This document shows positions 1 through 29,929 of a DNA stretch of 29,929 nucleotides, piece after piece. The translations under genes were made by a program, and so were the position numbers. The notes under the pieces are model-generated. The model ran no database searches, was not told the DNA's origin, and was given only the letters and a program-made list of their open reading frames with translations. Location: the IMG/VR virus record IMGVR_UViG_3300027687_000045, positions 1 through 29,929 of that record; one strand, 5' to 3'. Within the stretch, counting starts at the first letter, position 1, and the number at the start of each line of letters is the position of its first letter. The stretch comes from a virus.

Positions 1-204
1 AATAGTTGATGTTGTATCAACAGTAGTTGTTGTGACAGTTTTGATACCTGTAGAGTCTTGTGAACTTTCTTCTACAATACTTTCAACTATAACTTCCTCT
101 GTGCTAGGAGTACAAAGACCTATTGTTTCAGCAGTACACTCAGCTTTTAGACTAGAGTAAAAGCAAGAAAGCAATACCACTAATAATATATTTCTTAATA
201 TCAT
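1..204 (-). CDS. Secreted or lipoprotein-like protein, C-terminus beyond the window
   Basis: The gene begins with ATG at 204 and stays open for 68 codons to the window edge, so it is incomplete. The N-terminus has a typical export signal: M-I-L-R, a hydrophobic run LLVVLLSC, then Cys14. LLSC could serve as a lipobox, so this may be a lipoprotein; a cut after SLKA (residue 21) is the alternative. The visible remainder is Ser/Thr/Glu-rich, with a threonine-rich stretch near residues 57-67. It overlaps the upstream gene by 53 nt in another frame, and the segment encoding that protein's hydrophobic C-terminus also encodes this signal peptide. I do not recognise the family. The position at the end of the virion cluster and the overlap of two exported proteins would fit a lysis role such as a spanin partner, but this is conjecture. 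Confidence 0.7.
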   Translation of the reverse strand, partial: MILRNILLVVLLSCFYSSLKAECTAETIGLCTPSTEEVIVESIVEESSQDSTGIKTVTTTTVDTTSTI

Positions 205-715
205 TATGCCTGTCCTCTTTAACTTCTTTTACTTCTTCTTCTTCTTTTAATTTTTCTACTTTAGCTAGAGATGCAAACACTTGGCTATCTTTTGGGACCA
301 TGTGAGGATTGTCTAACCAACCCTGCTTTGCATCTTCTCCAATAGCTCCCATGTATGGGCAAAAAGTTGATGACATCCACATTGCATCGAAGATTCTATA
401 GTCAGCACACAATGTTGAAACAGCAGCTACTTTCATCTGCATACCATATAATTGCCTGCTGAGTTTAATCATCTCACAATTCGTGTCTTTGATTGTTATA
501 CCTGAACTAAATCCTAATACTTGAGTTTGTACACTTCCTGAATATCCACTAGTACAAACATCTGAATTATTCACTACTACACTTGGACTATTAGCTGTAG
601 GTGGAGTTCCATTAGTTACAACAGTTGAACTTACTGTATTTGTTTCTGCTGCATTAGCATCTACAAAAGTAGCTGTTGCTCCAAATACAAATAATATAGT
701 TAATAATAATTTCAT
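152..715 (-). CDS. Exported phage protein with signal peptide and hydrophobic C-terminus
   Basis: This 187-aa protein starts at ATG 715, which overlaps the previous stop as ATGA; a GTG two codons upstream is less likely. It has a clear signal peptide (MKLLLTILFVFGATATFVDANA), a Thr/Ser/Asn-rich segment, then a folded-looking core with several cysteines (motifs DVCTSGYSG, KDTNCEMIKLSRQL, ADYRIFDAM, STFCPYMGAIGEDAKQGW). An acidic/lysine helix and a short hydrophobic tail (YIISGIAFLLLL) follow. The core resembles an uncharacterised protein seen in marine phages next to virion genes; I know of no proven function. Signal peptide plus possible C-terminal anchor suggests a periplasmic or membrane-bound product, perhaps in lysis or on the virion. 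Confidence 0.8.
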   Translation of the reverse strand: MKLLLTILFVFGATATFVDANAAETNTVSSTVVTNGTPPTANSPSVVVNNSDVCTSGYSGSVQTQVLGFSSGITIKDTNCEMIKLSRQLYGMQMKVAAVSTLCADYRIFDAMWMSSTFCPYMGAIGEDAKQGWLDNPHMVPKDSQVFASLAKVEKLKEEEEVKEVKEDRHNDIKKYIISGIAFLLLL

Positions 716-981
716 TGACACACCAGATTGTTCATATCTTTTTGACAGAGAGTTCTATATTCTGGGTCTATTTGAAGTTTAATGCCTTTAATCTTGTAAC
801 TTAGTTCTAAGACTTCTTGTTTAATACTTAGTACATTCTGTGATTCTTCTAATAATACAACTTTAGTTTTAATAATTTCAAAGTCGGAATAAACCTTGCC
901 CACTATAAAAACATTACCAATTAAAGCAGATAAGATAGTACCTACTGTAATTACAGTTTTTAAATTAAAATCAACTTGCAT
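712..981 (-). CDS. Small membrane protein with coiled-coil-like domain (holin or spanin candidate)
   Basis: The 89-aa product has one N-terminal transmembrane helix (about residues 9-29, TVITVGTILSALIGNVFIVG). An amphipathic, Glu/Lys-rich helix follows (about 34-70) and the tail has two cysteines (TLCQ, NLVCQ). An AAAGGT ribosome site precedes the ATG. Its stop overlaps the next gene's ATG as ATGA, so the two are probably translationally coupled. One N-terminal membrane anchor plus a periplasmic-type coiled coil is the layout of Rz-like inner-membrane spanins, and small single-span proteins also serve as pinholins. The sequence alone does not decide. It is likely part of a lysis or cell-envelope group at the end of the late operon. 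Confidence 0.8.
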   Translation of the reverse strand: MQVDFNLKTVITVGTILSALIGNVFIVGKVYSDFEIIKTKVVLLEESQNVLSIKQEVLELSYKIKGIKLQIDPEYRTLCQKDMNNLVCQ

Positions 982-1018
982 TAAATACTACCTTTATCTG
1001 TTTAAACATTTTTACTTA

Positions 1019-1303
1019 TTATGAATCGTCTCTAGCTTTTCTGTTTTTATAGTCTGCTCTTGCTACTATTAGAGCAACAAAGTCTGCTTTTACAGATGGA
1101 ATAGAATCTGTGAATGAATCATCATTCATTAATTTTTGTGTCCATTCTTGTTGAAATCTTTTCCAACAATTATTGACTTTACCATCTATAGCAGCTTGTA
1201 ACCAAGCATCTATTCCTGCGTTGTCTGTATGATTATACAAACTATCTGATAATAAAGTTTGGTCTAAGTCTGTTAGTGTTATTGTTTTACTGTGGTTTGC
1301 CAT
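1019..1303 (-). CDS. Conserved-looking phage protein of unknown function
   Basis: The 94-aa protein has a strong ribosome site (TAAAGGAGG) before ATG 1303. It is soluble and mostly helical, with a central Trp/Gln-rich segment (CWKRFQQEW) and a hydrophobic helix near residues 70-80 (DFVALIVARADYKNR). It follows the S74-type fibre gene, and the 36-nt spacer between them is nearly the same as the spacer after the fibre gene at 4609-5568. A role linked to fibres is possible from position only. I do not recognise a domain. Confidence 0.8.
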   Translation of the reverse strand: MANHSKTITLTDLDQTLLSDSLYNHTDNAGIDAWLQAAIDGKVNNCWKRFQQEWTQKLMNDDSFTDSIPSVKADFVALIVARADYKNRKARDDS

Positions 1304-1341
1304 TTTATTGTACCTCCTTTAAGGTTGATTATTTCGTCATT
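1304..1341 (-). repeat. Duplicated spacer after fibre gene (copy 1)
   Basis: On the minus strand the spacer reads TGACGAAATAATCAACC then TTAAAGGAG, directly after the stop of the 431-aa fibre gene. The same string with two substitutions follows the stop of the 319-aa fibre gene at 4576-4611. It carries the ribosome site for the next gene. This marks a segmental duplication of a fibre-gene 3' end plus spacer. Confidence 0.75.
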
Positions 1342-2635
1342 AACTTTCTAAAGCTGTAATCCTAGCTTCTAGTTCTTGAATTGTTTTAACTAATAAAGGT
1401 ACAAGTTTGCTTTGGTCTATGCCTTGATATTTAGGAATAGTATTTCCATCAGCATCTAATGCATTTGTACCATCTATGTTTTTTTCTAATCCGTCTTTAT
1501 CTCCATAAATAGCTTCAGGAACTACACTTGATACTTCATGTGCCAAAAAACCATCAACCAAAGTATTTGTTTCATCTGTTATAAAATTAAATCTTGCAGG
1601 TTTAAGTTGTTTTAATCTTGTGGTTGCGTCAAATGTGTAATCAACATTTTCTTTTAATCTGTAATCAGATGAAGTGTTGTATGCCGTGGCACTATTACCT
1701 GCAACAATATTTCCTATTGTACCATTACCATTTTTAAATCTAAAGTGTTCAGTATCATCATTACCACCATTGTTTTCACTTACGAATCCAATATGTGATA
1801 TTCTACTAAATAGACTTGTCATTTTAGCAGAGTTTGTTGCACTTGTAGTACCAAGAAATATATCACCTGTAACACTAACATTATCTGCAACTGTTACTAA
1901 TGAAGTTGTATGTCCTAATGTAATTGGCACACCTGATGTTTCGGTTGCAACCTTTAAAGTTCCTGTTTTGTTTGCAATTAAAGAGTTTGTACCATCATGA
2001 TAAATTTCTAAATCATCGCCTGTACCAAATAATCCTTTCGCACTGTCGGCAAAAGATTGACTACTTCCTGTTAGTGTATTAAATTTATTTGCAGTAAAAT
2101 TAAAATCGTCTGCTCCTGCAATCTTAACATCTATCTGGTCATCTGTACTTGCATGAAGACTTGTGTCACCATCTGCATCTAAGATTAATTCTGTGCCATT
2201 CATATCTACATTAGAACCAGTTTGAACTTCAAACTTATTAGCCTTAAAAGCAAAGTCATCTGCTCCTGCAATCTTAACATCTATCTGGTCATCTGTACTT
2301 GCATGAAGACTTGTGTCACCATCTGCATCTAATATTAACTCTGAACCATTAAGGTCAGAACCTAGAGGTCCTCCGACTGCACCAGATATTTCTACAATAA
2401 AGATTGCTGCTCCACTTGCAGGTGCTGTAGTAAATGTAATTGCTGTGCCACCTGTAGATAAAGTATAATCTGTTCCTGGTTTTTGTAATACACCATCGTG
2501 AGATACTAATAATTGTGCGGGTGAACCTACTTGTGTACCTAGAGCAAAAGCTGTATTAGAACCATTGTAGGTATTACTACTTGTATCTAAGGTAGTAAAT
2601 GTTCCATTTTTAATTGATTGTCCTATGTATGCCAT
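1340..2635 (-). CDS. Tail fibre protein with C-terminal intramolecular chaperone (peptidase S74-like)
   Basis: This 431-aa receptor-binding or tail-fibre protein has three parts. The N-terminal domain (residues 1-90, MAYIGQSIKNG... to IFIVEISGAVGG) is paralogous to the N-terminus of the 319-aa fibre protein and probably attaches to the virion. The middle has fibre repeats with two nearly identical 50-residue units built around ELILDADGDTSLHAS. The C-terminal domain of about 110 residues starts at SSDYRLKENV and contains FLAHEVSSVVPEAIYG, typical of the S74 self-cleaving chaperone that trimerises phage fibres. The Ser and Lys of the SDYRLK motif match the family's catalytic pair. It ends in a short helix (VPLLVKTIQELEARITALE). 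The ribosome site AAGGAG lies in the end of the upstream gene. Confidence 0.9.
   Translation of the reverse strand: MAYIGQSIKNGTFTTLDTSSNTYNGSNTAFALGTQVGSPAQLLVSHDGVLQKPGTDYTLSTGGTAITFTTAPASGAAIFIVEISGAVGGPLGSDLNGSELILDADGDTSLHASTDDQIDVKIAGADDFAFKANKFEVQTGSNVDMNGTELILDADGDTSLHASTDDQIDVKIAGADDFNFTANKFNTLTGSSQSFADSAKGLFGTGDDLEIYHDGTNSLIANKTGTLKVATETSGVPITLGHTTSLVTVADNVSVTGDIFLGTTSATNSAKMTSLFSRISHIGFVSENNGGNDDTEHFRFKNGNGTIGNIVAGNSATAYNTSSDYRLKENVDYTFDATTRLKQLKPARFNFITDETNTLVDGFLAHEVSSVVPEAIYGDKDGLEKNIDGTNALDADGNTIPKYQGIDQSKLVPLLVKTIQELEARITALES
2109..2332 (-). repeat. 74-nt perfect direct repeat inside the S74 fibre gene
   Basis: Positions 2109-2182 and 2259-2332 are identical over 74 nt and spaced by exactly 150 nt, that is 50 codons. 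They encode the repeated fibre unit. The absence of even synonymous changes indicates a recent tandem duplication or gene conversion. Confidence 0.85.
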
Positions 2636-2637
2636 GT

Positions 2638-3021
2638 TTACTCCTTACTGTTTGCGTCTTTCACTGCTTTAATGTGTTTAAACCATTCTCCAGTTTTATC
2701 ACCTTTGTCAGCAGCCATATCGTGATATAACAAATCTAGTTGTTCTTTTATTTCTGCATAAGCTGCGGCTCTTGCTCTTGCATATGCAAGTCCATCGTAA
2801 GTAGTTTGTAAAGCAGCTTTTTCTGTACTAACCTCTGCCCAAGTATAAGGTTGAGTATCTGAAAATATAGATGTGTTATTTGAATCATCTACGCCTGATA
2901 CAAATTTTACTTGTGAGTTATATTGTGATTCTGTAGTTGGATTACCTTTTATTACAAACTCATGGCTATTGCCACCCTTTTTGTTTAATGAGAGTATTGC
3001 TTTTCCTATATCTATTGTCAT
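2638..3021 (-). CDS. Fibre-associated protein, possible assembly chaperone (XkdW-like tail), paralogue 1
   Basis: The 127-aa protein ends in a helical C-terminal module with QLDLLYHDMAADKGDKTGEW and then HIKAVKDANSK. The same module ends the 116-aa protein at 3615-3965, and 29 nt of DNA (2645-2673 and 3622-3650) are identical. Similar short tails (QLD-LYHD ... AIKAVKDANP) are common in small proteins next to phage tail-fibre genes, sometimes annotated as XkdW-like. I infer a fibre assembly or capping role. ATG 3021 overlaps the upstream fibre stop as ATGA. The N-terminal 80 residues are not obviously similar to the paralogue. Confidence 0.75.
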   Translation of the reverse strand: MTIDIGKAILSLNKKGGNSHEFVIKGNPTTESQYNSQVKFVSGVDDSNNTSIFSDTQPYTWAEVSTEKAALQTTYDGLAYARARAAAYAEIKEQLDLLYHDMAADKGDKTGEWFKHIKAVKDANSKE

Positions 3022-3605
3022 GCCAATACCTCTATAGCTATAATAGATGCGGAACCTACTGGTCTAAATTGACTTGATGCATTTGCTGTATTAGCTTGTG
3101 TCTTGTATGTAATTTCACTAGTAGTGCTTGGTGAGTCTAATTTTTGTATATGACAACCAAACCCCACATTACCACCAGGGTTATCATAACCAACATGATG
3201 ATTACCAATAGCTGTTGAGTCTCTTAACATTTGAATCTTACCTAAATTATTATCTGCTCCATCTTGTGTATATGCAAAGTCAATCATTAAAAGTATTTTA
3301 CTTGAAGTAGCTGTTGGTGTAATTGCTACATTTAAATCTATATCTGAAAAAGAAGTAGATGAAATAGCTGTTGTATCTATTGAAGTACTTTCAACTACCT
3401 GACCTATTTTTCCAAATCCAGATGCTTTGGCTATTGTGACTGCACTATCAGCAATATGTGCTGTATCTATCGAACCATTAGTAAAATGTTCTGAATTAAT
3501 GGCATCATCAACAATTTTTGCACCTGTAATAGCATCTGCTGCTATATCTGCAGTAGCTATTGTTGCGTCTGTAATTCCGCCTGTGGGTATTGTTGTTTTA
3601 CTCAT
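3018..3605 (-). CDS. Short tail fibre-like protein
   Basis: This 195-aa protein has an N-terminal string of imperfect repeats (ITDATIATADIAADAIT, DDAINSEHF, SIDTAHIADSAVT), a pattern seen in phage fibre shafts. A Ser/Thr-rich beta-type domain follows (about residues 75-195, ending SASIIAIEVLA) that probably forms the receptor-binding tip. It has a good ribosome site (AGGAGAG) and overlaps the next gene by 4 nt. It sits between the two paralogous chaperone-like genes, which suggests fibre/chaperone pairs. No S74 domain is present. Confidence 0.8.
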   Translation of the reverse strand: MSKTTIPTGGITDATIATADIAADAITGAKIVDDAINSEHFTNGSIDTAHIADSAVTIAKASGFGKIGQVVESTSIDTTAISSTSFSDIDLNVAITPTATSSKILLMIDFAYTQDGADNNLGKIQMLRDSTAIGNHHVGYDNPGGNVGFGCHIQKLDSPSTTSEITYKTQANTANASSQFRPVGSASIIAIEVLA

Positions 3606-3614
3606 TTATCTCTC

Positions 3615-3965
3615 CTATCCTTTACTGTTTGCGTCTTTCACTGCTTTAATATGTGTGTACCAAGAACCTGTCTTATCTAATTTACCATCATCAATATCGT
3701 GATATAATTTATCTAATTGTTGTTGCCAATCTAAGTATTCTGTTTGTCTTTTATTTAAAACATTTGTTAAAGTATTTGCTGTATTACCTGCAGATTCATA
3801 TGATGCTATTTGAGAATCAGTTGGTTTAGTAACTCCTGAAACATTCCAAGTTTTAATATAAGGACCTGCTCCATCATCTTGTAATTCAATATTATCTTTT
3901 TCATTGTCCCAAGTTTTAGAGTTTGCTATTAAGTATAATTTTATTTTTGTTTTATAATGAGCCAT
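3615..3965 (-). CDS. Fibre-associated protein, possible assembly chaperone (XkdW-like tail), paralogue 2
   Basis: The 116-aa protein has an N-terminal domain beginning MAHYKTKIKLYLIANSKTW with a DDGAGPYIKTWNVSG segment. A helical C-terminus follows (QQQLDKLYHDIDDGKLDKTG, then HIKAVKDANSK) that is shared with the 127-aa protein at 2638-3021. Its start lies 2 nt after the stop of the 202-aa fibre gene. Family function is not proven; a role in folding, trimerising or attaching the neighbouring fibres is inferred from context. Confidence 0.75.
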   Translation of the reverse strand: MAHYKTKIKLYLIANSKTWDNEKDNIELQDDGAGPYIKTWNVSGVTKPTDSQIASYESAGNTANTLTNVLNKRQTEYLDWQQQLDKLYHDIDDGKLDKTGSWYTHIKAVKDANSKG

Positions 3966-3966
3966 T

Positions 3967-4575
3967 TTATATTCCTACCAATTTAAATCCACCAAATTCA
4001 GTATATGCTGTACCTGATTTTACATTTGCTGCGTTATCACTAGTATTATTTTGTTGTAAAGTATAAGCCTCTACATAGTCATCTGCATCTAAATCTACTA
4101 TTGCAGTAGCATTTGCACTAATTATACTTTGTAAACTGCTAACTGCAACATGATTACCAACATCAGCAACAGCAGAACCATTTTTGTATATTTTAGCATA
4201 AAAACCTGCTTGGTCTGTTAAACTACCTGCACTTGTATTATGTTCCTGATAACCAACTCTTACATATATAAAGTATTTTCCTGCAATTGTTGGTGTAAAT
4301 CTATAGTTTGTGCCGTGGTCATATTTTCCATCTGAATCAAAATCTTCTGTTGCAAAAGCAAGTTTCGTTGCTGTTGCGTTGGCTATACTTTGGTCAGAAG
4401 ATAGACTAGCTTGAAAAGAAGGAGTTGATTGAAAAAACTGTGCGTCTATTTTTTTTATAGTACCTGCGTCAGATATTAAAAATTCATCGGTTGTTGCGGG
4501 TATTGCAGTTAAAGCTGTTTTACCACTAACTATTGTATCGTTTAATCCGCTTGGTCCTATTGTACTAATTGCCAT
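3967..4575 (-). CDS. Fibre tip protein with C1q/TNF-like jelly-roll domain
   Basis: The 202-aa protein has a short N-terminal segment (about 55 residues), then a domain with the pattern of C1q/TNF-like folds. Visible marks are SFQASLSSDQSIANATATKL, YRFTPTIAGKYFIYVRVGY, FYAKIYKNGSAVAD and a final YTEFGGFKLVGI strand. Such jelly-roll trimers are common at phage fibre tips and bind surface ligands. The ribosome site AAAGGAG lies in the duplicated spacer (4576-4611). It is part of the fibre block; ligand unknown. Confidence 0.8.
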   Translation of the reverse strand: MAISTIGPSGLNDTIVSGKTALTAIPATTDEFLISDAGTIKKIDAQFFQSTPSFQASLSSDQSIANATATKLAFATEDFDSDGKYDHGTNYRFTPTIAGKYFIYVRVGYQEHNTSAGSLTDQAGFYAKIYKNGSAVADVGNHVAVSSLQSIISANATAIVDLDADDYVEAYTLQQNNTSDNAANVKSGTAYTEFGGFKLVGI

Positions 4576-4611
4576 TGTATATTATCTCCTTTAAGGTTGA
4601 TTGTTTCATCA
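4576..4611 (-). repeat. Duplicated spacer after fibre gene (copy 2)
   Basis: The minus strand reads TGATGAAACAATCAACC then TTAAAGGAG, overlapping the TGA stop of the 319-aa fibre gene. It matches the spacer at 1304-1341 except for two positions in the first 26 nt. It supplies the ribosome site for the 202-aa gene. Confidence 0.75.
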
Positions 4612-5568
4612 TGCTAATAATTGCATAGCAAAAAAAGATTCTACTCTTAAATCTGCTTGTGCCGTTCCTCCGCCTTGATACCATCTAATAATACAAGTGT
4701 CAGAAGCATCCATATCTACAACCATTGATTGCGAATGACCTAAACTAGTTGGGTCAGCATCATATTGATTACCAGAATCTAGTTTTGTATATTCTCTGTT
4801 TGAAGTTTTAATTTGAGTTTGCCAATAAGTAGCATCAGCATCTAAAGCATCAAAATTTAAAGCTGTAGTAACTAAATACTTACCTGTTACGGGAGCAGTA
4901 AAAGTGCTATTCGAAGTATTATAATCTGCATTTGTATCAGAAATTTCAGTTGCAAAAAGTAATGTTACAAAAGCATCAATAGCTAAATTTTCTTGTGCAC
5001 TAGCTGTCTTTGCTTGAAAGCCTGATTGTTTTGGTAGAGTAACATGACCTGCGGCATCTGATATTATATGTGCTGTTGTTCCTAAAGCACTACCTAATCC
5101 TATTTTAATACTGTCATCTGTATCATCAAGACCAATGTGGTAATCTTGTGCATTACCATCAAAAACTATTTTCGTATCTTCTGCTCCTGCATCACCTATT
5201 GTAAGTGTAGGAGTTGTACCTCCCATGGTAATACCACCATTAAATGTTCTAGCACCAGATATTGTTTGTGCATCTGATTTATAAGTTGCAGGTACTTCAA
5301 TAGTTCCTACAGCTTTTGCTTGATGCACTACATAAATATTATTTGTTCCACTAGGAGGTGCTGAAGTAAATGTCATTGTAGTCCCTGATAATGCATAAGC
5401 ACTATTAGGGTCTTGTCTTACATTTTCAATAAAGACTTCTATATCTAAAACTGAACTAGGTGCAATATCTAATGTAAATTCAGTTTCACTGCCATCACCA
5501 TTAAACCTTTTACCTATAAGAGATTGAAAAGTATTATTGGTATCTATCGGTGTACCAAGATATCCCAT
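4609..5568 (-). CDS. Tail fibre protein with C1q-like tip
   Basis: This is a 319-aa fibre protein. The N-terminal domain (1-93: MGYLGTPIDTNNTFQSL, FNGDGSETEFTLDIAP, AYALSGTTMTFTSAPPSG) is paralogous to that of the 431-aa S74 fibre, suggesting both dock at the same type of site. The middle shaft has TIGDAGAEDTKIVFDGN-type repeats. The C-terminal domain (about 185-319, NSTFTAPVTGKYLVTTALNF ... SFFAMQLLA) follows the C1q-like pattern of the next gene. The ribosome site GGAGAT lies in the last codons of the upstream gene. Confidence 0.85.
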   Translation of the reverse strand: MGYLGTPIDTNNTFQSLIGKRFNGDGSETEFTLDIAPSSVLDIEVFIENVRQDPNSAYALSGTTMTFTSAPPSGTNNIYVVHQAKAVGTIEVPATYKSDAQTISGARTFNGGITMGGTTPTLTIGDAGAEDTKIVFDGNAQDYHIGLDDTDDSIKIGLGSALGTTAHIISDAAGHVTLPKQSGFQAKTASAQENLAIDAFVTLLFATEISDTNADYNTSNSTFTAPVTGKYLVTTALNFDALDADATYWQTQIKTSNREYTKLDSGNQYDADPTSLGHSQSMVVDMDASDTCIIRWYQGGGTAQADLRVESFFAMQLLA

Positions 5569-5569
5569 T

Positions 5570-5917
5570 CTATGTAATCTCCATTATTGATAAAATTATG
5601 TCTGCTGCAGCTGAAGCTGTTAGTGAGAGAGCATCAGTTGCTTCCATTACAACTTTATTCCCTGCTAACAATTCCAAAGTTCCACCAACTGGAACGGGTG
5701 CATTGGTTACTAATTCAACTGTTTGATTAGCCTCATTATTTGCTCCTGCTCTGTTGGAAGTATTTGAAGCTAAGCTAACTGTTACAGTAATTTGACTAGT
5801 TGTTGTGTTACCTATCATAATACCAAGAAGTACTGTTGTTGTACTACCTGCTACTGTATAAATAACGTCAGCACTAGTTACACCTGCTTTAGTTATTGTT
5901 TTAAACGTATTTGCCAT
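5570..5917 (-). CDS. Small virion protein, beta-sandwich type
   Basis: The 115-aa protein is Thr/Val/Ala-rich with short alternating strands (TVLLGIMIGNTTTSQITVTV, PVPVGGTLELLAGNKVVM, ILSIMEIT), as in small head or tail decoration proteins found next to phage fibre genes. A strong ribosome site (CAGGAGGA) precedes ATG 5917. It sits between two fibre genes, and its last codons carry the ribosome site of the next one. I infer a structural role; exact position in the virion is unknown. Confidence 0.75.
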   Translation of the reverse strand: MANTFKTITKAGVTSADVIYTVAGSTTTVLLGIMIGNTTTSQITVTVSLASNTSNRAGANNEANQTVELVTNAPVPVGGTLELLAGNKVVMEATDALSLTASAAADIILSIMEIT

Positions 5918-5928
5918 TTATCCTCCTG

Positions 5929-7383
5929 TTATCCTAACGCTATTGCTAATGCTGTAGGGTCTTCTAAATTAGCTGCCATTAAAGTTACTACTCTAGATAA
6001 TGCGGCTTTTCTATTTGTACCACCTGCACCATCATCCACTACAATTAAATCAGATGTAGTTAAATCTGCTCCAATATCTGTACCACCATCAATATCAACT
6101 GCTGTTAAACTTACTTTGTTAGCTGTTGCTATTGTTGCTAATTTTGTATCTACTATTGCTGCCCCTGATGCTACACTTGCATTGACTACAGCATCTGCTG
6201 CTAATTCGTCTGCTCCTACTGCATCATCTGCTAACATTGAATTAACAATAGTTCCTGCACCTATTACAAAATCTAAAGTGTTGTCAGCATCGTCATAAGT
6301 TACTGCAATACCTGTCTCGGTATTAGAAGCAACCATTGCTCCAACTGTATCTGAAATAACTTCTGATAAATCTATATTAGCTGTACCATCAAATGATACT
6401 CCATGAATTGTTCTAGCAGTTGCTAAAGCTGTTGCTGTTGCTGCTAATCCTACTGCTATATTTGCAGAGCCATCAAAACTTGTTCCACCTATTGTTCTTG
6501 CTGTTTCTAATATTGTAGCTGTAGCGGCATTACCTGTAGTATCTTGATTAAGAGTACCAACTGTAAAATCTAAAGTGTTATCTGCATCATCATAAGCTAC
6601 TGTAATACCTGATTCAGTATTAGAAGTAACCATAGTTCCAACTGTGTCTGAAATTGTTTCTGCTAATGTAATTCCTGCTATTGTTAATGCATCTGTTTCA
6701 AGAGTACCATTAACATCAATATCGCCCTCTAAGTCTATATTACCACCAACAACTACGTTTCCTGTTGTAGTAATAGCGTCTATATAAGCATTCTTGTAAT
6801 ATAGAGAGCTTGTTCCTAAATCTATATCTGAATCTGTTACAGGTGAAACCGCACCATCTTTAATTGTAATTTGGTCTGTGCCTGAAACTTTAATATCTAT
6901 TTGGTCATCTGTGTCTGCAGTTATTGATGTATCTGCGTTAGCATCTAAGATAAGCTCTTTACCATTCATATCAATAAATGGTGTTTCAAGCATATTGTGA
7001 ATTTCGTCACTGCCGTCAATATATAAAATTGTTTTTGTACCTGTTGGAATAGTTACTGTTGCTGCACCACTCCCCGCTGTACAAACTACAGAATCATTTG
7101 AACCATTATTAATATAAAATGTTTTTTGTTTATTTGGAAATGTGACTGTTCTTGATGTGCCAGGTGAGCCAGTAAATTTTATTATTGCGTGTCTACCATT
7201 ATTATCTGCAGTTCCATCACTAAAAGCTAATGTAACATTACCTGAGGCAACACTTACTTCTACATATCCACCAATAGCATCATCAAGTAAATCAATAAGT
7301 GACTCATTTAAGACATCACCCCATGTACCTGTATTTTCTCCATCAGTTTGTTTTACTAATCCTAATTGTGTATAGTTAGACAT
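5929..7383 (-). CDS. Long tail fibre protein with repeated shaft units
   Basis: At 484 aa this is the largest fibre gene in the block. The N-terminus (MSNYTQLGLVKQTDGENTGT) and the following beta domain up to about residue 130 (TILYIDGSDEIHNM) are typical of the virion-attached part of podovirus fibres. The shaft has a repeat ISDTVG-MV-SNTE-GI-V-YDDADNTLDF occurring twice (DNA 6571-6653 and 6271-6353). Between them are two ARTI-G-SFDG-ANI units of the kind found in phage fibres. The C-terminus (about 380-484) is Ala/Val-rich, with ADDAVGADELAADAV repeats and a DLIVVDDGAGGTNRKAAL segment. No S74 domain is present. The ribosome site is AAAGGA. Confidence 0.88.
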   Translation of the reverse strand: MSNYTQLGLVKQTDGENTGTWGDVLNESLIDLLDDAIGGYVEVSVASGNVTLAFSDGTADNNGRHAIIKFTGSPGTSRTVTFPNKQKTFYINNGSNDSVVCTAGSGAATVTIPTGTKTILYIDGSDEIHNMLETPFIDMNGKELILDANADTSITADTDDQIDIKVSGTDQITIKDGAVSPVTDSDIDLGTSSLYYKNAYIDAITTTGNVVVGGNIDLEGDIDVNGTLETDALTIAGITLAETISDTVGTMVTSNTESGITVAYDDADNTLDFTVGTLNQDTTGNAATATILETARTIGGTSFDGSANIAVGLAATATALATARTIHGVSFDGTANIDLSEVISDTVGAMVASNTETGIAVTYDDADNTLDFVIGAGTIVNSMLADDAVGADELAADAVVNASVASGAAIVDTKLATIATANKVSLTAVDIDGGTDIGADLTTSDLIVVDDGAGGTNRKAALSRVVTLMAANLEDPTALAIALG

Positions 7384-7392
7384 TGTTTTCCT

Positions 7393-7719
7393 TTAATTTG
7401 CCGTTCCTGTTGTCCATGTTTCTGTTCCCCCAGATGTTGTATTTATTAAAGACCATAATTTAACTGTACCGTCTGAAGCGGTTCCAGCAATTCCAGTTAT
7501 ACTATTTACTGATGCAGTACCAGTTATATTTTCTGCTAAGTTAGCAATACTCAATCTAAAATTATTAAGTCCCACTTGGTCAATTTGTGCACTTCCAGAA
7601 GCAACTTCATTTCCTAAAACAGCATTAGCTGCAATACCATCTTCTGAAAATACCGCACCATCATTCCAGCCATTATCTCCGTATGCACTGTTGTTATAAC
7701 CAAAAGTACCCGAACCCAT
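7393..7719 (-). CDS. Probable virion protein of unknown function
   Basis: The 108-aa protein starts Gly/Asn/Tyr-rich (GSGTFGYNNSAYGDNGWND) and continues as a Ser/Thr/Gly-rich, beta-type protein ending in GGTETWTTGTAN. Its ATG overlaps the preceding stop as TAATG. Composition and position between an adaptor/tail group and the first fibre suggest a small tail or fibre-connecting subunit. No family is recognised. Confidence 0.75.
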   Translation of the reverse strand: MGSGTFGYNNSAYGDNGWNDGAVFSEDGIAANAVLGNEVASGSAQIDQVGLNNFRLSIANLAENITGTASVNSITGIAGTASDGTVKLWSLINTTSGGTETWTTGTAN

Positions 7720-8150
7720 TAACTAATCCTAATTAAAGCCGTGTTGTATGCCGCAGTTGGAAATTGTACTTGAAATGTTCCATTTGAAGATGAAAAATCA
7801 GAACCAAAGTCTAATACTGCTATTGCAGCATTTGATTTACTGTTGTTATAAATTAAAGCACCTCTTGCAGTTATTGTTGCTGATGTAAAACTTGGGTCTG
7901 CCGCATCAAAAAAAGCAACATTATTTGTTGCATCTAATGATACTGCTTGACTTGCTAGTGTTGCTCCACCAGCCGTGTAACCAGTTCCACTTACTTCCTG
8001 TGTGGTAATGTAAGCTGATGTAGTTTTTCCTAAAGCTGCACTGGATGTGTACAGAGCTATTTTTAAAGTATCTCCACCATCTCCTAAATTATGTGCACCA
8101 TCTAGACAGTCTTGTAAAAAAACGTCTGTTAATGTTTGTGTTATCGCCAT
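7719..8150 (-). CDS. Conserved phage virion protein, probably tail or head associated
   Basis: The 143-aa protein resembles a widespread phage structural protein. It starts with a helix (ITQTLTDVFLQDCLDGAHNL), then DTLKIALYTSSAALGKTTSAY, then VSGTGYTAGGATLASQAVSL, and ends FQVQFPTAAYNTALIRIS. These blocks recur in podo- and siphovirus structural proteins of about 140 residues lying near adaptor genes. It has a ribosome site (AGGAGAT) and overlaps the next start as TAATG. Precise placement in the particle is not known to me. Confidence 0.8.
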   Translation of the reverse strand: MAITQTLTDVFLQDCLDGAHNLGDGGDTLKIALYTSSAALGKTTSAYITTQEVSGTGYTAGGATLASQAVSLDATNNVAFFDAADPSFTSATITARGALIYNNSKSNAAIAVLDFGSDFSSSNGTFQVQFPTAAYNTALIRIS

Positions 8151-8159
8151 TAATATCTC

Positions 8160-8822
8160 CTATGTATTCATTGGTTTTAAATAATTTTCTCCCATCGTAT
8201 TAGATGGAGAGGTTAAATCGTCTCTTCTTCTTCTTCTAGCTTGATTATTAACTGATTGTACAGCTTCTTTATACCTTATTGTATATATAGCATAATCTTC
8301 TCTATTTTTAGTAAAGGAAGACGCTTCCATTAAACAAGCATATAATAATAAATCTTGTGCGTTTTCTGTAAGCCAATTAGTTGCATTTGAACTAGATAAT
8401 TCTGCTAATCTTCTAGAGTATGTCATTTCTATTGTAAAATTAGAGCTTGGTGTAGGTGCAACCAATAATGCAGTATCATTATAGTTTGCCCAATATTTTG
8501 GTGAGCCAGTCAATGTTGATGTTGACCAATAGTCATAAATAAACTCATCAGTTCTTTCTTCTAAAAATATTCTTTTACTATCTGAATTTAAAAATAAAAA
8601 ATGAAAAATAATTTTTGCATCTAATGGTTTACTAACAAATCTATCTCCAGAATTAAATGAAGATGTTGCTGATTCGTGAAATGCGTATGGGTCAATATCC
8701 CTAGATATTCTTTGTTCTGATAAACTAATAAAAGTATCAGTTTCATTTGAAAACTCTAGTCCGTCATTCTCCATCCAATCCTTAATGTCTTGGGTAAGAG
8801 TGGTGTATGTCATTGTTGCCAT
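8160..8822 (-). CDS. Head-tail adaptor-like protein (1)
   Basis: The 220-aa protein has the features of phage adaptor or neck proteins: an N-terminal helical part (LTQDIKDWMENDG, FISLSEQRISRDIDPYAF), a middle domain with SPKYWANYNDTALLVAPTPS and FTIEMTYSRRL, and a C-terminal helical part (NWLTENAQDLLLYACLMEAS) with an Arg-rich tail (RRRRRD). The PKYW...LLVAPTPS...IEMTYSRR...NWL...DLLLYACLMEA series is characteristic of dodecameric connectors that extend the portal. A second protein with related layout lies at 10608-11294. The ribosome site is AGGAGAT. Confidence 0.8.
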   Translation of the reverse strand: MATMTYTTLTQDIKDWMENDGLEFSNETDTFISLSEQRISRDIDPYAFHESATSSFNSGDRFVSKPLDAKIIFHFLFLNSDSKRIFLEERTDEFIYDYWSTSTLTGSPKYWANYNDTALLVAPTPSSNFTIEMTYSRRLAELSSSNATNWLTENAQDLLLYACLMEASSFTKNREDYAIYTIRYKEAVQSVNNQARRRRRDDLTSPSNTMGENYLKPMNT

Positions 8823-8830
8823 ATTATCTC

Positions 8831-9298
8831 CTATGCCACATCATCTATTAAAGCTGCTACAATAAGATTTGCAGTTGCGTCTCCAGCATCACCAATATCT
8901 GATGATATAGCGTGTATATTACCAACAGTTGTATTTGGTAATCTGCCAAACCATGACTGTAGAGGACCAATAAAAACACCATCTACTAAATCATTAGCCG
9001 CAGCTCCACCATCAAAACATATGTAGATACCATCTGCACTGCTAGTATTTTTAATAAATAAAAATTTTACTTTATCACTTGTTGTAATTGCTGTTGGTGC
9101 AGTATCATCATCAATTGGAGTATAATCTAAGAAATGACCAGCAATTAAATCTGTGCTTGTTGCTGTACAGGCTGTTAGTTTATAATACCATTTATCATTA
9201 ACGTCATCTGGTGTTACGGTCATATTACCACTAATAGTTTTAGCTATTTCATCTGGTAACAGAGTTGCCGTCAATGTTATACTTGCATCATTAGCCAT
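8831..9298 (-). CDS. Virion structural protein, unknown type
   Basis: The 155-aa protein is acidic and rich in Ala, Asp, Ile and Thr. Visible segments are SITLTATLLPDEIAKTISGN, DKVKFLFIKNTSSADGIYI, a Gly/Ala turn (CFDGGAAAND), FIGPLQSWFGRLPNTTVGN and an Ala/Asp-rich end. Strand-rich composition and position among adaptors suggest a head-decoration or tail component. It is coupled to the upstream 46-aa gene by TAATG. Confidence 0.75.
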   Translation of the reverse strand: MANDASITLTATLLPDEIAKTISGNMTVTPDDVNDKWYYKLTACTATSTDLIAGHFLDYTPIDDDTAPTAITTSDKVKFLFIKNTSSADGIYICFDGGAAANDLVDGVFIGPLQSWFGRLPNTTVGNIHAISSDIGDAGDATANLIVAALIDDVA

Positions 9299-9438
9299 TA
9301 TTTTTTACCTTCTTTAATTAATCTTTCATTTCTCTTTTCGTATTTTTGAATTTCTTCCTGAGATGGATTTCTAATAAACCCTTTATTTGGGTTATAAATA
9401 ATTGTTTTTTTAACAGGTTTTGCTATTGCGTCTGCCAT
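9298..9438 (-). CDS. 46-aa basic small protein
   Basis: This short ORF (ATG 9438, TAA at 9298-9300) has a ribosome site AAAAGGA 5 nt upstream, and its stop overlaps the next gene's ATG as TAATG, so it is very probably translated. The product is Lys-rich: MADAIAKPVKKTIIYNP, then FIRNPSQEEIQKYEKRNERL and a KEGKK end. It has a central NPNKGFIRNPSQEE turn and a basic amphipathic helix. Function unknown. It fills the space between the glycosyltransferase and the 155-aa virion gene. Confidence 0.75.
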   Translation of the reverse strand: MADAIAKPVKKTIIYNPNKGFIRNPSQEEIQKYEKRNERLIKEGKK

Positions 9439-9491
9439 ATTATCCTTTTCTAATATTAAATTCTAAACCCTTTACAGGTACAACAACATTT

Positions 9492-10244
9492 CTAGTCTTT
9501 TTTGAAGTCAAAATGTTTCCAGAGGTGTCCTTTATATCTATGGTTCCCGTAATGGGTAAGTTCTGAACCAATGTCTGCGTAGATTGTTCCTCCGATTTTT
9601 TGCCATCTTCTTGAGAAAGCGTAGTCTTCTGATAAATATCTTCCATCCTCATCCTTCATTGTATCAAAAAATAAATAAGTATTTTTTGAGTTAAATTCTT
9701 TACCATTAAGTATTTGGTCTGTTTTGTAATATAAATCTGGATACTTATCTACCATTTTTTCTAAACATTTTCTTTGTATTAAAAGAAAACCTGTAGCGGC
9801 ATCCAAAACTTCTACAAAACCTTTATCAATATTAATTTTTTGTCTATCTTTAAAATTTAAAACATAAGGATGACATAAATTTTGCCAATCTTTTTTTTGT
9901 TCAATGAGCTTAGGAATTAAATCCCAACTAAACATTTTCATTGGATAGGGAGCACAAATAACTTCCTTATCATAATCTAAATATCTTGTTATGCTTTCTG
10001 CTGGAAAGCCAATATCCGCATCAACAAATAATAAGTGTGTTGCATTTTTATCATCAAGAAAATTTGCTACTAAAGTATTTCTGGCTCTAGTTATTAAAGA
10101 TTCTTGTGCAAGAGTTTGTATTCTTAACGATATATTTTGTTCATTACAATATTTTTGTAATTCTAAAACACTATGAAAATAATCTTCTGATAACCATCCC
10201 CCATAGCAGGGTGTTGCTAAAAATATATTTGCTCTAGCTGACAA
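9492..10244 (-). CDS. Glycosyltransferase-like protein (GT-A type)
   Basis: The 250-aa protein probably transfers a sugar from a nucleotide donor. Evidence for a GT-A fold: N-terminal NIFLATPCYGGW strand and loop, an RARNTLVANFL helix, then LLFVDADIGF with the metal-binding Asp-X-Asp (residues 75-77), a PYPMKMFSW loop, VLDAATGFLLIQRKCLEKM, and GRYLSEDYAFSRRW containing the conserved Glu-Asp of the acceptor site. The start is TTG at 10244 with GGAG 9 nt upstream, overlapping the previous gene by 11 nt. It lies within the virion operon, so it may modify a virion protein or the host envelope during assembly. Target is not predictable here. Confidence 0.85.
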   Translation of the reverse strand: MSARANIFLATPCYGGWLSEDYFHSVLELQKYCNEQNISLRIQTLAQESLITRARNTLVANFLDDKNATHLLFVDADIGFPAESITRYLDYDKEVICAPYPMKMFSWDLIPKLIEQKKDWQNLCHPYVLNFKDRQKINIDKGFVEVLDAATGFLLIQRKCLEKMVDKYPDLYYKTDQILNGKEFNSKNTYLFFDTMKDEDGRYLSEDYAFSRRWQKIGGTIYADIGSELTHYGNHRYKGHLWKHFDFKKD

Positions 10245-10608
10245 TAATATTTTCTGCTCCTAAATTAACTGATAGAGTTAATGCTGTAATGAGTGGAGTT
10301 GCATTTGCACTTGTAAAAGTGCCTACAATTTTTACATCATTATTAGTTACACCTAGAGATGCCATTAAACTATTTACAGAACCATTAGATATTTGGTCAG
10401 TAGGAAGTAATTTTGTTGGAATTCTTGGATTTTTTAATGCTTGTGCATCCGCTTTATGTTTAACTGGTTCTAATTGTGGATGTTTTTCTTCAAATTCAGA
10501 TTTATGGACTAGAGAACCATTCCACTCTTTAACCATTTCGTTATAACGAAAAGCTAATCCGCTTCTATCTGATATGGCTTTTGCAAATTTTCCTTTAACA
10601 AAAACCAT
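10234..10608 (-). CDS. Conserved phage protein, probably structural
   Basis: The 124-aa protein has an N-terminal block (KGKFAKAISDRSGLAFRYNE, then MVKEWNGSLVHKSEFE and KHPQLEP) that recurs in many marine phage genomes near adaptor genes. A more variable C-terminus of beta character follows (NDVKIVGTFTSANATPLIT). The block looks like a small fold around aromatic and charged residues; I see no zinc ligands. The start overlaps the upstream adaptor stop as TAATG. Function not established. Confidence 0.8.
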   Translation of the reverse strand: MVFVKGKFAKAISDRSGLAFRYNEMVKEWNGSLVHKSEFEEKHPQLEPVKHKADAQALKNPRIPTKLLPTDQISNGSVNSLMASLGVTNNDVKIVGTFTSANATPLITALTLSVNLGAENIIVS

Positions 10609-11294
10609 TAAGAATTGTACCTCAAGTCTGGTCTAATTATCAAGTCTACTTTTTCCCTATTGTCTTCTGTTGCTCTTTTAAATTCTTCTTCATAAAGCAT
10701 TTTTAATTCTTGTCTTCTTTGTATCTCAATTTGTGGTCTTTTTAAAGATAAATAATAAGCTAATCCACTAATAGCACAAGGAAGAAACCTATCTGGCACA
10801 GCAACATTTTCTGTTGAGGAAGTAATGTCTTCTATTTTTTTTCTTTGAGAATATTTAAAAATATCACTTGAGTTACTTGGGGTAGGATATAAAAATAAAA
10901 CAGGGGTTAATTGTTTATCTAAAAAAAATTGAGAGGGTCTACCTGTATCGTTTTTATTAGGTATTTTTAAATAATCGTCTCTGCTAATTCTTTCTAATTC
11001 CATATCTGTAGTACTAGAATCTGAATTAGTAACTTGAATAACAGCATCCTCAATATCAATAATACTACTAGTAAGAGTATAGCTAGTTGTGTTAGCTACT
11101 AGTGCTTGAGATTCACTTGATACTGTCCATAATTGAACATTTCTATTTGTCCAATCTTGTAACATAAGATTAAGAGACCTTCTTCCTTGAGATGCTTCTT
11201 TTCCTGTTTGTGGTTCCCCACCAATTCTAGAAAAAGCCTCTTCAATAATCTCATCAACTTCAAGCGTAAATGTTCTTGTGCCTGATGTAGCCAT
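10608..11294 (-). CDS. Head-tail adaptor / tail accessory protein (P22 gp4-like)
   Basis: The 228-aa protein matches the connector family that caps the portal in podoviruses. Visible marks are a helical N-terminus (FTLEVDEIIEEAFSRIGGEP, GRRSLNLMLQDWTNRNVQLW), a middle domain with YTLTSSIIDIEDAVIQV, ISRDDYLKIPNK, GRPSQFFLDKQLTPVLFLYP, and C-terminal helices (DRFLPCAISGLAYYLSLKRP, LKMLYEEEFKRATEDNREK). The order helix bundle, IED..I...., YL.I..K...G.P..Y..., P.P matches P22 gp4-type proteins. A strong ribosome site (GAGGAGG) precedes ATG 11294. Confidence 0.85.
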   Translation of the reverse strand: MATSGTRTFTLEVDEIIEEAFSRIGGEPQTGKEASQGRRSLNLMLQDWTNRNVQLWTVSSESQALVANTTSYTLTSSIIDIEDAVIQVTNSDSSTTDMELERISRDDYLKIPNKNDTGRPSQFFLDKQLTPVLFLYPTPSNSSDIFKYSQRKKIEDITSSTENVAVPDRFLPCAISGLAYYLSLKRPQIEIQRRQELKMLYEEEFKRATEDNREKVDLIIRPDLRYNS

Positions 11295-11315
11295 TTAACC
11301 TCCTCGATATCATTT

Positions 11316-11624
11316 TTAGTTATAGTACGCTACTACAAAGTCGCAGTTAGTTACGTCAGCGTAAGCTGCTGTTTCAAATCTTACACCATCTCCATCAAAG
11401 TTCATAGTCAGAGGTTCATTCGCTGCTGTACCCCATTTTAAATGAATTTTAATTACGCCAGCTGCAGAAGTATTATCATAAATTTTTACTTCACCATCTG
11501 CCGCACTTGATTGACATTGAATTGATTTAATTCTTATCGGACCAAGGTCGGTACTACTACCACCTATAGAGCCTTGTAGCCTACCGTCTGCCGCTAGTGC
11601 TATGCTTGCTTTTACATCACTCAT
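11316..11624 (-). CDS. Small virion protein (102 aa)
   Basis: ATG 11624 is preferred because it follows a clear AGGAGAT site; a longer frame to 11666 would run through the hairpin at 11644-11666. The product starts with a helical SDVKASIALAADGRL, then strands with SIGGSSTDLGPIRIKSIQCQ, GEVKIYDNTSAAGVIKIHLK and DVTNCDFVVAYYN. Small beta-rich proteins of this kind lie next to capsid or tail genes in many phages, but I cannot assign a family. It stands alone between two hairpins, which suggests its own transcript level. Confidence 0.75.
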   Translation of the reverse strand: MSDVKASIALAADGRLQGSIGGSSTDLGPIRIKSIQCQSSAADGEVKIYDNTSAAGVIKIHLKWGTAANEPLTMNFDGDGVRFETAAYADVTNCDFVVAYYN

Positions 11625-11643
11625 ATTATCTCCTATTAATAAT

Positions 11644-11666
11644 GTGGGGGATTTTATCTCCCCCAC
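11644..11666 (-). terminator. Hairpin, possible intrinsic terminator after the 235-aa gene
   Basis: GTGGGGGA pairs with TCCCCCAC (8 bp, 7-nt loop), located 15 nt past the stop of the 235-aa gene in transcription direction. The following minus-strand sequence is ATTATTAATAGG, a weak T-tract, so it may act as a partial terminator or 3' stabiliser. Confidence 0.55.
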
Positions 11667-11680
11667 TTAATTAGTTATTA

Positions 11681-12388
11681 TTAGCCATTAGCTTTGTCTA
11701 CTGCCATTCCAGTTATTCTAATCCATAATTTTCCTGCTGTGTAAGCCGCATCAGTTGCTGCTCCTGCAGTTAAAAATATAAACTTCTTCGCTGCCGCTAA
11801 ATCAGCACCTGCGTCAGCAGTTGAATAGAAACCTAAAGTTAAGTCACCATTGTTAAGTAAGTTTGTTCCACTAGTTAAACCTACGTCTTCTGCAGTTGTA
11901 GATGTAGCTGAACAATCTAAGTTAATATCTGGGTCTCCACCTGTAGGTACTTCTGTACATCCAAACTCCACTAACATTGGAACTCCGTTTACTGAGTGGT
12001 CAATTTCTGCAATGTAGCAACTTGCTGCTGCTGCAGTACCAATTGCGTCACCTGCTGCTCCACCTGAAGATGCTCCACCATGTAAGTCAATTAAAATATT
12101 AGTAGTGATAGTACCACCAACTTTATTTACAAAAGTGTTAATTGCGTCATCAGGAAATCCTGCTCCGTGTGCCTTTGGTGTAATGTTAAAAATTGTTGCT
12201 GCGGTACCTAAACTTGCGTTGTTAGCTCCTACAGTTGTTCCTGATTCAACAATATTATCTGTTCCACTTGTTGCAGAAGTTTGAATATTAAATGATGATT
12301 CAGAAATAGCACCAGTTGTGCTGTTTTTTGTTACTTGTTGAAAGCCATTTTCTGACCTTACTTTTCCGTTAAATGTTGTGTTAGCCAT
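11681..12388 (-). CDS. Virion protein downstream of major capsid protein
   Basis: This 235-aa, Ala/Gly/Thr-rich acidic protein has two parts. The first 70 residues hold short segments (FNGKVRSENGFQQVTKNSTT, SLGTAATIFNITPKAHGAGF). The rest is strand-rich with TNILIDLHGGASSGGAAGD, PMLVEFGCTEVPTGGDPDIN and a C-terminal GKLWIRITGMAVDKANG. Position directly after the capsid gene and its own hairpin-bounded transcript suggest an abundant virion component such as a decoration or major tail-type protein. No family is recognised with confidence. The ribosome site is CAAGGAG. Confidence 0.78.
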   Translation of the reverse strand: MANTTFNGKVRSENGFQQVTKNSTTGAISESSFNIQTSATSGTDNIVESGTTVGANNASLGTAATIFNITPKAHGAGFPDDAINTFVNKVGGTITTNILIDLHGGASSGGAAGDAIGTAAAASCYIAEIDHSVNGVPMLVEFGCTEVPTGGDPDINLDCSATSTTAEDVGLTSGTNLLNNGDLTLGFYSTADAGADLAAAKKFIFLTAGAATDAAYTAGKLWIRITGMAVDKANG

Positions 12389-12414
12389 TTTTTCTCCTTG
12401 CCGTATAGGGCATT

Positions 12415-12456
12415 ATAAAACAGTCTCTATACCGTCTATATATTAGTCTGTTTTAT
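12415..12456 (-). promoter_or_regulatory. Long-loop hairpin in the 5' leader of the 235-aa gene
   Basis: ATAAAACAG (12415-12423) pairs perfectly with CTGTTTTAT (12448-12456), 9 bp around a 24-nt AT-rich loop. It lies between the capsid terminator-like hairpin and the ribosome site of the 235-aa gene. With the first hairpin it forms a tandem two-hairpin leader, reminiscent of the elements in the rightward operon. Confidence 0.5.
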
Positions 12457-12474
12457 TATTAATAAATAAGAAAA

Positions 12475-12493
12475 GGGGGATGTATTATCCCCC
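12475..12493 (-). terminator. Intrinsic terminator after the major capsid gene
   Basis: On the minus strand GGGGGAT pairs with ATCCCCC (7 bp, 5-nt loop) and is followed by TTTTCTTATTTATT. It starts 13 nt after the capsid stop codon. This is a common arrangement for keeping capsid mRNA abundant relative to downstream genes. Confidence 0.7.
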
Positions 12494-12505
12494 CTTAATT
12501 GTAAT

Positions 12506-13417
12506 TTATGCACCAGGTGAACCGAAGACGCATCTCCAGTCAGACCAACCGAAAGAATATCTTTCAGATGCCTTAAATCGCATATTTCCTGTTTCAAAGT
12601 CTGGTTCCATTGAAGTCTTTAGTGGTCTTCTTTGGAACATTTTTAGACCTGTGTTATTCATGTCTGTTAAGATAAAGAACGCATCATTATCAGTTAAATA
12701 GTGATTAACTGAGTATCCGCCTGGAAGTAATCCCATGCTCTTTGTTGCGTTAATATCATTATCAGCAGTACCAACTCTTAATTCACTCTTCAGAATTCTC
12801 TGAGCGGTAAACGCTAAGTCTTTAGGTATAATCATCTTACGAGCTTGTACAGCTGCAGGAATGTTTCTGTCATCCACAAATCCACCAATCGCAATGATTG
12901 CTGTTTCTAGTGAAGTTTCAGAAAGGTCTGCTGCTGTAGCTAGTTCATTTGATAAGCTACCTGCTTCTAGTGAAGGATGGTCAGTAGCACAAAGCTCCGT
13001 ACCATCACCACCAACATAAGAACTACTAAATGCATTATTTAATACATTAGCTGCTTTTACTTGTTTGGTGTAAGCCATTGAACGTGCTAGTGCAGATGTG
13101 TATCTCTTAGATAAAGTATCATAAAGATTATCCTCTACAGCTTCCTCAGTAATTGAGAAGGCTAAAGCGATAGTCTCGTGTACGTATCTAGCTGTCCACT
13201 GTTCTGCAGCATTGTCATATTCAACTGATGCTCCCTCGCCTTTTGTTGGTGCTGCACCAAAGCCAGTAAGTAGAGTTTCCTCTTCAAAGGCTCTGTCAGA
13301 ATTTTCCTCTTGAAAAATTTCTGCGTGTTCACGCTCCCAACGCTTATACTCCAAGCCAAATAAGGCGTGAAGACCTGGTTCCAACTCTTTAGCGAGTTGA
13401 CTTCTATTTATTGCCAT
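12506..13417 (-). CDS. Major capsid protein
   Basis: This 303-aa protein probably has the HK97 fold. Signs are the N-terminal helix (LAKELEPGLHALFGLEYKRW), a segment like an E-loop region (GFGAAPTKGEGASVEYDN), the long spine-like helix region (NLYDTLSKRYTSALARSMAY, KQVKAANVLNNAF), a P-domain with RKMIIPKDLAFTAQRILKSE, and C-terminal FKASERYSFGWSDWRCVFGS. Similar proteins are annotated as major capsid in marine phages. It lies immediately after the decoration-type and scaffold genes, with a good ribosome site (AGGAGA) and a terminator just downstream, all consistent with high expression. Confidence 0.9.
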   Translation of the reverse strand: MAINRSQLAKELEPGLHALFGLEYKRWEREHAEIFQEENSDRAFEEETLLTGFGAAPTKGEGASVEYDNAAEQWTARYVHETIALAFSITEEAVEDNLYDTLSKRYTSALARSMAYTKQVKAANVLNNAFSSSYVGGDGTELCATDHPSLEAGSLSNELATAADLSETSLETAIIAIGGFVDDRNIPAAVQARKMIIPKDLAFTAQRILKSELRVGTADNDINATKSMGLLPGGYSVNHYLTDNDAFFILTDMNNTGLKMFQRRPLKTSMEPDFETGNMRFKASERYSFGWSDWRCVFGSPGA

Positions 13418-13439
13418 TTTTTATGTCTCCTATACCTTA

Positions 13440-14015
13440 TTATACGCCTGCAGTTCCATCAGCATCTACGTGTTGGTTCAATTCATGTTCATAAATTGTA
13501 GCCTCTAAGATACCATTGGTTCCATAAGCATTATTTGGTGCATTGTATAATCCAAGAATACGTAAATTCGCAGTTCCTGTTCCTGTTGTACCGCTAACTT
13601 CCATAGCTGATTGACCTGTTGAGGTGCTACCTGCTGTGGCAACGATATCTGCCATATTTCCAATATCTGTAAAGTCAGCAGAACCTGCTGATTGTACTGC
13701 ATAAACGATATTTGGGTCGTCATAAATGTAAGCTGTTACATCAACAGTACCTTGTGTTGTTGCACTTGCTGTCCATTGTCTACTGAAGACTTGTTCGCCA
13801 GACGAATTAGGGTAGCTGCATCCTGCAAAAACTCCTAATAATCTATTACCAGCTGCCGCTACTGCCACATATCCAGAACTCAGTAATTTTACTGCGTCTC
13901 CTGTAAATATAGCTGTGTTGTAGCCACTTGGTATTTTATATTCGTTTGGTCGAATAGTTCCTCCAGCAATATGCCTTACGGGTTTTAATCCGTTTGGTGC
14001 ATCTGTATTTGCCAT
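13440..14015 (-). CDS. Head decoration or capsid-associated protein
   Basis: The 191-aa protein sits directly upstream of the capsid gene. It begins ANTDAPNGLKPVRHIAGG, typical of a capsid-neighbour protein found in many phages, then GDAVKLLSSGYVAVAAAGNR, LLGVFAGCSYPNSSGEQ, a Thr-rich strand region, and ends ATIYEHELNQHVDADGTAGV. The beta-barrel-like central part (GDAV...GVFAGC) is typical of small head-stabilising proteins. The ribosome site is AGGAGA. I infer a decoration role, not proven. Confidence 0.8.
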   Translation of the reverse strand: MANTDAPNGLKPVRHIAGGTIRPNEYKIPSGYNTAIFTGDAVKLLSSGYVAVAAAGNRLLGVFAGCSYPNSSGEQVFSRQWTASATTQGTVDVTAYIYDDPNIVYAVQSAGSADFTDIGNMADIVATAGSTSTGQSAMEVSGTTGTGTANLRILGLYNAPNNAYGTNGILEATIYEHELNQHVDADGTAGV

Positions 14016-14062
14016 TGTTATTCTCCTATATATTTAAGTTATAAAACCCAATATATAAACCT

Positions 14063-14530
14063 TTAGTCTGAGTCTTTCTTTTTACCTAAAGAAACAGAAC
14101 TTTTACGATTTTGAGTAAGAGGCATTGATGGATGTTGCTCTTTTAAAATATCTGCATCAACTGCTTGAGTTTGCTGTCTGGTCTTACCTTCATAGTATTC
14201 CCTTTTAGCATCAAGCATTTCTTCATCTATTTTAGCAAGAACTAAATCTCCACTACCAATTACCCCAGCGTACTTTCCTGATTCATGTACTGGGACATCG
14301 AAATCTGGGTGCTCATCTTTTCTAACGAATTCATATCCCTCACGTCTTCGCTTGGATATGTTTCGAGCGTCATCCTCCCCACCCGTACTTACTCTTAACC
14401 ATCTGTATTTAACGCCTGCAACATTTGGTTGTGGAGCATCTAAATAAGAGGGAGGTGTATATGTTACTTTTCGTTTCTGATGGGTTCTAGATGTTGACCC
14501 TTCAGACGTTTTTGTTACTTTATCAGTCAT
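14063..14530 (-). CDS. Conserved phage protein between scaffold and head genes
   Basis: The 155-aa protein is charged. It has a basic N-terminus (SRTHQKRKVTYTPPSYLDAP), a compact segment YRWLRVSTGGEDDARNISKR then GYEFVRKDEHPDF, a VIGSGDLVLAKIDEEMLDAK helix, and a Lys/Ser end. The YRWVR...G..D..N...R...G.EFV..... pattern recurs in phage head operons in the same place. It is coupled to the scaffold gene by an 8-nt overlap. Likely a head morphogenesis accessory; mechanism unknown. Confidence 0.78.
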   Translation of the reverse strand: MTDKVTKTSEGSTSRTHQKRKVTYTPPSYLDAPQPNVAGVKYRWLRVSTGGEDDARNISKRRREGYEFVRKDEHPDFDVPVHESGKYAGVIGSGDLVLAKIDEEMLDAKREYYEGKTRQQTQAVDADILKEQHPSMPLTQNRKSSVSLGKKKDSD

Positions 14531-15524
14531 TTGCGTTCCTCACAAACTTCGCATATTCACTTGCTGGCACACCTAACTTTCGAGCCATTGCGAGTTGGCT
14601 TAACGAAAGTGTCACTTTTTTTTTAGATGCGGATGTTGCACGAGATACACTCGCTACTACTTGCTTCGGTTTAGAACTTTTTTCTTTTAAATCTGAAAAA
14701 GATTGTCCTAACCGCAAGTCTAATTCTGAATAATATTCTTCAGAAGAAGGGTTATATCCCTCCATTTTTAACTGAGCATCAATTGCGTAAGCAGCTCCAG
14801 TCCTAGCAGCATCTTGACCAAACCAATTATTAGTTTGTGCCCATTGAAGTGCTCTTGGGTCTGGCTGTTGTACTTGAGGCTGTTGTTGAACAGTTTGTTG
14901 AACATTATTATTATAAGTAGGCTGGATAGTTTTTTCTTCCGTCTTCTTTTTAAATAAATGTTTTTGCTGTTCTAGCGTTTTTAATTCAACTTTTGCATCA
15001 GCGATAGATTCTGCTGCTTCTAATAATTTATCAGAATCACCTGATTCATACGCACTTTTGTGTGTACTACGGGCAGAATCTAATAATTTATTTGCGGCAC
15101 TTAATCGAGTTTCGTATAGATTCTCTTGAAGATTATCGTAATCACTATTTAGCGTACTCTTTTTTTGAAGTTCATTTTTTAAAACTTCAATTTGATTAGC
15201 ATACTGATTTCTTTCATCTTGAACAGAACTACGTTCTCTAACTAATTCGTCTATTCTTCTTTGAAGTCTTGATTTTTTTTTAGGAATAGGTTCTTCATCA
15301 TCTTCGGATGTAGCTTCTATTTCTTGAGGTTCATCAACTTCATTTATTTCCTCTGTCGCTTCTTGAGGTTCTTCCTCAATAGCTTCTGTTGTTTCCGTTG
15401 GCTCTTCAGAATACTCCATATCATCTAATGCTTTTTCAACATTAAATGTTTTTAGTTTTTCCTCTTTGCCATCGTCTACAACTTGCATTGTCTTTTTAGA
15501 CAACGTATCGTGTACTATTTGCAT
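14523..15524 (-). CDS. Head scaffolding protein
   Basis: The 333-aa protein has an acidic N-terminal half (Glu/Asp-rich, residues 40-85), then a basic patch (PIPKKKSRLQRRIDELVRER) leading into a long coiled coil (about 85-200). A Gln-rich linker follows (VQQTVQQQPQVQQPDP), and a C-terminal part includes ALQWAQTNNWFGQDAARTGA. The basic, helical end (SLSQLAMARKLGVPASEYAK) would bind the capsid interior. Acidic, coiled-coil, low-complexity proteins upstream of capsid genes are typical scaffolds. The ribosome site is TAGGAGA. Confidence 0.85.
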   Translation of the reverse strand: MQIVHDTLSKKTMQVVDDGKEEKLKTFNVEKALDDMEYSEEPTETTEAIEEEPQEATEEINEVDEPQEIEATSEDDEEPIPKKKSRLQRRIDELVRERSSVQDERNQYANQIEVLKNELQKKSTLNSDYDNLQENLYETRLSAANKLLDSARSTHKSAYESGDSDKLLEAAESIADAKVELKTLEQQKHLFKKKTEEKTIQPTYNNNVQQTVQQQPQVQQPDPRALQWAQTNNWFGQDAARTGAAYAIDAQLKMEGYNPSSEEYYSELDLRLGQSFSDLKEKSSKPKQVVASVSRATSASKKKVTLSLSQLAMARKLGVPASEYAKFVRNAND

Positions 15525-15580
15525 AGGTTTCTCCTAAGTATTGTAACGCTACCGAATGTAGCTATTGTAGAGTAAGTGGA

Positions 15581-15943
15581 TTAAGTTATCTCACTTACAT
15601 CTGGGACTGTTCCCAGAATTTCGTCATCGTTCATAATTCGGAGTTCCGCTTGACCAAATTTAAATTTGTGTCCAGCATACTTTCCAAACATAACGTAATC
15701 TCCTATTTTACACCATGGCTCAGACATATCTTCTCTATTATATGCGTCTGCACCTAAGTCTATAACCTTACCAATAGATGCTACTGCTCTATGGTCTTGA
15801 ACTGAACTATCTGGTAAATAAATACCTTTATTAGTTTTATTAGATATATCTAATGTCTTAACTAAGATTCTGTGTCCAGTCGGCTTTGGATGTTTATTGC
15901 TTTTAAGTTCTACTTCTTCGAGTTTAAAGGTTGTACTATTCAT
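15581..15943 (-). CDS. GroES-like co-chaperonin
   Basis: The 120-aa protein carries the cpn10 pattern: PTGHRILVKTLDISNKTNKG (residues about 21-40), GIYLPDSS, the base-loop Gly region (ASIGKVIDLGADAY), CKIGDYVMFGKYAGHKFKFG and ELRIMNDDEILGTV. The last two line up with the GroES segments GD.V.F..Y.G and E.LI....D.LA.V. The residues between NKTNKG and YLPDSS correspond to the mobile loop that contacts GroEL. Phage co-chaperonins (T4 gp31 is the classical case) adapt host GroEL to fold the capsid protein. It overlaps the 62-aa gene by 8 nt and precedes the scaffold gene, consistent with head assembly. No GroEL is visible in the window. Confidence 0.88.
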   Translation of the reverse strand: MNSTTFKLEEVELKSNKHPKPTGHRILVKTLDISNKTNKGIYLPDSSVQDHRAVASIGKVIDLGADAYNREDMSEPWCKIGDYVMFGKYAGHKFKFGQAELRIMNDDEILGTVPDVSEIT

Positions 15944-16124
15944 CTTCTTCTATGTTCCTTGCTATGTCTCTTACCACTTCTTTTGCAACAAGTAATCCTT
16001 TGATTTGACCTACAGTCACCTCGTGTTTTTCTAAGATTATTTTACCGTCAGCAAAAGCATTTTTTCTTCCTTCGATTTCATTATCGATTTTATTTAAAAT
16101 ATGCTTGATAAGTTTTGTTTCCAC
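15936..16124 (-). CDS. 62-aa helical protein
   Basis: The start is GTG at 16124 because no ATG fits. A possible ribosome site AAAGGT lies about 13 nt upstream, inside the previous gene. The product is charged and helical: KLIKHILNKIDNEIEGRKNA, then GKIILEKHEVTVGQIKGLLV and AKEVVRDIARNIEEDE. It overlaps the co-chaperonin gene by 8 nt. Small proteins of this type with a GQIKGL-type motif occur in phage packaging regions; function unknown to me. Confidence 0.7.
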   Translation of the reverse strand: METKLIKHILNKIDNEIEGRKNAFADGKIILEKHEVTVGQIKGLLVAKEVVRDIARNIEEDE

Positions 16125-16127
16125 AAG

Positions 16128-16574
16128 TTAGAATGTACCTTTAAAATATTTTTTTGCAATAGCTTTTGAATTACCTTTTGATTTATAATGCGAAGAGCCA
16201 CTCTTATCTATAATAACTACTCCGCCATTTTTATAAGATTTCTTTTTAACTACTCCACCTTTATTCATTGTAGGAAAATCTTTATTTACAACATCGTAAG
16301 CTATTTTTCCTGCTCCTCCTGCTGTAGTAATTCCTGCACCTATTTTAAGTTTATTGCCTAATGACATTTTTTTTTGATTAGTCATTCTACTAGCCTCTTC
16401 TAAAGCCGCAGCAAGTTGTTCTTTTTTTTGTGCTAAATCCTTTTGATATTTTGCTGTTTTTTTGCTGTCTGTTATCCCAGCTTTATAATTTTTTTTTATT
16501 GTGTTTATTATTGCTGTTAGATAACCTACTTTTCCTGTTTTTGGTTTTTTTGGTAATGTTATTGAAGTTGCCAT
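16128..16574 (-). CDS. Lys-rich protein with shared C-terminal tail (1)
   Basis: The 148-aa basic protein has an N-terminal helical stretch (YLTAIINTIKKNYKAGITDS), a possible coiled coil (KDLAQKKEQLAAALEEASRM), a Gly/Ala-rich hydrophobic segment (IGAGITTAGGAGKIAYDV) and a Lys/Gly-rich tail (NKGGVVKKKSYKNGGVVIID) ending SKAIAKKYFKGTF. The ending resembles that of three other small proteins at 19508-20810, which end IKGTKFKG(I/V)F. The ribosome site is AAAAGGA. Position between portal and co-chaperonin suggests a virion-internal or packaging role. Family not recognised. Confidence 0.8.
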   Translation of the reverse strand: MATSITLPKKPKTGKVGYLTAIINTIKKNYKAGITDSKKTAKYQKDLAQKKEQLAAALEEASRMTNQKKMSLGNKLKIGAGITTAGGAGKIAYDVVNKDFPTMNKGGVVKKKSYKNGGVVIIDKSGSSHYKSKGNSKAIAKKYFKGTF

Positions 16575-16575
16575 T

Positions 16576-17058
16576 TTAATTTCCTTTTTTATTTCCTTTT
16601 TTATTTTTATTTTTATTTTTATTCCCTACAAATTCTATGTCTATTTTAGGCATAAAACCTTTGTCTTCTTTTTTAAACATTTTCATTATTTCTTCACTTA
16701 ATGATGTAACAGAGTCTACTCCAGAGTCTGTTACAGATTTTGCCAAATCGTACGTATCAGCAGCCTCTTGTTTCATTACTTCTGGGTCAGTTAAATACTG
16801 CATTGAAAAAGCTGGTATAGCTGCACTCAATACTCTTCCTGGATTTATTTTAGACATTATATTACCTTGAGGTGCTAAATTTGTATTAAACCCTGAATAG
16901 TTTTGTAAACCTCTTAAAAAAGGTTGTATTTTATCTCCAACTTTATTTAAAGTACTGATACCACTCTGTATAGTTCTTTGACCTAGTGGTGAATTTGCAG
17001 CTCTACCAGCCATACCTAATCCTGCTAGTCCAGCATAGTATAATCCAAGAGGAATCAT
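16576..17058 (-). CDS. Gly/Ala-rich protein after portal, possible internal virion protein
   Basis: The 160-aa protein has a hydrophobic N-terminus (IPLGLYYAGLAGLGMAGRAA) that could insert in or cross a membrane, a middle part with NPGRVLSAAIPAFSMQYL, an acidic helical region (EVMKQEAADTYDLAKSVTDS and SVTSLSEEIMKMFKKEDKGF), and a Lys/Asn tail (GNKNKNKNKKGNKKGN). It starts by TAATG overlap with the portal stop. A short protein with a membrane-active N-terminus and basic tail, coupled to portal, could be an ejection protein; this is a guess. The tail lies in a slippage-prone DNA repeat (16577-16625). Confidence 0.78.
   Translation of the reverse strand: MIPLGLYYAGLAGLGMAGRAANSPLGQRTIQSGISTLNKVGDKIQPFLRGLQNYSGFNTNLAPQGNIMSKINPGRVLSAAIPAFSMQYLTDPEVMKQEAADTYDLAKSVTDSGVDSVTSLSEEIMKMFKKEDKGFMPKIDIEFVGNKNKNKNKKGNKKGN
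16577..16625. repeat. Low-complexity (ATTTTT)n tract encoding a Lys/Asn tail
   Basis: The plus strand has TTTCCTTTTT then repeated ATTTTT units. On the coding strand this gives the Asn/Lys/Gly tail of the 160-aa protein. The hexamer repeat is prone to length change without frameshift. Confidence 0.7.
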
Positions 17059-19508
17059 TATTCTTTATCTTTTTTCATTTGTTCTTTGGCTATGTCGCTC
17101 ATAGTTTTCTCTCTTGCAAGAGATTTGTTTGCTCTAGAGCGAAGTGCATCTCTTCTCTCATTTGATTCTATTGACTGTTGCTCTACCGCTATGTCAGATT
17201 CTGCTTTTGCTTTATCTAACTCTAGTCTAGCTATATCAATTTGTGCATCGGCAGCTTCTTTCTGCTCTTTCATTTCAAACTCACGATTTCTATCTGCGGC
17301 TCTCTGTTGTGAGTCTGCAACTTTTCTATCTGCCTCTTGCTTTTTAATTTGTAAATCTTGCATTGCAATTTGTACCCTAGGGTCTTGCTGTTGCTGCTGC
17401 TGCTGCTGTTGTTGCATTGCCTGCTGGTTTGCCTGTGACATCTGCATTGCTGCTTGTGCTTGTAGGGCAGCTACTTGATTTTCCATTTCTGGTGACATCT
17501 CTTCATACTTTTCATCTTGACCAGGATTTGCTCTATCGTATTCTGGTGCTGATGGTAACTGTGTTCCAGACATTGCGGATACCTGTTGTCTATATTTGTG
17601 TGCCATGTGTTCCTGAACGTGAGCCACTATACTTCCAGCTAACGCTTGAGCAACCTGCGGTGACTGAGGAGTCATTGTTGGGTCGTTTAGCATAGCTTGG
17701 TGAACTGCCATGTGTGCATCGTGGTCTTGACTTGCGAATGCCTTTACTGGTCTTCCGTAAAGTAAAGCGTAATTTTCTGTAGCTGGGTCTTTTCTTCCAG
17801 CACCCATCTCTGGTAATAATATTTCATCTATGTTCTTAACGTCTAAGGCTTGATATAATCTCCTGTACGCTTCCTTCATATCATGAATTTGAGGTGCAGC
17901 GGCTGCAGCTTGTAATTGAGTTTGTGCTAACAGAACTCTTTGTGCAGTAGAAAATATGTTTGGGTCTGATACTGGTAAGATATCAATTCTGTCATCAAAA
18001 TCTTTTTTAAATATAAATCTGTTTCCGCCCTCTTGAGCATATGGATAATAAGAAGGTAAAAAATCTTTATTAATTCTAGTTAAAATTTTAAATTCTTCTT
18101 TTTGTGCTTTATGTAATCTCTTGTGAATAGAGGACATCACCTTAATGCCTTGCTCTAATAGAGCAATTGTAGTTCCAACAGGTGCATTTGAATTCATGTC
18201 ACCAGCCTGTAAATCTGTTATGGCTGCTAGTCTTCTTCCTTCTTGAGTCATTGAGCCAAGTAAGGCGAATAGGGTCTGCGATGGTTCTTTAAATGGAAGA
18301 GGAACAATAGACTTTCTAATGTCGTCTCCGTATCCCTCTACATCTCTGAACTCACCAAAACCAACAGGGTGTTCGCCTTCTACCCTCATGCCTCTAGCTT
18401 TAAAACCACCAGGTAAGTTAGCGAACTGTCCTGCGTCAACCAAGGAGCGAAGTATGGTTGTAACTGATTTCTGTAAGTTTCCTAGTAAGTGGACATAGCC
18501 TAAACCATAGAATCCAAAACCAGGTAGAAATTTATAATGAACAAAATGTTGTAATCTTTTAAAGTCTGGGTCATCTTCTCTAAAGTTTTCTCTAATAGAA
18601 AGAATTTGTTTTGTTTCTTTGCATATAGTCACAATGTAGGGACAAGCAAAATCTTTTTCATATCCAGGAATTTCTAAATCAACGTGCATTTCAAGAAGGG
18701 TAAGTCTTCCATCTTTTTGATAACTCTTGGATGGTGAGATACCTTCAATCTCTTGAATTTTTTGTGTAATGTCGTTTGAGTCATCTTCCTCTGGAGTCAT
18801 ATCTATATCGATATCACTATAGAATCCGTTGCTTTGTTTTCTACTTAATTCATTTTGAGTTATACGAATGATATGTGTGTATCTTCCAGATGTTCTTAAA
18901 TCAACAGTATTGTATGAAACAACAAAATCAGTAATAGGAATAAATTTAGATACGGGTCTCTTTAAGACTTCATCATAATAAACTTTTTTAAAGCAACTTC
19001 CTACTATCGGTAAATAGAAAAGCATTTGGTCAAAGTCATCAAAGTATTCTTCCATACTTTCTGTTACTTGATAATTTAAAAATTCTTTTACTCTGTTAGC
19101 TTGCTTAACAATCTCATCAGTTTTGTCTCCAATAATTTGTGTTTTAACAGGACCACCAGATGGAAATAATTCTTTAATAGCTTGTGATTGAAATTGTACT
19201 GCACCCTCAATCATCATTGGGTGGTGAGCCGAACAGGCTCCAGGAAAAGGATTCTGAGACTCTTCGATTTTTAATCCAAGGAGTTCCATTCCTTTTTTAA
19301 TTGTTTCTTCATATTCTTTTCTTGAGTCAACATCCGCTTCAAAAGCCTCAAGCAATTCAGATGCAATTGTATCTAGTGTATCTTCATCTAAATCTTCTGC
19401 GAGGTTATCTGATATAGCAGTAGGCTCTTCTTCAATAGTGCCCTCTGCTATTATAGTAACTTCCTCATCCACAAGAGGATTAACTTCTTCAAACGGTGTT
19501 CTTGCCAT
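17058..19508 (-). CDS. Portal protein
   Basis: This 816-aa protein is the head portal, a dodecamer through which DNA is packed and ejected. Visible features are an acidic N-terminus, NPFPGACSAHHPMMIEGAVQ (about residues 85-105), the stem/wing segment RVKEFLNYQVTESMEEYFDD followed by MLFYLPIVGSCFKKVYYDEV, VSKFIPITDFVVSYN, HFVHYKFLPGFGFYGLGYVH, NLQKSVTTILRSLVDAGQFA, and DLQAGDMNSNAPVGTTIAL. The C-terminus is a long Gln-rich and then charged helix (about 665-816) with ten consecutive Gln (699-708), comparable to the C-terminal barrel of P22-type portals. The length also fits that large podovirus class. Start and stop are both TAATG overlaps. Confidence 0.93.
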   Translation of the reverse strand: MARTPFEEVNPLVDEEVTIIAEGTIEEEPTAISDNLAEDLDEDTLDTIASELLEAFEADVDSRKEYEETIKKGMELLGLKIEESQNPFPGACSAHHPMMIEGAVQFQSQAIKELFPSGGPVKTQIIGDKTDEIVKQANRVKEFLNYQVTESMEEYFDDFDQMLFYLPIVGSCFKKVYYDEVLKRPVSKFIPITDFVVSYNTVDLRTSGRYTHIIRITQNELSRKQSNGFYSDIDIDMTPEEDDSNDITQKIQEIEGISPSKSYQKDGRLTLLEMHVDLEIPGYEKDFACPYIVTICKETKQILSIRENFREDDPDFKRLQHFVHYKFLPGFGFYGLGYVHLLGNLQKSVTTILRSLVDAGQFANLPGGFKARGMRVEGEHPVGFGEFRDVEGYGDDIRKSIVPLPFKEPSQTLFALLGSMTQEGRRLAAITDLQAGDMNSNAPVGTTIALLEQGIKVMSSIHKRLHKAQKEEFKILTRINKDFLPSYYPYAQEGGNRFIFKKDFDDRIDILPVSDPNIFSTAQRVLLAQTQLQAAAAAPQIHDMKEAYRRLYQALDVKNIDEILLPEMGAGRKDPATENYALLYGRPVKAFASQDHDAHMAVHQAMLNDPTMTPQSPQVAQALAGSIVAHVQEHMAHKYRQQVSAMSGTQLPSAPEYDRANPGQDEKYEEMSPEMENQVAALQAQAAMQMSQANQQAMQQQQQQQQQQDPRVQIAMQDLQIKKQEADRKVADSQQRAADRNREFEMKEQKEAADAQIDIARLELDKAKAESDIAVEQQSIESNERRDALRSRANKSLAREKTMSDIAKEQMKKDKE
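17385..17414 (-). repeat. CAG/CAA trinucleotide tract in portal gene
   Basis: Ten glutamine codons (five consecutive CAG flanked by CAA) encode Gln699-708 of the portal. Trinucleotide repeats can vary in copy number in frame, so length polymorphism is possible. Confidence 0.85.
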
Positions 19509-19867
19509 TAAAATATTCCTTTAAATTTAGTACCTTTTATTGCAATACCATTTCTTCTTTTAGCCATAGTATTTTTAGATGATGATACCTTCTTTTTTTT
19601 TACTATACCACCATTTTTTTTGTTTACAGTATCTTTTTTGTTTACAAAGTTATTAATTTTATCAATACCTTTTACTATTAATCTACCAAAGGGAGAACCC
19701 ATTTTATCTGGGTCTTTTTTTTTAAATTCTTGAGTTAATAAATAACCTACGTCTTCCATAGTAGGATTCTCATTACCATCTAATTTTAATTTATTTTTAG
19801 CATACTTAATGTTTGATGGATTACTAGTATAGTTTTCAAGCAGTAACTGTAATCTTTCTTTATCCAT
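19508..19867 (-). CDS. Lys-rich protein with shared C-terminal tail (2)
   Basis: The 119-aa protein has an N-terminal folded part (KERLQLLLENYTSNPSNIKY, then DVGYLLTQEFKKKDPDKM), a PFGRLIVKGIDKINNFVNKK helix and a Lys-rich tail (KNGGIVKKKKVSSSK) ending GIAIKGTKFKGIF. The last codons, AAAGGA then ATA TTT TAATG, also supply the ribosome site and overlapping start for the portal gene. It is one of three consecutive genes with the same end. Position between lysozyme and portal suggests packaging or internal virion function. Family not recognised. Confidence 0.8.
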   Translation of the reverse strand: MDKERLQLLLENYTSNPSNIKYAKNKLKLDGNENPTMEDVGYLLTQEFKKKDPDKMGSPFGRLIVKGIDKINNFVNKKDTVNKKNGGIVKKKKVSSSKNTMAKRRNGIAIKGTKFKGIF

Positions 19868-20250
19868 TAAAATATTCCTTTAAATTTTGTGCCTTTGATA
19901 GCTGCTCCGCTACCACGAGATTTTTTAGATTTAGTTTTCTTTGCTAAACCACCATCCTTCATTACTTGGACATTGTATCCTCTTTTGCCCAAGGTTGTTT
20001 TTCTGTCTGGATTATCTGGGTCTATATTATCTAAAGGATTTTTTTTTGAACCAAACGCTTCTCTATCAGCATCTTTTGCTTTTTCTCTAGCAATTTCATT
20101 TTTATTTATAGGTTTATTTGATTTTCCTTCTTCTAATACATTAATTTTTTTAGCACCTCTATTGGTTAAATTATTAAACATCTCTTTTGTTTTAGCAATT
20201 ATAATTTTTCCGCTAGGTAGCATCATTCTAACTGCTTTAAAAACTGACAT
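19867..20250 (-). CDS. Lys-rich protein with shared C-terminal tail (3)
   Basis: The 127-aa basic protein has an N-terminal beta-type piece (FKAVRMMLPSGKIIIAKTKE), a charged, probably disordered middle (NEIAREKAKDADREAFGSKK, then NPLDNIDPDNPDRKT), and a tail with KDGGLAKKTKSKKSRGSG ending AAIKGTKFKGIF. Start and stop are TAATG overlaps. Codons of the shared tail differ at synonymous sites from the two neighbours, so the peptide itself seems to be conserved. Function unknown. Confidence 0.8.
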   Translation of the reverse strand: MSVFKAVRMMLPSGKIIIAKTKEMFNNLTNRGAKKINVLEEGKSNKPINKNEIAREKAKDADREAFGSKKNPLDNIDPDNPDRKTTLGKRGYNVQVMKDGGLAKKTKSKKSRGSGAAIKGTKFKGIF

Positions 20251-20810
20251 TAAAATACGCCTTTAAACTTAGTACCTTTGATAGCAATACCAGTACCACG
20301 GGGTTTTTTAGATTTAGATACGCTTCCGCCTTTTTTATATTTCATCATACCACCACCCATTTTTTTAACAGGTCCACCCTTGTTATATTTTTTTGCTTTT
20401 ACAGAGTTCATTTTTTCTTGTACTGACTCTGGTAACATAGAGAAACCCTTCATTGCTTCTCCGCCATCTGCCATTTTAAGACCCATGTTTTTTTTACGAG
20501 CATTCATCATGCCACCCATGTTTTTTTTAACAGGTTTAGTTTTTTCTCTAAAATCTCTTATACCTGAAACGGTATCTTCTGCTAATGTTAGGGGACCAGT
20601 CGCACTTCCAAAAATTAAATCTTTAATATTTAAATCACCCTTTATGAGTTGGTCTAAACCTTCTTTAGCTCCACCATAAAGACCAGAACCTATAATATAT
20701 TTTTTAATTAGACCCATTTTAGTTTTTGGTATTTTGTTATTTGTTTTATTTTTGTCAATCTTCTCTTGTAATTTTAATATTTTTTCTTCTTTACTATCAA
20801 ATAGACCCAT
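20250..20810 (-). CDS. Lys/Gly/Met-rich protein with shared C-terminal tail (4)
   Basis: The 186-aa protein starts with a charged helix (LFDSKEEKILKLQEKIDKNK), followed by YIIGSGLYGGAKEGLDQLIK and a FGSATGPLTLAEDTVSGI segment. The last 90 residues are Lys/Gly/Met-rich repeats (KKNMGGMMNARKKNMGLKMA, KKMGGGMMKYKKGGSVSKSK) ending GTGIAIKGTKFKGVF. It is coupled to the lysozyme gene upstream and the 127-aa gene downstream by TAATG overlaps. The basic repeats could bind DNA or RNA, but no known domain is seen. Confidence 0.8.
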   Translation of the reverse strand: MGLFDSKEEKILKLQEKIDKNKTNNKIPKTKMGLIKKYIIGSGLYGGAKEGLDQLIKGDLNIKDLIFGSATGPLTLAEDTVSGIRDFREKTKPVKKNMGGMMNARKKNMGLKMADGGEAMKGFSMLPESVQEKMNSVKAKKYNKGGPVKKMGGGMMKYKKGGSVSKSKKPRGTGIAIKGTKFKGVF

Positions 20811-21247
20811 TATTTTTCTCCTTGTTCCTTCATGTGGTCAGACATCTCCTTGGCTCGATTGGGGGTCTGCTTTGCCCACTTTGAGTCAAGCATCTGAACT
20901 GACGCTTCTGTATAATTAGGTGGACTGCACTTGAGTGCCTCCCACATCATCTTAAATTTAGAGACACCATTCCCTCCTAGTTGAAATACCATCTCCGTTA
21001 TTATATTTTGTGCTTCTTCATTTGCTTCTGTTTTCTCACACATATACGCTGCAGTGTCTACTGCGTGCTGTAAATCTTTTTTAAGTATTTCCTCGAGATA
21101 CTCCTTATCGTATACCTTGCCGTCTTCCCAGTGGTCCTCAACACACAAGTGTCCGTACCCCACGGTTCTCTTGCCTAGGCTGTCTAAATACACCTGGTCA
21201 CGAAAACCTTCGTGCCTCTTAACAGAATCTAATAGTGATTCATTCAT
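20810..21247 (-). CDS. Lysozyme (T4-type, GH24 muramidase)
   Basis: The 145-aa enzyme cleaves the N-acetylmuramic acid-N-acetylglucosamine bond of peptidoglycan. The catalytic triad matches T4 lysozyme spacing: Glu13 (KRHEGFRD), Asp22 (VYLDSLG) and Thr28 (KRTVGYGH), that is +9 and +6. The GYGHL motif and the later MVFQLGGNGVSKFKMMWEAL and WAKQTPNRAKEM segments are also typical. There is no signal peptide, so it needs a holin or similar. ATG 21247 follows GAAAGGAAG and overlaps the TerL stop as TAATG; a longer frame starting inside TerL is less likely. Its place between TerL and portal is unusual and might mean it is virion-associated. Confidence 0.92.
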   Translation of the reverse strand: MNESLLDSVKRHEGFRDQVYLDSLGKRTVGYGHLCVEDHWEDGKVYDKEYLEEILKKDLQHAVDTAAYMCEKTEANEEAQNIITEMVFQLGGNGVSKFKMMWEALKCSPPNYTEASVQMLDSKWAKQTPNRAKEMSDHMKEQGEK

Positions 21248-22719
21248 TACCAATAACTTCCTTTCGGTCCTGATGGTTCTTCGTATGGTGCATCCTGATG
21301 ATGACTGACCATCCATCCTTTTCTTAATCTGAGTAGTGCTTGAGATAGAGAATCCACTAAGTCGTCATGCTTAGTATTTGGAAACGCTGCACACTGAGAG
21401 ACTACAGCCTCAGTTGCGTCTGTATCTGGTGCCCAAATTCTTCCAGCCTCAAATAGAGGAGTTATAGAGTGAACTCTAGCTAATTTATCTAATTTCTTAG
21501 GATTGAATGGAGTAATAGGTAATCCCGTTCTCATGAGCTCTTGCACGAGGGATAATCCACTTGCTTTAGCTTCTACTAGCACCAGGTCTGGCTGGTGTTC
21601 GTTATATAAACTTATTGCTGCATTCTTGAGTTCTGGAAATGTTAACCTCTCCCTAAATGAATCTAGGAGAATAAGATTGTATCCACCCTCACCGCTGAAC
21701 ACACCCCACGTTGTACACGCAGAGTAATCCGAAGTCTGACTAACTGTATAGGCTGTATCCCACGACTGTAATATATAATCACACTCTGGTAAATTTTCTT
21801 TCTTCCAGTACTTCCACCACCACCTCTTGATGACGTTTCCCTCTTCGATGGATGGGGTCTGATTGTAAAGCGAGGACCACTCACGGGTTCCCACTGTTTT
21901 TTTAATTTGTTCTAGTCTCTCTATAGGGTATGCATCTTTCCACAGGGGGTCGCCCTCCTTTAAGCCAAGCATCTTCGCTGCTCTCTCATTAAGGATAGCT
22001 GGAAATTCTACAATATCCCAACCCTCGTGTCCCGTCTCTTTGAGTATCCAGCCTGCGAGGTCATCCTCGTGCCATCTAGTCTGAATAACGATAACACTAC
22101 CGCCAGGCATTAATCTTGTGTATGCAGTTGAGCGATACCAATCCAAAAGGTTTTTACGCATTGCTGGGGAGTCTGCCTCCTCTCTACCCTTGATGGGGTC
22201 ATCAATGAGGAGTAAGTGTGCACCTCTACCAGTGATTGCTGAGCCAGCACCCACGGCATAGTACACTCCACCCTGCTGCGTGTGGAATCTCCTTACGCTA
22301 GCGGAGTCTGTCGCCAGTTGAGTTTCTGGAAATATTTCTCCGTATCTCTTGTCTTGCAGTTGGTTTCTTACTTTACGACCAAAGTCGTCTGCTAAGTCTT
22401 GAGCGTAAGTTGAGCAGATAATATACTTGTCTGGGTTCTTCCCCATATACCATGCAGGAAAGAATTCTGACGTTAGAATAGATTTACCGTGTCTGGGAGG
22501 CATGAATATAGCGAGTCGCTTAATTTCGCCTCTCTCTACCGCCTCTAGCTTCTCGGCTAATTTTTTTATGTGTGGTGGAGTCTTGTACTCCTCCATTTGA
22601 AATTGAGCGTATCCAATCAGAGTATTCTTAGCATTTTCTCTGGACTCTATCTCTTTGACTTGCCCAACTAACTTCTGGAGTATCTCAATCTTCTCTTGAG
22701 TTGTATCTGGAATTATCAT
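21247..22719 (-). CDS. terL: Terminase large subunit
   Basis: The 490-aa packaging motor has an N-terminal ATPase with Walker A FMPPRHGKSILT (about residues 72-83) and Walker B HLLLIDD (about 168-174). An RNase H-like nuclease domain follows, with the acidic residues Asp in LQSWDTAY (about 321), Glu in VLVEAKASG (about 383) and the Asp cluster in KHDDLVDS (about 452-456). It cuts concatemers and translocates DNA into the prohead through the portal. ATG 22719 has no obvious ribosome site nearby; AGGGG lies about 15 nt upstream inside a hairpin. The stop overlaps the lysozyme start as TAATG. Confidence 0.95.
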   Translation of the reverse strand: MIIPDTTQEKIEILQKLVGQVKEIESRENAKNTLIGYAQFQMEEYKTPPHIKKLAEKLEAVERGEIKRLAIFMPPRHGKSILTSEFFPAWYMGKNPDKYIICSTYAQDLADDFGRKVRNQLQDKRYGEIFPETQLATDSASVRRFHTQQGGVYYAVGAGSAITGRGAHLLLIDDPIKGREEADSPAMRKNLLDWYRSTAYTRLMPGGSVIVIQTRWHEDDLAGWILKETGHEGWDIVEFPAILNERAAKMLGLKEGDPLWKDAYPIERLEQIKKTVGTREWSSLYNQTPSIEEGNVIKRWWWKYWKKENLPECDYILQSWDTAYTVSQTSDYSACTTWGVFSGEGGYNLILLDSFRERLTFPELKNAAISLYNEHQPDLVLVEAKASGLSLVQELMRTGLPITPFNPKKLDKLARVHSITPLFEAGRIWAPDTDATEAVVSQCAAFPNTKHDDLVDSLSQALLRLRKGWMVSHHQDAPYEEPSGPKGSYW

Positions 22720-22734
22720 ATATATTTTTTTTAT

Positions 22735-22760
22735 ACCCCTATAGTATTTTTATTAGGGGT
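22735..22760 (-). promoter_or_regulatory. Hairpin and possible phage-type promoter upstream of terL
   Basis: ACCCCTA (22735-22741) pairs with TAGGGGT (22754-22760), 7 bp. On the minus strand the same stretch reads TAATAAAAATACTATAGGGG (22755 to 22736), which resembles single-subunit phage RNA polymerase promoters of the T7 class (TAATA, ACTATAGGG) with one base less between the two parts. It lies 16 nt before terL. Both readings are tentative; there is no T-tract, so it is not a terminator in either direction. Confidence 0.35.
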
Positions 22761-22772
22761 GGGGGTGTTTCC

Positions 22773-23012
22773 CTATTGGAGTTCAGTGTAGAGAGGCTCA
22801 TAAAATAAAGGGGTCATTTCTCCCATATAAGCACCCCTGATGTTATATTCAAAGTATTCTCTAGCTTCCTCTTCATCCATACCATCACGCTCCTGTAGTA
22901 TGCTTATAATCTTATTTGTGTCATAGAGGAGAACGTCTGCATTGCTGCATCCTCCCGCTGTCCCTATAATAGCTTCATCGAAGCCATCCGCCTTTAGCAA
23001 ATCATCATACAT
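22773..23012 (-). CDS. Conserved small phage protein upstream of terL
   Basis: The 79-aa acidic protein resembles a small protein common in marine phages near terminase. The pattern is DDLLKADGFDEAIIGTAGGC, then YDTNKIISILQERDGMDEEE, AREYFEYNIRGAYMGEMTPL and an aromatic end. No function is known to me. ATG 23012 lacks a strong ribosome site. It is followed by 53 nt containing the terL hairpin. Confidence 0.78.
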   Translation of the reverse strand: MYDDLLKADGFDEAIIGTAGGCSNADVLLYDTNKIISILQERDGMDEEEAREYFEYNIRGAYMGEMTPLFYEPLYTELQ

Positions 23013-23650
23013 TCGAATATCATATCTAATTATCTATATTTCACAAGCACATAGTGTCTTAAAGGGAAGGGGGTATGTTTCTGCTATTATGGTATGTCGG
23101 TGTGCACTATATGGATGTTAGGGTAATCCAGACAATTGGGGGGTGGGGGGTATTATATTTGCCTATGTCAGAAATCGCACCTATTGTCCTAGTTAAGTAT
23201 GTTGATATGCATGATAGTATTAATGATAGTTAGTCATGCTGATAACAGTGATGCCTGACACACACTCTCTCATTGTACTCATAATGTAGATTATGCGACA
23301 ATACAATATGCTGATGAATTAGTAATATGAGAGCGATGCCCCTCCCCTACCCTACTGCCTAGAATTAAATCATAGCAATGCTAATCTGTTGTGCTGATGT
23401 GAATGAGTAAGTGCAGACCTAGATATATCTGTTGCTCTCAACCTGTCGGCAAAAGAGTGGCTAACACTGACACACATCACTACATCTAAGTGGCATCTCT
23501 AGCCTCATTAAAAGAGGTTTTATTTCTCTTCAGCTAGTCGAATAGGTTGTAAGTCTTGCTAGTCTCTATAGGTGTGATGGATACTCTAGATTGTTTACGA
23601 CTCTAATCTATCTCTATTTAGGCGTGACAATAATGGTTTGTAAAATGCCC

Positions 23651-23686
23651 TGAGATATTCACACAGTATATGTGAACTGTATCTCA
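23651..23686. promoter_or_regulatory. Bulged inverted repeat (operator or RNA hairpin)
   Basis: TGAGATA (23651-23657) pairs with TATCTCA (23680-23686), and inside it TTCACA (23658-23663) pairs with TGTGAA (23671-23676). A 3-nt bulge (CTG) sits on one side and the loop is 7 nt. This gives 13 bp of stem. It lies about 60 nt before the promoter-like site and 140 nt before the gene at 23828, so an operator is as likely as an RNA element. Confidence 0.5.
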
Positions 23687-23735
23687 TTGCAGAGATGATG
23701 AGATTAAGTACATAGTATTATGTAGGAAAAATATA

Positions 23736-23757
23736 TTTTGTTTTTACTATATAGTAG
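23736..23757 (+). promoter_or_regulatory. Promoter-like motif P1
   Basis: TTTGTTTTTACTATATAG (within 23736-23757) lies 70 nt before the first rightward gene and contains a 12-bp palindrome TACTATATAGTA. The same motif with two small insertions precedes the second rightward block at 25411. It does not form a normal sigma-70 -35/-10 pair. Confidence 0.4.
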
Positions 23758-23827
23758 TATGAGAGAGTAATCTGTAGTTGTTGCTATCTCATTCATTTAC
23801 AAGACTACATAAAAGGCGAAAATAATA

Positions 23828-24127
23828 ATGTTTAATAAACCATTAAATGAACTCACTCAAGATGAACAAAAGAAAGTAATACTAGAAGAGGTCAACAACT
23901 GGATGCAATCTAAGGATGCTCAGAGAATACAAGACCTACAGAGACCAGTGACAATAGTTAAGAGGCATGACTCATCTCATACTTCTTATAGGAAGTTATC
24001 ATTGGTTGATGCAATAGGTAGAATAGTTTTACTTGATTATGTCTTCTGCGAAAAAAAAGGAAAAGAATTTATAAAGGATTATGACTCAATCAAAAAGGTC
24101 AAAACTCTTCTTAACATTCTTAACTAA
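23828..24127 (+). CDS. 99-aa phage protein of unknown function
   Basis: This is the only rightward gene left of the TerS operon. It is charged and helical: MFNKPLNELTQDEQKKVIL, EEVNNWMQSKDAQRIQDLQR, HTSYRKLSLVDAIGRIVLL, ending in a Lys-rich helix (KVKTLLNILN). An AAAAGGCG site lies about 10 nt before the ATG, and motif P1 is 70 nt upstream. Its 3' end overlaps the 3' end of the leftward 70-aa gene by 42 nt, so the two transcripts are antisense there. No domain is recognised; a small host-takeover protein is possible from position only. Confidence 0.7.
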   Translation: MFNKPLNELTQDEQKKVILEEVNNWMQSKDAQRIQDLQRPVTIVKRHDSSHTSYRKLSLVDAIGRIVLLDYVFCEKKGKEFIKDYDSIKKVKTLLNILN

Positions 24128-24298
24128 CTTAACTGTACTTTCTGTATTGGGTTGTTGCTTCTTCCAACAATCCATGCAGAGAAATTTATTTAGATACTTG
24201 TTTCCAATTGGTGAGTCTTCCTTACTACAAACAGAGCAAGACTTATATCTCTTGAACTGTAGAGCATCTTCTCTTGTTGCAGTCTTATATGTAATCAT
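24086..24298 (-). CDS. 70-aa zinc-ribbon protein
   Basis: The product has two CxxC pairs: CSVC (residues 21-24) and CMDC (41-44), separated by KEDSPIGNKYLNKFL. This is the spacing of a small zinc ribbon of the type found in recombination-endonuclease and HNH-associated or other phage regulatory proteins. The N-terminus (TYKTATREDALQFKRYKSC) is basic and the C-terminus helical. ATG 24298 follows the 23-aa gene's TAA directly (TAAATG). It is the last gene of the TerS operon and overlaps the convergent gene. Confidence 0.75.
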   Translation of the reverse strand: MITYKTATREDALQFKRYKSCSVCSKEDSPIGNKYLNKFLCMDCWKKQQPNTESTVKLVKNVKKSFDLFD

Positions 24299-24370
24299 TT
24301 AGTCGTGGCATTCACAGTCATCTAAAATCTTTAAACATAAAACACAAATGTCTATGTCTTCATCTTCCAT
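24299..24370 (-). CDS. 23-aa miniprotein with CxxC and CxCH
   Basis: The frame starts at ATG 24370, overlapping the previous stop as TGATG, and ends TAA directly before the ATG of the 70-aa gene. The product is MEDEDIDICVLCLKILDD followed by CECHD: acidic, with four Cys and one His in 15 residues (Cys9, Cys12, Cys19, Cys21, His22). The tight packing of start and stop codons on both sides makes translation likely despite the small size. The Cys/His set could bind one zinc ion. Alternatively it only maintains translational coupling. Confidence 0.5.
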   Translation of the reverse strand: MEDEDIDICVLCLKILDDCECHD

Positions 24371-24510
24371 CAGTGAATGGTGTGGATTTGAAATTCAGCA
24401 ATAAATTCTATCTGCTCTTCATCAGTTGAAATACAAGTCGGACATTCTGTTCCATCGCAGTCCTGAACATCACAACAATTTACTTCACAGATACATTGGC
24501 ACTGAGACAT
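24370..24510 (-). CDS. 46-aa cysteine-rich miniprotein
   Basis: ATG 24510 overlaps the TerS stop as TAATG, and the TGA overlaps the next start as TGATG. The product has eight Cys in its first 27 residues: MSQCQCICEVNCCDVQDCDG then TECPTC. An acidic part (STDEEQIEFIAEFQ) and a short His-containing end follow. The CxCxC, CC and CxxC groupings resemble metal-binding microproteins. No export signal is present, so disulphide use is unlikely and metal binding more probable. No family is recognised. Confidence 0.65.
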   Translation of the reverse strand: MSQCQCICEVNCCDVQDCDGTECPTCISTDEEQIEFIAEFQIHTIH

Positions 24511-25073
24511 TAGTTAAGTTTCTTATCTTCAGCTTGCTGATTAGTTAAATCTAAATTTATAGAATTATAAAGTTCAGCAATATGCTCTTTTAATTTTGCT
24601 ACATCTGAGGTGTCAACACTTACGTGACCTGAGATGCTAGTTGGATTGCCTTGCAGTAGAGAAGATAGCTTTAAACTTTCTACTCCAACCTTAGTCATGT
24701 TTAATAGGTCTTGAACTTTTTCTATATTGTTTCCAATTCCTCCATCGAGTGCCTTGTTAACTTGCTCCAGTGCTTTATTTGCATTCTGAGATAATTTCTC
24801 AGCCATCAAAGTTAAGTCTTCAGATTTTTTTTCTATAGTTTTCTCAGTTGCAATTTGATTTGCTTTTAAATCTACAGACTCACATTGTGTCACCCAATCT
24901 TCTGCCTTCATGTGTCTGAAGATGGTTGCTAGGGATGGAACTTTCTTTTTGTTTTTGAATTTTATTAATAGTTCAGAATGCAATTTTCTAATACTTCTCT
25001 TTGACTTAGGTGTCTGAAAGTACATCTGTTTTATATCCTCACAGGATAAATCTCTAGACCTATTTGTTGGCAT
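24510..25073 (-). CDS. Probable terminase small subunit (DNA-binding)
   Basis: The 187-aa protein has a basic N-terminal part with helix-turn-helix character (RSRDLSCEDIKQMYFQTPKS, KRSIRKLHSELLIKF, VPSLATIFRHMKAEDWVTQC), in which SLATIFRHMKAEDW looks like the recognition helix. A helical central oligomerisation region (EDLTLMAEKLSQNANKALEQ, then DGGIGNNIEKVQDLLNMTK) and an acidic tail follow. N-terminal HTH plus helical core is the layout of small terminases, which bind pac or cos DNA. It is about 2 kb from TerL on the same strand, with an intervening non-coding stretch that could hold the recognition site. Other HTH DNA-binding roles are possible. Confidence 0.65.
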   Translation of the reverse strand: MPTNRSRDLSCEDIKQMYFQTPKSKRSIRKLHSELLIKFKNKKKVPSLATIFRHMKAEDWVTQCESVDLKANQIATEKTIEKKSEDLTLMAEKLSQNANKALEQVNKALDGGIGNNIEKVQDLLNMTKVGVESLKLSSLLQGNPTSISGHVSVDTSDVAKLKEHIAELYNSINLDLTNQQAEDKKLN

Positions 25074-25191
25074 GATAATATATAACTACTGTATTTTAGT
25101 ACTTTTTAATACTAGAACATTCCTAAAACACTTGTATTTCAATGTTATATTGGTGGTTGTAAGTGGTTGTTTATTTGTGTTATAGTTCTGT

Positions 25192-25350
25192 ATGAATAAA
25201 AATACCCACCTTGCAAATCTGAAAGTTATAATAGGATTTGCCTTATTGTTTATTGCTAGACTAGGAAATGTTAATGCACTTGCAGACCTCCAACATTTAG
25301 CGATAAGTAGTATTGGATTGAGTTCAATCAAAATAGCGTACTGCGAATAA
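25192..25350 (+). CDS. Possible 52-aa exported or membrane peptide
   Basis: The frame encodes MNKNTHLANLK, a hydrophobic stretch VIIGFALLFIARLGNVNALA that fits a signal peptide with an AxA-like cut, and a short remainder ending KIAYCE. There is no clear ribosome site before the ATG. A sigma-70-like -35/-10 pair ends about 6 nt upstream, which would give a nearly leaderless mRNA. The opposite strand frame (25086-25331) begins only with TTG and looks worse. Confidence 0.3.
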   Translation: MNKNTHLANLKVIIGFALLFIARLGNVNALADLQHLAISSIGLSSIKIAYCE

Positions 25351-25410
25351 TCAAGAAAACGCAGTATTACTAATTGAGGCAGTGGGGCAAGATGAACAAT
25401 AAAAAATTAA

Positions 25411-25433
25411 TTTGTTTATTACTATATAAGTAG
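25411..25433 (+). promoter_or_regulatory. Promoter-like motif P2
   Basis: TTTGTTTATTACTATATAAG, followed by TAG, matches motif P1 at 23736 apart from two single-base insertions. It lies 196 nt before the first gene of the rightward block. Two similar AT-rich motifs at the heads of two rightward units suggest a phage promoter class. Confidence 0.4.
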
Positions 25434-25536
25434 CATCTTGTACTGCAATAGGTCGACAAAGACTTAGTCAGCTTCCAAACCTGATTATGTTTCACTTAGA
25501 TTGAGTTGCAAAAATCAAAAACTTTTTTTCTTAAAA

Positions 25537-25606
25537 TAAATTTTTATGGATGCACATATTTAGTTGCATCCACAAACATTTATATGTTTGGGAGAGAAGA
25601 GTTAAT
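25537..25606 (+). repeat. Double-hairpin element E1
   Basis: Order: TAAATTTTTATG, hairpin 1 TGGATGCA (25547-25554) with TGCATCCA (25565-25572), 10-nt loop, then hairpin 2 CAAACAT (25573-25579) with ATGTTTG (25584-25590), TTAT loop. The ribosome site GGGAGAGAAGAG and ATG 25607 follow. E1 to E4 are homologous. E1 is the only copy without a preceding gene, so it may be the leader of the transcript. Confidence 0.85.
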
Positions 25607-25897
25607 ATGCTTAATCAAAATACAGAGACAACAAAAATTGTTTATACTAAAATCAAAACAGAACACGATAGCAAGTGGGGAAATATTTCTTATAAAGAAA
25701 AATTTAATCTTAAATTTAATGATACTGATGTTTCAGTAATCCATGACTTTTGGGATTGGAAGCCTTTTAAAAAACAAAACCCTCAAGCTATAGAAGACCT
25801 CAAAGAGCATATCTCTGAAGAATTACAAAAAGGAACTAAATCAAATTTTTTACCTTATTGTAATTTTGGAGCAAGTGTCACTTGGGAAGTAATATAA
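25607..25897 (+). CDS. 96-aa protein of unknown function (module after E1)
   Basis: ATG 25607 is chosen because it follows the ribosome site GGGAGAGAAGAG at the end of E1; a longer frame from 25550 would translate the hairpins. The protein is charged with several aromatics: MLNQNTETTKIVYTKIKTE, SKWGNISYKEKFNLKFNDTD, VSVIHDFWDWKPFKKQNP, an acidic/basic helix (AIEDLKEHISEELQKG) and YCNFGASVTWEVI. Its beta-rich core and central helix suggest a small folded domain. No family is recognised. The stop codon is part of E2. Confidence 0.8.
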   Translation: MLNQNTETTKIVYTKIKTEHDSKWGNISYKEKFNLKFNDTDVSVIHDFWDWKPFKKQNPQAIEDLKEHISEELQKGTKSNFLPYCNFGASVTWEVI

Positions 25898-25964
25898 ATT
25901 TTTATGAATGCACATACTTAGTTGCATTCACAAACATTTATATGTTTGGGAAGGAAGAGTTATT
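25895..25964 (+). repeat. Double-hairpin element E2
   Basis: It begins with the TAA stop of the previous gene inside TAAATTTTTATG. Hairpin 1 is TGAATGCA (25905-25912) with TGCATTCA (25923-25930); relative to E1 a G-C pair is replaced by A-T in both arms. Hairpin 2 is CAAACAT (25931-25937) with ATGTTTG (25942-25948). GGGAAGGAAGAG and ATG 25965 follow at the same distance as in E1. Confidence 0.88.
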
Positions 25965-26126
25965 ATGGAATGTGAAGATTGTAATAATCAAGGTTATGTT
26001 TTATCTAATAATGAAAAAGAGGAAAAAGACTTGCAGAAGTGTGACACCTGTCAGACTTTTGTATCAGACTGTGAAGCAAAGTTATTTGTTTTAGATTATA
26101 TTAAAAACAAAGGAAGGAATAAATAA
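25965..26126 (+). CDS. 53-aa zinc-knuckle-like protein
   Basis: ATG 25965 follows GGGAAGGAAGAG of E2; the longer frame from 25908 would translate the hairpin. The product has two CxxC pairs: CEDC (residues 3-6, followed by NNQGYV) and CDTC (26-29, QKCDTCQTF). CxxCxxxG resembles half of a DnaJ-type zinc module, and such mini-knuckles are common among small phage proteins. A further Cys35 precedes a helix. The stop overlaps the next ATG as TAATG. It probably binds one zinc ion; its partner is unknown. Confidence 0.78.
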   Translation: MECEDCNNQGYVLSNNEKEEKDLQKCDTCQTFVSDCEAKLFVLDYIKNKGRNK

Positions 26127-26410
26127 TGGAAGACAGATTAGCAATACTTATAAATAGAATAAAAAATAATCTTTTAGCTGAAAAAAAGATTATTGATAAT
26201 AAAGATGACACACATTTTGATTATGTAGATTATCATATTGATGAGTCTTATTTAGAAGGTTATCAAAAAGCGATAACCGATTTAGAAATCGTGATTAAAA
26301 CTATGGGAGAAGAAGAAAAAGAAAAGAAAGAAATGCAATCCATAGTAGACAGTTTTAATACTAAAAAATTTAATCCTGTCTTAGTAAAACTTATTAAGGA
26401 GACTAACTAA
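26126..26410 (+). CDS. 94-aa helical protein of unknown function
   Basis: The product is helical and Lys/Glu-rich: EDRLAILINRIKNNLLAEKK, then HFDYVDYHIDESYLEGYQKA, ITDLEIVIKTMGEEEKEKKE and a C-terminal helix VLVKLIKETN. The DYHIDESYLEGYQKAITDLE segment, a short loop followed by a helix, resembles small phage proteins with four-helix or coiled-coil folds. Both ends are TAATG overlaps. No family is recognised. Confidence 0.78.
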   Translation: MEDRLAILINRIKNNLLAEKKIIDNKDDTHFDYVDYHIDESYLEGYQKAITDLEIVIKTMGEEEKEKKEMQSIVDSFNTKKFNPVLVKLIKETN

Positions 26411-26613
26411 TGGATTATGAATTTAGAAATAGTCAGGAGGCATTTGAGAATGCTCTTAACTTAGGTAAGTTTACAGATGACTCTGAGGATGGCAGACAGT
26501 ATGTGGGTGGATGGATGTATATGTATAGCCTAGCTAATACTGATTACTTTAAGAATAGGAATGACAGGAAATATTTAACTGTCGAATATAAATCTATAAG
26601 TATACCTAGATAA
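26410..26613 (+). CDS. 67-aa protein of unknown function
   Basis: ATG 26410 overlaps the previous stop as TAATG. The product is acidic and aromatic: YEFRNSQEAFENALNLGKFT, DDSEDGRQYVGGWMYMYSLA, NTDYFKNRNDRKYLTVEYK. The sequence EFRNSQEAFENALNLGKF...YVGGWMYMY resembles small proteins in marine phages that carry an N-terminal helix and a YMYMxS-type motif. Function unknown. Its stop codon opens element E3. Confidence 0.78.
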   Translation: MDYEFRNSQEAFENALNLGKFTDDSEDGRQYVGGWMYMYSLANTDYFKNRNDRKYLTVEYKSISIPR

Positions 26614-26676
26614 ATTTTTATGAAAGCACATTGATGCTTTCACAAACATTTATATGTTTGGGAAGGAAGAGTTATT
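26611..26676 (+). repeat. Double-hairpin element E3
   Basis: It begins with the TAA stop of the 67-aa gene. Hairpin 1 is TGAAAGCA (26621-26628) with TGCTTTCA (26635-26642), 6-nt loop CATTGA; the T-A pair of E2 is replaced by A-T in both arms. Hairpin 2 is CAAACAT (26643-26649) with ATGTTTG (26654-26660), as in E2. GGGAAGGAAGAG and ATG 26677 follow. Confidence 0.88.
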
Positions 26677-26910
26677 ATGGAAATTAATTTACCTAATAAA
26701 ACTATTGAACTTAATGATGCAAAAGTTCATACAATTATGGATGGCTTAGATGAACTTATTATTAATATTGATAGCATGACATCTAATGAAAAAGATATGC
26801 GTGTTTATGATGATAAAGGAAAATTAAATAAATATGGCAAACAATGTGAAGATAAAAAACAAAATGCGATTGAACTTCATTGTCAATTGTATGACTATAT
26901 AACTAGATAA
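26677..26910 (+). CDS. 77-aa protein of unknown function (module after E3)
   Basis: The product MEINLPNKTIELNDAKVHTI continues with MDGLDELIINIDSMTSNEKD, a Lys/Asp-rich linker with KLNKYGKQCEDKKQNAIE and a helix LHCQLYDYITR. It contains two Cys but no CxxC. It is likely a small helical protein; no family is recognised. The ATG follows E3's ribosome site and the stop is the first codon of E4. Confidence 0.78.
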   Translation: MEINLPNKTIELNDAKVHTIMDGLDELIINIDSMTSNEKDMRVYDDKGKLNKYGKQCEDKKQNAIELHCQLYDYITR

Positions 26911-26981
26911 ATTTTGATGAATGCACATTGATGCATTCACCAACATTTATGTTGGAATTAACAATTAACAAGGAGAAATAT
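26908..26981 (+). repeat. Double-hairpin element E4 (diverged)
   Basis: It begins with the stop of the 77-aa gene (TAAATTTTGATG). Hairpin 1 is TGAATGCA (26918-26925) with TGCATTCA (26932-26939), loop CATTGA. Hairpin 2 is CCAACA (26940-26945) with TGTTGG (26950-26955); A-T is replaced by C-G in both arms relative to E1 to E3. It then diverges, with a longer leader and a strong AAGGAG site before ATG 26982. Confidence 0.85.
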
Positions 26982-27878
26982 ATGTTTGAAGTAAAAAAGA
27001 ATGAACTAACGCTTAGTGATAGTTTTAAATTTGATGTAGGACTAACACCGAATTATTATCGTGATGAAGTGGCAAATGAGTTTGTAAAAATACCTGAGAG
27101 TTTTCAGGTTATGGATACAACTAACAATGAGCCTATCAGCAATGCAATTGTAGGCTCTCAGTATAATCCTGATGCATACTACAAGATGATTGCCGTGCTT
27201 TCAGAGGCAATATTAAAAAGTAATATTTATGGAGAGTTTCATGTTCAAGACAGTCTCTTCGATGGTAAAGGGAAATTTGTCAGGGAAATTAGATTTCCAA
27301 ATCTTACTATTACACCAAAGACTAGAAAAGTTGGTGACATCATCGAATTTAGAATTCGATTTAGAACTAGCTTGGATGGGTCTTGGATGCACTTACTTGA
27401 AATTGCACCAATAAGACTAGCTTGTTTAAATGGACAGACTTCAGCAATTCATAAGCTGATGTTTGCAAATAAACACACATCAGGTTTCAGTGTAGATACT
27501 CTGAGAATAAATATTCAGAGTGGCATTGAAACTTTTCAGAGTATGGGAAGTTGGTTTGAGTCTCTATCTAATAGAGAAATTTCTGAGTCTAATGTCAGGG
27601 AAATTTTAAATACTACTTTATTTAAAAACCAAGTTAAGGCAAAAGCTGACCTAGATAAAAACAAGACTTATAATTGGATGATTAACCAATTCTATCAGGA
27701 GAGCAAAAACTTAGGCATGACTATGTACGCCTGTTATAATATGCTTACGCATTGGGCATCCCACACACCTCACGAACTTAGAACTAAAAGTACGAGAGTT
27801 CATCAGAGACAATACGATGACAATCAAAAAGTGCTTTTTGTTTTAAAGTCACCAGTGTGGAATAACTACATGAACTAA
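26982..27878 (+). CDS. DUF932-like phage protein
   Basis: ATG 26982 follows AAGGAG; an upstream start at 26928 would lie within E4. The 298-aa product has FKFDVGLTPNYYRDEVANEF, then YNPDAYYKMIAVLSEAILKS, a central core with FRIRFRTSLDGSWMHLLEIA and PIRLACLNGQTS (about residues 148-178), and HKLMFANKHTSGFSVDTLRI. The core pattern SLDGS...L...IRL.C.NG is that of the DUF932 (phage/plasmid-like) family, found in phages and plasmids in early accessory regions. Molecular function is unknown; links to DNA recombination or host takeover are only guesses from neighbourhoods. The C-terminus (TYNWMINQFYQESKNLGMTM, ending VLKSPVWNNYMN) is helical. Confidence 0.8.
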   Translation: MFEVKKNELTLSDSFKFDVGLTPNYYRDEVANEFVKIPESFQVMDTTNNEPISNAIVGSQYNPDAYYKMIAVLSEAILKSNIYGEFHVQDSLFDGKGKFVREIRFPNLTITPKTRKVGDIIEFRIRFRTSLDGSWMHLLEIAPIRLACLNGQTSAIHKLMFANKHTSGFSVDTLRINIQSGIETFQSMGSWFESLSNREISESNVREILNTTLFKNQVKAKADLDKNKTYNWMINQFYQESKNLGMTMYACYNMLTHWASHTPHELRTKSTRVHQRQYDDNQKVLFVLKSPVWNNYMN

Positions 27879-27890
27879 CAATAAGTTCTA

Positions 27891-27946
27891 ATGATTGCAT
27901 CTTCGGATGCAATCATCAGCACTTGCTGAAGATGGAAGGTAAAAAT
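27891..27946 (+). promoter_or_regulatory. Double-hairpin element E5 (unrelated sequence, same layout)
   Basis: Hairpin 1 is ATGATTGCATC (27891-27901) with GATGCAATCAT (27906-27916), 11 bp closed by a stable UUCG tetraloop. Hairpin 2 can form as TCAGC with GCTGA around ACTT (27916-27929). The ribosome site GGAAGG and ATG 27947 follow. Sequence differs from E1 to E4, but the order of two hairpins, then ribosome site, then start is the same. Confidence 0.8.
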
Positions 27947-28255
27947 ATGCTAGATAACAAATGGAAAGTTGGAAAGTATGTAGATTACAGAAATGTATTC
28001 ATACATCATTCCAAGCCATTGCCATTTGATGAGGGTGAGGAATACACAGACGATAAAAATGAAGCGTCACAAATTAGTGTATTCCTAGAGACTCATTACA
28101 AAGATGAGAATGGTGAAGAAGAGTCCATGTTTGATGTTGAATTTGAAAAAGAATTTGACATAAAAAAACTTGGATATGACAAAGCTAAAGACAAAGCTAT
28201 TTCTTATGCAATAAAACTTAGTAAGAAGTATGACATTGACTATGAGTGGTATTAA
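27947..28255 (+). CDS. 102-aa protein of unknown function (module after E5)
   Basis: ATG 27947 lies 7 nt after GGAAGG. The product begins MLDNKWKVGKYVDYRNVFIH, then KPLPFDEGEEYTDDKNEA, strands SQISVFLETHYKDENGEEES and FDVEFEKEFDIKKLGYDKAK, ending with the helix DKAISYAIKLSKKYDIDYEW. The alternation of strands followed by a helix suggests a small alpha/beta fold. No family is recognised. The next gene follows after 16 nt with AAAGGAGAG. Confidence 0.8.
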   Translation: MLDNKWKVGKYVDYRNVFIHHSKPLPFDEGEEYTDDKNEASQISVFLETHYKDENGEEESMFDVEFEKEFDIKKLGYDKAKDKAISYAIKLSKKYDIDYEWY

Positions 28256-28271
28256 TAAAGGAGAGTTAACA

Positions 28272-28442
28272 ATGACTAGTTTAAAAGAATATAATTTATG
28301 GGTTAAACCGAACAAAAAGTGTGGTGACTGTGATGTCGAGTACATTTGTTTTACCTGTGAAGCAGAACAAGTAAGGAATAAATATCCTGACGCAGTTTAT
28401 ACAGATGACTGTCAGTGGGATTTAAAGGAGAGTGAACAATGA
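28272..28442 (+). CDS. 56-aa CxxC protein
   Basis: ATG 28272 follows AAAGGAGAG. The product has two CxxC pairs, CGDC (residues 17-20) and CFTC (26-29), separated by DVEYI, and a later Cys. The tail is acidic and aromatic (DAVYTDDCQWDLKESEQ). It probably binds a zinc ion through the two close pairs. It overlaps the next gene as ATGA. It is one of five small CxxC-bearing proteins in this region. Confidence 0.78.
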   Translation: MTSLKEYNLWVKPNKKCGDCDVEYICFTCEAEQVRNKYPDAVYTDDCQWDLKESEQ

Positions 28443-28570
28443 ATGGTGCAGATTTATTTTTAATTTTAGCAGTTTTTTACTTGTGCTATAAATTAATACA
28501 ACAGTACAAGAAAGAAAAATCAGCAAGTAGAACTATTAAGATTACACATTATAAGGAAAGTGAACAATGA
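28439..28570 (+). CDS. 43-aa single-span membrane peptide
   Basis: The frame starts at ATG 28439, overlapping the previous TGA, and its TGA overlaps the next ATG. The product starts MNGADLFLILAVFYLCYKLI (hydrophobic residues 5-20), followed by a basic, helical tail (QQYKKEKSASRTIKITHYKE). It is probably anchored in the inner membrane with the tail in the cytoplasm. The ATGA overlaps on both sides, with GGAGAG and GGAAAG sites upstream, support translation. Confidence 0.7.
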   Translation: MNGADLFLILAVFYLCYKLIQQYKKEKSASRTIKITHYKESEQ

Positions 28571-28767
28571 ATATTAACGATAAAATAAACGATGCACTAT
28601 GTGACTTGTATGATGTGAAAAAAACATTGCACTATACAAGAGACAGATACGAAGACATGAGGGTAATTGATTTACCTAAAGATAGTGATGGAACAGAGTT
28701 TACAATCAGAGATTGTTTAGAAAATACTATTTCTATCTTAGAGCAATTAAGGGAGAGTAAACAATGA
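28567..28767 (+). CDS. 66-aa helical protein
   Basis: ATG 28567 overlaps the previous stop as ATGA, with AAGGAAAG upstream. The product is helical: MNINDKINDALCDLYDVKKT, then LHYTRDRYEDMRVIDLP and a C-terminal helix CLENTISILEQLRESKQ. Charged helices around a short Asp/Gly loop (KDSDGTEF) suggest a helical hairpin. No family is recognised. Confidence 0.75.
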   Translation: MNINDKINDALCDLYDVKKTLHYTRDRYEDMRVIDLPKDSDGTEFTIRDCLENTISILEQLRESKQ

Positions 28768-28919
28768 CTAAAGAACAATTTATAAAAGAAATATTTGAGA
28801 TAGCATTTGGAGAAACAAAGCTGACTCAAGAACTGTTAGATGAAAAAGATTATCAAACAGTTGCAGATAAGATAATGGAGTATTCAGATAATGCTCTTAA
28901 ATGGGAGGAGGGTGAGTAA
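28764..28919 (+). CDS. 51-aa acidic helical protein
   Basis: ATG 28764 overlaps the previous stop as ATGA (ribosome site GGGAGAG) and its TAA overlaps the next ATG as TAATG. The product MTKEQFIKEIFEIAFGE, then TKLTQELLDEKDYQTVADKI and MEYSDNALKWEEGE is acidic and helical. No function can be given. Confidence 0.72.
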   Translation: MTKEQFIKEIFEIAFGETKLTQELLDEKDYQTVADKIMEYSDNALKWEEGE

Positions 28920-29098
28920 TGAAGATATACGGATACGATTTAGTAGAGGGAACAAAGTTTGAGATGTCTATAGAAGAACTTTGTAGGATAAATAACTGCG
29001 AGGATGGTCTGAATAGTAATTGTTATATCTACACTACAGAGGAAGATAGAGATTTACATTTAAGCCAAGTAGGGAAACTCAAGTTAGAAAGTATGTGA
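28919..29098 (+). CDS. 59-aa protein of unknown function
   Basis: ATG 28919 overlaps the previous TAA, with GGGAGGAGG just upstream. The product is MKIYGYDLVEGTKFEMSIEE, then LCRINNCEDGLNSNCYIY and TTEEDRDLHLSQVGKLKLES. Three Cys lie in the middle. The FEMSIEELCRINNC part looks like a short helix joined to a strand (YIYTTEED), perhaps a degenerate helix-turn-helix. It is the last gene before element E6. Confidence 0.72.
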   Translation: MKIYGYDLVEGTKFEMSIEELCRINNCEDGLNSNCYIYTTEEDRDLHLSQVGKLKLESM

Positions 29099-29109
29099 AT
29101 AAGTTAAGC

Positions 29110-29175
29110 AGAAGTGGTTGACCCACTTCTACTTCACTTGTGTGAAGTTTTATTAACAATATAAAAGGAGCGAAT
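29110..29175 (+). promoter_or_regulatory. Double-hairpin element E6 (unrelated sequence, same layout)
   Basis: Hairpin 1 is AGAAGTGG (29110-29117) with CCACTTCT (29123-29130), 5-nt loop. Hairpin 2 is ACTTCAC (29131-29137) with GTGAAGT (29142-29148), loop TTGT, with no spacer between. TTTTATTAACAA, the site AAAAGGAGCG and ATG 29176 follow. It resembles a terminator for the upstream unit with the second hairpin in the leader of the next. Confidence 0.8.
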
Positions 29176-29484
29176 ATGAAGAAACCTTATAAGAGAAATG
29201 TCGATAAGATTGTATCGATACTAAAGCAACTGCGTTATGACAACAGAGTTGCAAATGCTATAGTGAAACCTTTTAAGTTAAAATTAATTGACTTACTAGG
29301 TGGTCAAGAAAAATTAACTGTAGATGGAAGTATTGGAAGTTTAAGTATACAAAAAATTTCTAAGCCTATGGTTGATATGGATTTATTAAAAGCAAATCCT
29401 ATTCATTATAAAAAGTATATTAAATATCAGACTCAATACAGATTAACGTCTAAAGAGTTTGATATTATAATGGAGGTAGCATAA
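29176..29484 (+). CDS. 102-aa basic protein of unknown function
   Basis: ATG 29176 follows AAAAGGAGCG. The product MKKPYKRNVDKIVSILKQLR, YDNRVANAIVKPFKLKLIDL, LGGQEKLTVDGSIGSLSIQK ends with KYQTQYRLTSKEFDIIMEVA. The N-terminal helix, the basic strand-like middle and the C-terminal segment suggest a small alpha/beta protein, possibly nucleic-acid binding given its charge. It overlaps the next gene as TAATG. No family is recognised. Confidence 0.78.
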   Translation: MKKPYKRNVDKIVSILKQLRYDNRVANAIVKPFKLKLIDLLGGQEKLTVDGSIGSLSIQKISKPMVDMDLLKANPIHYKKYIKYQTQYRLTSKEFDIIMEVA

Positions 29485-29723
29485 TGGATGACACTCTAAT
29501 CACTACAAAATTAATTACCAAAGATTTTTGGAAAATTTTGAAGTCAGCAAAAGATTTAGAAACATTCAAAGTTAATTCTATTGTTAAAGAAAAAGATAAA
29601 GAGTTTATTTTTATTTTAGATAAACTTATGAATAAATGTGGGTGGCACAACTACCCACTTTATCCAAATAATATTTATATTGATGAATGGGAAAGTTCAC
29701 CAATTATTAAAGAAGAAGTTTAA
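29484..29723 (+). CDS. 79-aa protein of unknown function
   Basis: ATG 29484 overlaps the previous stop. The product MDDTLITTKLITKDFWKILK, then SAKDLETFKVNSIVKEKDKE, FIFILDKLMNKCGWHNYPLY and PNNIYIDEWESSPIIKEE is a mix of helix and strands, with a GWHNYPLY aromatic patch. It is the last complete gene in the window, followed at 40 nt by an intrinsic terminator. Confidence 0.78.
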   Translation: MDDTLITTKLITKDFWKILKSAKDLETFKVNSIVKEKDKEFIFILDKLMNKCGWHNYPLYPNNIYIDEWESSPIIKEEV

Positions 29724-29763
29724 AATAATAACTTAGAAAAATAAATCATAACAATTGATACAT

Positions 29764-29797
29764 GGGATACTGGATGCAATCCAGTGTCCCTTTTTTT
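29764..29797 (+). terminator. Intrinsic terminator of the rightward operon
   Basis: GGGATACTGGAT (29764-29775) pairs with ATCCAGTGTCCC (29779-29790), 12 bp with one G-U pair and a 3-nt loop, followed by seven T and later another T8. This is a strong Rho-independent terminator, marking the end of the rightward unit that began near 25411. Confidence 0.9.
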
Positions 29798-29882
29798 ATG
29801 TCTTTTTTTTACAGAGTTATAATTATCTATTTTTATTTGATGATAGTCTTATGATAGTATGGTCATGATATACGCGACTTTT

Positions 29883-29929
29883 TGATAGGGCAGATTTTCT
29901 GCCCTATTATCAACATTTAATTGATGTTT
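29883..29929 (+). promoter_or_regulatory. Double-hairpin-like element E7 at the window end
   Basis: ATAGGGCAGA (29885-29894) pairs with TCTGCCCTAT (29898-29907), 10 bp and a 3-nt loop. A second weaker hairpin AACAT (29912-29916) with ATGTT (29924-29928) follows, and the window ends there. Arrangement is like E5 and E6, so a further gene probably begins just beyond the window. Upstream, ATGATAGT occurs twice, 11 nt apart (29840 and 29851). Confidence 0.55.

Follow-up and report, generated by a model that had tools for sequence, protein, structure and literature searches.

What is being accomplished by a folded RNA which recurs from gene to gene along a single phage operon? The DNA considered here, referred to as the window, is the whole stretch analysed, i.e., the 29,929 nucleotides of virus record IMGVR_UViG_3300027687_000045 (IMG/VR), and it probably is part of the larger genome of a SAR11-type phage. 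That assignment is made because the terminase encoded in the window shares 41.6% identity with its counterpart in Pelagibacter phage HTVC027P, with the host inferred from sequence and not certain. The rightward operon of this 29.9-kb record carries six double-hairpin elements, E1 to E6, all on the plus strand. A first-pass annotation had described four of these, E1 to E4, as double hairpins preceding four genes, and all four are found where it placed them, each ahead of a start codon; E5 and E6 it overlooked, along with an alternative pairing to which much of what follows is devoted. We conclude that this is a portable, repeated, cis-acting mRNA element, probably a device for cutting or controlling phage mRNA, and one in which, across dozens of related phages, pairing is retained and sequence is not.

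Elements of the window

An element is approximately 55 nt in length and is described here as consisting, in order, of P, hairpin 1, D, a loop, and P'. By P is meant the strand directly 5' of hairpin 1, by D the 5' half of hairpin 2 together with its loop, and by P' the 3' arm of hairpin 2. The leader copy, E1, spans 25536-25590 (P, 25536-25546; hairpin 1, 25547-25572; D, 25573-25583; hairpin 2, 25573-25590) and is followed by a ribosome site at 25591-25606 and a start codon at 25607. E2 spans 25893-25948 (P, 25893-25904; hairpin 1, 25905-25930; hairpin 2, 25931-25948; start codon, 25965), with the stop codon of the upstream gene, TAA, held within its P at 25895-25897. A stop TAA is similarly held within the P of E3, at 26611-26613, and of E4, at 26908-26910, where E3 spans 26610-26660 (P, 26610-26620; hairpin 1, 26621-26642; hairpin 2, 26643-26660; start codon, 26677) and E4 spans 26907-26955 (P, 26907-26917; hairpin 1, 26918-26939; hairpin 2, 26940-26955; start codon, 26982). 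E5, at 27879-27929, has as its P CAATAAGTTCTA (27879-27890), followed by an 11-bp hairpin 1 with a TTCG loop (27891-27916), hairpin 2 (27916-27929), and a start codon at 27947, the upstream stop, TAA, being at 27876-27878. E6, at 29099-29148, consists of P ATAAGTTAAGC (29099-29109), hairpin 1 (29110-29130), and hairpin 2 (29131-29148), the latter with D ACTTCACTTGT and P' GTGAAGT; its start codon is at 29176 and the upstream stop, TGA, at 29096-29098. These last two elements are unrelated in sequence to E1-E4 while sharing with them both architecture and operon.

The hairpin 1 arms had been described as changing in step, with loops ranging from 10 to 6 nt, and this is indeed how they read: TGGATGCA/TGCATCCA in E1, TGAATGCA/TGCATTCA in E2, TGAAAGCA/TGCTTTCA in E3, and again TGAATGCA/TGCATTCA in E4, with loops of 10, 10, 6, and 6 nt, respectively. 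Likewise upheld is a change in hairpin 2 from CAAACAT/ATGTTTG to CCAACA/TGTTGG, that is, from CAAACAT-TTAT-ATGTTTG in E1-E3 to CCAACA-TTTA-TGTTGG in E4, as is a distance from hairpin 2 to the start codon of 16 nt in three copies, E1-E3 (26 nt in E4). The E4 sequence, given by the first-pass annotation as TAAATTTTTATG, required correction, as it in fact is TAAATTTTGATG, a difference which itself is compensatory in terms of the pairing of P with D.

A structural descriptor combining the P:D pairing with hairpins 1 and 2 places E1-E6 as exactly the top plus-strand ranks of the window, with scores of 42-46. Shuffling the window 20 times gave no score above 37, from which it follows that the six are not chance occurrences. 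The descriptor was designed after E1-E6 had been seen, and the real test thus is that of relatives. A covariance model, built here from an alignment that includes all six, matches E1-E5 within the window and misses E6, the match to E5 having an E value of 3.9e-05 with E5 being part of the model's own alignment.

Other features are located nearby. A weaker candidate (descriptor score 40) is found on the plus strand at 23716-23760, upstream of a plus-strand open reading frame at 23828, and it is present as well in loci L007 and L027. At 29764-29790 is a strong intrinsic terminator, followed by its T run, and then, at the contig end (29885-29929), a double hairpin which by eye is without P:D pairing; locus L095 has a similar one. 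The gene following E4 (26982-27875) encodes a DUF932 protein (Pfam E value 8.3e-12) that is kept next to the array in related phages. Direct protein searching returned no relatives of this gene, these being found later using an alignment of the protein.

Two mutually exclusive folds

The description of the structure as two hairpins holds to the extent that both hairpins are real, but it is incomplete, as the 5' prefix, P, is a rival partner for hairpin 2's 5' half. P, that is, is complementary to D, in a fixed register that takes in both the 5' arm and the loop of hairpin 2. In E1-E3 this pairing is ATAAAT.T.TTT.A [hairpin 1] C.AAA.C.ATTTAT, including two 1x1 mismatches (the T/C and A/C positions), and in E4 it is ATAAAT.T.TTG.A [hairpin 1] C.CAA.C.ATTTAT. 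Relative to E1-E3, E4 thereby displays a triple compensation, with T to G in P, A to C in D, and T to G in P'.

Two folds can be distinguished. Fold A consists of hairpin 1 plus hairpin 2 (D:P') and excludes fold B, with hairpins 1 and 2 abutting, i.e., there is no spacer between them, and with D:P' lacking the mismatches of P:D. In fold B, instead, P:D prolongs hairpin 1 beyond a mismatch at the junction, giving a single hairpin of about 21 positions; the mismatch is seen in every copy, partly as set by how the descriptor was defined. The resulting helix, P:D plus hairpin 1, comprises 20.8 +/- 1.1 positions (range 18-23), some of them mismatched. Mean predicted energies over 79 copies are -17.1 kcal/mol for fold A and -19.3 kcal/mol for fold B, a difference of 2.3 +/- 1.6, whereas within the window it is fold A that is better, by 0.3-1.6 kcal/mol in E1-E3 and E6, with E4 near parity. 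As judged from these calculations, the folds are near-isoenergetic and each element is bistable. The RNA architecture as such is well supported.

Selection on the sense RNA

Selection for RNA structure, as opposed to a DNA motif, had been suggested from the four window copies alone, with covariation in related genomes proposed as the check. The suggestion is borne out by an alignment of 47 sequences, in which 17 of 19 pairs are changed on both sides and only one column is invariant. Its cells are paired at a rate of 95.3%, falling to 33-45% if the register is slid, and double-change cells number 152 versus 46 in shuffles. A few diverged rows are misaligned, and these are counts of sequences, not of events, without correction for shared descent. 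G-U cells outnumber A-C cells 95 to 10, and because G-U pairs so outnumber A-C mismatches, the structure is, as inferred from the sequences, one that is kept in the sense RNA. A DNA cruciform or recombination site as prime function was considered as well, and it is this sense-strand G-U bias which argues against it.

Covariation among P, D, and P' is in threes, with relatives as well as window types providing examples: TAAGTATTTT/TGAATACTT/AAGTATTCA, TAAATATTTT/TGAATATT/AATATTCA, TTATGTATTTT/TGAATGCATAA/GCATTCA, TTAAGTATTTA/CCAATACTTA/GTATTGG, TATACATTT/CAATGTGTA/ACATTG, and ATAACTTTAAA/CTTAGGGTTAT/CCTAAG. Swapping D among elements reduces P:D pairing from 0.83 to 0.63 over 32 unique P/D combinations. 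For the hairpin 2 loop portion alone the reduction is from 0.87 to 0.66, with the observed value reached in none of 2000 shuffles, and that portion is not explained by P', as P' does not contain the loop. The 32 combinations came from a descriptor that demands some P:D pairing, and a set of double hairpins picked without any such rule serves as a check. There, 77 of 98 have 8-10 of the 10 possible P:D pairs, versus a mean of 4.55 with P shuffled. Nearly all of the 14 lowest rows printed of this rule-free set are antisense readings of the same elements, which amounts to an internal control.

These results bear on whether the hairpins might be stabilizing or partially terminating structures only, protecting RNA ends or slowing polymerase, with P:D pairing then a by-product of the resemblance of P to P'. 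Hairpin 2 of E6 is followed by TTTTATT and scores as terminator-like, which counts in favour of this reading, but hairpin 2 of E1-E5 lacks a T run, and the matching of P also to the hairpin 2 loop (0.87 versus 0.66 upon swapping), absent from P', is not what a by-product would display. We give this explanation very little credence. For the same lack of a T run following hairpin 2, E6 excepted, simple partial termination, which had been listed among possible roles, is unlikely. Intrinsic termination, marked by a G+C-rich hairpin with a T run behind it, was also looked for directly and set aside: among plus-strand hairpins of the six elements, only hairpin 2 of E6 is called as a terminator, those of E1-E5 not being called.

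Relatives and gene context

Approximately 100 distinct copies are present in related marine phage contigs, with up to nine per contig. The loci were gathered by means of terminase proteins, by means of a pattern that fixes P and hairpin 2 while leaving hairpin 1 free, and by means of two array-near proteins, the latter searches being blind to the element although their query proteins came from element-bearing loci. Scanning a first set of these loci with the descriptor yields 99 matches scoring at least 42 versus 3 in shuffled loci. Loci selected by an array-near protein have up to nine copies each (L159). A covariance-model search of related phages, which had been proposed, also matched many copies in relatives.

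Most copies sit between a stop codon and a ribosome site, with the start codon mostly 13-17 nt 3' of hairpin 2. The genes that follow vary, i.e., the families found at the same array position, after the first element, are c42, c53, c45, or c30, and the order of c10 and c19 differs between L109 and L132. Because gene families after elements differ in this manner between phages, element-plus-gene units are behaving like cassettes. It can be asked, then, whether elements are mainly homologous junctions for the gain, loss, and shuffling of small early genes, with RNA structure secondary. Both the differing families and the differing gene order are as such junctions would predict, but sense-strand G-U bias and triple covariation require selection on RNA, and E5 and E6 have diverged too far to provide homology. 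Junctions as main function consequently are considered to be improbable, though gene shuffling may be a by-product of the elements.

The relationship of elements to upstream stop codons is regular. Among the 88 copies with an upstream gene, the stop codon is TAA in 86 and is located exactly 10 nt 5' of hairpin 1 in 61, with its TAA pairing in fold B with the hairpin 2 loop. This regularity, in combination with near-isoenergetic folds, is what would be expected of a ribosome-sensing switch acting without cleavage. Translation ending at the TAA within P would place a ribosome over P and so force fold A, with fold B forming in the absence of upstream translation, and as P' and the next ribosome site would be presented differently by the two folds, expression of the next gene would depend on translation of the previous one. 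By inspection, however, the ribosome site is sequestered in neither fold, and the stop codons of E5 and E6 are 14-15 nt away. In leader copies, moreover, which have neither a stop codon nor a gene upstream, P:D pairing persists, P being a different one and the hairpin 2 loop altered to match. Such a switch, absent cleavage, seems unlikely, if still worth bearing in mind.

The hairpin 1 loops of leader copies (E1 and E2 of the window, L104, L112, L118, and L159) often contain CTNAGT (CTTAGT, CTAAGT, CTGAGT, CTCAGT), and this is so in distant families too. That hints at recognition of these loops by a protein or RNA. A short ATG frame opens within hairpin 1 in each of E1-E4, and a leader peptide was entertained as a candidate; the ATG is missing in most relatives, so the frame is no feature of the family.

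Comparison with known RNAs

No Rfam 15 family reaches its gathering threshold with the elements, and a blastn search of 50,697 phage records returned no match across a whole element. Neither descriptor nor covariance model finds an element in HTVC027P (whole), in HTVC023P (first 17.3 kb), or in the T7 early region. Seven matches were obtained from bacterial and archaeal contigs in a genome search for the host, none showing the element. The element is not described in the open literature searched, most subscription papers being outside of that coverage.

Alternative hairpins built from three segments, two of the hairpins being exclusive, are the basis of trp-type attenuators. The element is alike in having three segments and two exclusive hairpins, and possibly in ribosome sensing on the first segment. 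It is unlike in that most copies lack a T run following hairpin 2, in being repeated between many genes, and in lacking a conserved regulatory peptide.

The early RNase III sites of phage T7 (R0.3, R0.5, R1, R1.1, R1.3) occupy intercistronic and leader positions in the early operon. Likeness of the element to these sites consists of an irregular hairpin beside a ribosome site along with that intercistronic or leader place. The difference is that nothing equivalent to the competing P' strand turned up in T7, where the best descriptor score, 29, is that of background. As the T7 early region lacks a competing strand, an RNase III-type site possessing one would be a variant of the T7 type. Cutting of T7 R1.1 RNA is at one bond, giving rise to products of 47 and 13 nt (PMC4858673).

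The put RNA of phage HK022 consists of two abutting stem-loops, about 70 nt in all, downstream of an early promoter (PMC9378689). By analogy, the element could be an antiterminator or anti-pausing RNA, with the nascent two-hairpin RNA binding elongating RNA polymerase and suppressing termination along the early operon. Consistent with this are two stem-loops set side by side, with at most a short spacer, within about 55 nt, as fold A provides, and a first copy in the operon leader, as is the case for putL and putR of HK022. Put, however, is present as two copies per genome, acting over at least 10 kb (PMC9378689), such that up to nine copies of an element would be redundant. Put also has bases that are critical for RNA polymerase contact, whereas the element, in many copies, has almost no invariant bases (one alignment column), though no direct comparison with put sequences was made; and its third, competing strand, i.e., the P:D alternative, goes unexplained. 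A put-like function is, on balance, quite doubtful.

Of structured RNA motifs known from marine phages, manA and wcaG (PMC2864571) are alike in being covarying RNAs of marine phage untranslated regions, but neither of these Rfam families matches the elements.

A possible intercistronic processing signal

The interpretation that we favour, tentatively and with less than even confidence, is of a signal for processing early phage mRNA between its cistrons, RNase III-type and perhaps ribosome-gated. With no data on RNA ends, cleavage, or expression behind them, cutting by RNase III, the sequence of folding events, and gating by ribosomes all are inferences, with 'early' itself inferred from gene order. 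RNase III-type processing is favoured because the length and place of fold B match those of T7 early sites, and because a cut between hairpin 1 and D would provide both products with an end hairpin, which would explain why the hairpins abut. Two criteria for a processing site, a helix of about two turns or ~20 bp and an intercistronic and leader place in a polycistronic early transcript, are met, the first by P:D plus hairpin 1. Also counted in favour are the junction mismatch, the lack of a spacer, and the regular stop and start distances.

During transcription, it is proposed, fold B would form first, and its double helix, two turns long and mismatched at the centre, would suit host RNase III as a substrate, much as do the T7 early sites. 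After a cut at the hairpin 1/D junction, the upstream mRNA would end in hairpin 1, as a 3' cap, and the downstream mRNA would begin with hairpin 2, as a 5' cap just before the ribosome site. The products would then part and refold, since D:P' is free of the mismatches found in P:D. In most copies the upstream stop codon lies within P, so that a ribosome finishing the upstream gene would cover P and favour fold A, with processing thereby tied to translation. Against such processing, RNase III sites normally need no competing strand, and for E1-E3 and E6 the predicted stability of fold B falls a little short of that of fold A.

A broader formulation is of a portable three-strand bistable switch or insulator, with the upstream stop codon in the switching strand and with copies ahead of one cistron after another in an early phage operon, such that a ribosome finishing one gene decides the fold ahead of the next and hence its processing or expression. 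This we view as possible, though on the doubtful side.

Other structured RNAs and significance

Elements are not the only RNAs of these operons. Located 5' of E1, in the same transcript region but separate from the element, is a structured leader RNA (25260-25510, plus strand), non-coding, 250-300 nt in length, and conserved in 11 phages (the window along with L007, L014, L015, L022, L095, L097-L099, L109, and L135). Among its predicted pairs, 20 of 38 are changed on both sides; among its blocks are GCAATAGGTCGACC, a hairpin whose loop is GCTTCCAAACC, and GACRCTTAGATTGAGTTGC; and nothing in Rfam matches it. A related leader, containing AATCGGTGACACCGATAAGGAAACAGTC, is present in L104-type phages. 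Nine more structured RNA modules, of ~40-110 nt, follow late array elements in varying combinations (L104, L123, L014, L154, L118, L119, L149, L152, L156, L098), one of them, with GTGGATTGGTTTTAGAGG...CAACCAC, being present in 18 loci. None of the nine is a tRNA or matches Rfam. With the same leaders carrying further, unclassified structured RNAs, this phage group looks to be unusually rich in cis-acting RNA.

In the usual picture, phage operons are divided up by simple hairpins, promoters, and terminators. Here, in a group of uncultivated marine phages, it is instead one bistable RNA device that is found at gene boundaries, evolving by compensatory triples. Should it truly be a processing site or a ribosome-gated switch, then it would represent a compact, reusable part for separating cistrons within polycistronic mRNA.

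Follow-up and report, generated by a model that had tools for sequence, protein, structure and literature searches.

Small genes fill a rightward block at 25.6-29.7 kb of this virus DNA, and the question raised by the block is whether the hairpins in its long intergenic gaps form an arrangement that is functional in itself. The window, by which we mean the whole stretch analysed, is a 29,929-base IMG/VR fragment. Leftward genes extend to 22.7 kb, structural and packaging genes such as portal and terminase among them, and its closest cultured relatives are the Pelagibacter phages HTVC023P/027P and the Roseobacter phages CRP-901/902 (~36-46% protein identity). Genes were called with a home-made scorer, and one of the nine rightward-block genes tested, the DUF932 gene, passed the Pfam cut-off. 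The + strand gaps in this early block measure 67, 63, 71, 68 and 77 nt and every one carries hairpins; the remaining junctions between 25607 and 29723 are of 16 nt or overlap, just as an earlier note on this DNA had described. Ahead of the early operon lies a long non-coding stretch (window 25100-25530; 2300-1790 (rc) in contig L008), which shares segments with relatives, e.g., AATAGGTCGA and TTAGATTGA.TTGCAA, and could contain an early promoter or another structured RNA. Related contigs were recovered by a terminase scan and an alignment scan, and single-protein scans with the DUF932 protein and the proteins encoded downstream of the elements E5 and E6 (see below) found no relatives.

Six of the hairpin regions, E1 to E6, share one layout: a 10-nt strand a, an apical hairpin of 8-11 bp (hp1), and the segments a' and a''. 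In form A, a' pairs with a in a fixed register to give an interrupted ~20-bp hairpin (17-21 pairs) with a central 1x1 mismatch. In form B, a' pairs with a'' to make a second hairpin (hp2), leaving two hairpins back to back. Since a' is both the 5' arm of hp2 and the partner of a, the two forms are mutually exclusive. When 28 elements were set side by side, the position -k before hp1 paired with the position +k after it for k from 2 to 10; at k = 1 nearly every element had a mismatch. E1-E4, E5 and E6 all obey this rule, with 7-8 of the nine pairs of this clamp formed in the fixed register (the family criterion being at least 7/9). The pairs of stems reported in the earlier note do exist, at 27891-27916 and 27917-27928 in E5 and at 29110-29130 and 29131-29148 in E6, with E7 hairpins also present; the minimum free energy structure is nonetheless a single interrupted hairpin, of ~20 bp in E5 and 17 bp in E6. 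That description overlooked the alternative fold, with which the double hairpin is mutually exclusive. The comparison shows that the early operon carries one cis-acting RNA element in repeated copies, E1-E5 and, by its architecture, E6.

The predicted energy gap between forms A and B ranges from -2.5 to +4.9 kcal/mol (excluding three elements with two-base loops in form B), a near-equality due in part to strand a nearly repeating a''. The switch is not universal, as copies ahead of a family-14 gene in L015, L087 and L091 keep hp1 and the clamp with no clear hp2. Sequence follows lineage, with C(A/C)AACAT...ATGTT(T/G)G in E1-E4 and GAATACT...AGTATTC in relatives. In L091, the hp2 loop of one copy holds a self-folding insertion (3940-4131), with the surrounding hp2 stem retained. 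A strong double hairpin on the early strand of L107 (4808-4847; TAAAAACATGATTGTTTTTA / ATAAAGATCATGATCTTTAT) lies within a coding region and has no clamp.

For searches, a covariance model of the double-hairpin structure (R1) was built from 25 training elements, with E5 and E6 left out. All window copies lie on the + strand. E1 (25535-25590; a 25537-25546, hp1 25547-25572, a'/a'' as hp2 25573-25590) is the leader copy ahead of the first early gene, which starts at 25607; it has a folding z of -3.9 and, as a training-set member, scores 54.8 bits (E 4e-9). The next three copies, also training-set members, each open strand a with the stop codon TAA of the upstream gene: E2 (25893-25948; a 25895-25904, hp1 25905-25930, hp2 25931-25948; TAA 25895-25897; 57.4 bits) before the gene at 25965, E3 (26609-26660; hp1 26621-26642, hp2 26643-26660; TAA 26611-26613; 56.8 bits) before the gene at 26677, and E4 (26906-26955; hp1 26918-26939, hp2 26940-26955; TAA 26908-26910; 48.5 bits) before the DUF932 gene at 26982. 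In alignment with E1-E3, the strands a, a' and a'' of E4 have changed in matched fashion. Within the operons of three relatives, a terminator-like hairpin stands right after the element and before the DUF932 gene (L008 1165-1100 (rc), L087 4886-4935, L015 2140-2105 (rc)).

E5 (27879-27928; a 27879-27890, hp1 27891-27916, hp2 27917-27928; following gene 27947) combines an 11-bp hp1 stem capped by a UUCG loop with a 5-bp hp2 stem, and contains a second in-frame TAA within strand a. Its long form has 20 pairs at -20.6 kcal/mol and its clamp 7/9 pairs. The earlier note had taken it to be unrelated in sequence to E1-E4; this does not hold, because R1, built without E5, finds it at 32.5 bits (E 1.7e-4), and its sequence supports E5 as a diverged member of the family. 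E6 (29098-29148; a 29098-29109, hp1 29110-29130, hp2 29131-29148; following gene 29176) has stems of 8 bp (hp1) and 7 bp (hp2) and 8/9 clamp pairs in register. It was not found in the R1 search, so its membership rests on architecture, and divergence from the common family is likely. Of the two origins that had been proposed for the unlike sequences, divergence thus applies to E5 and likely to E6, and repeated independent origin is not needed. Window 28559-29113 and L015 1-415 are ~94% identical although the rest of the block has diverged, and L015 lacks one of the small genes; judged by sequence, this likeness is a recent module exchange.

E7, which had been placed in the same class, does comprise an intrinsic terminator behind the block's last gene (29764-29790; a 12-pair stem followed by seven T) and hairpins in the leader of the next unit (29883-29929; one of 12 pairs and a weaker one, cut by the window end). 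Inspection of its hairpins revealed no register clamp and its R1 match has E=0.46, leaving it not clearly a member of the family. Its first hairpin qualifies as an intrinsic terminator; a U run on the sense strand is absent in E1-E5 and weak in E6. Between the terminator and the leader hairpins of E7 is a repeated motif, ATGATAGT (29840-29858), which also occurs at window 23211-23230 and in L015 (rc) 10112-10128, L091 5741-5757, L087 6863 and L022 (rc) 14685. It sits on the early strand, often in tandem, and often follows a terminator directly or lies close to where the early region begins; the opposite strand has almost none. The motif may serve the phage as a promoter or a regulator site.

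Several lines of evidence bear on whether these folds are under selection. E1-E6 are more stable than their dinucleotide shuffles, at z -2.7 to -3.9. The feature on which the earlier note relied, a pair of neighbouring stems of 5 bp or more, also appears in 17-25% of shuffles and is therefore a weak criterion by itself. Of the 37 non-redundant early gaps of relatives, 20 carry a double hairpin against 7.5 expected (mean z -2.9). The corresponding count in late gaps was 11 of 42 against 5.5 expected (mean z -1.2). The real signal is in stability, register and covariation rather than in the double stem. A score based on pairs of perfect stems missed E2 and E5 owing to loop length and over-extended stems, and was replaced by folding followed by the register test.

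Among 14 distinct a/a' combinations, 116 of the 126 clamp positions are paired, 103 of them as Watson-Crick pairs. Sliding the register by one to three positions lowered the Watson-Crick count to 20-40, and permuting a' among elements gave a mean of 72 and a maximum of 95 in 20,000 trials, never reaching 103. An alignment of 25 sequences has 96.7% of cells paired for form A, with compensatory change at 15/18 pairs, and 97.1% for form B, with compensatory change at 15/17 pairs; slid controls drop to 32-42%. These compensatory changes indicate that both pairings are maintained. Because the 28 elements used for the register and permutation test had been picked with a score that counted the clamp, the test was redone on adjacent hairpins chosen without it. 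At least 7/9 clamp pairs were then present in 22 of 27 early hairpin pairs versus none of five late ones; the other five early pairs, mostly terminator-like, had 3-6, as did the late pairs. In a separate, held-out set of elements the clamps are nearly uniform, so that permutation did not discriminate (107 observed against 98 expected). Wobble cells on the coding strand comprise 32 G-U versus 5 A-C (16 versus 5 without the dominant column), an excess that favours RNA of that strand as the molecule concerned. The contigs are related and counts across them are not independent. Covariation, fixed register and repeated occurrence across many contigs and two deep lineages nevertheless give strong support, at the level of sequence, to selection on the arrangement, in agreement with the proposal that the arrangement itself is functional.

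Position adds a further regularity. The elements occupy operon leaders and intergenic gaps directly ahead of a ribosome site, and the start codon mostly follows the end of hp2 at a distance of 14-34 nt. In 15 of 22 clamp-bearing elements, exactly 7 nt separate the end of the upstream stop codon from hp1, and TAA forms the foot of strand a in most intergenic copies. Copies in operon leaders can have TTATG or AAAG where TAA stands, with a' changed to match, which separates the pairing constraint from the coding constraint.

Many marine phage contigs carry 4-6 copies of the element per early block. Relatives whose terminase is 83-87% identical have different hairpin pairs at their early junctions, and the genes that follow E4 and E6 have homologues preceded by elements of the same architecture and different sequence, bearing out the expectation that homologues keep the hairpins. 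Matches to the pattern AGTATTTT-(hp1)-GAATACT-loop-AGTATTCA occurred in 19 contigs, two or three times in several of them, and mostly lie directly after a stop codon and ahead of a ribosome site. A second pattern picked out L150, L151, L154, L157, L158, L165 and L166, all outside the model training, with 4-5 elements each. Searching whole records with the model gave matches in 6/16, one block per record; the whole records of HTVC023P, HTVC027P, CRP-902 and 023Pt_psg01, four relatives that are cultured or have complete genomes, had none, nor did the L022 record although its terminase is 83% identical. L130, L131, L103 and L107 carry elements with terminases 39-40% identical to that of the window, and the family therefore spans a deep split.

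A pattern search of bacterial genomes returned 10 matches and no convincing element, and blastn of one element against phage records gave no match. Like the element, the phage and marine RNA families of Rfam are short structured RNAs in leaders; none matches the window, where an Rfam 15 scan reported no families at the gathering threshold and the weak hits (E 0.025 to 0.82) were on the opposite strand and far below it. A literature search, with most subscription journals outside its coverage, produced no report of such elements in related phages. When homologous genes were paired, both had an element on the upstream side in 24 pairs, with 13 pairs of element against tight junction and 12 of element against other gap; on the downstream side both had one in 4 pairs, with 17 of element against tight junction (the pairs are non-independent and include a few false-positive calls, e.g., window 23234-23827). 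Judging from these counts, presence of the element appears mostly to track the downstream gene.

What such an element does may be approached through known systems. In T7, the gaps before genes 0.3, 0.5, 1, 1.1 and 1.3, which are RNase III sites, hold hairpins with ~9-10-bp apical stems, some of them interrupted and extended. As at R0.3 to R1.3, stable hairpins occupy the first leader and the gaps separating early genes, immediately ahead of ribosome sites, and form A with its 17-21 pairs has the interrupted ~20-bp intergenic or leader hairpin of a T7-type site. Unlike the element, T7 sites have no conserved competing second hairpin and no stop codon at the base, and the register clamp is found at the gene 1.3 site only (8/9, against 3-4 at the other T7 sites). 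We consider it quite possible, if somewhat short of probable, that the element is a bistable site acting in cis on mRNA processing or stability, comparable to the RNase III sites of T7. This reading is favoured for the equal exposure of the Shine-Dalgarno in both folds, the lack of an excess of gene-order breaks and the T7-like hairpin positions; counting against it, form A is near the lower limit for RNase III, and a competing hairpin of this kind is missing from T7 sites.

Other readings draw on parts of the same evidence. The stop codon ending exactly 7 nt from hp1 in most intergenic copies, the compensated leader copies and the distance from hp2 to the start codon would all suit a switch without cleavage, in which a ribosome at the embedded stop disrupts the clamp and lets hp2 form, altering ribosome loading on the next gene by coupling or insulation. 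The predicted exposure of the Shine-Dalgarno is, however, much the same in both folds (0.75 in form A, 0.73 in form B), so that simple masking, also considered as a switch and rejected, is unlikely; leader copies, moreover, retain both folds though no upstream ribosome arrives. Switching of this type is conceivable and rather unlikely. The T4-type PeSL elements described by Arbiol and colleagues in 2010 are reportedly mobile regulatory cassettes in which an early promoter is joined to a stem-loop, and they resemble the elements as repeated stem-loops between small early phage genes. By analogy with these or with integron attC, selection might act on gene-module exchange at a recombination border or cassette end in DNA. 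The block is strongly mosaic and its gene modules are flanked by the elements; at one element L095 and L103 have a common downstream gene and different upstream genes, and L015 has a 94% identical copy of the gene that precedes E6 in the window, yet no E6. Unlike PeSL, no promoter was identified in the elements, where gene-order breaks are also no commoner (113/131, 0.86) than at tight junctions (215/233, 0.92), leading us to reject a recombination hotspot. Fixed orientation, stop-codon phasing and sense-strand wobbles indicate RNA, and inspection of the AAGTATT family found the attC core boxes RYYYAAC / GTTRRRY absent from the site ends. We regard a DNA-level site as quite improbable.

The put RNAs of HK022 are ~70 nt long, with two stem-loops in early leaders (PMC9378689). 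Form B likewise presents two adjacent stem-loops in early phage leaders, and in L008, L087 and L015 elements lie directly before a terminator-like hairpin within the operon, as might be expected if they modified RNA polymerase to pass early-operon terminators by processive antitermination. Against this, put stems have specific non-canonical pairs, a triplex and a defined junction (PMC9378689), whereas the stems here, compared with put by description only, are plain, with loops of 3-12 nt and 2-6 nt and varied sequence. There are also 4-6 copies per block rather than one per early operon, and nothing like the clamp that excludes hp2 has been described for put. Antitermination of this kind is an improbable function. 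Many copies per genome and the lineage-specific sequences given above would be compatible with a phage regulator that binds RNA and recognises every copy by its fold. Stems and loops vary within one genome, which leaves little sequence for specific recognition, and we find such a binding site very doubtful.

Returning to the processing or stability site, the element would divide the early polycistronic RNA into units, much as T7 RNase III sites do before early genes. In this scheme form A would serve as double-stranded substrate, form B would represent a protected or uncut state, and hp1 or hp2 would cap the new RNA ends beside an open Shine-Dalgarno. As the upstream stop codon lies within strand a, a ribosome that terminates there should pull the clamp apart and shift the balance to form B, and translation of the upstream gene could thereby gate the switch between A and B. 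That the terminating ribosome flips each leader from a processing-competent long hairpin to the double hairpin, setting mRNA fate gene by gene, is a possibility we put forward as an unlikely one.

A vague impression of hairpins between genes has thus become a defined motif with a covariance model. It describes a compact RNA element without a match in Rfam, repeated along the early blocks of uncultured marine phages, and able to adopt two exclusive folds, each backed by covariation, with a stop codon embedded in one of them. For these phages it yields a specific prediction, namely that translation termination would be coupled to mRNA processing.
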